Source of the DNA: Bradyrhizobium sp. Ash2021 | GTDB taxonomy: Bacteria > Pseudomonadota > Alphaproteobacteria > Rhizobiales > Xanthobacteraceae | NCBI RefSeq assembly: GCF_031202265.1 | Contig: NZ_CP100604.1 | Coordinates: forward strand, 7,112,501-7,176,500 | DNA length: 64,000 nucleotides | Direction of reading: 5' to 3' | Shown: positions 1 through 64,000 of the stretch, piece after piece | Position numbering within the stretch: position 1 is the first letter of the stretch | How the letters are laid out: the number at the start of each line of letters is the position of its first letter | Program-made: the position numbers and the translations under genes | Notes under the pieces: model-generated | Database searches by the model: none | The model's input: the letters and a program-made list of their open reading frames with translations, nothing else | Told to the model about the DNA's origin: nothing

Positions 1-151
1 GGAAGCCATCCACTTCGAGATTGAAGAGCGCGGCTCCATGGTCGGCGCTGTCGAAGGCGTACGAGGCCGTCTGGTAGATCGGCACGGCGACGGCCTTGGT
101 GGTCGGCTCGACTTCGTAGCCGCCGTGGACGGCGAGAGTCTCTCTTCTCAT
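1..151 (-). CDS. MetY-like O-acetylhomoserine sulfhydrylase (5' part, cut by window edge)
   Basis: Only the first 50 codons are present; the gene runs off the left edge. The translation begins MRRETLAVHGG and continues with PIYQTASYAF and HGAALFNLEVDGF. These are hallmark N-terminal blocks of the PLP-dependent Cys/Met metabolism family, closest to O-acetylhomoserine aminocarboxypropyltransferase. Known members replace the acetyl group with sulfide or methanethiol; this copy's substrate cannot be told. A GAGGGG sequence lies about 9 nt before the ATG. It is on the same strand as, and 83 nt downstream of, the amino acid:[carrier protein] ligase gene, so it could belong to that operon. Confidence 0.8.
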   Translation of the reverse strand, partial: MRRETLAVHGGYEVEPTTKAVAVPIYQTASYAFDSADHGAALFNLEVDGF

Positions 152-234
152 GGAAGCCGGCCCCTCGGCTCTTCGGTCCCGGGCGACCTCTGGATGTCCT
201 TGGCGCATCGAAGTTCCTCGAATGCTCACGCCGT

Positions 235-1215
235 CTACCGGTCGTCCCGCGGGAAGCCGAGCAGGTCCCGCACTGCGGTCGGCCACCTGGCGACGTCTCT
301 GCCGTGGGTATGGAACATGGCGACGGCGAGACGGTCCATTCCGAAGGCCACGCAAGCGGTATGGGCCGGCTCACCGGCCGCGTCCGCAATGCCCCAGGCG
401 GTGCCGAAGTGATCGCGGTGGTAGTTGAAGCTCATGCATGCGGTCGGTTGCTCCTCGGAGCGCAGAGGGACCAGCAACTCGAATTTCAGCGACTGCTGCT
501 TTTGGCTCACCGCCATCATCTGGCCGACCCGGCCGAAGAACGGATCGCTGGCGTAGTCGACCCTGAAGGTCAGCCCGAGATCGCGCGCGATCTCCTGAGC
601 GAGCACCATCCAGCGCTCCCGGAACGCCGAGACGTGGTCCGGGCTGCCGATGCAGACGTATTCGCGCATCCTGAAGGACTGCAGCCGGTCGAGATGGCGC
701 GAGGGCTCGCGACGGAAGCAATCGGCGGCCACGTCGAAGCACCAGCCGCTAGCCGGCACGGAACCGCGGCTCGCCGCGATCGGATAGACCGGATAGCAGG
801 CGGCCGGCGACAGCACGAGGTCGGCCGGTGAAAGTGACAGGGTCCAGTCGCCGCCGGCATCGAAGCAGCTGACCGCCGCATCGATCTCGCTTTCCGTGCC
901 GTGCAGGCCGCAGACGCAGCCGAGCAGGTTCGGAAAGCTCTTCAGATAGCCCGACCTCTCAAGCTGCGTGCGGTTCATGACGGGGGGGAAGCGCAGCACC
1001 TCGGTGTCCACTTCGCGATGCCGCGTGATCAGCGCTGCAAGCCGCTCCACGACGTCTTCATAGAGCGCGGTGCGGCCATAGACCCCCGGAGAGCCCATCT
1101 TTTGGAACAGCACATCGGCAAGATAGTCCAGCGGATCGGCCCGAGGCTGAGCGGGTTCCGAAGGTGCAAACATGGCCACGTTCATATCAAGCCCCATTTC
1201 CTTCGAGGAGAACAT
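235..1215 (-). CDS. Amino acid:[carrier protein] ligase (class II seryl-tRNA synthetase homolog, Bll0957-like)
   Basis: 326 residues. This is a stripped class II synthetase core without a tRNA-binding domain. In the characterised Bradyrhizobium family such enzymes form aminoacyl-AMP from a small amino acid (glycine or alanine) and transfer it to the phosphopantetheine of a carrier protein. A motif 2-like segment (CFRREP ... FRMREYV, about 166-187) and a motif 3-like segment (FGMDRL, about 291-296) are visible. Cys140, Glu185 and Cys288 fit the zinc ligands I recall for Bll0957 (Cys131, Glu176, Cys279), all offset by nine. The ATG overlaps the upstream dehydrogenase stop by one base (TGATG), so the two are translationally coupled. 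Internal starts at Met7 or Met11 are possible. The acceptor is probably one of the two carrier proteins encoded just across the divergent promoter. Confidence 0.88.
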   Translation of the reverse strand: MFSSKEMGLDMNVAMFAPSEPAQPRADPLDYLADVLFQKMGSPGVYGRTALYEDVVERLAALITRHREVDTEVLRFPPVMNRTQLERSGYLKSFPNLLGCVCGLHGTESEIDAAVSCFDAGGDWTLSLSPADLVLSPAACYPVYPIAASRGSVPASGWCFDVAADCFRREPSRHLDRLQSFRMREYVCIGSPDHVSAFRERWMVLAQEIARDLGLTFRVDYASDPFFGRVGQMMAVSQKQQSLKFELLVPLRSEEQPTACMSFNYHRDHFGTAWGIADAAGEPAHTACVAFGMDRLAVAMFHTHGRDVARWPTAVRDLLGFPRDDR

Positions 1216-2441
1216 CAATCGCGCAGGGACGCCGGGACGGCGCTCATCAGCGTGGCGGCACCCATGCTGGCAAGGATGCGGTCGTTGTTGATCATGATCG
1301 GAGCCGAAAGCACGTCGCGGAGGTGGCGGCCGACGCTGACGTCGGTGTCGTTGCGGTAGCCGGACAGGCCGCAGGCGCGCATCGCGTGCATGACGGCCGC
1401 GACCGCGAGTTCGGAGGCCTCCACCTTGAGAAGGTTGATCGAGGACTGGAAGTCGACGGACGAGAGCGCGCGCTCGTCCCGTTCACGGGCAGCAAAGGAC
1501 TCGGTGTTCACGGCGATGATGGCGCGCAGTTTCGCCAGCGTCATCCTGGCGGCGGTGAAATGCGCCGCGCCGGGAGGCATATTGCCGCCGGACCCGCGGG
1601 CGGCCTTGCGGATGAAGAGCTGCGCCCGGTCCACCGCCGCGGCCGCGATTCCCGCCCAGACCGACGACCAGCACAGATGCGCGACGGGCGTCATCGTCTG
1701 CGCATGGATCCTTTCGTATGCCACGGGGAATATCTGTTCCGCGGAGCCCTTGAAATTCAGCTTGAAGCCGGCGCTGCAGGTCCCACGCATGCCGAGCGTC
1801 TCCCATGCGAGAGTTTGCTCCAACGTGTAGTCGTCCCGGGTGATGGCCAACATCACCTGATCGGATCCGGCGGCGTCGTCGGCGCGGCGGGCGATGGTGA
1901 CGATGCCGTCCGCCTCGGCGCCGTAGGAAATCACCGTCGCGTCGCGCTCCAGCGAGATCTCGGCGCCCTCGCGCTCCACCGCGGCCGAGCTGAAGCGTAT
2001 GTTTCCGCCGTTCTGGCCTTCCGTGGTCGAAGACGCCAAGAGCAGCTGTTCGGCCGCCACGCGGCGCATGAGCCTTTCGTGCCAGCCGCTGCCTGCGCCG
2101 TGGCGGATCAGACACGCGATCTTGGTCTGATGCATCGCGAAGATCATCCCGGCCGAGGCGCAGGCGCGGCCGAGCGCGTAGCACATGTCGGCCACCTCGG
2201 AAATCGAAGCGCCGTCGCCACCGAACTCGATCGGGATCTGGGCGCCCAAAAGCCTCTCCTTGCGCGCCGCGTCGATGGCCTTCAGCGGGAAGCGCGCCTC
2301 GCGGTCGACCGCTTCGGCCTCCGTCGCCGCGGCCTCCGCGACGGCGGCCGCCCGTTCCCGGAACGAGGCGCGGTCGGGAGAGAATGCTGCTCGGCTGCTT
2401 TCGGGGGCGAAGCTGCGGAATTGGACTTCCTGCACGTTCAT
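1215..2441 (-). CDS. Acyl-CoA dehydrogenase family flavoprotein
   Basis: 408 residues from the ATG preceded by GGGAGG about 9 nt upstream; a longer reading frame to 2564 lacks this support. The fold is acyl-CoA dehydrogenase: an N-terminal helical part with LGAQIPIEFGG, a middle part with STTEGQNGGN, and a C-terminal helical part ending in a DVSVGRHLRDVLSAPIMINN segment typical of the flavin-binding end. Known members oxidise acyl-CoA or acyl-S-carrier protein at the alpha-beta bond using FAD. In carrier-protein clusters relatives oxidise aminoacyl-S-carrier proteins, so I infer, without proof, that the substrate is tethered to one of the neighbouring carrier proteins. First gene of the minus-strand arm, coupled to the ligase. 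Confidence 0.85.
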   Translation of the reverse strand: MNVQEVQFRSFAPESSRAAFSPDRASFRERAAAVAEAAATEAEAVDREARFPLKAIDAARKERLLGAQIPIEFGGDGASISEVADMCYALGRACASAGMIFAMHQTKIACLIRHGAGSGWHERLMRRVAAEQLLLASSTTEGQNGGNIRFSSAAVEREGAEISLERDATVISYGAEADGIVTIARRADDAAGSDQVMLAITRDDYTLEQTLAWETLGMRGTCSAGFKLNFKGSAEQIFPVAYERIHAQTMTPVAHLCWSSVWAGIAAAAVDRAQLFIRKAARGSGGNMPPGAAHFTAARMTLAKLRAIIAVNTESFAARERDERALSSVDFQSSINLLKVEASELAVAAVMHAMRACGLSGYRNDTDVSVGRHLRDVLSAPIMINNDRILASMGAATLMSAVPASLRD

Positions 2442-2576
2442 GGCCCAAAACCTCCCGTTTGATGGTCGGACGACCCGAACCGCGTGGACATGAATTCCAC
2501 TCGAGTTCGAGGGTGGCAATCTAACCAACCGCACTCGAGGAGTCGGCGGCGCAGAAGTGAGCACGGGTGCCCTTGC

Positions 2577-2621
2577 GAGGTACCTCCGAAGTAGAACTAC
2601 TGACCTGAGCTGCAGTCAGGT
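2577..2621. promoter_or_regulatory. Inverted repeats in the divergent promoter region of the carrier-protein cluster
   Basis: The 231-bp gap between the divergent dehydrogenase and carrier protein genes must hold both promoters. It contains a perfect palindrome GAGGTACCTC (2577-2586) and, 16 bp further, an inverted repeat ACCTGA-N7-TCAGGT (2603-2608 and 2616-2621). Both use an ACCT/AGGT half-site. The second reads ACCTG-N9-CAGGT, close to but one base shorter than the 20-bp LuxR-type boxes of quorum-sensing promoters. A regulator site is plausible; which regulator binds is unknown. Confidence 0.4.
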
Positions 2622-2672
2622 ATCGTCACGTCGATTATGATCTGTCACCTCATCGCGACGAGTGGAGTTGAA

Positions 2673-2942
2673 ATGCTAGACCTTGCCGCCAGCGTCCAAG
2701 ACCGTGTTCTTTCCGTCGTCAGGATCGTCCTCCAGGAGAACGCGATCATCGCCGATGTCCACCCGGAATCCCGGCTGGTAGATATCGGACTGGACTCGAT
2801 GGATATGGTCGCGCTGATGCTCAAGGTCGAAGCCGAGTTCGATCTCACCCTTCCCCAGCCCGAGATCACGCCAGAGAACTTCCAATCGGTGAAGACAATG
2901 GAGCTGATGATCCTCAACCAGCTCGGACCCGGACCGGGATGA
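2673..2942 (+). CDS. Carrier protein 1 (phosphopantetheine-binding ACP-like)
   Basis: 89 residues of a free-standing four-helix carrier protein. The attachment motif IGLDSMDMV puts the phosphopantetheine serine at about residue 42. I start at the ATG at 2673, which follows a GGAG about 7 nt upstream; an in-frame start at 2637 lacks such a signal. It is the first gene of the plus-strand arm, directly opposite the amino acid ligase operon, and is the likeliest acceptor of the activated amino acid. A free-standing carrier of this size matches the partners known for Bll0957-type ligases. It is not the housekeeping AcpP, judging by context and sequence. Confidence 0.88.
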   Translation: MLDLAASVQDRVLSVVRIVLQENAIIADVHPESRLVDIGLDSMDMVALMLKVEAEFDLTLPQPEITPENFQSVKTMELMILNQLGPGPG

Positions 2943-3110
2943 ACCGACTTGAACAGACATGCGTCTTCGGAAAGCGAGCGAAACCGGATCGACAATGATC
3001 GCAAGGTCGCGCCCGGTCCGGCTCGCCGCTTTCCCCCTTCCGCCGCAGCCTTATCGCCTCGGGAGCTGGTCGGCGCGGACATCGATCGAAATCATCTGCA
3101 TGGTCAGATC

Positions 3111-4928
3111 ATGAAAGCAGGCGTGATTCAGCGGGCGACCGGAAGTAGCGACCCGCGATGCAGACCCTCCGCCGCCAAAGCCTGGCTGAAGGCCATCGAA
3201 CTGACCTCGCGGATCGAGGCCGAGCCGCAACGGCTATTCGCCGACGTCGTGGAAGAATGGGCGAAACGGCAGCCCGGACGCCCCGCATTGTGCTCGGACC
3301 GCCAATCCTTCACCTACGGGGAGTTCAGCGCCCGGATCAGCCAATATGCGCGTTGGGCGCGGGACCTGGGCGTCCGTACCGGCTGCACCGTCTGCCTGCT
3401 GATGCCGAACCGGCCGGACTACGTTGCCTGCTGGCTCGGCATCAGCAGCGTTGGCGGCACGGTGGCGCTGATCAATACCCGGCTGGTCGGGCAGTCCCTC
3501 GCTCACTGCATCGACGTTGCGTGTGCCGACCACCTCGTTCTTGCCGTCGATTGCGTGGATGCGTTCGAAACCGCACGTCCGCACCTGGGTCGCGTGCCCC
3601 AAATCTGGAGACTCGGTCCCGGCAGCGCCGGCGCCGATCTGGATGCGGCGCTCGCCGCCGCGGATCCGCGCCCGCTGTCCTCCGCCGAGCGCGGCGACGT
3701 CACGATCGATGGACGCGCCTTACTCATCTACACCTCGGGCACCACGGGGCTGCCGAAGGCGGTAAACGTCAGTCATCGCCGCATCCTCAGCTGGGGCGGA
3801 TGGTTTGCCGGGCTGACAGACGCTTCCGTCCACGACCGTCTTTACGATTGTCTTCCGCTCCATCATTCAGTGGGCGGTGTCGTCGCGCCTTGCAGCATGC
3901 TCCGCGCCGGCGGTTCAGTGGTGATCGCGGAGAAATTCTCCGCGGAAGACTTCTGGGACGACATCATGTATTTCGACTGCACTATCTTCCAATATATCGG
4001 TGAACTCTGCCGCTACCTTCTGAACGCGCCGGCGTCCGGGCTGGAGGTCGTACACGGGCTGCGGCTGGCCGTCGGCAACGGATTGCGCGGCGACATCTGG
4101 GAGGCGTTCGCGAAGCGGTTCGCGATTCCGCAGATCCTCGAATTCTACGCCGCGACAGAAGGTAATTTTTCACTATTCAACTTCGAAGGAAAACCCGGCG
4201 CGATCGGCCGTATCCCGCCGCTGCTGGCGCATCGCTTTCCCGCCTCGATCGTGAAGGTCGATGCAGAGCGCGGCAGCCCGGTCCGCGGCGACGACGGGCT
4301 CTGTATCGCCTGCACCCACGGCGAGGTCGGCGAGGCGATCGGGCGCATCGGCACCGCCGATCGGGGCGGCGGCCCTTTCGAGGGCTACACGGACCCGGCC
4401 GAGACCGAGAAGAAGATCCTGCGCGACGTATTTGCCGAAGGCGATGCCTGGTTCCGGACCGGCGATCTGATGCTGCGCGACGAGCAGGGCTATTTCCATT
4501 TCGTCGACCGGATCGGCGAAACCTTCCGCTGGAAGGGCGAGAACGTCGCGACCAGCGAGGTGAACGACGCGATCAGGGACTGCCCCGGCGTTCTCGACGC
4601 CTCGACCTACGGGGTCGCGGTCCCCGGCGCCGACGGTCGCGCCGGCATGGCGGCTTTGGTGGTGGACCAAGGGTTCGATTTCAGAATCTTCGCGGAACTG
4701 CTGTCGCGCCGGCTCCCGGTCTATGCGCTTCCGATCTTCGTCAGGTTATGCCGGGCGCTCGACGCCACCGAGACCTTCAAGCAGAATAAGCAGCGGCTGA
4801 TCCGCGAGGGATTCGATCCCTCGGTCGTGGGCGACCCGCTGTTCCTGCGCGATCCGGCGACCAGCGACTATCGTCCGATCGACCGGGCCGTCTACGCGCG
4901 CATCGTGGAGGGCGGAATCAGACTCTAG
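3111..4928 (+). CDS. AMP-forming acyl ligase, FadD/FATP (very-long-chain acyl-CoA synthetase) type
   Basis: 605 residues from the ATG at 3111. The frame is open back to a TTG at 2949, but the extra residues look low-complexity and neither start has a strong ribosome site. The AMP-binding P-loop is YTSGTTGLPKA (near residue 206), followed by EFYAATEGN (near 345) and GETFRWKGENVAT (near 470). The last motif is diagnostic of the FATP/very-long-chain subgroup of the ANL superfamily. It should adenylate a carboxylic acid and pass it to CoA or to a carrier protein. Lying between two carrier protein genes, it may load an acyl starter onto one of them; that is inference. Confidence 0.85.
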   Translation: MKAGVIQRATGSSDPRCRPSAAKAWLKAIELTSRIEAEPQRLFADVVEEWAKRQPGRPALCSDRQSFTYGEFSARISQYARWARDLGVRTGCTVCLLMPNRPDYVACWLGISSVGGTVALINTRLVGQSLAHCIDVACADHLVLAVDCVDAFETARPHLGRVPQIWRLGPGSAGADLDAALAAADPRPLSSAERGDVTIDGRALLIYTSGTTGLPKAVNVSHRRILSWGGWFAGLTDASVHDRLYDCLPLHHSVGGVVAPCSMLRAGGSVVIAEKFSAEDFWDDIMYFDCTIFQYIGELCRYLLNAPASGLEVVHGLRLAVGNGLRGDIWEAFAKRFAIPQILEFYAATEGNFSLFNFEGKPGAIGRIPPLLAHRFPASIVKVDAERGSPVRGDDGLCIACTHGEVGEAIGRIGTADRGGGPFEGYTDPAETEKKILRDVFAEGDAWFRTGDLMLRDEQGYFHFVDRIGETFRWKGENVATSEVNDAIRDCPGVLDASTYGVAVPGADGRAGMAALVVDQGFDFRIFAELLSRRLPVYALPIFVRLCRALDATETFKQNKQRLIREGFDPSVVGDPLFLRDPATSDYRPIDRAVYARIVEGGIRL

Positions 4929-4970
4929 CATCGGCTCGAAAAGCCACTTTCTTGAGAGATGAGGTGTCCC

Positions 4971-5216
4971 ATGTCGGTAAGGTCGAGGATTTTCTCGGCG
5001 ATGCAGCGGATCGCTGAAGAGCAGAAGGTCACGCTTCCGCCGCTCCACGACGATCTGTCGCTGCACGAAACCGGGTTCGACTCGCTGGCATTCGCAATCC
5101 TCGTCGCGCGGCTGGAGGACGATCTCGGCGTTGATCCGTTCACCGTCGCGGAGGACGCCGCCTTCCCGTCGACCGTCGGCGAATTCGTCAGAGCATACGA
5201 GAATGTCCCCGCCTGA
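4971..5216 (+). CDS. Carrier protein 2 (phosphopantetheine-binding ACP-like)
   Basis: 81 residues with the attachment motif TGFDSLAFA, serine at about 38, and an acidic helix following it. The ATG at 4971 has GAGG 7 nt upstream, so I prefer it over the upstream in-frame start at 4959. It differs clearly from carrier protein 1 (GFDSLA against GLDSMD), which suggests the two carry different intermediates. Its last 14 nt overlap the start of the next ligase, a sign of translational coupling and perhaps of a dedicated ligase-carrier pair. Confidence 0.87.
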   Translation: MSVRSRIFSAMQRIAEEQKVTLPPLHDDLSLHETGFDSLAFAILVARLEDDLGVDPFTVAEDAAFPSTVGEFVRAYENVPA

Positions 5217-6588
5217 AATCTTCGCGCTGCGCGAATATCTCGGCCCGGAGCTGAAGGGCCGCACGATTTCCGATGCCCGGCACGGCGTATCGCTGACCGA
5301 CATTCTCCGGCACAGCTGCCTGATCGGCAGATCCCGCGAGCTGTCCGGCCGCTCGGTGCTGCTTGCGACATCGGGACAGCTGCTGTCCGCGCTCGCGATG
5401 ATCGAGCTCGACGGCATCGCCCGCCGCATGCTGCTGTGCCCGCCCGACTTCGATCCGGATCGCATCCAGGCCCTGCTTGCGGATGCCGAGATCGACGCCA
5501 TCGTCACCGATCAGTCGCTGCACCGATACGATGCTGGCGCGTACCTGGTTGTCGGCGCCGGCCTGCCCGAACGGGCGGCCGAGGGATGGAAGACCGAACG
5601 CGCGACCGAGTGGCTGATGCTGACCTCGGGGACGTCCGGGCTGCCGAAGATCGTCGGACATACGCTCGATGGGCTGGCCGGCGCGATCATCGCCGAGGGG
5701 GCTGCGCGCCACCCGAACGCGACCTGGGCGACGTTCTACGACATCCGCCGCTACGGCGGCCTGCAGATATTGCTGCGCGCCGTGATCGGCGGCGGATCGA
5801 TCGTGCTGTCGGAGCCCGGGGAAGCCATCGCGGACCACGTGGCACGGCTGCGGGCAGGCGGCGTCACCCACATCTCCGGGACGCCGTCGCACTGGCGCAA
5901 GCTCCTGATGAGCGGTGCGGCCGCGAACTTCTCGCCGCGCTATGTCCGCCTGTCCGGTGAAATCGCCGACCAGGCGGTGCTCGACGGCCTTGCCCGGGCG
6001 TTTCCGCATGCGTCGATCGGCCATGCCTATGCTTCAACCGAGGCCGGCGTCGGTTTCGCGGTGGACGACGGGCGCGAGGGTTTTCCCGCCGACCTGATCG
6101 GGCGGAACCGCGACGGCGTCGAGATGAAGGTCGTCGACGGTTCACTCCGGATCCGCTCCCACCGCACGGCGCGCGCCTATATCGGCGCCAATGCGCCCCC
6201 GCTCGCCGATGCCGAAGGCTTCGTCGACACCGGCGACATGATCGAGCTGCGCGGCGAGCGCTACCACTTCGTCGGCCGGCGCGGCGGCATCATCAACATC
6301 GGCGGGCTGAAGGTCCATCCCGAGGAGATCGAGGCCGTGATCAACCGGCACGAGTCCGTGCGGATGTCGCGCGCGCGGTCGCGCAGGAGCCCGATCACCG
6401 GCGCCATCGTGATCGCCGACGTCGTCCTCGCCGACGGCACCGATGCGGGTCGCCACGAGACGATCCGCACGGAAATTCTCGGCCGGTGCAAGGACTCGCT
6501 GGCGGCGCACAAGGTGCCTGCGGTGATCCGCTTCGTCGAGCGGCTCGACGTCACGGAAGCCGGGAAACTGGTGCGCGCCGATGCGTAA
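5203..6588 (+). CDS. AMP-dependent synthetase/ligase (ANL superfamily), second copy in the cluster
   Basis: 461 residues from the ATG inside the 3' end of carrier protein 2; the longer frame from 5131 is mostly a shadow of that gene. The P-loop LTSGTSGLPK (near residue 140), HAYASTEAGVGF, TGDMIELRGERYHFVGRR (ATPase and hinge) and a C-terminal EAGKLVRADA with the expected catalytic lysine are all present. At under 470 residues it is short for an acyl-CoA synthetase and lacks any fused carrier or condensation domain. It resembles stand-alone adenylation enzymes that load separate carrier proteins. It overlaps the next gene by 8 nt. Substrate unknown. Confidence 0.82.
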   Translation: MSPPEIFALREYLGPELKGRTISDARHGVSLTDILRHSCLIGRSRELSGRSVLLATSGQLLSALAMIELDGIARRMLLCPPDFDPDRIQALLADAEIDAIVTDQSLHRYDAGAYLVVGAGLPERAAEGWKTERATEWLMLTSGTSGLPKIVGHTLDGLAGAIIAEGAARHPNATWATFYDIRRYGGLQILLRAVIGGGSIVLSEPGEAIADHVARLRAGGVTHISGTPSHWRKLLMSGAAANFSPRYVRLSGEIADQAVLDGLARAFPHASIGHAYASTEAGVGFAVDDGREGFPADLIGRNRDGVEMKVVDGSLRIRSHRTARAYIGANAPPLADAEGFVDTGDMIELRGERYHFVGRRGGIINIGGLKVHPEEIEAVINRHESVRMSRARSRRSPITGAIVIADVVLADGTDAGRHETIRTEILGRCKDSLAAHKVPAVIRFVERLDVTEAGKLVRADA

Positions 6589-7309
6589 CGTCCTCGTCAC
6601 CGGCGGCAGCCGTGGCATCGGGCTTGCGATTACGCGCAGGCTCGCCGCATCCGGCGACTACAGCGTGATCGCGGTCGCGCGCCGCGAGAGCGAGGATCTG
6701 GGACACGCCATCCGCGAAACGGGAGCGGACCGCCTTCACTTCAGGGCGTTTGATCTTGGCCGGACCGACGAGATTCCCGCCTTCGTGAAGGAGCTGCGCG
6801 ACGGCTTCGGCGCGATCCACGGCCTCGTCAACAATGCCGGGATCGGCACCGAGGGGCTGCTGGCCACCATGCGCAATTCCGAGATCGAGGCGTTGATCCG
6901 TCTGAACGTGCTGTCGCCGATCGTTCTGACCAAATACGTGGTGCGCCACATGATGGCCGACGGCGCCGGGCGCATCGTCAACATCTCCTCCATCATCGCC
7001 TCGACCGGCTACAACGGCCTCTCCGTCTATGCCGCGTCCAAGGCCGCGGCCGCCGGCTTCACCCGTTCGCTGGCCCGCGAAGTTGGCACGCTCGGCATCA
7101 CCGTGAATGCGATCGCCCCCGGCTTCGTCGACACCGAATTGACCAGGTCCTTAGACGACGACGGCCGCCGGCGCATCGCCGGTCGCAGCGCGTTGCGCCG
7201 CCTGCCCGAGGCCGACGACATCGCTTCCATGGTCGAGTATCTCATGGGCGAAGGCGGCCGGAACATCACCGGCACGGTGCTGACGGTGGACGCCGGCAAC
7301 ACCGCATGA
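6581..7309 (+). CDS. Short-chain dehydrogenase/reductase, FabG (3-oxoacyl-ACP reductase) type
   Basis: 242 residues. The Rossmann motif TGGSRGIG (7-14), NNAG, a catalytic serine region (VNISSI) and YAASK catalytic Tyr/Lys pair are all present. The C-terminus GTVLTVDAGNTA is typical of FabG-like enzymes. Most relatives reduce 3-oxoacyl chains on ACP using NADPH. It overlaps the preceding ligase by 8 nt and is the last gene of the plus arm. In context it may reduce a carrier-bound keto intermediate made by this cluster. No condensing enzyme or thioesterase is encoded nearby, so the chain-building step is missing or supplied elsewhere. Confidence 0.85.
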   Translation: MRNVLVTGGSRGIGLAITRRLAASGDYSVIAVARRESEDLGHAIRETGADRLHFRAFDLGRTDEIPAFVKELRDGFGAIHGLVNNAGIGTEGLLATMRNSEIEALIRLNVLSPIVLTKYVVRHMMADGAGRIVNISSIIASTGYNGLSVYAASKAAAAGFTRSLAREVGTLGITVNAIAPGFVDTELTRSLDDDGRRRIAGRSALRRLPEADDIASMVEYLMGEGGRNITGTVLTVDAGNTA

Positions 7310-7750
7310 CCGCCGCGATGGCAGGCATGCGCCGTCGCGGCGCACCGTTATCCATGCACGATCATCCCTCGCGCAGATCAATCCGATTGCGCCGATCAGA
7401 TAGGGCACATCGCAGCTCATCCGCCACTTGCTTCCGCAACTCATGGTTGCCTCGTCGACAGGATAAACTGGCAAACGCAATCCAGAGTAGCGTTGAGGTC
7501 GACAATGGTGCGAGGACTTGGCCTTGGTCCCGCGCTTTTTGTCGCAGTCCGCAAAGGACGCTCCATGTGTGGAAATCGCAGGCAGATCGAGCCGTGCGGC
7601 GCGCCGCCTACACTACTTGCGGCAAAGTGGCCTCTTTATACTTTTCGCGGAAACTCTCATTATGCGGGTCCCGGAAGAATTGAAGATCAGCAACTAGCAT
7701 CACCGGGATCTTTAGAAGCGCGTACTTTATTCAATCATTTGAGGTGACCC
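7310..7750. other. 441-bp gap without a recognisable gene
   Basis: A reading frame from 7306 overlaps the SDR stop codon, but its product is arginine- and serine-rich without any familiar motif, and it reads like a shadow of GC-rich DNA. From about 7620 the composition becomes richer in A and T, which fits a promoter region for the following cupin gene. That gene has GAGGTG just before its start. I see no hairpin followed by a T tract after the SDR gene. Confidence 0.5.
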
Positions 7751-8206
7751 ATGCCGCTTGCGCTTATTGAAACCGGACATTGCAACGTGGATCTCAAGCC
7801 GTCGCCGATCGAACCATCCTGGATTCTTGAAGGCAATCCGGAAGCCCGCTCGCACCCGCTGTCAACCAGCGCGTGCGGCACTGCCAAGACCCTGATCTGG
7901 TCCTGCACCGAGGGCAAGTTCAAGTGGTACTACGATCTCGACGAGACCATCATGATCCTCGAAGGATCGATCGTGCTCGAGAGCGAGGGCATGCCGCCGA
8001 AGCGCTATGGCGTCGGTGACGTGATCTTTTTCCGTGAGGGTGCGCACGCCAAGTGGCATGTCGAGGGTTATGTGAAGAAGGTCGCCTTCCTCCGGCAGAG
8101 CACTCCGCTCGGGCTCGGGTTCGCCATCCGCGCCGTCAAAAAGCTCAAGCGGATGTTCTTTGTCTCCGCCGAGCGTCGTGCCGCGCGCCTCATGGAGGCC
8201 GGCTAA
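7751..8206 (+). CDS. Cupin domain protein (Cupin_3 / DUF861-like)
   Basis: 151 residues. The core fits a single cupin barrel of the DUF861 type: KTLIWSCTEGKFKWYYDLDETIMILEG forms motif 1, with an EGSIVLESEG turn, and GDVIFFREGAHAKWHV forms motif 2. Metal-binding histidines are largely replaced (only the HAKWHV histidines remain), as in the ureidoglycine aminohydrolase-like subgroup. The enzymatic role is unknown. GAGGTG lies about 6 nt before the ATG. It has its own terminator just downstream and is probably monocistronic; a link to the carrier-protein cluster upstream is possible but unproven. Confidence 0.75.
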   Translation: MPLALIETGHCNVDLKPSPIEPSWILEGNPEARSHPLSTSACGTAKTLIWSCTEGKFKWYYDLDETIMILEGSIVLESEGMPPKRYGVGDVIFFREGAHAKWHVEGYVKKVAFLRQSTPLGLGFAIRAVKKLKRMFFVSAERRAARLMEAG

Positions 8207-8240
8207 CGACTTTCAGCGAAGCGCTTCCCAGCGTGGGGAC

Positions 8241-8270
8241 GGGCCGGGATAACAACCCCGGCCCCTTTTT
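8241..8270 (+). terminator. Rho-independent terminator after the cupin gene
   Basis: A perfect 8-bp stem GGGCCGGG / CCCGGCCC with an 8-nt loop is followed by CTTTTT. It starts 35 nt after the cupin stop codon. Confidence 0.85.
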
Positions 8271-8406
8271 GATCAGGACGGCAGCTCGACGCGCAGTGGC
8301 GGCACATCCCACCGCATCAACACCGTCTCGTGGAGGCGGTTCCTGGAATCGGAATTTGCGGAGTCGGGCTGCGCCGTTTCGGAGGAGGCGGTCGAGGCGA
8401 GGCACC

Positions 8407-9222
8407 TCAGTGCGGTTTGCTTCCGGTTGGTCGTAATGGTCCTTCAATTTGCTCGATCGCAGAGTTCACCCCCACTGGCGCTGGCAGCTGGCTACCCGCG
8501 CCGGCTGCCGGTGGCGGCGGGTTGGTGCTGGTTGTTCGTGTGAGCATCCCCCAAGTCGCCGCTTGTGTGCGATTGTGGACCCGCATCTTGCGAAGGATCG
8601 ACGCGACATGGCCCTTCACGGTGCCGTCGGTGATGTGAAATTTTCGCGCTATGGATTTGTTGGAATCGCCATCAACCAGACAGCGTAGAATCGTTTTTTC
8701 CCGTGGCGAAAGCTGCAGTGCAATCGCGTCCTGTGGCGTGGCGATGAGCGCCTCGCTGTTGACGACGCGTGGGCCAGCATTGTCCAGGGGCTCGCCTTCG
8801 GGACCCAGAACGAATGGCAGAAATGCCGCCGGGAGAACTGTTTCACCCATCATTACCAGTTCTATTGATTTGATGAATACTTCGGGTGTCATGACCTCGA
8901 CGAAATAGCCATTGGCGCCTGTCCGAAATGCTGAAACCACGTCTTCCAGCCGATAGCGATCGGCAACGATCGCGATTCGCCCGCCCGGGTTGCTGCGTCT
9001 TAAAAGTTCGATTTGGTCGGTCACTACGTCGAAATCATCACCAATATGGACAATGAGAAACAGCGGGTGGTGTGGTTGGACTTTGCTCCCAAGAAAGTCA
9101 TCGGCGCATGACACGGATGCTACGATGCGAAAATTTGCTGAACGGAGGATTCCAGCGACGCCGTCTCTAAGTAAACTACGATTTCCAACGAGGACGATTG
9201 CGAAAGAATGTCTCCGCCTCAT
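8407..9222 (-). CDS. LuxR/NarL-family response regulator with degenerate receiver domain
   Basis: 271 residues from the ATG preceded by GGGAG about 7 nt upstream. The N-terminal third has the alternating pattern of a receiver domain (FAIVLVGNRSLLRDG ... GANGYFVEV). The C-terminal half is a NarL-type helix-turn-helix (LSPREKTILRCLVDG; SIARKFHITDGTVKGHVASI). A proline-rich tail follows. The acidic pair after strand 1 is replaced (VGNRS), the phospho-acceptor position after strand 3 reads IVHIGDD instead of a loop with the usual Asp, and the lysine of strand 5 is replaced (GYFVEV). Classical phosphorylation therefore looks unlikely. No histidine kinase gene is adjacent. Targets unknown. Confidence 0.85.
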   Translation of the reverse strand: MRRRHSFAIVLVGNRSLLRDGVAGILRSANFRIVASVSCADDFLGSKVQPHHPLFLIVHIGDDFDVVTDQIELLRRSNPGGRIAIVADRYRLEDVVSAFRTGANGYFVEVMTPEVFIKSIELVMMGETVLPAAFLPFVLGPEGEPLDNAGPRVVNSEALIATPQDAIALQLSPREKTILRCLVDGDSNKSIARKFHITDGTVKGHVASILRKMRVHNRTQAATWGMLTRTTSTNPPPPAAGAGSQLPAPVGVNSAIEQIEGPLRPTGSKPH

Positions 9223-9429
9223 GTTGGCTCTCCCAACCTGCACACAACCAGAAGCTCGACGAGGCACTTGAGCTCCGACTCTCTCACTTGCAGATTTTTG
9301 GTGGCGCTAAGGACCCATCCGTCAGTAGAAGAATTGGAGTTTCGGATTCTTGAGTCAGTGAGACGCCCCTGAGCAGCAATGCACTTAGTGGTAATACGGT
9401 GGCGCCTGTCTTTCGTGAAAGTTCAATGA

Positions 9430-9470
9430 GGGTAGAATCAAATTGTCAGTACTTCTATCTACCCTTGGGT
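9430..9470. promoter_or_regulatory. Cluster of GGGTA/TACCC half-sites upstream of the response regulator
   Basis: GGGTAGA at 9430-9436 is repeated as its inverse TCTACCC at 9458-9464, and the latter overlaps a palindrome ACCCTTGGGT (9461-9470). Such spaced heptamers resemble targets of NarL/FixJ regulators, and this region is 208-248 bp upstream of the response regulator start. Function is speculative. The rest of 9223-9640 shows no gene. Confidence 0.25.
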
Positions 9471-9664
9471 ATATGCAAGTTGGCGCGGGACCGGAGTTTA
9501 TCAGGACCGCATGGGTTGTATTCGCGCGGCAACCGCAGACAGGCATCCCGTGGTTATGCACGGTTTGAGCAGCCTGCTCGACGCGCGTGACTTCAGGACT
9601 TAGCATGTTGCAGAAACAGAACGAATTGCGTCGAAGCGATTCGGATTTTCGTGCCTGACATCGT

Positions 9665-9955
9665 GATCAGGTGATCGGATCTCGCTGCGCTTGCCGCGCG
9701 ATAGATCTTGCGCGGTCGATGAGTACTGGCCCAACATCGTCTCGGCAATTTTACACCGCCACATCGACGTCGCCCGGAATCGTCACGCCATCCGCCTTCG
9801 CAACGGCCACGCATTCGTCGACGAGGTCGCGCATGACGGCAGTCGTGCCCTCGCCTTTCACGAGGCGGCCGCCGGGCAATTGCGCAATCGCCGAGGTGGA
9901 CGAGTGTCCTGTCGTCCCACTGGACAAGCGCCATGAAATTTGGCGCACTAAACGG
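9665..9955 (-). pseudogene. Decayed 2-dehydropantoate 2-reductase (panE-like), C-terminal remnant
   Basis: One frame on the minus strand reads GRLVKGEGTTAVMRDLVDE and then VAKADGVTIPGDVDVAV before a stop. The match continues in another frame as AETMLGQYSSTAQDLSRGKR followed by SEI, and after a further single-base shift as DHL. Together these are the C-terminal blocks of ketopantoate reductase, so at least two frameshifts have broken the gene. The N-terminal Rossmann half is missing. It lies between the response regulator and tRNA-Lys, without other genes around. An intact copy is expected elsewhere in the genome. Confidence 0.72.
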
Positions 9956-10030
9956 TGGTCTGTGACCCCAGCGCTGATTGCAATTCGCGGCAACCGGTCG
10001 CCGCGACCTGGTTGGACTTCTTGCGGGGCT

Positions 10031-10106
10031 TGGTGGGCGCACCAGGGCTCGAACCTGGGACCCGATGATTAAGAGTCATCTGCTCTACCAACTGAGCTAT
10101 GCGCCC
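10031..10106 (-). tRNA. tRNA-Lys (anticodon CTT), CCA encoded
   Basis: 76 nt including the encoded CCA. The acceptor stem pairs GGGCGCA with TGCGCCC. The D arm contains AGCTCAGTTGGTAGAGC, the T arm contains GGTTCGAGCC, and the anticodon loop CTCTTAA gives anticodon CTT, reading AAG lysine codons. No integrase or duplicated tRNA end is visible next to it. Confidence 0.97.
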
Positions 10107-10360
10107 GGAACCGGGTCCGGAAAGCCTTCGTAAGAGGGCGTCGTTTAGCAAAGCGACCCCGCGATGTCCAGCAAAGGAGCAGGAGTTTTCCCGGCCTTTG
10201 GCAGGCGCCCGGAACGGGAAAAAGCCGCCGGATTTCAAGGGCTTTCCATTTGGACCGCCGGATGGCGTCAATAGCGGTCGCCCGGACCGGTCCGGCGGCC
10301 GTTGTCGCTGCCCCGACGGATCCCCGGCAGGAGCGAGCGCTCGTAGCCCTCGGTACACCG

Positions 10361-11383
10361 CTAATGCGTGGCCCGGTCGAGATATGCGTCAAATCTTGCC
10401 TGCCGAACCGCATCCAGCGCGCTTTGTTCCGCCGGTGAAACAACGTTGCTCTTTTGCAGCGCCGATCTTCGGTCCGCGAGGGACAGCACAGCCGCGCCCG
10501 CAACACCCTTGGAGATATCCATCGACAGGCCGATGATCACCATGTGCTTATCGATCCGTTGCGCGAAGGCGCTAAAGCTGGTCGGGCTTGCCACACCCCA
10601 ATGGCTCCCCACCGGCGCAATTTCGACATGAGGGCTCACCGATCCGGTCAGCGTGGTCAGGAATGTCATCGTGTCGGCGAAGACCCGTGAACCGGAGTCC
10701 AGGGTTTGCAGGCTTTTATCTTCGTTCAGGTCGATGAACGTCGAAATCAGCTCGCGTATTCCGATCCTGCCGGCGATTGGATAGACAAAATTTTCAACTC
10801 CGTCGCCGCCGCAAACCAGATGGTCATCAGCCAGGAGCTTGGCGAACGTGTCGCTCATGATGAAGCGCCGCGCGTTGTTCCGGCTGAAGTCACCGCTTGC
10901 ACCCACACCGATACCGGCCACCCCGTTTGTGATGAGTCGCACCGGGTCCGCCAGTAGCGCAGTCCTGTTGTCTTCGGTGACATCGAGCGTGAAATCGTAG
11001 GCAATACCGGTCCGGATGTATCGGTTGTAGAATGCGCGCTCTTCCTGCGTGGTGAGTATTCTTGGATCGAATTTCCAGACCTGACCGCGTTTCGCTTGCA
11101 GCGACTTTGCGAGATTTATCGAGGGTTCGTGTTGTCCGCCCTTGTAGGCGAACAGGAGCTCGATCGCCTTGTCCTCGATCGCAAGCCGCGTCTCGCAGCG
11201 GATGTGATGGATAATGTCGACGGGCGGCACGCCGGTGACATCCTGCTGCACCGGGTGGATGGAGCATCCGGAAACGAGCAACGAAAGCAGCGGAAGCACC
11301 AGTCTCGCTGCGGCCGCCCAGAAAGCGTGTGGCGCGCCAGTTCGCTCGGTATCCCGGCCTCTTTTCCCAGTAGCCGCATCCAT
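10361..11383 (-). CDS. Predicted lipoprotein of unknown function
   Basis: 340 residues from the ATG that follows a GGGGGC sequence; the frame extends upstream without support. A positively charged N-terminus, a hydrophobic stretch (LVLPLLSLL) and a lipobox LVSGC near residue 40 predict export and lipid modification. The mature part begins SIHPVQQDVTGVPPVD and contains segments such as RAFYNRYIRTGIAYDFTL and GVAGIGVGASGDFSRNNARR, in which I recognise no known family. Its neighbours are tRNA-Lys and an unrelated Spy-like gene, so the context gives no clue. Confidence 0.72.
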   Translation of the reverse strand: MDAATGKRGRDTERTGAPHAFWAAAARLVLPLLSLLVSGCSIHPVQQDVTGVPPVDIIHHIRCETRLAIEDKAIELLFAYKGGQHEPSINLAKSLQAKRGQVWKFDPRILTTQEERAFYNRYIRTGIAYDFTLDVTEDNRTALLADPVRLITNGVAGIGVGASGDFSRNNARRFIMSDTFAKLLADDHLVCGGDGVENFVYPIAGRIGIRELISTFIDLNEDKSLQTLDSGSRVFADTMTFLTTLTGSVSPHVEIAPVGSHWGVASPTSFSAFAQRIDKHMVIIGLSMDISKGVAGAAVLSLADRRSALQKSNVVSPAEQSALDAVRQARFDAYLDRATH

Positions 11384-11702
11384 TGCTGCCCCCAACCAAC
11401 CCGGTCCGAGAGCGCACGCGTCACTGCCGGACGTATTTGCCCCGCCACGCAAAGAAGTACGCATTCGTATTGCGACGTTCGATCAGAGCCGCCCGAAAGC
11501 GGCGCTATCCCCGGCCCACCAGAGGCCCATCAGCTGCAATTCGCAAAATTAAAATTCTTAGCTCAAGTCCTCGAGACGACTAATCTTCTCCGCAACTAAT
11601 GGTTGGTCAAGTGGCGACTTCAACGGTGAAATTTTAGCCTTCCACTGTTGCGCAAATGAAACATCGAGAATGGACGCAGCGCCGAATCCGATCCAGGAAT
11701 CA

Positions 11703-11731
11703 GAAAAGCCGCCGGAACCCGTCGGCTTTTC
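11703..11731 (-). terminator. Rho-independent terminator after the Spy-like gene
   Basis: The inverted repeat AAAAGCCG / CGGCTTTT (11704-11711 and 11723-11730) lies 20 nt beyond the stop codon. The T residues form part of the stem, so it may work in both directions. Confidence 0.65.
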
Positions 11732-11751
11732 CAACATTCAGAGGTCAGCGG

Positions 11752-12339
11752 TCAGAGCCGCTCGGGGCCGCCTCGGTCCGGCCCGCCATCCCGATCGTAA
11801 CGGTCGCGGTCGAAGCCGCGATCGCGGCCGCCATCGTCGCGGTCGCGGTCAAATCCGCGATGCCGCCAGCCTTCGCCACCGCCGAACCGATGGCCCATGT
11901 GGGTCAGGGCGGCGAGACGCCGCTTCTGGCCGTCGTCCAGCGTCTTGTAGAGCGGATCGGCCGCATCCGCGATTTTCTTCATCGCGGCCGCTGACGTCGC
12001 CATGTTGTCGGCGTGTTCGCGCAGGCGCGCGACCGGATCGTCCGGCTTCTGCGCGTCGGCCGAATCATTCTTCTCGACGTTCATCCGCGCGTTGGCGCGA
12101 TCGATCCGCAGCTTTGCGAAATCCCGCACTGCGGTTTCCACCGGCGGCCACAATTTTTCCTGATCGGGCGTCAGCTTGAGCCCGGCATGGACGGCTGCGA
12201 TCCGTGCATCGGCAAACGCTGCCCTGTCCTCGGGGTTCATCCACATGTGGGCATAGCCCCAATGGCGATGCTGGGCGTAGACGGCGGTCGAACCGGCAAT
12301 GGCGAGGGCCGCAATGCCGGCAATAGCGAATTTCCTCAT
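11752..12339 (-). CDS. Spy/CpxP-like LTXXQ-motif periplasmic protein
   Basis: 195 residues from the ATG preceded by GGAGG at 8 nt. A signal peptide (MRKFAIAGIAALAIAGSTA, cleavage after VYA) directs it to the periplasm. The LKLTPDQEKLWPPVETAVRD segment and the later LYKTLDDGQKRRLAAL segment match the paired LTXXQ motifs of the Spy/CpxP fold, an all-helical cradle chaperone family. The C-terminus is unusual: a tract of repeating Asp/Arg/Gly (GFDRDRDDGG-type units) of about 40 residues, probably disordered. A similar protein family responds to envelope stress or metals. It has its own terminator. Confidence 0.78.
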   Translation of the reverse strand: MRKFAIAGIAALAIAGSTAVYAQHRHWGYAHMWMNPEDRAAFADARIAAVHAGLKLTPDQEKLWPPVETAVRDFAKLRIDRANARMNVEKNDSADAQKPDDPVARLREHADNMATSAAAMKKIADAADPLYKTLDDGQKRRLAALTHMGHRFGGGEGWRHRGFDRDRDDGGRDRGFDRDRYDRDGGPDRGGPERL

Positions 12340-12451
12340 GGAAACCTCCTTTGAAGGTTGCCTGAAGATGAGCCTAGGCGCCTGCGCATTCAACTTACAA
12401 GTTGGAAATAAGCCTCTCTCTTACCAAGATGTAATCTGCATGAAGTTTTCT

Positions 12452-13735
12452 TCAGATCATCCCGAGCAGCCGCGGCAGCCACAGCGAAATCTCCGGCACG
12501 TAAGTAATGAGGCCGAGGAACGCCAGCATCGCGCACAGCCATGGCAGCACCGCGATGGTGATTTCGCTGATGCCCATCTTGGCGATTGAGGAGGCGATGT
12601 AGAGATTGAGCCCGACCGGCGGATGGCAGAGGCCCACTTCGGTGTTGACGATCATCAAGACGCCGAGATGAACCGGATGGATGCCGAGCTTGGTCGCCAG
12701 CGGAAACAGGATCGGCGCCATGATCAGAAGGATCGACGACGGATCCATCACATTGCCGGCCAGCAGCAGGATGACGTTGACCACCAGCAAGAACATCCAG
12801 ATCGAGAAATTCTTGTCGATGATCCAGGCCGCCATCTCCTGCGGGATCTGCTCATGCGTCATCAGGAACGAGAACAATACCGCGTTGGTGATGATGTAGA
12901 GCAGCATCGAGCTCATGGACGCGGCCTGCAGCAGCACCTTTGGCACTTCGGTGAGCTTGAGTTCCTTGTAGACGAACACCGTGATGAAGAAGGCATACAC
13001 CGCAGCCACGGCGGCCGCTTCGGTCGGCGTAAAGATGCCGCCATAGATGCCGCCGAGCACGATGCCGATCAGCAGCAGGCCCCAGATGCTTTCGCGGAAC
13101 GCGGTCCATTGCTGGCCAAGTGTAGCCTTCTGCATTTTGGGATAGCCGTTGCGCAGCGCCACGAAGAAAGTCACTGCCGCCAGCATCAGCGCCAGGATGA
13201 CACCCGGAATGATGCCGGCCATGAACAATGCGCCGATCGAGGTGTTTGTGGAAACGCCGTACAGCACCAGGATGATCGACGGCGGCACCAGGATGCCGAG
13301 CGCGCCCGATGTCGAGATCACGCCGACGCCGAAACGGCGCGGATAGCCGTGCTCAACCATCGCCGGCATCATGATGGAGCCGATCGCCACCACGGTGGCG
13401 ACGCTGGAGCCCGAGATCGCCGCGAACATCGCGCAGGCCGCGACGCCGGCCAAGCCCAGTCCGCCCGGCAAATGACCGACCAGCGAGGTCGTGAACGCGA
13501 TCATCCGCCGCGCCACGCCGCCGCGGGTGAGAAAAGTTCCGGCCAGGATGAAGAACGGGATCGCCATGATGCCGAAATTGTCGAGACCGGAAAACAGCTT
13601 CAGGCCGACGCTTTCGATCGGCACTTCCGTCATCGTGAACAGGAAGGTCAGAACGGTGAGGCCGAGCGAAATCGAGATCGGCATGCCCGTCAGCATTAGG
13701 GCGAACAGCAGTCCGAAGATAAGAGCGGCGCTCAT
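12452..13735 (-). CDS. dctM: TRAP transporter large permease (DctM)
   Basis: 427 residues, strongly hydrophobic, with about a dozen membrane segments. The family blocks GIIPGVILALMLA, GIFTPTEAAAVAAVYA and ILAGNVMDPSSILLIMAP-type segments are present. It is the sodium-driven translocation subunit that takes substrate from the periplasmic DctP protein. Its ATG overlaps the DctQ stop codon by one base (TGATG). It is the last gene of a dctP-dctQ-dctM unit. Substrate of the DctP subgroup is usually a C4-dicarboxylate or another small organic acid. Confidence 0.93.
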   Translation of the reverse strand: MSAALIFGLLFALMLTGMPISISLGLTVLTFLFTMTEVPIESVGLKLFSGLDNFGIMAIPFFILAGTFLTRGGVARRMIAFTTSLVGHLPGGLGLAGVAACAMFAAISGSSVATVVAIGSIMMPAMVEHGYPRRFGVGVISTSGALGILVPPSIILVLYGVSTNTSIGALFMAGIIPGVILALMLAAVTFFVALRNGYPKMQKATLGQQWTAFRESIWGLLLIGIVLGGIYGGIFTPTEAAAVAAVYAFFITVFVYKELKLTEVPKVLLQAASMSSMLLYIITNAVLFSFLMTHEQIPQEMAAWIIDKNFSIWMFLLVVNVILLLAGNVMDPSSILLIMAPILFPLATKLGIHPVHLGVLMIVNTEVGLCHPPVGLNLYIASSIAKMGISEITIAVLPWLCAMLAFLGLITYVPEISLWLPRLLGMI

Positions 13736-14304
13736 CAGGCTTCTCCCAGCGAGATTGGCGCCTTGGGATCGACGACGATGCCCTCGACATGCGCCGCATC
13801 ATGATGCGGCAGCTCGCCGGTGCTCCAGTACGTCCACATCACCTGCATGAAGCGGAACGACATCAGATAGGAGCCGAGCGGAATGCAGGCATAGACCAGC
13901 CAGCTCGGCAATTCGAGATCGGGCGAAACCTGGTCGGTCGACATCAGCTCGATGACGAACTTGGCGCCCATGGTGCCGACGATGGCGGTGAACAGCGCGC
14001 CGCCGAACAGGCCGAACAGGATGACGCCCTTGCGCCAGCGGTCGTTGAGGCGGTTGATCAGCACGTCGACGCCGACATGGATGCCGGTTCGCACGCCGTA
14101 GGCGGCGCCGAATTTCGCCATCCAGATGAACATGTAGATGCACAGCTCCTGGGCCCAGGCGATGTGGATCTGAATGAACAAGGGATAGAGAAACGATATT
14201 CCGGTGCCGAAGCGGTGCACGACGGAAACGAAAATCAGCACAGTCGCCGCGCCCATCAGCGAGGTGATTATGATTTCCTCGAGCCGATCAAGGATACGAA
14301 GCAT
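13735..14304 (-). CDS. dctQ: TRAP transporter small permease (DctQ)
   Basis: 189 residues from the ATG preceded by GGGGAAAG; the frame extends upstream to 14445 without support and through a repeat. Four membrane segments are visible, with the typical block WAQELCIYMFIWMAKFGAAYG followed by RTGIHVGVDVL. It pairs with DctM to form the membrane complex of the transporter. The N-terminus MLRILDRLEE is typical of the family. Start and stop overlap shows coupling with dctM. Confidence 0.9.
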   Translation of the reverse strand: MLRILDRLEEIIITSLMGAATVLIFVSVVHRFGTGISFLYPLFIQIHIAWAQELCIYMFIWMAKFGAAYGVRTGIHVGVDVLINRLNDRWRKGVILFGLFGGALFTAIVGTMGAKFVIELMSTDQVSPDLELPSWLVYACIPLGSYLMSFRFMQVMWTYWSTGELPHHDAAHVEGIVVDPKAPISLGEA

Positions 14305-14333
14305 CTTCGAACTTTCCCCACTTATCGCGTATT

Positions 14334-14496
14334 CGTCATTGCCGGGCATAGTAGTCTGCCTTGCGCAGACTACGTAAACTTGTCTGCGCTCCCGGCCATC
14401 CACGTCTTTGTTTTTCGAGAAGCAAGACGTGGATGCCCGGGACATGGGCTAGCGGAAGCGACGCCGTCCTTCGGACGGCTATGCCCGGGCATGACG
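14334..14496. repeat. Dispersed palindromic repeat between dctP and dctQ
   Basis: The ends are inverted (CGTCATTGCCGGGCAT and ATGCCCGGGCATGACG). Inside are further hairpins: GTAGTCTG / CAGACTAC and CCACGTCTTG-like arms around TTTTTCGAGA. I recognise this as a type of extragenic palindrome seen often in Bradyrhizobium. It may lower expression of dctQM relative to dctP. Confidence 0.75.
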
Positions 14497-14553
14497 AAGG
14501 ATGTCCCTTCTCAACGGCACGAATAAAGCGCGTTCCCCTTCAAACCATGTCTA

Positions 14554-15555
14554 TCAGTGGCTGGCCGCGCCGGTCTCTTTGAGGAATTCGTCGATCAAGG
14601 GCTGACCGACGCGACTGGCGACATCCTTGTAGACCGGCTCCATCGCCTTGCGCATCGCAGCGTCCTGCTCCGGCGTCAGCGTGATGATTTCGGTCTTGCC
14701 GGCTTTCTTGATCTCGGCGAGCGCGTCCTCGTTTTCCTTCGCCGACTGGCCGTTGCCGAAAGCGGTGGCTTCCTTCATCGCCTTGTCGAGTTCGCCGCGG
14801 ATGTCTGCGGGCAGACCGTCCCAGAACTTCTTGTTCACGACCACGACATAGCCGATATAGCCGTGGTTGGTGATCGTCGCGTATTTCTGCACTTCATGCA
14901 TTTTCTGGGTGTAGATGTTCGACCAGGTGTTCTCCTGGCCGTCGACCACGCCGGTCTGCAGTGCCTGATACACCTCGCCGAACGCCATCACCTGCGGGAT
15001 CGAGCCGAGCGCGCGGAACTGCGCTTCCAGCACCTTCGACGACTGAATGCGGAATTTGACGCCTTTGTAGTCTGCAGGCGTGAGCAGCTTCTTGTTGGCG
15101 GTCATCTCCTTGAAACCGTTGTCCCAGTAAGCCAGACCCGTCATGCCCTTTGAATCCAGCAGCTTGAGCAGCCGGGCGCCGAGCGGACCGTCGGTCACCT
15201 TACGCAGGGTCACCAGATCCGGGAGGATATAGGGGAGATCGAACACCTCGAACTCCTTGACGCCGATCGGCCCGAACTTGGAATTGGACGGCGCCAGCAT
15301 CTGCACCGCGCCGAGCTGCAGCGCTTCGAGCTCTTCCTTGTCCTTGTAAAGCGTCGAATTCGGATAGACTTCGACCTTCACCTTGCCGTTGGTGTATTTC
15401 TCAGCCAGTTCCTTGAACTTGTCGGCCGCCTTGCCCTTCGGCGTGTCGGAGGCCACCACGTGGCTGAACTTGATGACGATCGGCGCCTGCGCCGAGGCCG
15501 GGCCGACCAGAGCCAGGGCCGCGATCGACGCCGCAGCCAATATCAATTTACGCAT
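14554..15555 (-). CDS. dctP: TRAP transporter substrate-binding protein (DctP)
   Basis: 333 residues from the ATG that follows GGAGGAAAC. A signal peptide (MRKLILAAASIAALALVG, cleavage near ASAQA) exports it to the periplasm. The mature part starts IVIKFSHVVASDTPKGKAAD, the standard DctP opening. The family binding-site arginine region (KGVKFRIQSSKVLEAQF) and the VVDGQENTWSNI block are present. It delivers substrate to DctQM encoded downstream, probably a carboxylic acid. A repeat lies between it and dctQ. Confidence 0.92.
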   Translation of the reverse strand: MRKLILAAASIAALALVGPASAQAPIVIKFSHVVASDTPKGKAADKFKELAEKYTNGKVKVEVYPNSTLYKDKEELEALQLGAVQMLAPSNSKFGPIGVKEFEVFDLPYILPDLVTLRKVTDGPLGARLLKLLDSKGMTGLAYWDNGFKEMTANKKLLTPADYKGVKFRIQSSKVLEAQFRALGSIPQVMAFGEVYQALQTGVVDGQENTWSNIYTQKMHEVQKYATITNHGYIGYVVVVNKKFWDGLPADIRGELDKAMKEATAFGNGQSAKENEDALAEIKKAGKTEIITLTPEQDAAMRKAMEPVYKDVASRVGQPLIDEFLKETGAASH

Positions 15556-15861
15556 GTTTCCTCCCGCGTATTCCATTGAGGAGCGAAAACGCCGCCCCGA
15601 ACCTTGTATGTCAGCCGCACCAATACAGAGAAGCCGGCCGGAACGCCATTGCCCCTTTAGCAGGGGCTATTTTGTGAATTTGCTGCACTGCAAAATGCGC
15701 CATTCCGTCCGGATCAGCCGCTGCCGGCCTGTTTGAGGACAATCGTTCGCAAAGCGCAACACCGAACGCTGTGCCCGGCCTCACCGCCCGCGTCCAATAG
15801 AGGTTGGCTAATGGGGAGTTCGCCGTTGCAGAACGCTGGCGCCGGGGGAGCTCTTCCCGAC

Positions 15862-15981
15862 CGTCATTGCGAGCCACCGGGTCGCGCGAATGCGCGCCCG
15901 ATGACAGGCTCCGCGAAGCAATCCATGCCGCAGCGGAAAGAAAGGATGGATTGCTTCGTCGCTTCGCTCCTCGCAATGACG
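15862..15981. repeat. Dispersed repeat, family A (copy 1)
   Basis: Inverted ends CGTCATTGCGAG and CTCGCAATGACG flank GAAGCAATCCAT and its inverse ATGGATTGCTTC. Other copies lie at 18628-18713, 40296-40415 and 59282-59364. Copies 1 and 3 share the extra block with GGGTCGCGCGAATGCGCGCC. No coding capacity. The rest of 15556-15861 shows no gene. Confidence 0.85.
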
Positions 15982-16006
15982 GCACTCCAATTTTAGGCAT
16001 AAATCC

Positions 16007-16250
16007 GCGATCTCGCCGCGCTACGCGCTCGAGCTGTGCCAGAAACTTCGTCCCTCCGACAACAGAGGGCGCAGGGAAAGCCGGGTGCCCGGAGCACCCG
16101 CAGCCCGTGTGCATTGGTAGTAAGCACACGGTAGTCACCACGGTTGCGCCGGAAAACACCCGGCTTTCCCCGCGCAATGGTTTTAACGGTTTCCTTCGTG
16201 CTTCCCCCAGCGACGAATTCCTTTTTGTCACCGTCGCCTCGCGGATTAAG
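16007..16250 (+). repeat. Dispersed repeat, family B (copy 1)
   Basis: About 240 bp, with a second copy in the same orientation at 61251-61500. Shared blocks are a TCTCGCCGC start, GAGGGCGCAGGGAA, GGTGC...GCACCCGC, CGTGTGCA, GCGCAATGGTTTTA and TGTCACCGTCGCCTCGCGGAT at the end. The arms AAAGCCGGGTG and CACCCGGCTTT form a large hairpin. No coding capacity is evident. Confidence 0.75.
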
Positions 16251-16357
16251 ATTTGTCCAAGCCCAGTCGGGCCGACGCATAAACTCCGTGAAACCTATTA
16301 CGTTGCGCGAGATCGACAGCCGCGCAACGTCCTGCGTTCGCAACCAGGACGCATGTC

Positions 16358-17425
16358 TCATTCCGACCGTCTTGCGTATTTCAGCGTGCCGCCCGCGACA
16401 TAGGCGATGTTGGCGGTCCCGGCGTTGTCGTAAGCGAGCGACGGCGATCCTGCGCTCACCGCATCGACGGCCTCGACCGTCCAGTCGCCGAACTGGCTGC
16501 GGGACGCCAGCTTGACCGCGTCGATGTCGGAATAGGCGACGCGAAAGTCGTTTCCCTTCGCCGCCGCCGACGGGGTGACGATATTGTTGACGTTGGCCGC
16601 GACGGTCTCGATGCGCAAAATCCCGCCCGACGCGACGCTTGCCTTGAGAGTTTTGCTGGCCATGTCGAAATAGGCCAGGCAACCATCGGAAAATGTCCGC
16701 GCGATCGATGTCGGCCGCCTGACATTGATCTGCTGCGATCCTTCGATCACGGCAGGCGTGGAAAACGTGCCTTGCTCGATGTCCACCACATGCGTCTCCC
16801 GGACCGAAACGAAGTCCTGCGGACTGCCCGTGTGAAAAAAGCTGACATAGCCGACAAAGAAGTTTTCCGAGGAATCGAATGAAACCGACGGATCGGCGAA
16901 CGTGGTCAGCTCGGTCGTGTCGACTTGCACCGTCACCGGCGTGGGCCCGATGCTGCCGGTATGCGCAAAGCCAATGCCGTCCGTCGCCAGATCGACGTAG
17001 ACGAAATACCCGACATCGCGGCTCTCCGTATCCAGTCGTCCCGGACGGAGCGCGAAGGTAACGCCCGCAACTCCGCCGGGCCCCTGAATCGGCGTGAGCT
17101 TGGTCGAGATATGCGTGAACGACCACTGACCGGCGCTCTTGACGGCGTGGATCAATTCACCGCTGCTCAAGTCCTGATAGCCGAGCCTCGGATTGCCCGT
17201 GGAATCGATCGCCAGCCAGGGCCGTATGTCGACACCGATAAAGCCCCCCGGCACGTTCTCGTGCGTCCAGGTGCCGCCGTTCCGTCGCGCAACGACGATC
17301 TGGCCCGATCCTGCCTGGGAAAATGCGATGCTGGGATTGCCGGCCTTGTCGAGGGCCAGGCTGACTTCCCCGCCGCTAACCGCGATATCGTTAGCTACCG
17401 CCTCGAACGTGAATGGCGTCGCCAT
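16358..17425 (-). CDS. Hypothetical protein with repeated beta-propeller-like blades
   Basis: 355 residues starting at an ATG with GGGAGG about 9 nt upstream. No signal peptide. Several units follow a similar pattern: GNPSIAFSQAGSGQIVVARR then TW, GNPRLGYQDLSSGELIHAV then QW, FRVAYSDIDAVKLASRS then DW, and SPSLAYDNAGTANIAYVAG. Each gives a short strand, a small turn and an aromatic end, as in sialidase-like or bacterial propeller repeats. I do not recognise a named family. The neighbours (a repeat and a broken LysR gene) give no functional clue. Confidence 0.65.
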   Translation of the reverse strand: MATPFTFEAVANDIAVSGGEVSLALDKAGNPSIAFSQAGSGQIVVARRNGGTWTHENVPGGFIGVDIRPWLAIDSTGNPRLGYQDLSSGELIHAVKSAGQWSFTHISTKLTPIQGPGGVAGVTFALRPGRLDTESRDVGYFVYVDLATDGIGFAHTGSIGPTPVTVQVDTTELTTFADPSVSFDSSENFFVGYVSFFHTGSPQDFVSVRETHVVDIEQGTFSTPAVIEGSQQINVRRPTSIARTFSDGCLAYFDMASKTLKASVASGGILRIETVAANVNNIVTPSAAAKGNDFRVAYSDIDAVKLASRSQFGDWTVEAVDAVSAGSPSLAYDNAGTANIAYVAGGTLKYARRSE

Positions 17426-17497
17426 GGCCGTCCTCCCGCGTGTCCAACTCGCTGACGCCGCATTAGCACAACCTGTGCGGGACGTATGTGAATTGGT

Positions 17498-18490
17498 TCA
17501 CGTTGGATCGGCGCGAACGATCTTGCGCGCCGGCCGCTCCGCGGCGCGGAGATGATCCAGCACGAGGCGGCCGGTGCCGGAAAGATGCGCGGCGTCCCGC
17601 ACGACAATCCGGAGTTCTCGTTTCGCCCATTCGTCGCGCAGCCGGATCGATCGCAGTCCCATGCCGGCGCCGACCACCTCGAAGGCGTGGTCGGGGATCA
17701 GGCCGATGCCCATATTCGCCTGCACCATGCGGCAGACCGCGTCGAAGCCTGGCACGTTGATGCGCAGCCGCATCGACTTGCCGGCTTGGGTCGCGGCGTA
17801 TTGCGACCGCAGATAGATCGAACTCGCCGCATGCAGGCCGATGTGGTCGAAGTCGAGCGTGTCGGTGAACAGCAAATGATCGCGCTCCGCCAGCGGGTGA
17901 TCCGCGCGCACCACCACGACCAGATTGTCGGTGCGGTAGTGAAATGCCTCGAGGCTGCGGGTCTCGGCCTCGCCGGAGCAGATGCCGATTTCGGCGGCGC
18001 CTTCCTCGATGCCCCGCACCACCTGCCCGCTCGGCCGCTCCTGCAGGTCGACCCGCAGCAATTCATGGGCGCTGAAGAAGGCGGAGAGATCTTCCGGCAA
18101 AAACTGCACGATCGCCGAAAGGTTCGCGAGCATCCGGACATGTCCGCGGACGCCTTACGAATATTCGGACAGTTCGACGGCGATTTTCTCGACGTTCAGC
18201 AGCGTGACGCGGGCGTGGTGCAAAAGCGCCTCGCCGGCCGGCGTCAGGGCCATGCCCTTGGACAGCCGCTTGAACAGGGTGACGCCGAAGGCGAGCTCGA
18301 AATCGTTCATCCGCTTGGAGACGGCGGAGGCCGCGATGCCCTCGCGCTGCGCCGCCCGCGTCAGGTTCTGCTCGTCGCAGACCGCGATGAACAGCCGCAA
18401 GGTGGTGAGATCGATCCGGCGCGTGAGCGCGGTTTCGGCGGGGTTGGAATGGCGCTGAAGCGGCGCGAGATCGATCGATTCAAACGACAT
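17498..18490 (-). pseudogene. LysR-family transcriptional regulator interrupted by an in-frame stop
   Basis: The N-terminal part encodes the LysR helix-turn-helix (LRLFIAVCDEQNLTRAAQRE, KRMNDFELAFGVTLFKR). After ELSEYS comes a TAA at 18155-18157. The same frame then continues GVRGHVRMLANLSAIVQFLP and the whole effector domain (ending about 17498). A single base change explains the stop; there is no frameshift. The regulator is either inactive, made as two pieces (ATG at 18133 could start the effector half), or read through. LysR targets are often divergent neighbours, but none is obvious here. Confidence 0.85.
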
Positions 18491-18627
18491 GGGCGACGTC
18501 CCGATTTGTGGACGGCGGGACGTTAGCGTCAACGATCGCGCGATAGATCTCAATTTTAAGCGGAATAACCCGCTTTGCTGGGAAACGATTCTAACCAGAA
18601 GCCAGAAATGCGCGTTTCATTCCAGCC

Positions 18628-18713
18628 GTCGTTGCGAGGAGCGATAGCGACGAAGCAATCCATGCTTTCTTTCCGGGGAGAGATGGATTGCTTCGCTATC
18701 GCTCGCAATGACG
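18628..18713. repeat. Dispersed repeat, family A (copy 2, short)
   Basis: An 86-bp short version with CGTCGTTGCGAGGAGCGATA at one end and its inverse at the other, around GAAGCAATCCAT and ATGGATTGCTTC. It ends 12 bp beyond the leuA stop codon, so the transcript of leuA carries this hairpin at its 3' end. Confidence 0.85.
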
Positions 18714-18724
18714 TCGCGGCGAAA

Positions 18725-20284
<1,560 letters not shown>

Positions 20285-20351
20285 TGGAAGAATTCCTTAT
20301 GGGTCGTGCGCTGTTTTCTAGGCGCTGAAGGGTCTGGTGATCTCGCGCGAA

Positions 20352-20394
20352 CCCCTGAGTGCCCAGGCGCAACCGCCCAGACGGCCCTCAGGGG
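20352..20394 (-). promoter_or_regulatory. leuA leader hairpin (attenuator or pause structure)
   Basis: CCCCTGAG (first arm on the transcript, 20387-20394) pairs perfectly with CTCAGGGG (20352-20359), and the interval can form an inner GC-rich hairpin. The first arm contains the stop codon of the leader peptide, so a ribosome at the stop would cover it while one stalled at leucine codons would not. No run of U follows, so this need not be a simple intrinsic terminator; it may act with Rho or on translation of leuA. Confidence 0.6.
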
Positions 20395-20435
20395 CCGATA
20401 AGAAGCAGAAGCCCGCCAAGAAGCAGGGTGGGCAT
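20388..20435 (-). CDS. leuL: leuA leader peptide (leucine-rich)
   Basis: 15 residues: MPTLLLGGLLLLIGP, seven of them leucine in two runs. It lies 104 nt upstream of leuA on the same strand. Short peptides rich in the regulated amino acid, followed by a hairpin overlapping their stop codon, are the classic sign of attenuation. No clear ribosome-binding site precedes the ATG; the transcript may start close to it, as in some rhizobial leader peptides. The gene name is by analogy. Confidence 0.75.
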   Translation of the reverse strand: MPTLLLGGLLLLIGP

Positions 20436-20660
20436 GGACGCAGCCGGAATCGCGGGGGCAGCCTCGGCCGCTCCACCCCGAACTCCCAACTTTTCGCTGC
20501 GAATCAGCATTGCCGGACCCTTGAGGAACCGGAATCCTCGGCCAAAACCATTGACGGTTCGTTGCCGGAACGCCGCTCCAAGGCCGTTCTAGACGAGAAA
20601 TGTGGCGAACCGCAATGCCAAAAGATGGTCAGGAGGGGTGACCTAATAGACCCCGGCATG

Positions 20661-20804
20661 CGGTCGTCGTCACCCGCCACCGGGTCGGCGCGAAGCGCCG
20701 CCCGATGACAGGCTCCGGCGGGCGATCCAGTATTCCAGAGACCGGCGTCGAAGCCGGAAGGCCGCGGCGTACTGGGTACCCCGCTGTCGCGGGGTATGAC
20801 GACC
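20661..20804. repeat. Dispersed palindromic repeat between ppk2 and leuA
   Basis: It begins GGTCGTCGTCACCCGC and ends GGGGTATGACGACC, with inner hairpins (GGCGCGAAGCGCC; CCCGCTGTCGCGGG). The GATGACAGGCTCCG block is shared with family A elements, suggesting a mosaic. It sits 5 bp beyond the ppk2 stop codon. The remaining gap 20436-20660 must carry the leuA promoter; I see no clear -35/-10 pair. Confidence 0.65.
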
Positions 20805-20808
20805 GTCG

Positions 20809-21753
20809 TTATTTCGCCGACTTCACCGCCTTCTTCCCTGCGCCGCTCTTGCCTTCCGCCAGCAGCGCCTCGCGCACCTGCTTGAACTCGCTGCGCTCGG
20901 CCTTGTCGACTTTCGGAAAATGCAGGTCGAGCCGGTCGAGCGCGGCGACAATGGTCGAGCCGATCACGACGCGGGCGAACCATTTGTGGTCGGCGGGCAC
21001 CACGTGCCAGGGCGCCGACCGGGTCGAGGTGTGGCGGATCACCTCCTGATAGGCGGCCTGATATTTGGCCCACAGCGCGCGCTCGGAAATATCCGCAAGC
21101 GAGAATTTCCAGTTCTTCGCCGGCTGCTCCAGCCGGGCGAGGAAGCGGGCGCGCTGCTCTTCCCTGGATACGTTGAGGAAAAACTTCAGGATCACGGTGC
21201 CGTTGCGCGCCAGATAGCGTTCGACCGCGGAAATATCCTCGAACCGGTCGCGCCAGATGTCCCTGGTGACGAGCCGGGCGGGAAGTTTTTGCTTGCCGAG
21301 GATTTCCGAGTGCACCCGCACCACCAGGCATTCCTCGTAATAGGAACGGTTGAAGATGCCGATGCGGCCGCGCTGTGGCAGCGCGATCATGCTGCGCCAC
21401 AGGAAATCATGATTGAGTTCGAGCGTCGACGGCTGCTTGAACGACGTGACTTCGCAGCCCTGCGGATTGATGCCGTCAAAGATGCTCTTGATCGCCGAGT
21501 CCTTGCCGGCTGCGTCCATGCCCTGAAAGATCAGCAGCAGCGACCAGCGGTCCTGCGCGTAAAGTTTCTCCTGAAAATCGTTCAGCCGCTTGCGGTTGGC
21601 ATCGAGAATCTTCTCGGCCTTGTCCTTGTCGAGACCGCCCTTCTCGTCGGTCTTGTGCGATTTGAGATGGAATTCAGCCGATCCGTCGAAGCGGAACGGC
21701 GCGATGAAGGGTCTCAGCTCGTCGGCGAGCGGCTGCGTCGGTTTCTTGCTCAT
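20809..21753 (-). CDS. ppk2: Polyphosphate kinase 2 family protein (PPK2)
   Basis: 314 residues. The Walker A loop FQGMDAAGKDSAI (near residue 78), the lid-region FNRSYYEECLVVRVH (near 130) and later WKFSLADISER mark the PPK2 family. Members transfer phosphate between polyphosphate and nucleotides, mostly making GTP or ATP from the diphosphates. A single PPK2 domain is present. A lysine-rich tail (GAGKKAVKSAK) ends the protein. Its ATG overlaps the stop of the upstream livM (ATGA), so it is the sixth gene of the liv operon, an unexpected place for a nucleotide kinase. Confidence 0.92.
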   Translation of the reverse strand: MSKKPTQPLADELRPFIAPFRFDGSAEFHLKSHKTDEKGGLDKDKAEKILDANRKRLNDFQEKLYAQDRWSLLLIFQGMDAAGKDSAIKSIFDGINPQGCEVTSFKQPSTLELNHDFLWRSMIALPQRGRIGIFNRSYYEECLVVRVHSEILGKQKLPARLVTRDIWRDRFEDISAVERYLARNGTVILKFFLNVSREEQRARFLARLEQPAKNWKFSLADISERALWAKYQAAYQEVIRHTSTRSAPWHVVPADHKWFARVVIGSTIVAALDRLDLHFPKVDKAERSEFKQVREALLAEGKSGAGKKAVKSAK

Positions 21754-22727
21754 GACCTCTGGGGCATCTTGAGTTGCGTTTTCAATCTCGCGATCACGCT
21801 ACCAAGAATGCCCTTGGGAAGGAATATGATGAACAGCACCAGCAGCACGCCATAGACGAGGTTGTCCCAGCCCACCGCCTTGGTGCCGAAGCCGATGCGC
21901 AGGATTTCCGCCAGCAGGATGGTGATGATGGCGCCGACCGTCGGCCCGAGCGACACGTAGACGCCGCCGACGATGACGGCGAATACCATCTGCAGCGACA
22001 CCGAGATGCCGCTCACCGTGTCGGGCGAGATGAACATCTGGTACTGGCAATAGAGTGCACCCGCCAGCGCCGTCATCAGCGCCGAGATCAGCGTGATCTT
22101 GAGCTTTTCGGCGGTCACGTTGACGCCGGCCGCAGCAGCCGCGTCCTCGTCCTCCGAAATCGCCTCCATGGCGTAGCGGCTCATGCTGCGGTCGACCCAG
22201 CGCCAGATCAACAGTCCCGCGAGCCAGACGAACAGTGCGATCAGGTACCACGTCGCCTTGTCGTCGAACTGCAGCGCCAGCAACGCGCTGCCCCTGGTGC
22301 GGTTCGGCGTATAGCCGAGCGACCCACCGGTGTAGTCGCGGGTGGCGGTGATAACCTGCAGCACGATGCCGGACAGCGCCAGCGTCACCAGCACGAAATA
22401 ATGGCCGGTGATGCGGAAGCGGAAGCAGGGATAGGCGACCACGAGCGCCAGCACCCCTGCCGCCAGCATGCTGACGGGAATGCCGATCCATGGCGAGACG
22501 CCGAGATGATTCCACAATAGTGCCGTGACATAGGCGCCGACGCCCATGAAGCCGCCATGCCCGAGCGACACCAGGCCGAAGCGGCCCATGATCGACCACG
22601 AGGTATAGGCGAACGACCAGATCAGGATCAGCACCAGGATGTGCAGATGGTAGGGGTCGCGATAGACGAAGGGCAGCGCGATCAGCGCCGCTATTCCGGC
22701 CGCCCAGGCAAGGTATCGCGGGTTCAC
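21750..22727 (-). CDS. livM: Branched-chain amino acid ABC transporter permease LivM
   Basis: 325 residues starting with GTG that overlaps the livH stop codon (GTGA). The frame is open far upstream but that part is a shadow of livH. Eight to ten membrane segments and the family blocks GLVSLGHGGFMGVGAYV and AEILRIGFGTKAVGWDNLVYG are present. It forms the membrane pore with LivH. Operon order is binding protein, livG, livF, livH, livM, ppk2, all minus strand. Confidence 0.92.
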   Translation of the reverse strand: MNPRYLAWAAGIAALIALPFVYRDPYHLHILVLILIWSFAYTSWSIMGRFGLVSLGHGGFMGVGAYVTALLWNHLGVSPWIGIPVSMLAAGVLALVVAYPCFRFRITGHYFVLVTLALSGIVLQVITATRDYTGGSLGYTPNRTRGSALLALQFDDKATWYLIALFVWLAGLLIWRWVDRSMSRYAMEAISEDEDAAAAAGVNVTAEKLKITLISALMTALAGALYCQYQMFISPDTVSGISVSLQMVFAVIVGGVYVSLGPTVGAIITILLAEILRIGFGTKAVGWDNLVYGVLLVLFIIFLPKGILGSVIARLKTQLKMPQRS

Positions 22728-23605
22728 GTGCGCCTCGCCAGCAGGCCGCCGGGCCGGATGAACATCATGACGATGAAGAAGGCGAAGGCCAGCACGTAGC
22801 CCCATTCGAGGTCCGAGAACAGCCCGCCCAGCGAAATGATCTCGGCGAACACGAACGCCGCGATGAAGCCGCCGACGAAATTGCCCAAGCCCCCGAGCAC
22901 GCAGATCAGGAAGGTGATCGGGCCGAACGACAGCCCGACGAACGGATGCACGTCGTATTGCAGCACCAGGAGGCAGGCCGCCAGCCCCGCGAGCGCGCCG
23001 CCCAGCGCCGAGGTGATGAGGTAGATGCGCCTGGTATCGACCCCCATCAGCGACATGATCTGGCGGTCCTGCGAGATGGCGCGGATCGCGGTGCCGGTAA
23101 AGGTGCGCGTCATGAAGAGATAGACCGCCACCATGCCGATCAGGGCGGCGGCGAACGACAACAGCCGCGCGTAGCTGAAATGCATCTCGCCGAACGCCAG
23201 TACCGGCAGGCGGATGCCGAGGTTGCGGAAGTCGATGCCGAAGGCGACGGTGGCAAAGCTCTGCAGGATGAACAATACGCCGCCGGTCGCCAGCAGCTGG
23301 TTGATCGGCGGGGCCGTCAACAGCGGCGCGATGACGATGTAATGCAGCGCCGCCCCGAGCGCTGCGACCAATAGAATGGTGAGCGGCGCCGCGGCCCAGT
23401 ACGGCACGCCGAAAACCTGGACCAGGTAATACATGCCGTACATGCCGATCATGACCAGTTCGGCGTAGCAGATCCAGGTCACGTCGATGACGCCGAAGAT
23501 CAAATTGAGCCCGAGCGCCAGCAGTGCGAGCACCCCGCCGAGCAGGATGCCGTTGACCACGGCTTCGAGCAGATAGATGTCGAAGATATCCAGAAACGCC
23601 TGCAT
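22724..23605 (-). CDS. livH: Branched-chain amino acid ABC transporter permease LivH
   Basis: 293 residues from the ATG at 23605 (MQAFLDIFDIYLLEAVVNGI); the longer frame to 23950 is a shadow of livF. Typical LivH blocks: GVLALLALGLNLIFGVIDVTW, QDRQIMSLMGVDTRRIY, GLGNFVGGFIAAFVFAE. Integral membrane subunit. A short dispersed repeat separates it from livF, and its end overlaps livM. Confidence 0.92.
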   Translation of the reverse strand: MQAFLDIFDIYLLEAVVNGILLGGVLALLALGLNLIFGVIDVTWICYAELVMIGMYGMYYLVQVFGVPYWAAAPLTILLVAALGAALHYIVIAPLLTAPPINQLLATGGVLFILQSFATVAFGIDFRNLGIRLPVLAFGEMHFSYARLLSFAAALIGMVAVYLFMTRTFTGTAIRAISQDRQIMSLMGVDTRRIYLITSALGGALAGLAACLLVLQYDVHPFVGLSFGPITFLICVLGGLGNFVGGFIAAFVFAEIISLGGLFSDLEWGYVLAFAFFIVMMFIRPGGLLARRT

Positions 23606-23622
23606 CGCCGGCCTCTTTATTT

Positions 23623-23670
23623 GAGCATGATCTCCTCGGAAAACCGGTACCCACTTTTCCGGATCATGCT

Positions 23671-23671
<1 letters not shown>
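23623..23671. repeat. Short rhizobial palindrome (GAGCATGATC type) between livF and livH
   Basis: 49 bp with ends GAGCATGATC and GATCATGCTC and an inner CGGAAAACCGG ... CCACTTTTCCG segment. I recognise this as a very common dispersed palindrome of Rhizobiales. It begins exactly at the livF stop codon and lies inside the operon, so it could form a stable mRNA hairpin there. Confidence 0.85.
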
Positions 23672-24375
<704 letters not shown>

Positions 24376-24376
24376 G

Positions 24377-25144
24377 TCAGGCCCCCGCGCGGCGGCGCGC
24401 TTCGGCGGCCGCGACCTGGCTCGAATCCGCATCGGTGCCGAGATAGACCTCGATCACCCGGGGATCGCTGGCGACCGCCGACGGCAGCCCTTCCGAAATC
24501 TTCTCGCCGTGATCGAGCACCATGACGCGATCGACCACGCGCATCAGCACGCCCATGATGTGCTCGACCCAGATGATGGTGATGCCGAGTTCGTCGCGGA
24601 TCTTTCGCAGCATATCGGCGGCGGCGTCCATCTCGGTCTCGTCGAGCCCGCCGAGGCTTTCGTCGGCCAGCAACAATTTTGGGCCGGTCGCCAGTGCTTT
24701 TGCCAGCTCGAGCTTTTTCAGGCCGGCGGCGCCGAGGCCATCGACGCCGGCATGGCGATTGGTCGGCAGGCCGACCATGGCCAACGCGCGTTCGGCGGCT
24801 TCGTCGGCCTTGGCCCGGCTGTGGCTGCCCTGGCCGTAGAAGCCCGCCAGCGCCACGTTCTCGAAAATCGTCAGCCGATGGAACGGCCGCGGGATCTGGA
24901 AGGTGCGGCCGACGCCGCGGTTGATGATCCGGTGCGGTGCGACGCCCGATATCTCCGCGCCGTCAAACTCGATCGAGCCCGCGGTCGGCACCAGCGTGCC
25001 CGACAGCATGTTGAAGATCGTGCTCTTGCCCGAACCGTTCGGGCCGATCAGGCCGAGAATCTCGCCCTGCTCGACCCGGAACGACACGTTGTTGACGGCC
25101 GTAAAGCCACCAAAGCGCTTGATCAGGCCCTCGACTACGAGCAC
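24377..25144 (-). CDS. livG: Branched-chain amino acid ABC transporter ATPase LivG
   Basis: 255 residues starting with GTG, preceded by AAAGGGA. Walker A GPNGSGKST, a LivG-type GRTFQIPRPFHRLTIFENV stretch, Walker B LLLADESLGGLD and H-loop WVEHIMG are visible. The ABC signature is atypical: where LSGGQ is expected the sequence reads LGAAGLKKLELAKAL, as in a subset of LivG proteins. Lies 32 nt from the binding protein gene. Confidence 0.93.
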   Translation of the reverse strand: MLVVEGLIKRFGGFTAVNNVSFRVEQGEILGLIGPNGSGKSTIFNMLSGTLVPTAGSIEFDGAEISGVAPHRIINRGVGRTFQIPRPFHRLTIFENVALAGFYGQGSHSRAKADEAAERALAMVGLPTNRHAGVDGLGAAGLKKLELAKALATGPKLLLADESLGGLDETEMDAAADMLRKIRDELGITIIWVEHIMGVLMRVVDRVMVLDHGEKISEGLPSAVASDPRVIEVYLGTDADSSQVAAAEARRRAGA

Positions 25145-25176
25145 GGCGGTCCCTTTCGCAAGCTGAGAGCCACCAC

Positions 25177-26487
25177 TTATTTGTAACTATAGGTCGTACC
25201 CGCCGGCAGCGGCAGCACGGCCTCGCGCTGCGCCTGGCTCTTCGGCCACACCACATAGGACTTGTCGTCGATGTACTGGATGACGACCGGGAACGAGCGT
25301 TCGTTCTGCCCGGCCATCGCCGTTCCCTCGCCAAAGAACTTGACGCCGAAACCCAGCATCGTTCCGCCTTCGGGAAGATCGACTTCCAGCGCCGCCTTGC
25401 GCAGCGCGTCGGGATCGACGCCGCCGTATTTCTTGATCGCGCGCGGCAGCACTTCGGTGAGGAAGACGTAGGTGTTCGATGCGGCCATACCGACATGGGC
25501 AGACCGGATCGCCACGCCTGGTTTGACCTTGTCGAACTCCTCACCGACCATCTTGATGACCGGCGGCAGCTTCGGATCCATGGATTTCTGGTTCGCGAGC
25601 CAGATCGAGATCGGATCGGTGTCGAAGATATAGTTCGCATCGCCACCGAGGCCTTCCTTCAGCTTTTCGTAGACGCCATAGCCCGCACCATGGCCAACCA
25701 GCGCGCCGAATTTCAGCCCCTGCTCGCGCGCCTGACGCAACAGCAGCGTGATGTCGGGATTGTAGCCGGTGTGGAAGATCACGTCGGGCCGGGCCCGTTT
25801 CAACTTCGTCACCAGCGCGGACAGATCGGGCGCGGTCGCCGAATAACCCTCCTTCAGCACCAGGTTGAAGCCGGCCTTCTTGGCGCCGACCTCGTTGCCC
25901 TTGGCCACATCGACACCGTAGGCGCCATCCTCATGGATGATGGCAACCCGCAGGTCCTTCGGTTCCTTGCCGAACTTGGCCACCGAGTTCTGGGCGATGA
26001 AATCCATCGTCATCAGGCCAAACTGGTCGCCGCTCGCCTGAGGGCGGAAGACATATTTGAAATTCTTGTCCGCGAGCACCGCCGAGGAAATGCAGGTGGT
26101 GATCCACATGAACTTCTTGAGCTGCTCGACGCGGGCGGCCACCGGCACGCATTGCGCCGACGAAAAGAAGCCCAGGAGCATGTCGACCTTTTCCTGCTCA
26201 ATGAGGCGGACGGCCTCGTTGATGGCGACATCGGGCTTGCTCTGGGCATCGGCGTAGACCGCCTCGACCTTGTAACCCTCAACCCCGGTCTTGCCGTACT
26301 GGTCGAGCATGATCTTGGCGCCGATGTACTGCAGTTCCGAACCGCCGCCCGCGAGCGGACCGGTCAGGTCGTAGATCACGCCGATCTTGATTTTCTTTTC
26401 CTGGGCGTCGGCGGAAATCGCCATGCCCAGCACCACTAACGTGGCAAACAGCCCAACGGACAGGCGTGCAGCCCTGCGCACCAGCAT
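25177..26487 (-). CDS. Liv-type ABC transporter substrate-binding protein
   Basis: 436 residues, first gene of the operon. GGGAGG precedes the ATG. The signal peptide (VGLFATLVVLGMAISADA) is followed by a mature part starting KIKIGVIYDLTGPLAGGGSE, the standard periplasmic type I fold of Liv-type receptors. The ligand cannot be told: this subgroup includes amino acid, amide and aromatic acid receptors. The -35 to start region 26488-26637 is AT-rich around TTTTTTTGTATTTTG and probably holds the operon promoter. Confidence 0.92.
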   Translation of the reverse strand: MLVRRAARLSVGLFATLVVLGMAISADAQEKKIKIGVIYDLTGPLAGGGSELQYIGAKIMLDQYGKTGVEGYKVEAVYADAQSKPDVAINEAVRLIEQEKVDMLLGFFSSAQCVPVAARVEQLKKFMWITTCISSAVLADKNFKYVFRPQASGDQFGLMTMDFIAQNSVAKFGKEPKDLRVAIIHEDGAYGVDVAKGNEVGAKKAGFNLVLKEGYSATAPDLSALVTKLKRARPDVIFHTGYNPDITLLLRQAREQGLKFGALVGHGAGYGVYEKLKEGLGGDANYIFDTDPISIWLANQKSMDPKLPPVIKMVGEEFDKVKPGVAIRSAHVGMAASNTYVFLTEVLPRAIKKYGGVDPDALRKAALEVDLPEGGTMLGFGVKFFGEGTAMAGQNERSFPVVIQYIDDKSYVVWPKSQAQREAVLPLPAGTTYSYK

Positions 26488-26637
26488 GGAATCCTCCCTG
26501 GAAGATTGTGCACCGCATTTTTTTGTATTTTGTTGGCGCCTATCACACGGGGAGCCTCGACCGATGTCAAGCGCATTGGATACGCATCCTTCGGACGCAC
26601 GCGCCCCCTGGAGTACGCCAACGCCCGCAACTCAGGG

Positions 26638-27348
26638 TTAGCTGGAAAGCTGCGCTTCGATGAAGGCCGTGACAAAGCGCGGCATCGCGGCGTTGAGATC
26701 GCCTGTTCCCCGCACCAGATGGATCGCTGCAAGCTCGGGCGATGGCTGCAAGGCCAGATTGGCTTCAATCCGGGCGCGCAGCACCTCGCCCGGGAGATCG
26801 ACGCGCAAGATCCTGATCATCGCAACGGCGGGGCCGGTGGAAACGCAATGCCAATGCGCTTCGCTGCGATATTCGGCCGCGGTCAGCCCGGTTTCCTCCT
26901 CGAGTTCGCGCGCGACGCTGCCCGCAATATCGACCGCACTGCCGCTGATATCGTCGAGATCGGGGGTACCGGACGGGAAATAGATGCGCCCCGCGTTCGA
27001 CGTATGCTGGCCCATTTCGCCCAGCGCAAACGCGCCGTCGCTGGAAAGCAGCGCCCCCATCCCGAAGCCGTTGAAGACGTCCTTGTCCGGAAAACCCCAG
27101 TCGCGCCACGCCAGAAAACTGGCGAAATCGGTCTCGAAATAGCTGGCCGTGAAGCGGTCGCCGGCGAAAACAGGATTGCGGCCGAGCAGAACGCGGCCGT
27201 TCCAGAGCTTCGGCTTTTCGCGCTGCCGAGCTGCGAAATGCGCGTCGATATCCGCGCGCCGCGCCGCGGCGAACGGCCACGACCATGGCTCCACGGGCAG
27301 ATCAAGCGACGTGACGCGATGGATGACCGGAGCCGTCATGCCATTCAT
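26638..27348 (-). CDS. NUDIX hydrolase domain protein
   Basis: 236 residues. The second half of a Nudix box, VARELEEETGLTA (about residues 146-158), matches REUxEExGU. The first half is atypical: the usual upstream Glu is not at its place. The N-terminal half (PWSWPFAAARRADIDAHFAAR; LWNGRVLLGRNPVF) resembles Nudix proteins of the Nudt19/coenzyme A-type group, but I would not assign a substrate. Soluble, no signal peptide. It lies 9 nt after the ABC binding protein gene on the same strand, so it may be co-transcribed. Confidence 0.78.
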   Translation of the reverse strand: MNGMTAPVIHRVTSLDLPVEPWSWPFAAARRADIDAHFAARQREKPKLWNGRVLLGRNPVFAGDRFTASYFETDFASFLAWRDWGFPDKDVFNGFGMGALLSSDGAFALGEMGQHTSNAGRIYFPSGTPDLDDISGSAVDIAGSVARELEEETGLTAAEYRSEAHWHCVSTGPAVAMIRILRVDLPGEVLRARIEANLALQPSPELAAIHLVRGTGDLNAAMPRFVTAFIEAQLSS

Positions 27349-27357
27349 CGCTCCAGG

Positions 27358-28386
27358 TTACTTCGCATTCATCCCGGTCGTCTTCTTGAGCTGATCGACG
27401 TATTTGTTGGTCCAGGTCTTGGTCACATCGATATTGGCCTTGGCGACGTCCGGCGAGCTTTCGCTGAAGACCGCGAGCACGGCGTCGGCGCCCTTTGGAT
27501 CCATCTTGCCGGTCTCCGAATACATCGGGATCGTGTTCTTCAGCGCCGCGAGATACTGCTCCTTGTTCTTGCCGACCATTTCCTCCGGCATTTTCGCCAT
27601 GATCTCTTCCGGCGAATGCGAATGAATCCAGGCGAGCGTATTGACGATCGCCAATGTCAGCGCCTGCACCTCTTTCTCGTGCGCGCCGACCCAGGCGGCG
27701 GTCGAGTAGAGCGCGCCGCCCGGATATTCGCCGCCGAACACCGCAAGCGTATCCTTTTGGGTGCGGGTGTCGCTCAGGATCTTCAGGTCGGGATGGCTGG
27801 CCTGCAGCACCGTGACCGCGGGATCCAGCATCACCGCCGCATCGATCTGGCCCTGCTCCATCGCCGCCACCGCGGTTGCGCCGAGGCCGACGCCGATGAC
27901 GGCGGCGCTGGCCGGATCGAGGCCGTTTTTCTTCAACAGATACTTCAGAAAGAAATCGGTCGACGAGCCCGGCGCGCTGACGCCAACCTTCTTGCCGGCC
28001 AGATCCTTGATCGATTTGATTTCACCGGTGTGCGAGGGCGACACCACCAGCACCAGCCCGGGATAGCGGTCATAGACCACGAACGACACCAGTTCCTGTT
28101 TCTTGGCCGCCAGGTTGACGCAATGGTCGAAATAGCCGGAGACCACGTCGGCGCTGCCGCCGAGCACCGCCTTCAGCGCGTCCGAGCCGCCCTTGAGGTC
28201 GACCAGGTCGACGGCGAGCCCCGCGTGTTCGAATTCGCCGAGCTGCTTGGCCAGCACCGTCGGCAGATAGCACAGGCAGGCCCCGCCGCCGACCGCGACC
28301 GTGATCTTGCTTTGCGCTGCGGCAAAGCCCGACGTCAGCGCCAGCGCCAACAGCGCTCCGGCCAGCCGGCCAAACATCTTCCTCAT
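27358..28386 (-). CDS. ABC transporter substrate-binding protein, SsuA/NMT1 family
   Basis: 342 residues from the ATG preceded by GGAGG. Signal peptide MRKMFGRLAGALLALALTS with cleavage near FAAAQ. The mature start ITVAVGGGACLCYLPTVLAK and the motif KDLAGKKVGVSAPGSSTDFF are typical of the NMT1/THI5-like family that binds nitrate, sulfonates, taurine or pyrimidines. Its permease and ATPase are encoded upstream (29208-30820) on the same strand, separated by a cupin gene on the other strand and two repeats. Ligand unknown. Confidence 0.88.
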   Translation of the reverse strand: MRKMFGRLAGALLALALTSGFAAAQSKITVAVGGGACLCYLPTVLAKQLGEFEHAGLAVDLVDLKGGSDALKAVLGGSADVVSGYFDHCVNLAAKKQELVSFVVYDRYPGLVLVVSPSHTGEIKSIKDLAGKKVGVSAPGSSTDFFLKYLLKKNGLDPASAAVIGVGLGATAVAAMEQGQIDAAVMLDPAVTVLQASHPDLKILSDTRTQKDTLAVFGGEYPGGALYSTAAWVGAHEKEVQALTLAIVNTLAWIHSHSPEEIMAKMPEEMVGKNKEQYLAALKNTIPMYSETGKMDPKGADAVLAVFSESSPDVAKANIDVTKTWTNKYVDQLKKTTGMNAK

Positions 28387-28450
28387 GGGAATCCTCCATT
28401 CAAGTTGGCGGCAAGATAGAGCAGCGCGCCGGGCTTGAGAAGCTGCCGTT

Positions 28451-28551
28451 GTCATTCCGGGATGGTGCGTTAGCACCAGACCCGGAATCTCGAGATTCCC
28501 AGGTGCGCAATTGCGCACCGTAGTTCGCGCTAACGCGCGCCCCGGAATGAC
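28451..28551. repeat. Dispersed palindromic repeat upstream of the SsuA-like gene
   Basis: Outer arms GTCATTCCGGG and CCCGGAATGAC with inner hairpins GGTGCGTTAGCACC, GAATCTCGAGATTC and GGTGCGCAATTGCGCACC. It is a nested cloverleaf-like palindrome of a kind dispersed in Bradyrhizobium. No coding capacity. Confidence 0.8.
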
Positions 28552-28620
28552 TCTGGTGATGCTGGTCAACGCTGGTTTCGCGGCATACCATCGCATCACA
28601 AAAAACTGGGAGGACTATCC

Positions 28621-29070
28621 ATGAATCGCATCGCCACCACGCTTTCGATCGCCGCGGCCTTTGCCGCCGGCTGCGGCGTCACGCACCTGCTGCGCCCGGC
28701 GCTGGCCGCCGAGAGCATCACGGCGCAGGTCATTCATACCGGCGAGTTGGAAGGAGACGCGCTTGCACCCCCCAATGCCGGCGGATTGCGCTCAAAAATG
28801 TTCGTCTCCGCCGATGGCGCTACCGTCTCGGTCCAGGACGGCAACGTGCCCAAGCACCTGCATCCGATCGCCAACGAGATGCAGTACATCCTCGAAGGCA
28901 CCGGCACGATCTGGCTCGGCGACAAGGAAGTGAGGGTAAAGCCGGGCGATCTCGTCATTATCCCCCACGGCACTCCGCATGGCGGTACCAAGCCCGATAG
29001 CCGGCCATTCAAGGCGATCGCGATCAAGACGCCGCCGCAGACGCCGGATGACATCAAGATGCTGAACTGA
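28621..29070 (+). CDS. Exported cupin domain protein
   Basis: 149 residues. GGGAGG lies 9 nt before the ATG. A signal peptide (MNRIATTLSIAAAFAAGCGV, cleavage probably at LAAES) suggests a periplasmic protein, perhaps lipid-anchored via the early Cys. The cupin motif 1 PKHLHPIANEMQYILEGTG keeps two histidines and a glutamate, and motif 2 PGDLVIIPHGTPHGG keeps a histidine, so a metal site is likely. Function unknown. It lies on the opposite strand between parts of an ABC system. Confidence 0.78.
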   Translation: MNRIATTLSIAAAFAAGCGVTHLLRPALAAESITAQVIHTGELEGDALAPPNAGGLRSKMFVSADGATVSVQDGNVPKHLHPIANEMQYILEGTGTIWLGDKEVRVKPGDLVIIPHGTPHGGTKPDSRPFKAIAIKTPPQTPDDIKMLN

Positions 29071-29080
29071 CGGAATAGCC

Positions 29081-29200
29081 GTCGTCCCGGCGAAGGCCGG
29101 GACCCATAGCCGCCGATGTTCGTTTGGCGGAAGGCGTCAGCCAGATATCCCTCAATCGATGGATCACGCGGTATGGGTCCCGGCTCAAGGCCGGGACGAC
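29081..29200. repeat. Dispersed palindromic repeat (GTCGTCCCGG type)
   Basis: Outer arms GTCGTCCCGG...GGCCGGGACCCAT and ATGGGTCCCGG...GGCCGGGACGAC, an interrupted long inverted repeat of 120 bp. It starts 10 bp after the cupin stop and ends 7 bp from the ABC permease stop, so it lies between convergent genes and may act as a two-way terminator. Confidence 0.8.
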
Positions 29201-29207
29201 GAGAGTG

Positions 29208-29996
29208 CTACCCCCGCCCGTCCGCCGCGGCCGGGCGCCAGATCAGCAGCCGCCGCTCCACCAGCGTCACGCCCATGTCGATCAGGATGACGAAGGCGGA
29301 CAGCACGAACATGCCGGCGAACACGCCGGCAACGTCGAACACGCCCTCGGCCTGCTGGATCAGATAGCCGAGGCCTGCGGCGGAGCCGAGATATTCGCCG
29401 ACCACCGCGCCGACCACGGCAAAGCCGACGGAAGTGTGCAGCGAGGAGAACATCCACGACAGCGCCGACGGCCAGTAGACATGCCGCATCAGCTGCCGCT
29501 CGCTCATGCCGAGCATGCGGCCGTTGTCGAGCACCGTGGTCGAGACTTCCTTGACGCCCTGATAGACGTTGAAGAACACGATGAAGAACACCAGCGTGAC
29601 GCCGAGCGCGACCTTGGACCAGATGCCGAGCCCCAGCCACAACGTGAAGATCGGCGCCAGCACCACGCGCGGCAGTGCGTTGACCATCTTCACATAGGGA
29701 TCGAACACGGCGGCGACGCGGGGCTGGCGCGCGAACCAGAAGCCGACCATGACGCCGCCGAACGAGCCGATCGCAAACGCCAGGATCGATTCCCACAGCG
29801 TGATGACGAGGTGCTTCCAGATCACGCCGCTCTGAAACCATGCGACGATCTGGCTGAAAACGTCGATCGGGTTGGAGAAGAAGAACGGCGGCAGCACCAT
29901 GCGGCCGAACACCGGGACGGTGGCGAAGAACTGCCACAGCCCGAGCACGACGACGGCAACCAGCACTTGCAGGGCAAGAAGCGTCGAACGGGGCAT
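29208..29996 (-). CDS. ABC transporter permease, SsuC/TauC family
   Basis: 262 residues from MPRSTLLALQVLVAVVVLG; the frame continues upstream only as a shadow of the ATPase gene. Six membrane segments and the cytoplasmic coupling loop with the GMSERQLMRHVYWPSALSW (EAA-like) motif. The start codon overlaps the ATPase stop by one base (TGATG). It probably works with the ATPase upstream and the SsuA-like receptor downstream. Confidence 0.9.
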   Translation of the reverse strand: MPRSTLLALQVLVAVVVLGLWQFFATVPVFGRMVLPPFFFSNPIDVFSQIVAWFQSGVIWKHLVITLWESILAFAIGSFGGVMVGFWFARQPRVAAVFDPYVKMVNALPRVVLAPIFTLWLGLGIWSKVALGVTLVFFIVFFNVYQGVKEVSTTVLDNGRMLGMSERQLMRHVYWPSALSWMFSSLHTSVGFAVVGAVVGEYLGSAAGLGYLIQQAEGVFDVAGVFAGMFVLSAFVILIDMGVTLVERRLLIWRPAAADGRG

Positions 29997-30820
29997 CAGC
30001 CGGCCTCCGCCGCTTGCGATGATTGCGCATAACCCTTCATCACTTCGTCCTTCAGCACGCTCCAGATTTCCCGGTGCAGTTCGTGAAATTCCTTTTCCAT
30101 CCGCACTTCCGAAATGTCGCGCGGGCGCGGCAGCGACACCCGCCAGTCGCCGATGATGCGCGCGCTTGGCCCCGCCGACATGATCACGACGCGGTCGGCG
30201 AGCGCAATCGCCTCTTCGAGATCGTGGGTGACGAACAGCACCGCCTTGCGGTCGGCGTTCCACAGTTCCAGCAGCAGATTGCCCATGATCTGCCGGGTCT
30301 GGGCATCGAGCGGCCCGAACGGCTCGTCCATCAGCAATATCTTGGGATCGCGGATCAGGACCTGGGCGAGGCCGACGCGCTTGCGCTGGCCGCCCGAGAG
30401 CATATGCGGATAACGGTTGCCGAAGGCGCCGAGACCAACTGAAGTCAGCCAGCCCTGCGCGCGCTGCAGCGCCTGCTCGCGCGGCGCGCCCTTGATCTCG
30501 AGGCCGATGGCGACGTTGTCGATCGCGGTCTTCCAGGGGAACAGCGCATCGGCCTGGAACAGATAGCCGGCATCCCGATTCAGGCCCGTCAGCGGCTGGC
30601 CGAAGATCCTGACCGACCCCGATGCCGGCTTGAGCAGCCCGGCGGCGACGTTGAGCAGCGTGGACTTCCCGCATCCGGTGGGCCCGACAATGGCGACGAA
30701 CTCGCCATGCGCCACCGCAAGGTTGGCCTTTTCGACCGCCGTGTAGACGCGCGCATCGGCCAGGCGAAACGCTACCGTCGCGTCGTCAAGCGCGACCGCA
30801 TTCGGCTGTGCCGTATCCAC
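29996..30820 (-). CDS. ABC transporter ATPase, SsuB/TauB family
   Basis: 274 residues from GTG, preceded by GGAGGGGGA about 6 nt upstream; the longer frame to 30877 lacks this site. Walker A GPTGCGKSTL, signature LSGGQRKRVGLAQVL, Walker B ILLMDEPFGPLD and H-loop VTHDLEEA are intact. Part of a nitrate/sulfonate/taurine-type importer with the permease it overlaps. Confidence 0.93.
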   Translation of the reverse strand: MDTAQPNAVALDDATVAFRLADARVYTAVEKANLAVAHGEFVAIVGPTGCGKSTLLNVAAGLLKPASGSVRIFGQPLTGLNRDAGYLFQADALFPWKTAIDNVAIGLEIKGAPREQALQRAQGWLTSVGLGAFGNRYPHMLSGGQRKRVGLAQVLIRDPKILLMDEPFGPLDAQTRQIMGNLLLELWNADRKAVLFVTHDLEEAIALADRVVIMSAGPSARIIGDWRVSLPRPRDISEVRMEKEFHELHREIWSVLKDEVMKGYAQSSQAAEAG

Positions 30821-30896
30821 CGCGTCCCCCTCCAGGCTTTGAGATGATGCCTTAGCGGTAACCAAGCATAAGTTCAACGCGGGAGCACTGACCTGC

Positions 30897-30932
30897 CGGC
30901 GCTGACCCTCCCGCCAGGGTTCGTCAGCGCCG
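30897..30932 (-). terminator. Hairpin after the LivGF fusion gene
   Basis: The arms CGGCGCTGAC and GTCAGCGCCG (10 bp, perfect) enclose a further ACCCT/AGGGT pair. It lies 45 nt beyond the stop codon of the livG-livF fusion gene and before the next operon. No T tract follows, so termination is probable but not certain. Confidence 0.5.
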
Positions 30933-30977
30933 TCGCTGTCAATGCGACCGCGCCGGGGCCGGACTTATTTCGCAAAC

Positions 30978-32474
30978 TTAGAGATATCCGGCGCCGGCCT
31001 CCGCGGCGAAGCGACCGGGATCGCCTTCCCACACGATCCGCGCGTGCTCGAGCACATAGACCCGGTCGGCATGCGGAAGCGCGAAGGTCACGTTCTGCTC
31101 GCCCAGCAAGACCGTGATCGAGGTGGTCTGGCGCAATCTTTCCAGCGCCTTTGACAGCAGTTCGAGAATGACCGGCGCCAGTCCCAGGGTGGGCTCGTCC
31201 AGGATCAGGATCTGCGGCTGCATCATCAGCGCGCGGCCGATCGCCAGCATCTGCTGTTCGCCGCCGGAAAGGGTCTGCGCCATCTGGCCCTGACGCTCTT
31301 TAAGGATCGGAAACAGCTCGAACAGCCAGCTGAGCTGGGTTGCCCTCGCCTCTTCGGTCAGATGGTGGCCGCCGAGATCGAGATTCTCGCGCACTGACAT
31401 CTCGCCGAACAATTCGCGCGACTCCGGACACTGCACGAGACCACTGCGGGCGATCCGCGCCGGGCCGATGCCGCGCAGCTTTTCGCCGCCGCGAAGGATC
31501 TCACCGCTATAGGGTAGGAAACCCGAGATGGTATTGAACAGCGTGGTCTTGCCGGCGCCGTTGAGGCCCACGATGGAGACGAACTCGCCTTCATGCACAT
31601 GGATCGAGACGTTCTCCAGTGCCTGCGCCTTGCCGTAGAGGACGCTGACGTTCTCGACCTGCAACAGCGGCACCTTGTCCTTGAAGCTGGTTTCCGGGCG
31701 TGCATGGATTTCGAGGGCGCCGCCGAGATAGACCCGCCGCACGGTCTCGTTCCGCATCACCTCGTCGGCCTTGCCGGTGACGATTTCCTCGCCGAGATAC
31801 ATCGCCAGGACGCGATCGACCAATGCGGCAACGCTCTTGACATTGTGATCGACCAGCATCACCGCACGGCCTTCGTCGCGGAAGCTGCGGATCAATTCGG
31901 AGAACACGTCGACCTCACCGCGCGTCAGCCCGGCGAAGGGCTCATCGACCAGCACCACCTTGGGATCGCGTGCGATCGCCTTCGCAAGCTCAAGCCGGCG
32001 CAGATCGGCGAAGGGCAATGTCGGCGGTCGACGGTCCATGACGGCGCCGAGGCCGACGCGCTCCGCGATCCATTTGGCGCGCGCGTTCAGGGCCTTGTCG
32101 GGGAACAGCATGAACAGGCTGTCGGGCAATAGCGCGACCATGATGTTTTCGAGCACGGTCTGCCGGTTCAGCGGACGCGAATGCTGGAACACCATGCCAA
32201 AGCCCTTGCGCGCGATCTTGTGCGCGGGAAGGCCGGCGACGTTCTCGCCCAGGAAGACGACCTCGCCCGCGGTCGGACGCTCGATGCCCATCACGCTCTT
32301 CATCGCCGTCGATTTTCCCGAGCCGTTCGGCCCGATCAGGCCAAAAATCTCACCGGCACGCAGATCGAAGCTCAGATTCTTGACGGCGGTCAGCCCGCCG
32401 AACCGCTTGGTCAGGCCGCGGACCTCGAGAACGGGCGCGTTTGCGACAGTCTTGTCCATCACGAGTTCATCCAT
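30978..32474 (-). CDS. Fused LivG-LivF double ABC ATPase
   Basis: 498 residues with two complete ATPase domains. Domain 1 (about 15-255) has GPNGSGKSTAM, GMVFQHSRPLNRQTVLEN and VLVDEPFAGL, with DHN as switch, a LivG-type domain. Domain 2 (about 270-498) has GLNGAGKTTLF, LSGGEQQMLAIGRALMM, ILILDEPTLGLAP and GEQN, a LivF-type domain. Usually these are separate genes, as in the operon at 23.7-25.1 kb in this window. A short linker (HARPETSFKDKVP) joins them. It would power the LivM and LivH permeases encoded just upstream. Its start overlaps the livM stop by one base. Confidence 0.92.
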   Translation of the reverse strand: MDELVMDKTVANAPVLEVRGLTKRFGGLTAVKNLSFDLRAGEIFGLIGPNGSGKSTAMKSVMGIERPTAGEVVFLGENVAGLPAHKIARKGFGMVFQHSRPLNRQTVLENIMVALLPDSLFMLFPDKALNARAKWIAERVGLGAVMDRRPPTLPFADLRRLELAKAIARDPKVVLVDEPFAGLTRGEVDVFSELIRSFRDEGRAVMLVDHNVKSVAALVDRVLAMYLGEEIVTGKADEVMRNETVRRVYLGGALEIHARPETSFKDKVPLLQVENVSVLYGKAQALENVSIHVHEGEFVSIVGLNGAGKTTLFNTISGFLPYSGEILRGGEKLRGIGPARIARSGLVQCPESRELFGEMSVRENLDLGGHHLTEEARATQLSWLFELFPILKERQGQMAQTLSGGEQQMLAIGRALMMQPQILILDEPTLGLAPVILELLSKALERLRQTTSITVLLGEQNVTFALPHADRVYVLEHARIVWEGDPGRFAAEAGAGYL

Positions 32475-33400
32475 CAGGAGCGCGCCTCACGTGACAAGGC
32501 CGCTCCGAGGAAACCGCCGGGGAAGAACAGCACGACCAGCAGGGCCACGGCGGAGACGATGAACGTCGCCAGTTCGCCGGTCGGCCTCAAGAATTCGCCG
32601 GCCACGATCAGAAAGATGGCGCCAAGTGCTGCGCCCAGCACGGTGCGGCGGCCACCCAGCACCGCCGATACGATGACGTTCACACCAACCGCCACGTCGA
32701 CCACGGTGCCGACCGACGCGGTGCCAAAGTAGAACACCAGCAGCGCCCCGGAGAGCCCCGAGAAGAAGGCGCTGACGATGAAAGCCGCAAGCTTGTGCTT
32801 GACGATGTTGAAGCCGAGCGCGCCGGCCTGGACCGGGTCCTGCCCGCTCGCCTGCAGCACGAGTCCGACCGGCGATTGCGAAAGCCCGTACAGGATCGCG
32901 GCGCTGATGGTCATGAATCCGAGCGCGATCCAGTAATTAGCGCTGGCATTGATGGTGATGACGTCGGGGATCGTCAAGCCGATCTCGCCGCCGGTAAGAT
33001 CGGCGAACACCACGATGAAATTCTGCAACATCAGGACCGCGACCAGCGTCGTCAGCCCGAAATACGGGCCGCGCACCCGCAGCGCCGGGAGCGCCAGCAC
33101 GAGGCCTGCGATCACCGAGGCCAGCGCGCCGAGCACGATGCACAGATAGACCGACCATCCATACTGATTGTTGAGGATGCCTGCGGTGTAGGCGCCGACC
33201 CCGATCAGGAAGGTCGGCCCGAAATTCACTTCGCCGGCGAACCCGAACAGCAGGTCCCAGGCCATCGCGAATACGCCGAAATAGAAGGCGACCGTCAAGA
33301 GGCCAAGGATGTAGCCGGAAACGTAGAGCGGCAACGTGGCGGCGACGATCACGGTCACGAGCGAGATGAATAACAGGCGCGACTTGAAGAACCCGGCCAT
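32474..33400 (-). CDS. Branched-chain amino acid-type ABC permease LivM (second system)
   Basis: 308 residues from MAGFFKSRLLFISL; the upstream frame is a shadow of the livH-like gene. Blocks FAGEVNFGPTFLIGVGAYTAG, GQDPVQAGALGFNIVKHK and a C-terminal LFFPGGFLG are typical of LivM. About ten membrane segments. Its start lies 2 nt from the LivH-like stop. Confidence 0.9.
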   Translation of the reverse strand: MAGFFKSRLLFISLVTVIVAATLPLYVSGYILGLLTVAFYFGVFAMAWDLLFGFAGEVNFGPTFLIGVGAYTAGILNNQYGWSVYLCIVLGALASVIAGLVLALPALRVRGPYFGLTTLVAVLMLQNFIVVFADLTGGEIGLTIPDVITINASANYWIALGFMTISAAILYGLSQSPVGLVLQASGQDPVQAGALGFNIVKHKLAAFIVSAFFSGLSGALLVFYFGTASVGTVVDVAVGVNVIVSAVLGGRRTVLGAALGAIFLIVAGEFLRPTGELATFIVSAVALLVVLFFPGGFLGAALSREARS

Positions 33401-33402
33401 CG

Positions 33403-34278
33403 TCAACGCCTCCCCAGCAGGCCTTGCGGCCGAATATACATCACGATCACCAGCAGCAGCAGCGCCGGAATGCTGCGATAGGCGGGCGAGATGAGATAGG
33501 CCGTCAGCGTCTCGAGATACCCGACGACGAAGGCGGCGATCAGGGAACCGGAGACGCTGCCGAGCCCGCCGAGCACGACGATGGAGAATGCGCTGGCTGT
33601 AAGCGGGCCCACGCTGTAGGAACTCACGCCGAGGAACATGCCGAGCAGCACGCCGGCGATCCCGGCAAGCACGCCGTAGATCGCCCACACCACGACATAG
33701 ATGCGCGTGAGTTCGAGCCCCAGCAGCGTGACGCCACGCGGGTTCATCGACGCCGCCAAAACCGCCTTTCCGGTCCGGGTGCGGTTCACCAATAGCCAGA
33801 GCAGGCCGATCACGAAGCAGCAGACCACCGCGGTGAAGATCTCGTTCCTCGGCGTGCGCACGCCGAGCACATCAACGACGCCCTCGACGATCGGAAGCAC
33901 GGTCTTGGCATTGTTGGTGAAGAAATAGGCGATCAGTTCCTGGATCATGATCCCCCACAGCAAGGTGCCGGTGAGGACGAAGATTTCCTTCTCCTCGTTG
34001 GGGATGAGCCGCGAATTCTGCATCGGCCGCACGACCGCGAAGTAGGTCGCGAACGCGGCGACAAGCGCGACCGCGACCCCGATCAGCGCGCCGAAATAGG
34101 TGTTCACATGCAGCACGCTGGCGGCGGCCCAGGCCGCCACCGCTGCCGCCACCATGATGGCGCCGTGGGAGAGATTGAGCACGCCCGAAACGCCGAAGAT
34201 GAGCGTAAAGCCGGTCGCGCCTAGCGCATACAACGCACTGATGGCAAAGCCATCGATCAGAATCTGGAACGCAAGCAT
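33403..34278 (-). CDS. Branched-chain amino acid-type ABC permease LivH (second system)
   Basis: 291 residues. SALYALGATGFTLIFGVSGV followed by LNLSHG, ASMNPRGVTLLGLELTRIY, GLGSVSGSLIAAFVVGYLETL and the end YIRPQGLLGRR are LivH hallmarks. It forms the pore with the LivM-like protein. A strong hairpin lies between it and the binding protein gene upstream. Confidence 0.9.
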   Translation of the reverse strand: MLAFQILIDGFAISALYALGATGFTLIFGVSGVLNLSHGAIMVAAAVAAWAAASVLHVNTYFGALIGVAVALVAAFATYFAVVRPMQNSRLIPNEEKEIFVLTGTLLWGIMIQELIAYFFTNNAKTVLPIVEGVVDVLGVRTPRNEIFTAVVCCFVIGLLWLLVNRTRTGKAVLAASMNPRGVTLLGLELTRIYVVVWAIYGVLAGIAGVLLGMFLGVSSYSVGPLTASAFSIVVLGGLGSVSGSLIAAFVVGYLETLTAYLISPAYRSIPALLLLVIVMYIRPQGLLGRR

Positions 34279-34335
34279 TTATGAATGGCCAGGGCGGCCC
34301 GGCCGCCTGTTGGAAAGGAAGGGTGCTGCATATGA

Positions 34336-34365
34336 ATCAGCTCCCGGGAGGGCCCGGGAGCTGAT
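34336..34365 (-). repeat. Intercistronic perfect hairpin between the receptor gene and livH
   Basis: ATCAGCTCCCGGG pairs perfectly with CCCGGGAGCTGAT (13 bp, 4-nt loop). It starts 12 nt beyond the receptor stop codon and lacks a T tract. Such hairpins typically protect the upstream message, giving more receptor than permease; that role is inferred here. Confidence 0.7.
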
Positions 34366-34376
34366 ATATGCGAGAC

Positions 34377-35645
34377 TTAGTTCGTCACCTTGACGAAGCT
34401 GGGGAATTTCAGCTCGCTCTTGGCGACTTCCTTGGGCCAGACCGACACCTGCTTGCCATCCTGCCATTGCAGCATCAACCCGGTGATCAGGCCCTTGCCG
34501 TATTTGATCGAATGGGTGAACGGATCGTCCTTGCCGTAGAACTGGACGCGGCCGATGGTGCCTTCCCAATCGGTCTTTTCGAGCGCATCGACCAGTTTGT
34601 CGGCATCGGTCGACCCCGCCCGCTTCACGGCATCGGCGATGTAATAGACCTCGTCATACGAGGTATAACCGGCGTAGGACGGATAGTTGCCGTACTTCTT
34701 CCTGAAGGCTTCGGCGAACGGGACCGACTTCGGGGTTACCGCGACGTTCGGACCGGACACGCCCTGATAGAGCACGCCTTCCGCCGCTTCGTTGGTATCC
34801 TTGCCGAAGGTTTCGTTGGTCGCCTGCGAACTGATGCCGAACATCGCGATCGGAACCTGCTGGTTCTTCCACTGCACCGTGGGCTGCACGCCGACATGAG
34901 AGATGCCGGTGATGATCACATCGGGCTTGGAGCCCTCGATCTTGTTGAAGATCGGCGTGAAATCGGTGGTATCGGGCGAGAACCGGATGTGGTCCAGCAC
35001 CTTCAACCCGATCTTGGGCAGGCATTCCTCATATCCGACGTCGAGCGGCTTGGTCCAGGCGGCGTCCTCGCTCATGATGACCGCGGTCTTCATGTGTTTC
35101 TGATCGACCAGCAGATCCTTGGCGGCGTCGCAGACCGACATCGCCAGCGCGGCCGAGGTGAGATAGCCATGGAAGGTGTATTTGTTCTTCTCGTAATCGG
35201 CGTGAACGCTCTTGCTGATTTCGTTCGAGGCCGCACCTGGCGTCACGAACGGCGTTTTCAGGCGTGAGGCCCAAGGCTCGAGCGCGAGCACGACCTCGCT
35301 GATATAGCTGGAGATAACGGCATTGACCTTGTCCTCGTTGACGGCGCGCTGGAAGGCACGCACCGAATCCGCCGAAGAGCTGTGGTTGTCGTAGCTGACA
35401 ATTTCGATCTTGCGTCCGTCGACGCCGCCTTTCGCATTGATCTCGTCGGCGGCCAACTGCGCCGCCTGCGGGATCGAGGCGCCGGCAATGGCCTGGGCTT
35501 CCGCGATCACCCCGATCTTGATGGGGTCTGCGGCCAAGGCTGCACTCGAAAAGGCGCCGCTGGATGCCGTCGCCAACAGGCCCAGGGCAGTCGCACCGAG
35601 GAACCCTTGCAATGTCCGAAATGGGAGGCGGAATGTTCTTATCAT
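34377..35645 (-). CDS. Liv-type ABC transporter substrate-binding protein (second system)
   Basis: 422 residues with a signal peptide (GATALGLLATASSGAFSSA, cleavage near LAADP). Mature start IKIGVIAEAQAIAGASIPQA and GGVDGRKIEIVSYDNHSSSA are typical of the Liv/AmiC-like type I receptors. First gene of the operon receptor, livH, livM, livGF. Its ligand is unknown. The gap 35646-35914 to the divergent OpuC-like operon contains AT-richer DNA that should hold both promoters. Confidence 0.92.
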   Translation of the reverse strand: MIRTFRLPFRTLQGFLGATALGLLATASSGAFSSAALAADPIKIGVIAEAQAIAGASIPQAAQLAADEINAKGGVDGRKIEIVSYDNHSSSADSVRAFQRAVNEDKVNAVISSYISEVVLALEPWASRLKTPFVTPGAASNEISKSVHADYEKNKYTFHGYLTSAALAMSVCDAAKDLLVDQKHMKTAVIMSEDAAWTKPLDVGYEECLPKIGLKVLDHIRFSPDTTDFTPIFNKIEGSKPDVIITGISHVGVQPTVQWKNQQVPIAMFGISSQATNETFGKDTNEAAEGVLYQGVSGPNVAVTPKSVPFAEAFRKKYGNYPSYAGYTSYDEVYYIADAVKRAGSTDADKLVDALEKTDWEGTIGRVQFYGKDDPFTHSIKYGKGLITGLMLQWQDGKQVSVWPKEVAKSELKFPSFVKVTN

Positions 35646-35914
35646 ATTGTTCTCTCCACTTTATTAGGCCTCTTAACGAGCTGTTCGGCGCGAACTATAG
35701 CGGCGACTGCAAGCGCAGCAAGCCATACTCCGCCGCAGATCGCATCACGATGGCGAAACTGGAACTAAAGTATAGCAGCGGGGTGGAACCCGCGGATTTC
35801 CACCCAAAGCAAGTCCGCTTCCCGGAATAAAAGCTACTGCGCGGCTCACGACCTGCCCGCTTTTTCGGCTATCACTATGCCCGTTGGGAAAGCCACGGGG
35901 TTGAGATCAGACGA

Positions 35915-36715
35915 ATGCCAGCACCGCCGCTGATCGCTTACACGCATGTCGGCAAGACTTTTGACGGCGGCCGGGGTGCTGCGCGCGTGGTGGCGGTCGA
36001 CGACGTCTCGCTCGACGTCGCCGAGGGCGAGTTTTTGGCCATCGTCGGCGGCTCCGGCTCAGGCAAGACCACGCTGCTGCGGCTGGCCAACCGGCTGATC
36101 GAGGCCGACGGCGGCAGCATCACGGTCGAGGGTGAGGATATCAGCGGCGTCGACCCGATCGGGCTGCGGCGGCGCATCGGCTATGTGTTCCAGAGCGGCG
36201 GACTGTTTCCGCACATTGACGTTGCCGGCAATATCGGGGTCACGCCAAAACTGCTCGGTTGGCCCGCGGCGGAGATTGCCGCGCGGGTGGATGAACTGCT
36301 CGATCTGGTGCGGCTCGACCGCGCGCAATACCGCAACCGGCTGCCGCATGAATTGTCCGGCGGCCAGCGCCAGCGCGTCGGCGTAGCGCGCGCGCTCGCG
36401 GCAAAACCGCGCATCGTCTTGATGGACGAGCCGTTCGGCGCGCTCGACCCCTTAACCCGCGATGCGCTCGGCGACGATTTTCGCGATCTCCATCGCAAGC
36501 TTGGCCTGACCACTGTCATGATCACACACGACATGACCGAAGCCATACTGCTGGCCGACCGCGTTGCCGTGATGCGCGGCGGAAAACTGCTGGCGCAGGG
36601 CACGCCGGCCGAACTCACGGGCAGCGGCGATGCCTATGTCGGCGAATTGCTGCGTACGCCGCGGCGGCAGGCCGAGCGGCTTGGGGCCTTGCTGCCGCGG
36701 GATGGCGCCGCATGA
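35915..36715 (+). CDS. Osmoprotectant ABC transporter ATPase (OpuCA/ProV-like)
   Basis: 266 residues. Walker A VGGSGSGKTTLLRLANRL with the LIEADGGSI block, signature LSGGQRQRVGVARAL, Walker B IVLMDEPFGALDPLTR and H-loop ITHDMTEA are intact. No C-terminal CBS domains are present, so the usual ionic sensing part of OpuCA is absent. It overlaps the next gene by 4 nt (ATGA). Substrate is probably a quaternary amine such as choline or glycine betaine, by family. Confidence 0.9.
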   Translation: MPAPPLIAYTHVGKTFDGGRGAARVVAVDDVSLDVAEGEFLAIVGGSGSGKTTLLRLANRLIEADGGSITVEGEDISGVDPIGLRRRIGYVFQSGGLFPHIDVAGNIGVTPKLLGWPAAEIAARVDELLDLVRLDRAQYRNRLPHELSGGQRQRVGVARALAAKPRIVLMDEPFGALDPLTRDALGDDFRDLHRKLGLTTVMITHDMTEAILLADRVAVMRGGKLLAQGTPAELTGSGDAYVGELLRTPRRQAERLGALLPRDGAA

Positions 36716-38271
36716 ACCTGTTCTCCGATCCGCGCTGGAGCGAGGCACTGGCGCATCTGCCGGATTATCTCGGCAATCATGTCCGCGTCAGCGTCACCGC
36801 GCTGGCACTGGGCCTTGCGGTTAGTCTCCCGTTGGCGATCGTCGCACGCAACCGGCCGCTGCTGCGCGGCGCGCTGCTCGGGCTTGCCAGCATCGTGCAG
36901 ACGGTGCCGGGGCTGGCGCTGCTGGCGCTGTTCTATCCGCTGCTGCTGGCGCTCGCGGCGCTGTCGCTGTCGTGGTTCGGAGCCGGATTCTCCGCCTTCG
37001 GATTCCTGCCGGCCGTGCTGGCGCTGGCGCTCTATTCGATGCTGCCGGTGCTGCGCAACACCATCACCGGCCTGCAGGGCGTCAACGCCGCGATCCTGGA
37101 AGCGGCGCAAGGCGTCGGCATGACGCCGCAGCAATCCCTGTTCACGGTCGAACTGCCGCTGGCGCTGCCGGTCATGATGGCGGGGATCCGCACCGCGGCG
37201 GTCTGGGTGATCGGCACCGCGACGCTGTCGACGCCGATCGGCCAGACCAGCCTCGGCAATTACATTTTTGCCGGGCTGCAGACCCAGAACTGGGTGTTCG
37301 TGCTGTTCGGCTGCCTCGCCGCCGCGGTGCTGGCGCTCGCGGTCGATCAATTGCTGGCGCTGATCGAAAACGGCTTGCGCAACCGCAGCCGCATTCGCGC
37401 GGCGATTGGCGGCGTCGGCATCGCGGCATTGGTCGCGGCCACGCTGGTGCCCACGATGTCGCGTTCGGCATCGAATTACGTTGTCGGCGCCAAGACCTTT
37501 ACCGAGCAATATGTGCTGTCGGCACTGATCGCGCAGCGGCTGCAGGCGGCCGGGCTCTCTGCCACCTCGCGCGAAGGCCTCGGCTCCAACGTCATCTTCG
37601 ATGCGCTGGCATCGGGCGATATCGACGTCTATGTCGATTATTCCGGCACGCTGTGGGCCAACCAGTTCCATCACAGCGATATCAAGCCGCGCGACGTGCT
37701 GCTGGCTGAATTGAAGGCGACGCTGGCACGGCAACACATCACCCTGTTGGGCGAACTCGGCTTTGAAAATGCCTATGCGTTGGTGATGCCGCGCCGGCGC
37801 GCCGAACAATTGGGCATTCGCAGCATCGCCGATCTGGCCTCGCGGGCGCCGTCGATGTCGATCGCGGCCGACTATGAATTCTTCTCGCGTCCGGAATGGG
37901 CCGGCATCAAGCAGGCCTACGGCCTGCCGTTCCGCACCCAGCGGCAGATGCAGCCGGACTTCATGTACGCCGCCGTCGCCTCCGGCGAGGTCGACGTGAT
38001 CGCGGGCTACACCAGCGATGGGCTGATTGCCAAATACGATCTGGTGGTGCTGGAAGATCCCAGACACGCGATCCCGCCCTACGATGCCATCATGCTGATC
38101 GCACCGAAGCGCGCTTCCGATTCGGTGCTGCGCGAGGCGCTGCAGCCGCTGCTCGGCAGGATCGACATTGCCGCGATGCGCGAGGCCAATCTGCGCGCCG
38201 CCGGCGGCGACGGCGCGTCCTCGCCGGATGCGGTGGCGCGCTGGCTGTGGGACAAGATCGGGAAACGTTAG
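36712..38271 (+). CDS. Fused osmoprotectant ABC permease and substrate-binding protein
   Basis: 519 residues. The first about 230 form an OpuCB-type permease with about six membrane segments and the coupling motif LEAAQGVGMTPQQSLFTVELP. The rest (from VVGAKTFTEQYVLSALIAQR, near 256) is an OpuCC-type receptor with the GLGSNVIFDALASGDIDVYVDYSGT block. The receptor is thus tethered to the pore. The fusion occurs in some known members (for example in Gram-positives and Helicobacter) and fits a quaternary amine importer. Follows its ATPase directly. Confidence 0.9.
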   Translation: MNLFSDPRWSEALAHLPDYLGNHVRVSVTALALGLAVSLPLAIVARNRPLLRGALLGLASIVQTVPGLALLALFYPLLLALAALSLSWFGAGFSAFGFLPAVLALALYSMLPVLRNTITGLQGVNAAILEAAQGVGMTPQQSLFTVELPLALPVMMAGIRTAAVWVIGTATLSTPIGQTSLGNYIFAGLQTQNWVFVLFGCLAAAVLALAVDQLLALIENGLRNRSRIRAAIGGVGIAALVAATLVPTMSRSASNYVVGAKTFTEQYVLSALIAQRLQAAGLSATSREGLGSNVIFDALASGDIDVYVDYSGTLWANQFHHSDIKPRDVLLAELKATLARQHITLLGELGFENAYALVMPRRRAEQLGIRSIADLASRAPSMSIAADYEFFSRPEWAGIKQAYGLPFRTQRQMQPDFMYAAVASGEVDVIAGYTSDGLIAKYDLVVLEDPRHAIPPYDAIMLIAPKRASDSVLREALQPLLGRIDIAAMREANLRAAGGDGASSPDAVARWLWDKIGKR

Positions 38272-38307
38272 CGCGACACCGGAGGCTGGATTTTTGGGAT
38301 CAAGGAA

Positions 38308-39297
38308 TTGCCTATAGTGTTTTTCAACCGCGCCGCCGCCCGCCTCATTCTGGCGCTTGCCTTGTTCGCACCCGCAGCTTCGCCACAGGCCAGCGCCGCC
38401 GGTTACCCCGACCGCTCCGTGCGCATCGTCGTGCCGTTCGGGCCCGGTGGCATTGCCGACACCACGGCGCGCATCGTCGCGGAAAAACTCGGCGACAAAC
38501 TCGGGCAGCGCTTTTACGTCGAGAACCAGCCCGGCGCCGGCGGCATCGCCGCGGCCCGAACCGTGATCTCGTCGCCGCCCGACGGCTACACCCTGGCGCT
38601 GCTCTCCAATGGTACCGCGATCAGCGTCTCCCTGTTCAAGAAATTGCCGTTCGATCCGCTGAAGGACTTTGCGCCGGTTTCCAGCCTGGGGTTCTTCGAT
38701 TTCATCTTCGCGACGGGATCCGGCTCGGAATTCAAAACCCTTGGCGACTTCATCGCTGCGGCAAAGGCAAAACCCGGCGCGCTCAATGTCGGGACCATCA
38801 ATATCGGCAGCACCCAGAACCTGTCGGCCGAATTGTTCAAGACGCTGGCCGGGATCGATTTCACCATCATTCCCTTTCGAGGCACGCCCGAGGTGATGGT
38901 ATCGCAGCTGCAGGGCGACATCGCGCTGATGATCGACGGCTATTCCTCGATGAAGGGCAATCTGGCCGACGGGAAATTGCGGGCGCTGGCGTCGTCGGGT
39001 CTGGTGCGATCGGAAAGCACGCCCGAGCTCGCCACCGTGCGCGAAAGCGGGGCTACCGGTTACGACGTGGTGTCCTGGAATGCGCTGTTTGCCCCGGCCG
39101 GCACGCCGCCGGAGATCGTGAACACGCTCAACGCCGCGTTGCGGGCTATACTCGCTGACGCCGAGGTGAAAAGGCGGCTGCTCGAACTCGGCATCGAGGC
39201 CAAGGCCAGTACGCCGCAGGAGATTTCGGCCCGGTTGCAGTCCGACATCGACAAGTGGCAGAGGGTGATCGAGAAGGCCGGAATTCAAAAGCAATAA
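38308..39297 (+). CDS. Tripartite tricarboxylate transporter receptor, Bug (TctC) family
   Basis: 329 residues counted from a TTG at 38308; a GTG at 38317 is as good, with AAGGA 10 nt before it. Signal peptide (LILALALFAPAASPQASA). The Bug signature PDRSVRIVVPFGPGGIADTTAR, then NQPGAGG and GTPEVMVSQLQGDIALMID, is clear. These receptors bind carboxylates; many are orphan without adjacent TctAB permeases, as here. It lies 36 nt after the OpuC-like fusion and before a dehydrogenase, so co-transcription is likely. Confidence 0.9.
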   Translation: MPIVFFNRAAARLILALALFAPAASPQASAAGYPDRSVRIVVPFGPGGIADTTARIVAEKLGDKLGQRFYVENQPGAGGIAAARTVISSPPDGYTLALLSNGTAISVSLFKKLPFDPLKDFAPVSSLGFFDFIFATGSGSEFKTLGDFIAAAKAKPGALNVGTINIGSTQNLSAELFKTLAGIDFTIIPFRGTPEVMVSQLQGDIALMIDGYSSMKGNLADGKLRALASSGLVRSESTPELATVRESGATGYDVVSWNALFAPAGTPPEIVNTLNAALRAILADAEVKRRLLELGIEAKASTPQEISARLQSDIDKWQRVIEKAGIQKQ

Positions 39298-39347
39298 CCG
39301 CGTGGCGCTTCACCGGGCAACCGCGCCGAATATGGAGATCGTTTGGA

Positions 39348-40283
39348 ATGACCGCGACATCGACCGAACCCAGGCATTGGAATATCGGCCTCGTCGGCTA
39401 TGGCGAAGTGGGCCGGATTCTCGCCGAGGATTTGCGCAAGCAGGACGTCAAGATCGCCGCCTACGATATCAAGCTGCGCAGCGACCAGGCCGGCGGCGCG
39501 TTGCGCGATCACGCCGCCACGCATGGGGTTGCGCTGACGACGTCGCATGCCGATCTCGCTGCGCAATCCGACTTCATCGTTTCCGCCGTCACCGCGAGCC
39601 AGGCCGTCCCGGTCGCGGAAGCCTGCGCGCCGGCGGTGAAGCAGGGCGCCTGGTTCCTCGACTTCAATTCGGCTTCGCCCGGCGCCAAGCAGCGCGCGGC
39701 GGCGCTTATCGACGGCAAGGGCGGCCGCTATGTCGAGGGCGCCGTGATGACGTCGATCCCGCCCTACCGCATCAATGTGCCGTTGCTGCTGGGTGGCGCT
39801 GGTGCGGCGACGCTGGCGCCACTGCTGGTGGAGCTTGGCTTCGACGCCAAGGTGGCGAGCCAGGAACTGGGCGTCGCCTCGGCGGTGAAGATGTGCCGCA
39901 GCGTGATGATCAAGGGCATGGAGGCGACGGTGATCGAGGCCTTCACCACCGCCCGTGCCTACGGCGTCGAGGACGCGGTGCTGGCCTCGCTGAAGGAAAC
40001 CTTTCCCGGCATCGATTGGGAGAAACAGGGCGCCTATTTCTTCCAACGCGTGATCGAGCATGGCCGCCGCCGCAGCGAGGAGGTTCGCGAAGTCGCCGAG
40101 ACCGTGCGCGAGGCCGGCCTGGCGCCATGGTCGGCGCAAGGCACCGCCGAACGCCAGGCTTTTATCGCCGACCTCGCCGACGAAGGCCTGTTCGGGGCGA
40201 AAGGCACCGCGGCCTTTGCCCGCAGCGCGGACTGGCGCGTGGAAGCGGACCGGATACTTGGCGCGGTGAAGAGGAAGGGCTGA
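39348..40283 (+). CDS. NAD(P)-dependent oxidoreductase, 6-phosphogluconate dehydrogenase-like with DUF1932
   Basis: 311 residues from the ATG with GGAG about 10 nt upstream; the frame overlaps the Bug gene if taken from 39255. The Rossmann start NIGLVGYGEVGRILAEDLRK is followed by the beta-hydroxyacid dehydrogenase-like WFLDFNSASPGAKQ block. The C-terminal region with LGVASAVKMCRSVMIKGMEA contains the catalytic Lys expected for this superfamily and matches the DUF1932 group. Substrate unknown; the Bug receptor gene upstream hints at a hydroxy acid. Confidence 0.85.
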   Translation: MTATSTEPRHWNIGLVGYGEVGRILAEDLRKQDVKIAAYDIKLRSDQAGGALRDHAATHGVALTTSHADLAAQSDFIVSAVTASQAVPVAEACAPAVKQGAWFLDFNSASPGAKQRAAALIDGKGGRYVEGAVMTSIPPYRINVPLLLGGAGAATLAPLLVELGFDAKVASQELGVASAVKMCRSVMIKGMEATVIEAFTTARAYGVEDAVLASLKETFPGIDWEKQGAYFFQRVIEHGRRRSEEVREVAETVREAGLAPWSAQGTAERQAFIADLADEGLFGAKGTAAFARSADWRVEADRILGAVKRKG

Positions 40284-40295
40284 GCGGTCCTCCAA

Positions 40296-40415
40296 CGTCA
40301 TTGCGAGGAGCGAAGCGACGAAGCAATCCATTCTTTCTTGGCGCTGCCCGATGGATTGCTGCGCGGAGCCTGTCATCGGGCGCGCATTCGCGCGACCCGG
40401 TGGCTCGCAATGACG
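40296..40415. repeat. Dispersed repeat, family A (copy 3)
   Basis: 120 bp with CGTCATTGCGAGGAGCG at the left, GAAGCAATCCAT and ATGGATTGCTGC inside, and CTCGCAATGACG at the right. It lies between two convergent genes, ending 2 bp from the stop of the next gene. Confidence 0.85.
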
Positions 40416-40417
40416 TC

Positions 40418-42127
40418 CTACAGCCCCTTGATCATCCCGGCGTCGATCAGCAGCCGGTTGAAGCGCCTCGCCTCCGCGCCGTCCTTGCAGTCGTAGAACC
40501 GCCCCTGGCAGCGGAGCATGATGCTCTTCTGCTCTTCGAAAGACGGATCGAGTGGAATCCCGGCGGCTTCCTGGATCACCAGCGGCAAATAGGCCGCGTC
40601 GATGGTGTCCATCACGGCCGGACTCTTCACCGGCTCGAAATTGACGGCATCGATGGCATAATAGGTCCCGTAATAGCGCGGATCGTAATTCTCCAGCTTT
40701 TTGCCGACGCTGGCCTCGTCGAGGCCGGGGTCGAGCACATGCGGCGAGAATTCCGGCTGGTGATCGCCGTAGCGCACGATCAGGAACGGCTGTGCCGGAA
40801 ATTTCTTCTTCAGCCCGGCGATAAAGGCCGAGAAATCGTTGGCGCTCATCGTCTGCCGGCGCAGATATTCGTCGACCACCGGCTCGTTGCCGGGCTTGCG
40901 CCAGGACGGCATCAGGTCGGGCCGGAACCGGGTCTCCCAGGGAAAATGATTGGCCGCCAAATAGACGAAGGTGAACAGCGGCGTCCCCTGCGGCTGCTCG
41001 GCGATCAGCTTCAGAGCCTTGTCGTAGAAGAAGCTGTCCGGCTCGACGTCTTTGGCGTGGAGATCATGCGCGTCGTAGAAATGCTGGATGCCGGTCGTGA
41101 TCTGGAAGCTGCGCGCACTCATGAAGGCGCCGAATGCCGGATAGAGCGACAGCGTGGTGTAGCCGCAGCGGCGCAGCGCCAGCGGCAATCCGCGCTCGAC
41201 GCGGCCCGAAGCGATCCGGGTGACGAAATAGGCGAACCGGCCGAACGAGCGCGAGGAGAGGCCTGCGAGCACGTTATATTCGGTGAACCAGCTCGGCCCG
41301 CCATTGCTCTCGGCGAGGAAGGTGCGCTCCTTGCCGTCGAACGATTGGAAATGGCTGCCATAGCCTGCGGGCACCTTGATGCCCTCGGCCTGACGGATGT
41401 CGAAGCTCGACTCGTCATGGATCATGATGATGTTCGGCCGCCGTCCGGCCGGATGGCAGGAATCCAGCAGCGGCACCTTGAGGCGCTCGGTGGCGACCGC
41501 GTCCGATTCCATGAACCCGTAATTGATGAAGTCGGATACCGCGGTCACGCCGGAGCGGGAAAATTTCGACAAATAGCCGTCGTCGTAATACCCGCGCCAG
41601 GCCTCATCCGGCCAGGCGAGGGCGTATCCGACCAGGGCGGCAAGGCAGGCGAGGCAGCAGGCCAGCGCCGGCAACCGGCGGATGCGAAACGGATCGAGCC
41701 ACCACAGCGCATACATCAAGGGGATGGTGACGAGGCCGGCCCCGATCACCGACCAGCGCAGATTGGGGAAGATCGTAAACAGGAAGGCGGCGGTATCGCG
41801 ATCGATGACCATCAGGTCGACGAAGTTCGCGGTCATCTGCACTACGTCGTGCTTGAGCCGCGACAGCAGCACCAAAACCACCACCAGCGTCAGCGACAGC
41901 GCGCCCGACAGCGCCGGGCGCCGCAATAGCGCGATGAAGAAGAAATTCAGGATCCCCCACGACAGCAAAAAGCCGGTGCGCGCGCCGAAATCGGTCTCGG
42001 TCTGCAGCATGATGGCGAGCGCGGCCAGATGGGGTGCTGCCACGGCCAACAGCCGCCAGATGCCGATCGCGGCGATGCCGCCGGCAATGGCGGTAGCGGA
42101 GGAGCCTTGATTCGGCGGGGGCGCCAT
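40418..42127 (-). CDS. Membrane-anchored sulfatase/alkaline phosphatase-fold protein (phosphoethanolamine transferase or LTA synthase-like)
   Basis: 569 residues. Five or so N-terminal membrane segments (to about residue 185) carry a periplasmic catalytic domain. RPNIIMIHDESSFD begins it with the first metal ligands, SNGGPSWFTEYNVLAGLSS holds the expected nucleophile loop, HFPWETRF and RYGDHQPEFS supply later ligands. This architecture belongs to enzymes that modify lipid headgroups, lipid A or glycans, such as EptA, MdoB or LtaS; which one this is cannot be told. The gene stands alone between two unrelated units. Confidence 0.82.
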   Translation of the reverse strand: MAPPPNQGSSATAIAGGIAAIGIWRLLAVAAPHLAALAIMLQTETDFGARTGFLLSWGILNFFFIALLRRPALSGALSLTLVVVLVLLSRLKHDVVQMTANFVDLMVIDRDTAAFLFTIFPNLRWSVIGAGLVTIPLMYALWWLDPFRIRRLPALACCLACLAALVGYALAWPDEAWRGYYDDGYLSKFSRSGVTAVSDFINYGFMESDAVATERLKVPLLDSCHPAGRRPNIIMIHDESSFDIRQAEGIKVPAGYGSHFQSFDGKERTFLAESNGGPSWFTEYNVLAGLSSRSFGRFAYFVTRIASGRVERGLPLALRRCGYTTLSLYPAFGAFMSARSFQITTGIQHFYDAHDLHAKDVEPDSFFYDKALKLIAEQPQGTPLFTFVYLAANHFPWETRFRPDLMPSWRKPGNEPVVDEYLRRQTMSANDFSAFIAGLKKKFPAQPFLIVRYGDHQPEFSPHVLDPGLDEASVGKKLENYDPRYYGTYYAIDAVNFEPVKSPAVMDTIDAAYLPLVIQEAAGIPLDPSFEEQKSIMLRCQGRFYDCKDGAEARRFNRLLIDAGMIKGL

Positions 42128-42424
42128 GGGCGGGACGCAACATTACCCGGCGCAATGCTAATGCCTTGGCTGGCGACGACCAGGAGACGCACGGCGCATC
42201 CGGAAGCTGCGTCGCGTCATAAAAATGTAGTGGAACCGTCATGAACAGGCAATGAATTTGCCGGTGGCAGCCAGGTTCTGGCGGTTCGCGCGAGCTCGAG
42301 CGCGCGACACCATCCCAGGCGGGGCCGTCCGGCCTCATCCGACCACCTGCCGGCAGTCCCAATTTCGAGGGTTTTGTCGGCGACCGGACAGACAGGCTTT
42401 TCAGATCGGCGCTAGTTTTGAGCC

Positions 42425-42715
42425 ATGGCCGGGATGAGGAAACCCGATCCGGAACTACTGCCTATCCACCGTCCGCGCTGTCCCGACTGCCACACGCGGA
42501 TGATAACGGCTGACGTCACGGCCGGACCGGAAGGTTTCGAGCACCGCAGCTATCAATGCCCAGGCTGTGCTCACACCGAAACCAGGATCGAGCCGATCGA
42601 TCCGCTCGAGGCCGACGCCGCGGGCTGGGTCGCCGCCGAGCCCGGACAGCCGGCAACCGCACCGGGCTCAATCCCGAACGCCCGGCCACCAATCCAGCCC
42701 AAATCGACGCATTGA
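42425..42715 (+). CDS. Small zinc-ribbon protein
   Basis: 96 residues. Two CxxC knuckles, [11 protein letters not shown] and YQCPGCAH, spaced by about 25 residues, suggest a zinc ribbon. A Pro/Ala-rich tail follows. The segment is clearly similar to the 67-residue protein at 43105-43308 (RPRCRRCQTRM; FECAKCEL), so the two are paralogs. No function known. Start could also be the ATG four codons later. It lies 18 nt before the next small gene. The 42128-42424 gap shows no gene. Confidence 0.7.
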
Positions 42716-42733
42716 AGCCGAAGAACTGAAGCG

Positions 42734-42928
42734 ATGGCCCGACCGATCAAAAACCCGCGGCCCAAACTCGATCTGGAGACCGAGGCGCTGGCAGCGCTTG
42801 AACAAGCCCGCGCGCTGGCACCCGGGCCTGAGCGGATCGAAGCGATGAAACGCGCCGGCGTTCTCAGGAATGCGGTGGACATGCAGGGACTGTTGTTTGC
42901 GAAGCGGGGCAGACCGCCGAAGATGTGA
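42734..42928 (+). CDS. Small conserved-looking basic protein of unknown function
   Basis: 64 residues: MARPIKNPRPKLDLETEALA at the start, then an alpha-helical middle (ALEQARALAPGPERIEAMKR) and a basic end (AKRGRPPKM). The GRPPK end recalls an AT-hook-type element, but with one copy this is weak. It follows the zinc-ribbon gene by 18 nt and is probably co-transcribed. Confidence 0.6.
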   Translation: MARPIKNPRPKLDLETEALAALEQARALAPGPERIEAMKRAGVLRNAVDMQGLLFAKRGRPPKM

Positions 42929-42989
42929 ATTGCGCTGCGGCTGGCATCTACGCGGCCAGTTAACCCTGCGCGCGCTCCACGCCGCCTGC

Positions 42990-43124
42990 TCAACCCGTCC
43001 CGGCTACGAACAGGATCACGAGGAAGGCGCCGATCGCGATCATCGCGGTCAGCGCGCAGGCTATTGCAACGCGTATCATGATCTGGATCAGGCTGAGGTC
43101 TTGCTCAGAGCGGCGGCCGGACAT
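42990..43124 (-). CDS. Small single-span membrane protein (44 aa)
   Basis: 44 residues: MSGRRSEQDLSLIQ then a membrane segment VAIACALTAMIAIGAFLVIL and a short tail. Its ATG overlaps the last codons of the zinc-ribbon gene at 43105, a coupling pattern that supports its reality. It is convergent with the small basic gene at 42734. Function unknown. Confidence 0.6.
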   Translation of the reverse strand: MSGRRSEQDLSLIQIMIRVAIACALTAMIAIGAFLVILFVAGTG

Positions 43125-43308
43125 TGGTCGTTAGCCGTTCAACAGTTTTCGATTTCAGCGGATCTGCGACCGTCCGGGTCTCGATGAGCTCGCATTTCGC
43201 GCATTCGAAGGTCCGCTCCTCCGACCCGTCAGGCAGGGGCGCGATACGCGCGAGCATCATCCGGGTTTGGCACCGGCGGCAACGCGGACGCTCGATCAAA
43301 GTAAGCAT
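43105..43308 (-). CDS. Small zinc-ribbon protein (paralog of the 42425 gene)
   Basis: 67 residues with RPRCRRCQTRM and ECAKCELIETRT forming two CxxC knuckles 25 residues apart. The layout matches the protein at 42425-42715 closely (ETR after the second knuckle, RPRC at the first), without the long tail. The start at 43308 has ATGCTTAC after a TGAGGCATG-like context. It is coupled to the small membrane protein gene. Confidence 0.7.
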   Translation of the reverse strand: MLTLIERPRCRRCQTRMMLARIAPLPDGSEERTFECAKCELIETRTVADPLKSKTVERLTTNVRPPL

Positions 43309-43530
43309 GCCTCACTGACCCAATCCAAACGCTGAGCCGCAGCAGAACTGTGCGCCAAATAGTTTGTTCGAAAGACTCCGCCCGTCTGTCCGGTACCTGA
43401 CACAAGCGGAAATAATTCCCTTGCTATGTCCGCTACCTGTCGTACCGTCCAGGAATTATCGGGTATCGCGCCCAAGACACCGATAGCTGAGAGTTCTTCG
43501 CGCTCTCGCCTGTCGTCAGGAGCGCATTTT

Positions 43531-44226
43531 ATGAAGAATCTTTTGCTCAGCCTGCTCCCTGCTTCCGATCTGAAGCTTCTCGCACCGCATTTGAAGCCCG
43601 CATATTTCGAACAGCATCACCTGTTGTTCGAGGCGGACGAGCGAATCGGTTACGTCTACTTTCCGACCGGTGCCGTCGTATCGCTCGTCGTCACCCTTTC
43701 AACCGGAGAAATCATCGAAGCGGCGATGGTCGGTGTGGATGGCGTTTTAGGGGCTTCCGCGGCCCTCGACGGAAAAATATCGCTGAGCCGCGGCATCGTT
43801 CAACTCGCCGGCGAAATCGCCGTCTGCGATATCGACGCGCTGAAATCCGCGGCCTTGCAGAGCACCAAATTGTTTTCGCTGCTCATTCGACACGAGCAAA
43901 CCGTGTATGCCCAGGCGCAGCAGTCGGCAGCGTGTTTCGCCACCCACCAGGTCGAGGCAAGGTTGTGCCGCTGGCTGCTTCGCGCGCGGGATTTGTCGGC
44001 GAGCGACAATCTCCCCTTCACGCAGGAATACCTCGCGGAGATGCTGGGGGTCAGACGGACGAGCGTGACGGAAGTCGCGCATACGCTGCAGGAAGCGGGG
44101 TTGATCAAATATGCCCGCGGCAAAATTCAGATCGTGAACGCGGGCGGTTTGAGGGCGAGCGCCTGCGAATGCTACGCTTCGGTCAAGGCGCACTATCAAA
44201 AGCTGATCGGACCCTCTCCAAGATAG
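43531..44226 (+). CDS. Crp/Fnr-family transcriptional regulator
   Basis: 231 residues from the ATG that follows GGAG by about 8 nt; the frame is open to 43426. An N-terminal cyclic-nucleotide-binding-like beta roll (LFEADERIGYVYFPTGAVVS) and a C-terminal winged helix (FTQEYLAEMLGVRRTSVTEV) are present. There is no N-terminal cysteine cluster, so it is not an oxygen-sensing FNR. The class with YVYFPTGAVVSL is common in rhizobia without known ligand. Targets unknown. Confidence 0.87.
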   Translation: MKNLLLSLLPASDLKLLAPHLKPAYFEQHHLLFEADERIGYVYFPTGAVVSLVVTLSTGEIIEAAMVGVDGVLGASAALDGKISLSRGIVQLAGEIAVCDIDALKSAALQSTKLFSLLIRHEQTVYAQAQQSAACFATHQVEARLCRWLLRARDLSASDNLPFTQEYLAEMLGVRRTSVTEVAHTLQEAGLIKYARGKIQIVNAGGLRASACECYASVKAHYQKLIGPSPR

Positions 44227-44289
44227 GTTACCGCGCCACCGCGCCGGGTCGATTGGCAATATCCTCAATGAACAGATCGCTTCGCGGCG

Positions 44290-44604
44290 ATGGATCCCGC
44301 GGGCTTTGCCGCCGCGACGTCGCTGGCCTCCTACATCTTCGGCGGCATCGGCTACGTCGTCATCATCGCGATGACCGCAACCTCGTTCGATCGCACCGCC
44401 GCGGCGATCGGCCCGCGCGCCTGGCGCAGGCTGCATCTCGCAGCCGGTTATTATCTGCTGTTTCAGTTCATGGTCTCGTTCGGCAAGCAGATTCCCGACA
44501 TGCCGCCATATGCGCTGTTCCTGATCCCGCTGCTGACGGTGTTTGCGCTGCGGATGATCAGCATGGCGTCGGCGCGAACGCCGCATGCTGTCGGGGCCGG
44601 ATAG
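44290..44604 (+). CDS. Ferric reductase-like membrane protein, probably truncated
   Basis: 104 residues with three membrane segments. AWRRLHLAAGYYLLFQFMVS resembles the heme-binding helix region of the ferric-reductase-like domain, but the N-terminal helices usually found in that family are absent. The start (MDPAGFAAATSLASYIFGG) has no ribosome site, and family proteins I know are about twice as long. It may be a 5'-truncated relic. Confidence 0.45.
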   Translation: MDPAGFAAATSLASYIFGGIGYVVIIAMTATSFDRTAAAIGPRAWRRLHLAAGYYLLFQFMVSFGKQIPDMPPYALFLIPLLTVFALRMISMASARTPHAVGAG

Positions 44605-44612
44605 CGCGGGCC

Positions 44613-44855
44613 TCAGTCGTCCCCGAGCAAATGGAACTTGCGGCCAAGCTGGTGGTGAATGGTGATGACCGCCCGGTCGACGTCACTGATCAGGCTATCT
44701 CCGAGGACGACATTCGGGATTTCCCAGTTGCGAGTTCCACGCGCATTCGGCAACGCGTGAAGATCGGTGATGACAGCTGTTTCGCATCCCGGCTGGTTGC
44801 GAAGCGCTTCGTTCGCGAGCTGGGCCAATTCCGCCTTGTTCCTGCCAATTGTCAT
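44613..44855 (-). CDS. Small conserved-looking protein of unknown function
   Basis: 80 residues from MTIGRNKAELAQLANEALR with GGAG 5 nt before the ATG; the frame above it is a shadow of the neighbouring gene. The protein is hydrophilic, with GTRNWEIPNVVLGDSLISDV in the middle and a charged end. I do not recognise a family. It is the first plausible gene upstream of nothing obvious; the LprI-like gene lies 68 nt upstream on the same strand. Confidence 0.62.
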   Translation of the reverse strand: MTIGRNKAELAQLANEALRNQPGCETAVITDLHALPNARGTRNWEIPNVVLGDSLISDVDRAVITIHHQLGRKFHLLGDD

Positions 44856-44923
44856 GATCACTCCAGTCGAGCGGGAATGCGCGAGACTCCTGCGAAACCG
44901 GTGTTTCAGGCAGGTTTGGCTTT

Positions 44924-45301
44924 TTATTGGTGGCCGATATCTTCCAGTTCCTTGGCACGCGCTTGCGTCATGTTGCGCATGCATTCGCCGGCATCGATAC
45001 GGGCGATGGTGCCCTCGCCCATGCCGTAATACAGGCAATTGGCGTCGCGGTACTGGATCCATAGCCGCTGCGCCGCGCGCAGCTGATCGCGCTGCTGCGG
45101 CACCGCATCCTTCAAGGCTTGCTGGTAAGCGACCGTCATCCGCTTGTCCCATTGCGCCGTCTTCGCCTTGAGACACTCGACCATCTCGAAGGTGTTGCCG
45201 TCGCAGGATTTGTCGGGATCGCCCTGGTCGCCGGCATGGGCCGCCGACGCCAGCGCGACAAGCGAGGCGATGACAATCAATCGTCCCGGCATGATGGTCA
45301 C
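44924..45301 (-). CDS. LprI-like periplasmic protein (DUF1311)
   Basis: 125 residues from a GTG overlapping the SDR stop (GTGA); an ATG nine bases later is an alternative. Signal peptide (LIVIASLVALASAAHA). The mature part has cysteines in CDGNTFEMVECLKAK, the ALKDAVPQQRDQLRAAQRLW segment and YRDANCLYYGMGEGTI, the pattern of the lysozyme-inhibitor LprI N-terminal domain (DUF1311). Whether this protein inhibits lysozyme is not known. Coupled to the SDR gene. Confidence 0.8.
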   Translation of the reverse strand: MTIMPGRLIVIASLVALASAAHAGDQGDPDKSCDGNTFEMVECLKAKTAQWDKRMTVAYQQALKDAVPQQRDQLRAAQRLWIQYRDANCLYYGMGEGTIARIDAGECMRNMTQARAKELEDIGHQ

Positions 45302-46149
45302 GCCGGCGGCATCAGGCGGAGGCGCTTGGCGATGATCCTGTCGAGCATCCGTTTCGGCAGGATCGCCATCATCAGGTACCGCATCGAGTCCGGCGTGATC
45401 TGGTAGCGCACCCTGGGATTGGCCGATGTCAGCGCCTCGGCGATCCGCTCGGCGATCTTCTCCGCCGGCAATCCGGTTTCGCCAAGCTTGAGCATGTATT
45501 TCCGCATCCCCTTCAGCGCCGGAAAATAGGGCGAGTTCTGGTAGGCGGAAATATCGACTTCCTCGGCCTTGCTCCAGATCGGGGTCTTCACCGCACCGGG
45601 AGCGACGATGATGACATCGATGCCGAACAGCATCAGCTCGCGGCGCAAGCTTTCGGACAGCCCCTCGATCGCATGTTTCGACGCCGAATAGGCCGACGTC
45701 AGCGGATTGCCATTTTTGCCGGCGACCGAAGAGATCATCACGATGCGCCCCTTCGGTCCCTTCAGCGACGGATCGGAGCCGAGCAGCGGACCAAACGCCT
45801 GCGTCGCGATGATCGGCCCGATGACGTTGACATCCAACTGGCGGCGGAATTCGTCGGCGGCGAGTTCGAGCACCGGGCCGGCAACCGCGATGCCGGCATT
45901 GTTGACGAGTCCGGAGAGCGTTTCGCCGTCGAGGGCGTTGCGGACCTCGCGCGCCGCCGCCAGCACCGCGGCCTCATCGGTGACGTCGAAAATCAGCGGC
46001 GTGAAGTTTGCGCCGAACTCGCCCTTGAGGCGGTCGGCGTCCGCCTGCTTGCGCACGCTGCCGAAAACGCGAAATCCGCGGGCCAGCAGCAGTTTTGCGG
46101 TAGCCCAGCCGATGCCGGTGGACGCGCCGGTGATGACGACAGATTTCAT
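45298..46149 (-). CDS. Short-chain dehydrogenase/reductase
   Basis: 283 residues from MKSVVITGASTGIGWATAK, with GAGAGGAA 8 nt upstream. TGASTGIG, NNAG, SSVAG and the YSASKHAIEG catalytic block are intact. The extended C-terminus (RYQITPDSMRYLMMAILPKR) suits the classical group acting on lipids, retinoid-like or other hydrophobic substrates. It follows the old yellow enzyme gene by 69 nt on the same strand and is probably under the same MerR control. Confidence 0.88.
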   Translation of the reverse strand: MKSVVITGASTGIGWATAKLLLARGFRVFGSVRKQADADRLKGEFGANFTPLIFDVTDEAAVLAAAREVRNALDGETLSGLVNNAGIAVAGPVLELAADEFRRQLDVNVIGPIIATQAFGPLLGSDPSLKGPKGRIVMISSVAGKNGNPLTSAYSASKHAIEGLSESLRRELMLFGIDVIIVAPGAVKTPIWSKAEEVDISAYQNSPYFPALKGMRKYMLKLGETGLPAEKIAERIAEALTSANPRVRYQITPDSMRYLMMAILPKRMLDRIIAKRLRLMPPA

Positions 46150-46218
46150 GATAAAATTCCTCTCCCGACGGTTTTCTAGCACTCAGCGCCAAAAAACCAG
46201 TCCCGGCCGCACATAAAA

Positions 46219-47523
46219 TCATGCGCTGGACGGTACGAGCCGTGCCTGTGACACCCAGGCCCGGTAAAGCCGGGTGCGCCGTTTGGTGATGATCTGCTGG
46301 CGGATCAATGCCAGCAGTGGACTGGCGTCAGCTTTCGGCTGCCGGCGCTTGCCGAGGCGGCGCAATTGCAGCTTCACCAGCGCCATCCTCGCAAGGCTTG
46401 CATAGGCCTTGTTGCGCCAGCCGACGCGCGGGATATCGATCTCAAGCGCTTCGCCGCGCTTCCATCGTTCGGGCAGCTTCGGCTCGAACGCCATGGCGCT
46501 GGCGATGCCGACCATGGCGACGCCCGGCCTGCCCCCGCTTGGCTTCAGCGCCTGCTCGGCCACGGCGCGCCGGCGGATACCGCCGGTGACCATGACCGGC
46601 ATCCGCGCCACCGCGCTGATGTCGCGGGCAAAGTCGAGAAAATAAGCTTCGCGCGCAGCGGTGCTGCCGGCCTGCGGCGCGCCTTCCGTGGCCTGCGGCG
46701 CGCCTTGCATCGCCGGGCTTTCGTAACTGCCGCCGGACAATTCCACGAGATCGACCGGCAACTCGTTGAGCCAGCGAACTACCTGCACGGCATCCGACGC
46801 CTCGAAGCCGCCCTTCTGGAAATCGGCCGAGTTCAGCTTGACCGCGACCGAGAGGCCGGGTGAGACCACGGCTCGCACGGCCTTGACCACATCGAGCAGG
46901 AGCCGCGCGCGATTCTGCAACTCGCCACCCCATGCATCGGTGCGCCGGTTGGTCAGCGGCGAAAGAAACTGGCTGATCAGATAGCCGTGGGCGGCATGGA
47001 TCTGCACACCGGAAAAGCCGGCGGCCTCGGCCAGTCGGGCGGTGGTGACGAAACGCCCGACAATCGCAGCAATGCCCGCTTCATCCAGCGCGCGCGGCAC
47101 CGGAAACAGATGCGAATAAGCGCCCATGTTGACGCCGATGGCCGACGGCGCCACCGCCTCTTGCCCCATCGCGGCAAAGACCTGCCGGCCAGGATGGTTG
47201 ATCTGCAGCCAGGCCTGGTTGCCACCACGCCTCGCCGCCCGCGCCCAGGCCTTGAATGGCTCGATCGGCTGGCGCTCGTCGAGCACCACGCCGCCGGGTC
47301 CGGTCAGCGCCGTTGGATCGATCATCACATTGCCTGACAGGATCAGGCCGACGCCACCCTGGGCCCAGCTTTCGTAGAGCCGCCGCAGGCTTTCGCCCGG
47401 GATCTGGCCGCTATCCGCCATGTTCTCTTCCATCGCCGCCTTCGCAATACGGTTGGGAACGACCGCGCCGTTCGGCAGCGTCAGGGGAGCGAACAGCGAC
47501 GACGGCGGAATGGGTGTGTGCAT
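46219..47523 (-). CDS. NADH:flavin oxidoreductase (old yellow enzyme family)
   Basis: 434 residues. An N-terminal FMN-binding TIM barrel shows LFAPLTLPNGAVVPNRIAKA, the QINHPGRQ segment, VQIHAAHGYLISQFLSPLTN followed by RRTDAWGG, and ARMPVMVTGGIRRR. These enzymes reduce activated double bonds with NAD(P)H. It ends with a basic tail of about 70 residues (LGKRRQPKADA; QQIITKRRTRLYRA) without iron-sulfur cysteines, so the 2,4-dienoyl-CoA reductase type is excluded. Its promoter carries a MerR-type operator. Confidence 0.9.
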   Translation of the reverse strand: MHTPIPPSSLFAPLTLPNGAVVPNRIAKAAMEENMADSGQIPGESLRRLYESWAQGGVGLILSGNVMIDPTALTGPGGVVLDERQPIEPFKAWARAARRGGNQAWLQINHPGRQVFAAMGQEAVAPSAIGVNMGAYSHLFPVPRALDEAGIAAIVGRFVTTARLAEAAGFSGVQIHAAHGYLISQFLSPLTNRRTDAWGGELQNRARLLLDVVKAVRAVVSPGLSVAVKLNSADFQKGGFEASDAVQVVRWLNELPVDLVELSGGSYESPAMQGAPQATEGAPQAGSTAAREAYFLDFARDISAVARMPVMVTGGIRRRAVAEQALKPSGGRPGVAMVGIASAMAFEPKLPERWKRGEALEIDIPRVGWRNKAYASLARMALVKLQLRRLGKRRQPKADASPLLALIRQQIITKRRTRLYRAWVSQARLVPSSA

Positions 47524-47563
47524 GGATTGACCTTGAATTCGGTGACGGATGAGCGCAGGTTAC

Positions 47564-47585
47564 ACCTTCAACCTAACTTGAAGGT
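47564..47585 (-). promoter_or_regulatory. MerR-type operator and promoter for the old yellow enzyme-SDR operon
   Basis: The palindrome ACCTTCAA-N6-TTGAAGGT fills the spacer of a promoter on the minus strand: -35 TTGACC, a 19-bp spacer, and a -10-like GTAACC. Such an over-long 19-bp spacer with a dyad in it is the hallmark of MerR-controlled promoters. The MerR gene begins 28 bp away on the other strand. Confidence 0.8.
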
Positions 47586-47612
47586 CAAGCTAATTCGAAG
47601 GAGGCAACGGCC

Positions 47613-48071
47613 ATGCAGATCGGTGAACTGGCGCGGCGGTTCGGGGTGGCGCCGTCGAAAATCCGCTTCCTGGAGGACGAAGGCCTGGTGCGTCCGGTGC
47701 GCAGGACCAAGGCCGGCTACCGTGAATATGACGAGAGTTCGGCTGAGGCGCTGACGATGATCCTGCAGGCGCAATCGCTCGGCTTTACGCTCGACGAGAT
47801 CAAGGGAGCGCTGGCGGAGACCAGGGATCATGGCCTGCGCCGCGACTATTTGATCGGGCATATCGCGCGGAAGCTGAACGAGCTCGACCGTCACATCGTG
47901 CAGGCGCAGGAGTTGCGCGCCCGGCTGGTCTGCGCCAGCAACGAGCTCAAGGCGCGCATGAAGAGCGGCGCGAAATGCGACGCAAGGCCTTCGGCGCCGT
48001 CGCCGATTGGGACCAACAGACCGCGCGCCGCGACGCCGGCCCGTCGTCGACCAACGACGATGGCGGGATGA
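47613..48071 (+). CDS. MerR-family transcriptional regulator
   Basis: 152 residues. MQIGELARRFGVAPSKIRFL and then EDEGLVRP is the winged-helix start, followed by the REYDESSAEALTMILQAQSL segment and the dimerising coiled coil (IARKLNELDRHIVQAQELRA). The C-terminus has one cysteine (GAKCDARPS) but no thiol pair or SoxR-type cluster, so the signal is not evident. GGAGGCAAC precedes the ATG. It is divergent from the oxidoreductase operon whose promoter carries the operator. Confidence 0.88.
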   Translation: MQIGELARRFGVAPSKIRFLEDEGLVRPVRRTKAGYREYDESSAEALTMILQAQSLGFTLDEIKGALAETRDHGLRRDYLIGHIARKLNELDRHIVQAQELRARLVCASNELKARMKSGAKCDARPSAPSPIGTNRPRAATPARRRPTTMAG

Positions 48072-48128
48072 GAAATGCTCTTCGCGGCAACAATCCTGCC
48101 CAGCGCTCCCCCGAAACCCGCGAGGCAA

Positions 48129-49274
48129 TTATCTAAACCGCAGATTTTCACGTGAGAGCTGATTGATCGCCGTGCAGCCCATCAGCTTCATTCCGCGCTC
48201 GATCTCCGCCCGCATCAGCCCAAGCGCCCGCTCGACGCCGGCCTGCCCCGCCGCCGCGAGGGGATAAAGATAGAGGCGTCCGACCCCGACGGCTTTGGCG
48301 CCGAGCGACAGCGCCTTCAGGACGTGGGTGCCGCGCTGGATTCCCCCGTCCATGATCACGTCAATTCGATCCCCCACCGCGTCCACGATCTCGGCCAGCT
48401 GATCGAAAGCTGCCCGCGAGCCGTCGAGCTGCCGGCCGCCATGGTTGGACAGCACGATACCGGCGCAACCGATCTGAACCGCGCGTTTCGCATCCGCCAC
48501 CGTCATGATCCCCTTCAGACAGAACTGACCATTCCATAGCTGGACCATTTCGGCGACGTCGTCCCAGTTCATGGACGGGTCCAGCATCTCGGTAAAGTAC
48601 CTGCCGATCGACACCGCTCCACCGCTCATGTCGACGTGCTGGTCCAGCTGCGGCAGTTTGAAGCGCTCATGCGTCAGGTAGTTGATGCCCCACATCGGCC
48701 TGATCGCGAACTGCAGCATCCCGCCGGGCGTCAGCCTGAAGGGGATGGAAAACCCGGTGCGCAGGTCGCGCTCGCGATTGCCGCCCGTGATGCTATCCAC
48801 GGTCAGCATCATGACCTCGACCCCGGCCTCTTTGGCACGTTGCATCATCGCACGGTTGAGGCCGCGATCCCGGTGATAATAGAATTGATAGACCTGCGGC
48901 GTATCGTGCGCCTTGCGCAATTCCTCGATGCTGACCGTGCCAAGCGAGGATACGCCGAACATCGTACCGTACTTGGCCGCAGCCGCCGCGACGGCGCGTT
49001 CGCCGTCGTGATGGAACAGGCGCTGCAGCGCGGTGGGCGAGCAATAGACCGGCATTGCCAGCTTCTGCCCCAGCACGGTCACCGACATATCGACGGTCTC
49101 CACGCCGCGGAGGACGCTGGGCAGCAGGTCGCAACGCTCGAAGCTTGCCGTGTTCCGACGATAGGTCACCTCGTCGTCAGCTGCGCCGTCGATATAGTCG
49201 AAGATCGGACCCGGAAGCCGTCGTTGCGCCAGCCGTCGGAAATCATGAAAGTTGTGACAGTCGCGCAAACGCAT
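48129..49274 (-). CDS. FMN-dependent alpha-hydroxy-acid dehydrogenase (lactate dehydrogenase LldD-like)
   Basis: 381 residues, the length of LldD. Motifs of the family: FDYIDGAADDEVTYRRN, SPTALQRLFHHDGE, KGIMTVADAKRAV, VLSNHGGRQLDGS with the catalytic histidine, and IMDGGIQRGTHVLKAL. Known members oxidise L-lactate, mandelate or glycolate, passing electrons to quinone or oxygen. The exact substrate is not evident. Stands alone on the minus strand; 48072-48128 has no feature. Confidence 0.9.
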   Translation of the reverse strand: MRLRDCHNFHDFRRLAQRRLPGPIFDYIDGAADDEVTYRRNTASFERCDLLPSVLRGVETVDMSVTVLGQKLAMPVYCSPTALQRLFHHDGERAVAAAAAKYGTMFGVSSLGTVSIEELRKAHDTPQVYQFYYHRDRGLNRAMMQRAKEAGVEVMMLTVDSITGGNRERDLRTGFSIPFRLTPGGMLQFAIRPMWGINYLTHERFKLPQLDQHVDMSGGAVSIGRYFTEMLDPSMNWDDVAEMVQLWNGQFCLKGIMTVADAKRAVQIGCAGIVLSNHGGRQLDGSRAAFDQLAEIVDAVGDRIDVIMDGGIQRGTHVLKALSLGAKAVGVGRLYLYPLAAAGQAGVERALGLMRAEIERGMKLMGCTAINQLSRENLRFR

Positions 49275-49420
49275 ATCGTACCCCGCAGTCGCGCGAGCCC
49301 CGGCGGTACTGCGCGTTCAGGAAGCGATGCTACCCGCTGGCCCGTGTTTGCACCATGCCGATGGCCCATGGCGGGCGCCGGCTCCGCTCCTGCCCCAAAG
49401 GGGAAGCCGAAGCACTGCCC

Positions 49421-50674
49421 CTACTCCGCATGCCCGTCGATGATCGGGCCGAACAGCTGCCATTTCGCGCCGGTGAACTTCATCATCTGGACCTGCTCGA
49501 TCGGATAGAAATCGGTTGGCGAGGTCTTGATGCGGATGCCCGGGATGTAGGTGTTGATCTCGAAATCGAGATTGGCCACCACGTTCATGACGTTCTCGCG
49601 CGTCAGATTGTCGCCGCACCGTTTCAGCACCTCAACCAGGGCGGTCGAGGTGTTGAAAGCCGTCAGCGGTCCGCTCTCGGACTTGTCGGCTTCCGGATAA
49701 TACTTGGCCATGAAGGCGCGGTATTTCTGCATGCCGGGATAGCTGTCCCATTGCGGATCGGTGACATCCATCTGATAGCCGGCGCTCAGGATGCCGGTGG
49801 CATTGTCGAGGCCCGCGGGCTTCAGCACCGCGCCGACCGAGGCCGACACGTTGGTCATGATCTGGATCGGGTGCCAGCCGAGCTCGGCAATTTTCTTGAT
49901 GGCCTGCGCCGCGAATTTCGGCGTGCCGATATTGACGAAGATGTCGGGGTTGGCGGTCTTGATCGCGACCACCTGCGAATCCACCGTCGGCATGCTGATT
50001 TCATAGGGCACGCTGGCGACGACCATGCTGTCATACTTGTCGCGCAGCACGTCCTTCAGGCCCAGCACGTAGTCCTTGCCGAAATCATCGTTCTGATAGA
50101 GCACGCCGATTTTGGCGTTGGGATAATGCTGCAGGATGTAGGTCGCGTAGATGCGCGCCTCGGCCCGGTAGTTCGGCTGCCAGCCGATGGTCCACGGAAA
50201 ATGCTCGGGGTCGCCCCAGCGCGAGGCGCCGGTGGCGACGAACAGTTGCGGCACCTTCATCGTGTTCAAGTATTTCTGGATCGCCGCATTGCTCGCGGTG
50301 CCGAGCGGCGCGAAAATCAAAAACACCTCGTCGCTCTCAACCAGCTTGCGCGCCTGCTCCACCGTCTTCGGCGGGCTGTAGGCGTCGTCGTAGCTGATGA
50401 AGTTGATCTTGCGGCCGTTGACGCCGCCATTGTCGTTAATCATGCGGAAATAGGCACTCATCGTCTTGCCGATAATGCCGTAGGCCGAAGCAGGCCCCGA
50501 ATACGGCATGATGTTGCCGATCTTGATTTCCGTGTCGGTGACGCCGGTGTCGTATTTCTTTTGCGCGACGGCCGACACCGTCGTCAGGGCAATGATCAGT
50601 CCGGAAAGTCCAAGCGCCCTGACCAGCGCCCTGACGAAATTTGTCGTGAAGAAATCCTTAAGCGTACGCTTCAT
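49421..50674 (-). CDS. Liv-type ABC transporter substrate-binding protein, orphan
   Basis: 417 residues with an N-terminal signal segment (LGLSGLIIALTTVSAVAQ). The mature part GVTDTEIKIGNIMPYSGPAS and GGVNGRKINFISYDDAYSPP are Liv-type receptor hallmarks. No permease or ATPase genes lie next to it, so it must dock to another transporter, possibly one of the two Liv systems in this window. Ligand unknown. Confidence 0.88.
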   Translation of the reverse strand: MKRTLKDFFTTNFVRALVRALGLSGLIIALTTVSAVAQKKYDTGVTDTEIKIGNIMPYSGPASAYGIIGKTMSAYFRMINDNGGVNGRKINFISYDDAYSPPKTVEQARKLVESDEVFLIFAPLGTASNAAIQKYLNTMKVPQLFVATGASRWGDPEHFPWTIGWQPNYRAEARIYATYILQHYPNAKIGVLYQNDDFGKDYVLGLKDVLRDKYDSMVVASVPYEISMPTVDSQVVAIKTANPDIFVNIGTPKFAAQAIKKIAELGWHPIQIMTNVSASVGAVLKPAGLDNATGILSAGYQMDVTDPQWDSYPGMQKYRAFMAKYYPEADKSESGPLTAFNTSTALVEVLKRCGDNLTRENVMNVVANLDFEINTYIPGIRIKTSPTDFYPIEQVQMMKFTGAKWQLFGPIIDGHAE

Positions 50675-51056
50675 GAGTTTCCTCCCCCCGGTGCGGGCAA
50701 ATTTGACGGCTTTTGTCGGACAGTTTCCTCGAGCGGTTTTTTTCGGAACGGCACCAAGGATAGCAGCCGGACCGGGTTACCGAAAGCCGCGGCCCGCCCC
50801 GAATTGCGATCACCAGAGACCATTTGCCGCGCGAAGGGCGTCCGGCTGCAGCGCAGCAAGAGCGACAGGGTTACCGGAATCTCTCCGCGCAACGAATGAT
50901 TTTGCTGCACGTGCTCACGTGAAAAACAGAATAATTACAGTTGCCTAACGCTCAGCTTCACTCCGTGCCATTGACGGACGCCGCTTTAACGCGAGTGTAA
51001 GGCGGCGACCGTCATTGTCTGGCTCAAAGCTTGATTCTGTCCCTGGACTTCCGTGC
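50675..51056. other. 382-bp gap without a gene
   Basis: No convincing reading frame. Two closely spaced CACGTG palindromes (50908-50913 and 50916-50921) precede an AT-rich patch at about 50920-50945, which may be the promoter for the plus-strand DUF2336 gene. Nothing else is recognised. Confidence 0.45.
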
Positions 51057-52142
51057 ATGCAGCAACAGCCCGCTCATTCGATCATCGCCGAACTCGAGGA
51101 GGCCGTCCGGGGCGGCTCGTCAGCCAAACGGGTCGAAACCCTGCGACAGGTGACGGATCTCTTCCTTAACGACGGCGACCGCCTCAGCGACGAGCAGGTC
51201 CAGGTTTTCGACGACGTGCTGTGCCTTTTGATCGCCCGCGTCGAAACGCGCGCGAGGGCCGAACTCAGCAAGCGGCTGGCGCCGCTCGATTACGCGCCGT
51301 TCGAGGTTATCCGGCATCTCGCATGGGACGATGAAATCGCCGTCGCCGGCGACGTGCTCACCCATTCCAGCCGCCTCGGAACCGAGGCCCTGGTCGAGAT
51401 TGCAAGCACCAAGGGCCAGTCCCATCTGCTGGCGATTTCAGCCCGCGAAAACCTGCCGGAGGCTGTCACCGACGTGATCGTCAATCGCGGCGAAGCCAGG
51501 GTCATTCGCAGGCTTGCAAACAACGCCAGCGCGCGGTTCTCCGAGACCGGCTATTCCGGCATCGTGGCGCGCGCCGAAGGCGACGACGAACTGGTCGAGA
51601 TCCTCGGCCTTCGCCTCGATCTCCCGATCAAGTTCCTGCATGACCTGCTGCGCCGCGCCAAGGACGCGGTGCGCGCCCGGCTGATGGCCATTGCGCCGCC
51701 GGCACTGCTCGAGGAAATCAAGCGGGTGCTGAACGACATCGTGCGCGGGGAAGATTCATCGGCGCGGAATTTCGAGGTAGCCGAGCAGCTCGTCAAGCTG
51801 ATGAAGGAGTTGCACGAGCTGGACGACGCCGCCGTCTTCACGTTCGCCGAAGCCAGGAAATTCGACGAAATCGCAGCCGCGCTCGCGCTTCTCAACGACG
51901 CCCCGACCGAAATGATGGCCCGGCTGCTGGAAGGCCCCCGCGCCGATCTGGTCCTGATCCCCTGCAGGTCGGCCCGCCTGAACTGGCCAACCGTCGAAAC
52001 GATCCTTCGCAACCGGCCTGCGCCGCGCCCGATCGACGAACCAACGCTGAAGGTGGCGGAGCGGGATTACAGGAAGCTGTCGATGGAGACGGCCCAGCGC
52101 ACCGTGCGTTTCTGGCGGCTCCACAACAGGATCGAGAAATAG
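51057..52142 (+). CDS. DUF2336 domain protein
   Basis: 361 residues from the ATG MQQQPAHSIIAELEEAVRGG; 51015 is an alternative in-frame start. The protein is almost fully helical, with LARHL-like repeated helical hairpins (VIRHLAWDDEIAVAGDVLTH; NRGEARVIRRLANNASARFS) that match the alphaproteobacterial DUF2336 family. No catalytic motif is seen. Family function is unknown; helical-repeat proteins of this sort often serve as binding scaffolds. Cytoplasmic. Convergent with ilvC. Confidence 0.78.
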   Translation: MQQQPAHSIIAELEEAVRGGSSAKRVETLRQVTDLFLNDGDRLSDEQVQVFDDVLCLLIARVETRARAELSKRLAPLDYAPFEVIRHLAWDDEIAVAGDVLTHSSRLGTEALVEIASTKGQSHLLAISARENLPEAVTDVIVNRGEARVIRRLANNASARFSETGYSGIVARAEGDDELVEILGLRLDLPIKFLHDLLRRAKDAVRARLMAIAPPALLEEIKRVLNDIVRGEDSSARNFEVAEQLVKLMKELHELDDAAVFTFAEARKFDEIAAALALLNDAPTEMMARLLEGPRADLVLIPCRSARLNWPTVETILRNRPAPRPIDEPTLKVAERDYRKLSMETAQRTVRFWRLHNRIEK

Positions 52143-52195
52143 CCCTGAGAGGCGCCTTGTCGTGACAGGCGCGCCGGCGCCGTCGCGGCGCAAAC

Positions 52196-52220
52196 AAAAA
52201 GGGCCGCGCGATGCGCGACC
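52196..52220 (-). terminator. Rho-independent terminator after ilvC
   Basis: On the minus strand GGTCGCGC pairs with GCGCGGCC around a 3-nt loop, followed by CTTTTTG. It lies 30 nt beyond the ilvC stop codon. Confidence 0.85.
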
Positions 52221-52250
52221 CCCGATGTAGACGCAAGCGGATAAGAACGA

Positions 52251-53309
<1,059 letters not shown>

Positions 53310-53417
53310 TCAGGCTTTCGGGTGGGTAGGACCGCCGGGCGCCCGCGAATTTCCGGCGTTGTCTAGAGCATTTTGGCCCTCAGGGGAAACCCCCATCTCG
53401 CATGGCGCGGTGCGGCA

Positions 53418-54020
53418 TCATGCGTCCATGAAGACGGGATAGAGTGAGGCCAGCAGCAGCAAGGCCATGATGATATTGAACGCCCGCACCAGCCTCCGGG
53501 AGGTCAGGACCGGCCGCAGCGCGCTCCCGAACAGCGCCCAGGCGGTGCATGAAGCCACTCCCAGAATGAGGCTGAGCCCGACCTGGATCACGATGTTCCA
53601 GGGATAGGCGGCAATCGCCGCATAGGCGGTGATGGTGCCGATCACCATGACCCAACCCTTGGCGTTGACCCATTGGAACATGGCCGCGCCCCAGAAGGTC
53701 ATCGGCCCGCGCCGGTTGTCCTGTTCCGGCGCCACCGGGTCGGACATCGCGATCGCCAAGGCCAGATAAATCAGATAGGCGACCCCGGCGTATTTGAGGA
53801 TCGTCTGCAGCACCGGGTAGGCGATGAAGATGGTGCCCAGACCTACGCCCACCGCGCCCACCATAAAGGCGAAGCCGATCGTGATGCCGGCGACATGCGG
53901 CAGCGTCCGGCGGAATCCGTAAGTGAGTCCCGACGACAGCAGCATGATGTTGTTCGGCCCCGGCGTGAAGAACATCACGGTGGCAAACATCACGAAGGCG
54001 ATCAGCAGCGAATGCGACAT
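53418..54020 (-). CDS. LysE/RhtB-family amino acid exporter
   Basis: 200 residues, six membrane segments. FFTPGPNNIMLLSSGLTYGF with GFRRTLPHVAGITIGF and the QWVNAKGWVMVIGTITAY segment are typical of the RhtB/LysE family. Known members export homoserine, threonine, lysine or leucine. Its start lies 8 nt after the stop of the EamA-type gene, so the two are in one operon. A role in exporting branched-chain amino acids is only suggested by position. The upper part of the frame is a shadow. Confidence 0.87.
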   Translation of the reverse strand: MSHSLLIAFVMFATVMFFTPGPNNIMLLSSGLTYGFRRTLPHVAGITIGFAFMVGAVGVGLGTIFIAYPVLQTILKYAGVAYLIYLALAIAMSDPVAPEQDNRRGPMTFWGAAMFQWVNAKGWVMVIGTITAYAAIAAYPWNIVIQVGLSLILGVASCTAWALFGSALRPVLTSRRLVRAFNIIMALLLLASLYPVFMDA

Positions 54021-54028
54021 GGCGGGGC

Positions 54029-54904
54029 TCACGCGATCTTCGGCAGAGTTTGCGCACGTCTCGACAGCAGCATCACGGCGATGCCGCCGACCACGGTGAC
54101 CATTCCGGCGAGCCGCAGCGGCCCAAAGGTTTCGCAGAACGCGACGCTCGACGCCGCCGAACCGACGAACGGCACCAGCAGCGCAAACGGCACCACCTGT
54201 GCCGCGGTGTAATCCCGCAACAGCCGGCCCCACAGCCAGTAGGCGATGCTGGTCGAAATCCCGCCGAGGCCGAGCATGCAGACAAGGCCGGTCAGCGACA
54301 TCTGCGTCAGCGCGTGCCAGGTCGGCTGCGGCCCGTTGCTGACCAGCGTCAGCGCGAACAGCGGCACCGCGGCTACCAGGCACAGCCACGCGAACAGGTC
54401 GAACATCCGCACGTCCTGCGCGCGCCGCAGCAAGAGATTGCCGACTGCAAAACTGACCGGCGAGATCATCAGGACCGCGAACGCGCCGACGCTGAAATCA
54501 TAGCCGACGGTGCCGCAGATCATCAGCAGGCCGACGGTCGCAATGGCGATGCCAATGGTCTGCATCCGCGTCGGCAATTCGGCGAACAGCAGCGCCGCAA
54601 AGCCGATGGTGAACAGCGCCTGGCTCTGCACGATCACGCTGGTCAGCCCGACCGGAACGCCCTGCGCAATGGCAATGGATTGCGCCAGGAACTGACCGAG
54701 AAACAAGGTAAAACTGATCGCGATCAAGAGCGGCCACGAAACGTCAGGCCTGCGCACGAACAGGCACGGCACCGCGGCGATGGCAAAGCGCAGCGTCGTC
54801 ATCAGCTCCGGCGAAAATTCGTTGAGCGCGATCCGGCTCGCGACGAATGCAAGCCCCCAGATCACCGCCACCAGGACGGCGATGCAAACATCGGCCGGCT
54901 TCAT
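54029..54904 (-). CDS. EamA/RhaT-family transporter (DMT superfamily)
   Basis: 291 residues with ten membrane segments in two repeated halves; the first starts VAVIWGLAFVASRIALNEFS, the second SPVSFAVGNLLLRRAQDVR. These proteins of the drug/metabolite transporter superfamily are exporters of amino acids or metabolites. Flanked by the methyltransferase and the LysE-type gene. Substrate unknown. Confidence 0.85.
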   Translation of the reverse strand: MKPADVCIAVLVAVIWGLAFVASRIALNEFSPELMTTLRFAIAAVPCLFVRRPDVSWPLLIAISFTLFLGQFLAQSIAIAQGVPVGLTSVIVQSQALFTIGFAALLFAELPTRMQTIGIAIATVGLLMICGTVGYDFSVGAFAVLMISPVSFAVGNLLLRRAQDVRMFDLFAWLCLVAAVPLFALTLVSNGPQPTWHALTQMSLTGLVCMLGLGGISTSIAYWLWGRLLRDYTAAQVVPFALLVPFVGSAASSVAFCETFGPLRLAGMVTVVGGIAVMLLSRRAQTLPKIA

Positions 54905-54910
54905 TTTTTT

Positions 54911-55606
54911 CTAGCTCTGTTGGTCCGGCTTTGGTTTGCGCAAGAGATAGGTGCCGTGCAGCGGCGCGTGGTAATCGACCGATTCCAGCGTGAAGCCGAC
55001 GTCGGTCAACATGCGCTCGACCACCCAGCCGAAGGTCGAATATTCGTCCCGCATGTGGGTGACCACGCTCTCGCGCTCGAAATCATGATTCTTGACGGAG
55101 AAATCGGCCCACGCCTCGACGTCGCGCTCGACGCCGTCGGGCATACTGACGAAGACGATGTCGCGAAGATAGAAATTGGCGCCGGGTTTCAGCGCGGCAT
55201 AGATCCGCGCCAGCGCCACCGCCTTCCAGAAATCCGGCAGATGATGCAGCGTGAACTCGCTGACGATCAAATCATAGGAATTCGGCTGGTAGGCGAAGCT
55301 CAACAGGCCCGCCGGCTGGGTGCGGATCGCGACCCTGCGGTCCTTGGCCTGGATATTGGCGAGCGCCAGCATCGCCGGCGAAACATCGATCGCGTCGACT
55401 TCGGCGCCCATCAGCGCCGCTTCAACGGCCAGCATGCCGTTGCCGCAGCCGATATCGGCCACCCGCCAGCCGCGCTGTACGCCCAGCATGGTCAGCGCCG
55501 CGCGGGCGCGGATATCGCTGTCGTCATGCCGGTCGTAGATCGACGCAACCGCAGAATCCAAGCCAAGCTGCCGCCGTTGATTGTAATACCAGTCGCGCGC
55601 CAGCAT
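54911..55606 (-). CDS. SAM-dependent methyltransferase (class I)
   Basis: 231 residues. The SAM-binding motif VADIGCGNGMLAVEAALMGA, then VDAIDVSPAML and the FTLHHLPDFWKAVALARIY segment, define a class I methyltransferase of the UbiE/small-molecule group. The N-terminus RDWYYNQRRQ is unusual. It starts 3 nt after the ilvH stop and is therefore in the same transcript. Substrate unknown; no quinone or lipid gene is adjacent. Confidence 0.82.
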   Translation of the reverse strand: MLARDWYYNQRRQLGLDSAVASIYDRHDDSDIRARAALTMLGVQRGWRVADIGCGNGMLAVEAALMGAEVDAIDVSPAMLALANIQAKDRRVAIRTQPAGLLSFAYQPNSYDLIVSEFTLHHLPDFWKAVALARIYAALKPGANFYLRDIVFVSMPDGVERDVEAWADFSVKNHDFERESVVTHMRDEYSTFGWVVERMLTDVGFTLESVDYHAPLHGTYLLRKPKPDQQS

Positions 55607-55609
55607 GGT

Positions 55610-56152
55610 TCACATCCCCTCCGGCCCGCGCCCGATCGCGGCAACCCCGGTGCGCGACACCTCGACGAGGCCGAGTGGACGCATCAGGTCGATGAATTGG
55701 TTGATCTTGGCGGAATTGCCTGTGATCTCGAACACAAAGCTCTCGGTGGTGGCGTCGATCACGCGGGCGCGGAACGCGTCCGCCAGCCGCAGCGCCTCGA
55801 CGCGGTTGTCGCCGCCACCGCGCACCTTCACCATGGCGAGCTCGCGCTCGATCGAGCGGCCGGTCAGCGTCATGTCGACGACCCGGTAGACCGGGACCAT
55901 GCGGTCGAGCTGATGCTTGATCTGCTCGATCACCATCGGCGTGCCCGTGGTGACGATGGTGATGCGGGAGAGATGTTTCTGGCTCTCGGTCTCGGAGACG
56001 GTGAGACTTTCGATGTTGTAGCCGCGGCCGGAGAACAGCCCGATCACGCGGGCGAGCACGCCCGGCTCGTTCTGCACGAGCACCGAGAGCGTGTGCGACT
56101 CGGTCGGATCGTGGCGCTCTTCGAGGAAGTAGGCGGATGCGGGCTGGTTCAT
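55610..56152 (-). CDS. ilvH: Acetolactate synthase small (regulatory) subunit
   Basis: 180 residues. An N-terminal ACT domain (SVLVQNEPGVLARVIGLFSG) with the RGYNIESLTVSETE block and a C-terminal IlvH part (FEITGNSAKINQFIDLM) match. It confers valine feedback inhibition on the catalytic subunit encoded at 57172-58947. A dehydratase gene is placed between them. Start at 56152 (MNQPASAYFLEERH). Confidence 0.95.
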   Translation of the reverse strand: MNQPASAYFLEERHDPTESHTLSVLVQNEPGVLARVIGLFSGRGYNIESLTVSETESQKHLSRITIVTTGTPMVIEQIKHQLDRMVPVYRVVDMTLTGRSIERELAMVKVRGGGDNRVEALRLADAFRARVIDATTESFVFEITGNSAKINQFIDLMRPLGLVEVSRTGVAAIGRGPEGM

Positions 56153-56175
56153 TGTCGTCCCCTTGATACTTTCCT

Positions 56176-57162
56176 TCACGCCATCGCTTTTTCTGCAGCG
56201 GCAGCGGCATCCGTCCCGACCCATCGGCGGAACAGATCGAAATCGATATTGCCGCCGCTCAGGATCAGGCCAACCCGCTTGCCGCGATTGCCGGCCTTGT
56301 CCTGCAGCGCCGCGGCAAGCGGAGCAGCGCCCGCGCCTTCGGCAAGATTGTGCGTGTCGGTCCAGTAGATCCGGACGGCGGCGGCGATCTCGTCGTCGGT
56401 GACCTGGACGATCCGCGACGCGCCCTTGCGGATGATCGCCAGCGCATCGGCGACGGGAATCCGCGTCGCCATGCCGTCGGCCAGCGTATTACCGGTTTCG
56501 GTCGTCACCACCGTGCCGGCCGCGAACGACAGCGCGTAGGACGGCGCCTCGGTCGATTGCACGCCGACGATTTCGGTTTTGAGGCCGAGCAGGTCGCGCG
56601 CCAGGATGCAGCCGCAGATGCCGGAGCCCAGCCCGATCGGCACATAGAGAACGTCGAGGTCCGGTGCGGTCCTGAACAGTTCGAGCGCGTAGGTCGCAAC
56701 CCCGAGCACGAGGTCGGCGTGGAATGACGGCACCATGTGCAGGCCTGCGAACTGGGCGCGTCGAACCGCCTCGTCCCGCGCCGCCTCGAAATCCTCGCCG
56801 TGCTCGACCAGTTCGGCGCCGAACGCCCGCATCGCACGGTTCTTCTCGACCGAATTGCCTGATGGCACACAGATCGTCGCCCGCAATCCGTGGCGGCGCG
56901 CCGCAAACGCGAGACTCTGGCCATGATTGCCGCGCGTGGCGGAGATGATCCCGGGTGAATTGGGCTGCTCGCGCTTCAGGCGCTCGAGATAGACCAGCCC
57001 GCCGCGCACCTTGAAGGCGCCGATCGGCGTATGATTTTCATGCTTGACCACGACATCAGTGCCAAGTCGCTCAGCGAGCAGCGGCCAGGCATGCGCCGGG
57101 GTCGGCGGCACCGCGGCGCCGACGATCCCATGCGCACGTTCGAGTTCCCTGAGATCAAACAT
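56176..57162 (-). CDS. PLP-dependent threonine/serine dehydratase
   Basis: 328 residues, catalytic domain only. The PLP lysine lies in TPIGAFKVRGG (near residue 51), then SATRGNHGQSLAFAARR, the phosphate-binding glycines GLGSGICGC and the C-terminal LILSGGNIDFD. No ACT domain is present, so it is not a classical allosteric IlvA. It deaminates a hydroxy amino acid, likely threonine or serine, giving 2-ketobutyrate or pyruvate. Sitting between ilvI and ilvH it could feed 2-ketobutyrate into isoleucine synthesis. Confidence 0.88.
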   Translation of the reverse strand: MFDLRELERAHGIVGAAVPPTPAHAWPLLAERLGTDVVVKHENHTPIGAFKVRGGLVYLERLKREQPNSPGIISATRGNHGQSLAFAARRHGLRATICVPSGNSVEKNRAMRAFGAELVEHGEDFEAARDEAVRRAQFAGLHMVPSFHADLVLGVATYALELFRTAPDLDVLYVPIGLGSGICGCILARDLLGLKTEIVGVQSTEAPSYALSFAAGTVVTTETGNTLADGMATRIPVADALAIIRKGASRIVQVTDDEIAAAVRIYWTDTHNLAEGAGAAPLAAALQDKAGNRGKRVGLILSGGNIDFDLFRRWVGTDAAAAAEKAMA

Positions 57163-57171
57163 CCGTTCGCC

Positions 57172-58947
57172 TCACACCAGCGCCTTGCCGCCGGCGAAGG
57201 CGGACGCGGTGGCCTCATCGGTTGCTTCAGCCGGCAGCAGCATTTCGTTATGCGCCTTGCCGGACGGGATCATCGGGAAGCAGTTTTCCAGCGCCGCCAC
57301 CCGGCAGTCGAACAGCACCGGGCGCTTGATCGAGATCATCTCCTTGATGGCACCATCGAGATCACCCGGCTTGATCGCCTGCAGGCCGACGCAGCCGAAG
57401 GCGTCCGCGAGCTTGACGAAATCCGGCAGCGCCTCCGAGTAGGAGTGCGACAGCCGGTTGCCGTGCAGCAGCTGCTGCCACTGCCGGACCATACCCATGT
57501 ACTGGTTGTTCAGGATGAAGATCTTGATCGGCAGTTCATATTGGACCGCCGTCGACATCTCCTGCATCGTCATCTGCACCGAGGCGTCGCCGGCGATATC
57601 GATCACGAGACTGTCGCGGTGCGCGACCTGCACGCCCAGCGCCGCCGGCAGGCCATAGCCCATGGTGCCGAGACCGCCGGAGGTCATCCAGCGGTGCGGT
57701 TCCTCGAAACCGAAGAACTGCGCCGCCCACATCTGGTGCTGGCCGACTTCGGTGGTGATGTAGGTGTCGCGCCCGCGGGTGGCCTCGAACAGGCGCTCGA
57801 TGGCAAATTGCGGCAGGATGATATCGCTGTTCTTCCTGTAGGACAGCGAATTGCGCGCGCGCCACTTTGCAATTTCCTGCCACCAGGCCTTGATATCCGG
57901 CTTCTTCGCCTCGGCCTTGAACACCTGCAGCAGGTCGCCGAGTATGTTGCCGGCGTCGCCGATGATCGGCACGTCGACGCGGATGTTCTTGTTGATCGAG
58001 GACGGATCGATGTCGATGTGGATCTTCTTCGAATTCGGCGAGAACGCATCGACGCGTCCGGTGATGCGGTCGTCGAAGCGCGCGCCGATGCACAGCATGA
58101 CGTCGCAATCATGCATCGACATGTTGGCTTCGTAGGTGCCGTGCATGCCGAGCATGCCGAGCCAGTTCTTGCCGGTCGCCGGATAGGCCCCCAGCCCCAT
58201 CAGGGTCGAGGTGATCGGAAAGCCGGTGGCTTCGACCAATTCGCGCAGCAGCTTTGACGCTTCGGGTCCGGAATTGATGACGCCGCCGCCCGAATAGATC
58301 ACCGGGCGCTTGGCCGACGCCAGCAGCGCCACGGCTTTACGGATCTGCGCCGCGTCGCCCTTGACCCGCGGCGTGTAGGACACGTGCACGTCCGATTTGC
58401 GCGGCGGATGGTAAGTGCCGGTCGCAAATTGCACGTCCTTGGGCACGTCGACCAGGACGGGCCCCGGACGGCCGGTGGTCGCGACATAGAACGCCTCGTG
58501 CAGCACTTTTGCGAGGTCGTTGACGTCGCGCACCAGCCAATTGTGCTTGGTGCAGGGCCGGGTGATGCCGACGGTGTCGCATTCCTGGAACGCGTCATTG
58601 CCGATCAGGTGCGTCGGCACCTGGCCGGTGATGCAGACCAGCGGAATCGAATCCATCAGCGCGTCCGTCAGCGGCGTCACCATGTTGGTGGCGCCGGGAC
58701 CCGAGGTCACCAGCACCACGCCCGGCTTGCCGGTCGAGCGCGCATAGCCTTCGGCGGCGTGGCCGGCGCCCTGCTCGTGCCGGACCAGGATGTGCTCGAC
58801 CTCGCTCTGCTGGAAAATCTCGTCATAGATCGGAAGCACCGCGCCGCCGGGATAGCCGAACAGGTGCTGCACGCCATGATCGATCAGCGCGCGCACGATC
58901 ATCGCGGCGCCGGTCATCTGGTTCGGATCGTGGCTCTTGTCGGTCAT
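57172..58947 (-). CDS. ilvI: Acetolactate synthase large (catalytic) subunit
   Basis: 591 residues. The ThDP-dependent domains show FGYPGGAVLPIYDEI, LVRHEQGAGHAAEGYARSTG, GPGATNMVTPLTDA and the ThDP motif DIAGDASVQMTMQEMSTA with NNQYMGMV. It condenses two pyruvates, or pyruvate and 2-ketobutyrate, in the first common step of valine and isoleucine synthesis. GGAGTAAGCC precedes the ATG. Controlled by a leader peptide and attenuator upstream. Confidence 0.97.
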   Translation of the reverse strand: MTDKSHDPNQMTGAAMIVRALIDHGVQHLFGYPGGAVLPIYDEIFQQSEVEHILVRHEQGAGHAAEGYARSTGKPGVVLVTSGPGATNMVTPLTDALMDSIPLVCITGQVPTHLIGNDAFQECDTVGITRPCTKHNWLVRDVNDLAKVLHEAFYVATTGRPGPVLVDVPKDVQFATGTYHPPRKSDVHVSYTPRVKGDAAQIRKAVALLASAKRPVIYSGGGVINSGPEASKLLRELVEATGFPITSTLMGLGAYPATGKNWLGMLGMHGTYEANMSMHDCDVMLCIGARFDDRITGRVDAFSPNSKKIHIDIDPSSINKNIRVDVPIIGDAGNILGDLLQVFKAEAKKPDIKAWWQEIAKWRARNSLSYRKNSDIILPQFAIERLFEATRGRDTYITTEVGQHQMWAAQFFGFEEPHRWMTSGGLGTMGYGLPAALGVQVAHRDSLVIDIAGDASVQMTMQEMSTAVQYELPIKIFILNNQYMGMVRQWQQLLHGNRLSHSYSEALPDFVKLADAFGCVGLQAIKPGDLDGAIKEMISIKRPVLFDCRVAALENCFPMIPSGKAHNEMLLPAEATDEATASAFAGGKALV

Positions 58948-59000
58948 GGCTTACTCCGGATGCGCTGTCCCAGCGCGGCTTCGTCAGTTTCAGTTTTGGG

Positions 59001-59026
59001 AAATAAAAAAGGGCCTTAAGAGGCCC
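59001..59026 (-). terminator. ilvI attenuator (intrinsic terminator)
   Basis: On the minus strand the stem GGGCCT / AGGCCC with a CTTA loop is followed by TTTTTTATTT. It lies 29 nt after the leader peptide stop and 54 nt before the ilvI start. A GGCCTC on its left arm can pair instead with GAGGCC just after the leader stop (antiterminator), which is how such switches work. Confidence 0.85.
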
Positions 59027-59054
59027 CATGCACACCGCCCGAATTTGGATGGCC

Positions 59055-59120
59055 TCAGCCATCCCCGGCGGTGCGCCTGGGTACGACTACGATAAGGAGT
59101 TTGGTAATAATATTACGCAT
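59055..59120 (-). CDS. ilvL: ilvI leader peptide (Ile/Leu/Val-rich)
   Basis: 21 residues beginning MRN and containing IITKLLIVVV, i.e. eight branched-chain residues within ten (three Ile, two Leu, three Val). A promoter lies 32 nt upstream and a terminator 29 nt downstream. The end of the coding region overlaps a hairpin GGATGGC-TGAG-GCCATCC that contains the stop codon. This is a complete transcription attenuator sensing charged Ile, Leu and Val tRNAs. The gene name is by analogy. Confidence 0.85.
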   Translation of the reverse strand: MRNIITKLLIVVVPRRTAGDG

Positions 59121-59151
59121 TTAGCGGCTCGGACTTCCCAAAGGTTGCGCG

Positions 59152-59179
59152 TTTATAGCCGCCAGACCCCCGAAGTCAA
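59152..59179 (-). promoter_or_regulatory. Sigma-70-type promoter for the ilv leader and operon
   Basis: On the minus strand TTGACT (59174-59179) and TATAAA (59152-59157) are separated by 16 bp, near the housekeeping consensus. The expected transcription start is about 25 nt before the leader ATG. Confidence 0.8.
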
Positions 59180-59281
59180 GGGAAGGCGGCCACTCGGCGC
59201 GATTTTTGGAGTTTAGCGGGGTTCCTGGCTTTCGGCGAGTGCGAATTTCGCCGTTCCAGCCATGCGCGGGGCGGCCCCCAC

Positions 59282-59364
59282 CGTCATTGCGAGCGAAGCG
59301 AAGCAATCCATGGTGCGGCAAAGGAAGGGTGGATTGCTTCGTCGCTACGCTCCTCGCAATGACG
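59282..59364. repeat. Dispersed repeat, family A (copy 4), forming the 3' end of miaA
   Basis: 83 bp with CGTCATTGCGAGCGAAGCG and its inverse CGCTCCTCGCAATGACG around GAAGCAATCCAT and GGATTGCTTC. It overlaps the last about 20 bases of miaA: the terminal codons for PSLRGA and the stop are read from the repeat's right arm. Confidence 0.85.
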
Positions 59365-60310
59365 GAAACATAGCCGAAACCCACCCCCTCGCCGCTTCCG
59401 GCTTCACCCATTCGAACTCCGGCAATTGATGCCGGAACCAGGTGAACTGCCGTTTTGCGTAATGCCTCGTATCGGCCCGGCCGATTTCCGCCGCCTGCTC
59501 CAGGGTGATCTCGCCCTGCAAGTGCCGGATCAATGTCGGCACGCCATGGGCCTTCATCGCCGGCAGCAGCGGATCGAGCTTTCGTGCGGCGAGTGCGGCG
59601 ACTTCTTCGCGCGCGCCGGCGGCAAGCATCGCATCGAACCGCGCATCGATCCGCGCGTAGAGTTCTTCGCGCTCGGGCGCGAGGAATACCGCGCTGAATT
59701 GACCCGGCGGCAACAATGGTGGCAGGCCTTCGCGATGCCAGTCGGTCAGCGAACGGCCGGTGGCTTCGACGACTTCAAGCGCGCGGGCGATCCGGGTGCG
59801 GTCGCGCGGTTTCAAGCGTTCGGCCGCGACGGGATCTTTCAGCGCCAACGCCGCATGCAGCGCTTCGACGCCGTCGCGCTCCAGCCTTGCGCGCACGCCC
59901 TCGCGCACTTCGGCAGCGATCGGCGGCACCGCCGAAAGCCCTCGCGTCAGCGCCTTGAAATAGAGACCGGAACCACCGGTGAAAATCGGCAGCCGGTTTA
60001 GCGCCCGCGCCTCCGCCAATGCCTTCGCGGCGTCGTTCACCCACGCACCGGCCGAAAAATTCACGGCGGCGTCGACATGGCCGTAGAGCCGGTGCGGCGC
60101 CTGCGTCTCCTCTTCTTGTGTCGGCCGCGCGGTGAGGATGCGGAGATCGCGATAGACCTGCATGGAATCGGTGTTGATGACCACACCGCCGGTTTTTTGC
60201 GCCAAATCGAGCGCCAGCGCCGACTTGCCGCTGGCGGTCGGCCCTGCGATAAGCACCGCCTTGCCCTCAACTTGCGAATTCGCCCGCATGTCCCTCGTCG
60301 CCACGCTCAT
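59345..60310 (-). CDS. miaA: tRNA dimethylallyltransferase
   Basis: 321 residues from the ATG at 60310 ([16 protein letters not shown]), preceded by GGCGGGAT; an ATG at 60289 is an alternative without good spacing. The Walker [30 protein letters not shown] and [29 protein letters not shown] and RQFTWFRHQ are MiaA motifs. It transfers the dimethylallyl group to A37 of tRNAs reading UNN codons. The upper part of the open frame is a shadow. The last residues come from a dispersed repeat. Its start overlaps serB on the other strand. Confidence 0.95.
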
Positions 60311-61181
60311 CTGCAATCCCGCCAACCCCGCCCTCGACTCCACCATCGTCGACGGCGCGCTGGCCGTTCTGCCCTCGCCCGGCAGGGCGCAGTGGCTGTT
60401 CGACGAAGTGGCGGTCGATATTCCCTTCGATGGAAGCGAGGATATCAAGGCCATCGAGAACCGCCTGCGCCAGGCGCGCGGCGATCTGCCGATCGACATT
60501 GTCGTGCAGCCTCGGGCGGTCAGGCGCAAGAAGCTTTTTCTCGCCGACATGGATTCCACCATGATCGGCCAGGAATGTATCGACGAGCTGGCCGACTTCG
60601 CCGGGCTGAAAGCCCATGTCGCCGCCATTACCGAACGCGCGATGCGCGGCGAGATCGCGTTCGAGCCGGCGCTGCGCGAGCGTGTCGCGCTCTTGAAGGA
60701 TATGCCGGTCGGCGTGGTCGATGAAGTGCTGGCAAAACGCATCACGCCGACTCCGGGCGGCCGCGAGCTGGTCATGACCATGCGCGCGCACGGCGCCTAT
60801 ACCTGCCTGATCTCGGGCGGCTTTACGCTGTTCAGCAACGCGGTCGCGGCGATGATCGGATTCCAGGAGAACCGCGCCAATGAATTGAAGGTGCGCGACG
60901 GCAAGCTCACCGGCGAAGTCACCGAGCCGATTTTGGGCCGCGCCGCCAAGCTTGCGACCCTGATCGAACTCACGGAGTCGTTCGATCTCGACGAGATCGA
61001 CACGCTGGTGGCCGGCGACGGCGCCAACGATCTCGGCATGATCGAGGCCGCCGGCCTCGGGGTTGCCTATCACGCCAAGCCCGCGGTCGCCGCAGCCGCC
61101 GCCGCGCGGATCGATCATGGCGACCTCACCGCGTTGCTGTATGTGCAGGGCTATCGGCGCGACGAGTTTGTGGAGGGATAG
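60288..61181 (+). CDS. serB: Phosphoserine phosphatase
   Basis: 297 residues from [19 protein letters not shown]; a small N-terminal ACT-like region is followed by the HAD phosphatase domain. The catalytic [16 protein letters not shown], the cap region with [24 protein letters not shown] and the metal motif [12 protein letters not shown] are present. It removes phosphate from phosphoserine, the last step of serine synthesis. No good ribosome site precedes the ATG. The first bases overlap the divergent miaA gene. Confidence 0.95.
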
Positions 61182-61250
61182 CGCAACGAACTCAGTCGTC
61201 ATGCTCGGGCTTGATGAGAGTGGTTGTGTCTTCATTCGCATACACAGCTT

Positions 61251-61500
61251 CGCGGTCTCGCCGCATGATTTGCGCGAGGTTTTCGGTAAACATGCCGCCC
61301 GTCTGAAATCAGAGGGCGCAGGGAACGCCGGATGCACGCTGCACCCGCGGTCTCGTGTGCAAACATGCACAAAAAAACGCACACGAGCATACAGGTTCAG
61401 CGGAGGCAATCCGGCATTCCCTGCGCAATGGTTTTACGGCTTATAACGTGCTCTCCCCGGCGATCGGGCTTTCTTGTCACCGTCGCCTCGCGGATACTTC
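61251..61500 (+). repeat. Dispersed repeat, family B (copy 2)
   Basis: Same orientation and block order as 16007-16250: GGTCTCGCCGC start, GAGGGCGCAGGGAA, hairpin arms around ACACGAG, GCGCAATGGTTTTA, and the end TTGTCACCGTCGCCTCGCGGAT. The middle differs (a CGCACACGAG/CTCGTGTGC hairpin around CATGCACAAAAAAA). Confidence 0.75.
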
Positions 61501-61950
61501 CGCGAGACTTGACGCCAGCGTCGGGGCGTCAGGACCACACGACTTCGCCGTCCGCCTCACGCGCTGTTCGTCAATAGCGCATCAGCGTCCACCGCATCCC
61601 ACCGCACGTTTCGTGACGATCGCGAGCCGCCCCTCTTGTCGGGTGAGACGGGCGGAGAAACACCACTGATTTGCCCGACGCGACAAGAGGAATATTTTTT
61701 AGCCGAGGGCTGGACAGGTTTTTACTGATTTGCCCGTCGCGTTGTTTTGTCGCAGCCGCGGCATCGAATTGTCCTTGCACTCGCCGCGAAGCAGCTTCGT
61801 AGGGTGAAGCCGATCGACCGCCGCGAAGCCCGATCGGCGTAACCCGCCGTCTTCATTGCAAGCGAATGGCGGATTACGGCTTCCACCTTCTCGTTGAACG
61901 ACCGCGCATAGATTCGATCGCCGATTTTGGATCAGTTGGAGAAACTTCAA
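61501..61950. other. 450-bp gap of mosaic repeat fragments, no gene
   Basis: It contains a direct repeat ACTGATTTGCCCG (61665-61680 and 61725-61737 region) and hairpin-like pieces such as TCGTAGGGTGAAGCC and GGCGTAACCCGCC. These resemble dispersed intergenic repeats of Bradyrhizobium. No coding frame looks real. It separates serB from the AT-richer DUF262 gene. Confidence 0.5.
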
Positions 61951-63666
61951 TCATTGGAAGCGCCATGTTGAAGCGGCAAGCTTGGCAAGATACGCCTGAT
62001 GATGGTCAATATTTTTTCGGTCCCATACCGAATGCGCCGCAATTGCTTTGGTGGTGATTAGATCACTTGCTTCAAACACCTTCCGTTTATCCTCGAAAGA
62101 TTTTCCACCGAGTTTGTTATTTCCGCTCTCTGTAAGCAGGCAGGTATTTCCGATTCTAGTGGCACACTCTTCGGTGATCGAAGGGTCTGCTGAAATTATA
62201 GATGACCAGTCGCCTCCTGGATTGCGCGGCAGTATATGTTCAACGGTCAAATTGCCGGGCGCAAGCTCTGGCGTCTTTGTCGAATTTTGGCGGATTGCCT
62301 CTTGCTCAATTCGACGCAGAAAATACTGAACCTTCTGATTGCTACGTTCCTGCTTGACGCGAAATGCTTGTTTGAAATCGTCGTCTGACGGATAGGAGTC
62401 CTTTAGCTCCTGAAATGCCAGCGCTGCGGTCTTGATCTCTTTGGCGTGTATCTTGCGAGCCAAGATAGCACAGGTGGTTTCAAATCGTCCGGTATTCCCA
62501 CCACCAATTAATAGATAGCGAACGATTACTACTTCCAGCAAATCCAGAAGTTTCACTGTCTCTTTTGGATCAAAGCTGTTTAGCGCTGACAGAATTACGG
62601 GGTGCGTTTGCTGGCTTCCGAGGAGTCGGAGCGCTCTTACCGTCGTGCGCACCTCAGTCGGGTAGATCGACCAAATAGCATCGTCGGCAGAGTCTATAGC
62701 AGCATACTGTTCGGCAGCCGCTAGCATATCTACTGACAGGTCAATTGCAGCGTCTGGCGTGGCATATTCTTTCTTGAATGCACTAAACAGATCAACACTT
62801 CTAATGCGTCCGTGCCTCATCGTCCAAAAAGCTTTTAGAAAATTATCTGCGCGCACATTGCTTAGTGTTGCCATCATTTGCGCCCAGCGCTCTTCCATAT
62901 CGCGAACGGCATCTGGCGACTTTTCGTCTGCCATTCCGAACAAATGATTTTTCACGAGGTCCAATGGAGAGAGGTCAAGGCCTCTGTCGTTCAATGTTTC
63001 GAAGATTGTATACGCAGCTTCCTCGCTAGCGACTGACAATTTGACGACGCTCACTTTGTCCCGCATAAAATTTACAAATCCAAAAAGATATTTAGCGGCT
63101 GTTTTTGCGTCTCCCTTTCCTTTGTCAAGTGCGAGCTGAGCAATTCGATCATGGGCATAAACCAATGACTCTAGTAATTTGCGATTTCGATCCTGCTTTT
63201 TTAGTTTGTCCAGTGCGGAGCGAATATCTGTAAGCGCAACTGACTTGATCACGTAATCTTTGAATGTCTTATCGTTCGCGGAGTTCATCGTCAGTCGGGG
63301 CTCTGGGTCTTTTTGCCCTAATTCGCTTCGTCCGATAAACCACTCTTGGATTTTTCCGGCGTCACCTTGATATTCGGAATACTGCGTCAGCCATCCTCTG
63401 ATTGCAGAGAAAATGATGACGGCAGTTGCTAGCCTTTGTTGCCCGTCCAAAACGACCAGCCGTCCTGGATCGTTTAAAAAAACCATGAGGCCTAGAAAAT
63501 AAACGCCGCTACTCTTTTCGAGAGCAGATTCGATATCATCGAAAAGCTGCCGTATTTCATCCTCGGTCCAAGAATAGTCCCGTTGATGATTAGGAACCGA
63601 GAAGCGATTATCCATAATCAACTTGCCGATACCCGCCGCTGGCGCTTCCGTGATCCCGGTGCTCAT
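61951..63666 (-). CDS. DUF262/DUF1524 protein, GmrSD-like (putative defence nuclease)
   Basis: 571 residues. The N-terminal DUF262 domain has VPNHQRDYSWTEDEIRQLF and VVLDGQQRLATAVI, the DGQQR motif thought to serve nucleotide handling. The C-terminal DUF1524 region has LTVEHILPRNPGGDWS, an HNH-like His-Ile-x-Pro motif, and NTCLLTESGNNKLGGKSF. This arrangement is that of the GmrSD type IV restriction enzymes that cut modified phage DNA, and of other phage-defence proteins. The gene is visibly AT-richer than its neighbours and lies next to a decayed transposase, so it was probably acquired. No methylase is adjacent. Confidence 0.82.
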   Translation of the reverse strand: MSTGITEAPAAGIGKLIMDNRFSVPNHQRDYSWTEDEIRQLFDDIESALEKSSGVYFLGLMVFLNDPGRLVVLDGQQRLATAVIIFSAIRGWLTQYSEYQGDAGKIQEWFIGRSELGQKDPEPRLTMNSANDKTFKDYVIKSVALTDIRSALDKLKKQDRNRKLLESLVYAHDRIAQLALDKGKGDAKTAAKYLFGFVNFMRDKVSVVKLSVASEEAAYTIFETLNDRGLDLSPLDLVKNHLFGMADEKSPDAVRDMEERWAQMMATLSNVRADNFLKAFWTMRHGRIRSVDLFSAFKKEYATPDAAIDLSVDMLAAAEQYAAIDSADDAIWSIYPTEVRTTVRALRLLGSQQTHPVILSALNSFDPKETVKLLDLLEVVIVRYLLIGGGNTGRFETTCAILARKIHAKEIKTAALAFQELKDSYPSDDDFKQAFRVKQERSNQKVQYFLRRIEQEAIRQNSTKTPELAPGNLTVEHILPRNPGGDWSSIISADPSITEECATRIGNTCLLTESGNNKLGGKSFEDKRKVFEASDLITTKAIAAHSVWDRKNIDHHQAYLAKLAASTWRFQ

Positions 63667-63861
63667 TGCCTACCTCGGATTTGGTCCATCAACCGACGAT
63701 AGTGAAACACTCGCTTTTCAGCTAGGCGGATTACTGCTTCTTCCCACTTATCCGGTGGATTTCTATGAGCCTTCGCCCGGCGCGCTACGCCCCTCCGCAA
63801 GTCACGCATGTGGGGCGGACTGTCATCGCAGGTAGTCCCAATCCGCTTGGTTGAGTGTCAA

Positions 63862-64000
63862 AACTTGACCATGCGTATGTCTATGCGCCGATTTGCCCAG
63901 CTCACAAACGGTTTCAGCAAGAGGCTGGAAAGCTGCAGGCCGCCGTCTCGCTTCATTTTGCGCATTACAATAACGTGCGCATCCATAAGGGCCTTCGCGT
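63862..64000 (+). mobile_element. IS1-type transposase, decayed C-terminal remnant (continues past the window edge)
   Basis: One frame reads NLTMRMSMRRFAQLTNGFSK then RLE, and the match continues in another frame as KLQAAVSLHFAHYNNVRIHK then GLR. Both are the C-terminal blocks of IS1-like transposases of Rhizobiales, so a frameshift has broken the gene. No intact N-terminal part precedes it in 63667-63861. The element continues to the right of the window. Confidence 0.75.

Follow-up and report, generated by a model that had tools for sequence, protein, structure and literature searches.

Which pathway is served by the amino acid:[carrier protein] ligases of the Bll0957 / Atu2573 type, reportedly the subject of work by Mocibob et al. 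in 2010 and 2013? Structures of Bll0957, which prefers glycine, have been solved and its activity is known, but we found no pathway assignment for it in the literature searched. A first-pass annotation of the locus described here had stated that, to its knowledge, the pathway product of these enzymes was not established. The locus lies in a window of 64,000 nucleotides from Bradyrhizobium sp. Ash2021 (the whole stretch of DNA that was analysed), and its content supports the annotation's view of one biosynthetic system with a Bll0957-type ligase, two carrier proteins and several activating enzymes. We see about an even chance that the window contains the greater part of a single compact version of a conserved pathway that works on carrier proteins and ends in a small metabolite derived from an amino acid.

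Gene content of the locus

The features of the window that matter here are the following:

1..151, minus strand: N-terminal 50 codons of MetY, an O-acylhomoserine gamma-replacement (sulfhydrylase-type) PLP enzyme; the remainder lies left of the window (complete gene at 13378-14652 of the left neighbour, L009)
235..1218, minus strand: aaLIG, amino acid:[carrier protein] ligase, class II aaRS-like (NF005479 and 3mey matches)
1215..2441, minus strand: ACAD-fold flavoenzyme (PF02771/PF00441, alignment and model)
2442..2636, no strand: divergent promoter region separating the two arms (similar to a stretch upstream of BCAT)
2577..2586, no strand: palindrome GAGGTACCTC, candidate operator (counts of upstream regions)
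2637..2942, plus strand: CP1, carrier protein 1 (PF00550, 28.6 bits; phosphopantetheine serine codon at 2796)
2949..4928, plus strand: open reading frame of a FATP-like acyl-CoA synthetase, likely starting at ATG 3111 (NF006134, 740 bits, cut-off 625)
4959..5216, plus strand: CP2, carrier protein 2 (PF00550, 28.4 bits; phosphopantetheine serine codon at 5082)
5203..6588, plus strand: MenE-like stand-alone AMP ligase, from its ATG, overlapping the end of CP2 (PF00501, PF13193)
6581..7309, plus strand: FabG-like SDR, overlapping the end of the MenE-like gene (PF00106/PF13561)
8407..9267, minus strand: LuxR-type (GerE) regulator adjoining the cluster (PF00196)

The eight genes in two divergent arms that the first-pass annotation had described are thus all present, but the cluster runs about 6 kb further left, where L009 holds the rest of MetY, MetA, a P450, a diverged acyltransferase called X, the aminotransferase BCAT and a TPP enzyme. 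MetA, X, BCAT and the TPP enzyme had been missed because they lie outside the window; BCAT and the TPP enzyme are accessory members of the set. Both CP1 and CP2 keep the D-S motif at the attachment serine.

The window ligase scores 474 bits against NF005479 (amino acid:[carrier protein] ligase; cut-off 357) and 586 bits against the Bll0957 chain 3mey across residues 9-322 (314 residues), with 4h2s as another Bll0957-type ligase structure among its structure matches. Its Cys141, Glu186 and Cys289, invariant in all six aligned ligases, correspond to Cys131, Glu176 and Cys279 of Bll0957, which we take to be the zinc ligands of that enzyme. By these alignments the enzyme is closely homologous to Bll0957, whose gene is listed together with bll0958 in a phaR expression table. 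Next to the Bll0957 and Atu2573 ligases, too, lie a carrier protein and a flavoenzyme, but the full partner set, its distribution over three loci and X are defined in the present analysis.

MetY exceeds the cut-off of the O-acetylhomoserine sulfhydrylase model TIGR01326 (603.5 bits, cut-off 495.1) and stays below that of PRK06084 (669 bits, cut-off 790); MetA exceeds that of the homoserine O-acyltransferase model NF003776 (460 bits, cut-off 358). The pair is distinct from the housekeeping copies, with two MetY paralogues of 48-49% identity elsewhere in the genome.

The annotation's acyl-CoA dehydrogenase does have the ACAD fold (model pLDDT 82), but the simple oxidation proposed for it is not supported in that form, as both known positions of the catalytic glutamate lack this residue: PIMINNDR and TPVAH occupy the C-terminal (YEGT) and helix-G positions, and none among the window enzyme and seven homologues has the glutamate at either one. 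In a comparison with ACADs of the same genome, 11 of 25 extracted sequences show the catalytic glutamate and six others have it at neither position, seven or eight of the 25 being wrong-frame picks. Matches to the NCBIfam SfnB and DszC models are far below cut-off, and the RedW model gives 31 bits at a cut-off of 650. Fold comparison did not tell a dehydrogenase from a monooxygenase of the DszC, KijD3 or MsuC type. Flavin oxidation of a tethered amino acid is likelier than desaturation; among all proteins called in the fetched loci, BLAST matched a flavin reductase in one locus only (L115).

Where the annotation had noted the lack of a condensing enzyme, this holds inside the window only, since the set includes X beyond its edge. 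The X family members tried had no Pfam or NCBIfam match, but the predicted structure of one of them, P0242, has the GNAT fold and matches tandem GNATs; X is the candidate for the missing joining enzyme. P0242 is 96% identical to the X of its own genome in L010, and 34 relatives align at 40-91%; in the window's own genome X is present yet diverged, at 40-41% identity. The codon-usage caller behind the gene maps overlooks genes of low GC content, the diverged X in L009 among them; on its maps of the fetched stretches, X is missing from 4 of 13 loci outside Bradyrhizobium and from 4 of the 17 linked loci fetched. Two of four loci without a called X, L169 and L184, have genes for a PLP decarboxylase and a SnoaL protein in its place.

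Conservation of the gene set across genomes

In many relatives the set is split into a module A of CP1, flavoenzyme, ligase and X, a module B of FATP-like ligase, CP2, MenE-like ligase and the reductase (SDR), and a module C of MetY and MetA, lying at least 0.43 Mb apart in the 17 split-type genomes checked. Rhodopseudomonas and an unrelated alphaproteobacterium have all three modules in one locus. Among 117 Bradyrhizobium genomes, 74 carry all four markers, 39 none and 4 some of them (raw counts that ignore kinship), and the ligase and the system-type MetY occur in an identical set of 75. The same comparison gave a weak association for the control gene RuBisCO and none for nodA, the latter after 8 weak matches of 71 had been dropped (G015, G032, G045, G048, G065, G097, G098 and G109); the presence lists behind all these counts were compiled by hand. 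The 25 loci outside Bradyrhizobium were picked by database record names, and five pairs of loci are duplicates (L089 and L109, L042 and L183, L107 and L146, L105 and L179, L103 and L160). In related bacteria the genes behave as a shared set, retained or lost jointly: independent occurrence in related genomes, which the first-pass annotation had raised as evidence against its view, was looked for, and co-occurrence was found instead.

Proposed pathway and competing readings

The set probably builds a small compound from a carrier-bound amino acid, by a chemistry and to a product that we infer as follows. The aaRS-like ligase would, by homology, activate a small amino acid and load it onto a carrier, most likely CP1 because this is the constant neighbour of the ligase, and the base-less ACAD-fold flavoenzyme may then oxidise the tethered aminoacyl group, either at its alpha carbon or at its nitrogen. 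CP2 would receive a carboxylic acid from the MenE-like ligase, alone or together with the FATP-like one, for reduction by the SDR, and the dedicated MetA and MetY could make a gamma-substituted homoserine unit. By passing an acyl group from a carrier to an amine, X would join the parts with no need of a condensation domain.

Several known systems share parts of this arrangement. The prolyl-carrier flavin dehydrogenases RedW/PigA and the cysteinyl-carrier enzyme ColB1 have the ACAD fold and a carrier-tethered amino acid substrate in common with the window enzyme. The latter scores far below the RedW cut-off and, measured against ACADs in general, lacks the catalytic glutamate. D-alanylation of the Dlt type likewise employs a stand-alone ligase (the ANL ligase DltA) and a carrier protein for an amino acid, but BLAST found no MBOAT (DltB-like) relative in window-type loci; MBOAT proteins were seen only with ligases of 32-34% identity (L095, L096).

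These MBOAT neighbours of distant relatives are one point for a reading that we consider fairly unlikely, namely that the oxidised amino acid is ligated to a cell-envelope amino sugar by an Atu2574-type transferase. The 2010 note in proof of PMC2922099 predicts just such a ligation of an amino acid to a sugar for the StRS-like / Atu2574 neighbourhood of the same ligase family, which like the window set groups a carrier, a redox enzyme and a ligase. We identified the Atu2574-type transferase as a member of the DUF1839 family (PF08893), and the genes for carrier, ACAD-fold enzyme and ligase follow one another in four loci (L060, L091, L092 and L094, the first from a Bradyrhizobium genome), three of which also hold GH2 and a hydrolase, L060 included. 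All four carry DUF1839 in place of X, MetA/MetY and the CP2-MenE-SDR-FATP module, and in G010, the Bradyrhizobium genome with this type, MenE and X find no match and MetY one of 50% only. Though X could serve as the transferase, BLAST of the window locus and the other window-type loci fetched found neither a DUF1839 gene beside the ligase nor a GH2 relative, and MetA/MetY and the second carrier module would be superfluous for sugar acylation. The window set differs from this published DUF1839/glycosidase neighbourhood.

The dedicated MetA and MetY, separate from the housekeeping copies, also recall FUB7 of fusaric acid biosynthesis, an O-acetylhomoserine gamma-replacement enzyme of secondary metabolism that likewise belongs to a set with a dedicated homoserine acyltransferase, while the window set is bacterial, based on carrier proteins and free of a polyketide synthase. 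MetY might accordingly join a carbon nucleophile, an aldehyde or beta-ketoacyl unit from module B, to O-acylhomoserine, forming a C-C bond and finally a cyclic imino acid. Module B could provide the activated, reduced acyl unit and FUB7 structures are among the MetY matches (427 bits), but sulfhydrylases outscore them (493 bits) and the proteins examined yielded no reductase of thioesters or carboxylates; we hold this reading to be unlikely. A literature search for FUB7-type chemistry in bacteria gave nothing relevant. It is quite improbable, in our view, that MetA and MetY instead supply homocysteine or a thioether to the pathway or to methionine synthesis, with the flavoenzyme akin to sulfur-acquiring flavin monooxygenases. 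The SfnB and DszC matches point that way despite their low scores, as does the fact that 43 of 44 core-type loci have genes for MTA phosphorylase and MTR-1-P isomerase next to CP1; since these Mtn genes are absent from the maps of linked clusters and of loci outside Bradyrhizobium, this synteny may be plain inheritance. MetY could nevertheless make just homocysteine, which counts against our best explanation, as do the raw nature of the genome counts, the loci without a called X, the accessory status of BCAT and the TPP enzyme and the flavin reductase matched in one locus only. A chance neighbourhood of genes from fatty acid, methionine and branched-chain metabolism, already disfavoured, is very improbable: every family has housekeeping relatives, MetY paralogues included, but the genes co-occur over three unlinked loci and re-cluster in other genera.

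Our preferred reading stays a carrier-protein pathway to a small amino-acid-derived metabolite. More tentatively, and with rather more doubt than conviction, we propose that it belongs to a thiotemplate class not yet described that works without condensation domains. In it, a tandem-GNAT joiner would receive three parts from two free carriers and a ligase derived from tRNA synthetases, namely an amino acid oxidised by flavin, an acyl unit after reduction and a C4 unit derived from homoserine. The result would be a new small metabolite with a wide distribution in Bradyrhizobium and further Alphaproteobacteria, and the modules would scatter across the chromosome and gather again into clusters. 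A ligase family with structures and activity but no pathway thereby acquires a defined set of partners, retained or lost as one, and its function can be tested directly in a genetically tractable soybean symbiont. The spread over three loci in many genomes would escape gene-neighbourhood methods, and the pathway would exemplify a biosynthetic cluster scattered over the chromosome.

Flanking genes and the promoter palindrome

A tRNA-Lys lies at 10031-10106 and phage-type ERF/YqaJ genes are found left of the cluster; integration of an island at this tRNA is unsupported because a second copy of the tRNA 3' end is absent from the genome. The GerE family of the adjoining regulator and a second GerE family occur at 11 linked-type loci each. 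Within the same genome, a stretch upstream of BCAT is 74% identical to window positions 2417-2641. Upstream of the core modules A, B and C, a search for the linked-cluster palindrome gave 0 matches. It is present at 18 of 20 linked-type upstream regions of the ACAD-fold gene, a count that includes one genome twice (L042/L183), and at none of 14 core-type ones. In some relatives the palindrome reads GGGGTACCCC, both sides having changed together.

Gene content of the cluster and its paralogous module

The cluster at the start of the window (G000:C1:7112501-7176500; host genome 9.7 Mb) is real, coherent and bigger than first reported. All eight genes named in the first-pass annotation are present by window sequence and domain or family profile matches, i.e., MetY, the aaRS-like amino acid:[carrier protein] ligase ("ligase") and an acyl-CoA-dehydrogenase-fold flavoenzyme (ACAD) on the minus strand as well as carrier protein 1 (CP1), an FATP-like ligase, CP2, a MenE-like ligase and a FabG-like reductase (SDR) on the plus strand. 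MetY is truncated by the start of the window, and the left neighbour L009 contributes MetA (a homoserine O-acyltransferase; NF003776, 460 bits vs a cut-off of 358), a cytochrome P450, a branched-chain-type aminotransferase (BCAT), a TPP enzyme and a 297-residue protein. Unlinked in the same genome, a second copy of FATP, CP2, MenE and SDR (67-85% identical) has its FATP and CP2 separated by a gene whose 292-residue product is of one family with the 297-residue protein (40% identical; "X").

L009:9825-10718, 297-residue X-family protein without Pfam match
L009:10778-12106, cytochrome P450 adjoining MetA
L010:10307-15479 (6.33 Mb), paralogous module FATP-X-CP2-MenE-SDR, X inside it on the opposite strand

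The P450 occupies the spot beside MetA that is held by X in 13/18 linked clusters. To the right of the cluster lies a tRNA-Lys(CTT) gene (window 10031-10106), and ERF and YqaJ genes lie to the left of the cluster; a genome-wide search found no second copy of the tRNA end.

Co-occurrence and arrangement

A survey of 117 Bradyrhizobium genomes gave a ligase in 76, namely 75 window-type ones and a 50% relative in G010. Matches to MenE at E 1e-80 or better and to X at E 1e-15 or better occur in 77 genomes each. A MetY subtype at least 71% identical occurs in exactly the 75 genomes with window-type ligase, while the top MetY match of the other 42 has E 1e-134 or weaker, with 48-50% identity among the matches listed. 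The co-occurrence check suggested in the first-pass annotation was passed for these four markers, with all four in 74/117 genomes and none in 39/117. Among the exceptions, G023 lacks MenE with a broken copy on its contig, G091 (93% complete) has only a piece of MenE, and G001 and G048 carry only MenE and X, the ligase region of G001 being degraded (L058). The ligase-MetY association (Fisher p = 9e-33, 117 genomes) is a description and not a probability because the statistic ignores relatedness. Of two control genes, the likewise patchy nodA, counted by the 63 strong ones among its 71 matches, was not associated with the ligase (p=0.57), and RuBisCO (107/117 genomes) was weakly associated (p=0.004).

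Eighteen loci (the window and L041-L057) are of the linked type, all with ligase, ACAD, CP1, CP2, MenE, MetY and MetA, besides FATP in 17, SDR in 15, X and BCAT in 13 each and the TPP enzyme in 7. In the core type, the set is split over the chromosome into a module of CP1, ACAD, ligase and X, another of FATP, CP2, MenE and SDR, and the MetY-MetA pair, which lies beside the first module in some genomes (e.g., L063-L067) and at a third place in others (L189-L196). In 17 three-place genomes, any two of the places are 0.43 Mb or more apart, as measured with a known chromosome length in 8, an approximate one in 5 and plain coordinate differences in the remainder. Some genomes, e.g., G011, G017 and G022, have both types. 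MTA phosphorylase and MTR-1-P isomerase genes adjoin CP1 in 43/44 core-type loci (e.g., L061, L070). One core-type locus with Bradyrhizobium gene order, L136, comes from a record titled Frankia sp. RB7 that is probably misnamed or mixed.

A search of a named genome collection, led by a ligase sequence from an unrelated alphaproteobacterium, gave among its best 80 loci 25 non-Bradyrhizobium ones by title, including Rhodopseudomonas, Methylocapsa, Caulobacter and Lichenibacterium. The 13 longer than 20 kb all have ligase, ACAD and CP1, mostly with CP2, MenE and SDR (12 each), FATP (10), X and an alpha/beta hydrolase (9 each), MetY and MetA (8 each), and less often the TPP enzyme (6) or BCAT (3). 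Because gene order varies among non-Bradyrhizobium loci, linkage of the modules is not a single inherited arrangement. In L169 and L184, whose fetched stretches yielded no X, a PLP decarboxylase is accompanied by a SnoaL protein. No other protein predicted in the fetched loci is related to the L115 flavin reductase.

L168:464-1882, L169:5937-7355 and L184:6941-8377, PLP decarboxylase (PF00282) beside CP1
L115:4813-5349, flavin reductase (PF01613) between MetA and FATP of a window-type locus

Enzymes and described relatives

Our observations comprise gene content, co-occurrence, folds and a missing catalytic residue, from which we infer all reactions of the set, carrier loading included. The first-pass annotation had seen no condensing enzyme and missed X, a candidate joining enzyme whose predicted model is a tandem GNAT (pLDDT 90.8). 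The usual CoA loop of GNAT proteins is a glycine-rich motif; that of X is a conserved R-N-Y-A in most of 23 aligned sequences, which would fit a carrier-bound donor. MetA and MetY are distinct from the housekeeping copies in the genome. Since MetY matches include FUB7 of fusaric acid biosynthesis, though scoring below sulfhydrylases, it may form C-S, C-N or C-C bonds.

The ligase matches Bll0957 (3mey), whose substrate is glycine, at 586 bits, and three residues that we take to be the zinc ligands of Bll0957 are kept in 6/6 aligned sequences. A review table names Ala, Gly and Ser for the family (PMC9437257). In a B. diazoefficiens phaR mutant at low oxygen, bll0957 and bll0958 are listed as upregulated at transcript and protein level, with a fold change of 3.0 each (PMC10888616).

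The partner set of the window type differs from the Atu2574-type neighbourhood published in 2010 (PMC2922099), whose DUF1839 relatives adjoin the ligase in L060, L091, L092 and L094. Ligases just 32-34% identical accompany a carrier and an MBOAT protein in L095 and L096, where an aaRS-like ligase may serve a Dlt-like aminoacylation. The literature searched, which excludes most subscription journals, yielded no account of the window-type set.

L060:4326-12076, DUF1839/GH2/hydrolase version of the ligase system in Bradyrhizobium G010, a genome without the window-type set
L096:9044-13309 (plus GNAT) and L095:7565-10618, carrier and MBOAT protein

Shared promoter elements

The intergenic region between the two arms recurs at 74% identity upstream of BCAT, which makes joint regulation of the BCAT-TPP pair and the ligase arm probable.

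Window 2417-2641 and L009:9381-9611, duplicated promoter region, second copy upstream of the BCAT-TPP pair
Window 2577-2586, 10-base palindrome GAGGTACCTC

This palindrome, which appears as GGGGTACCCC in some linked-type loci, lies upstream of ACAD in 18/20 linked-type but 0/14 core-type cases, with a background of 0.014 per kb. Two families of GerE/LuxR-type regulators each neighbour 11 linked loci, and our guess is that they bind the palindrome.
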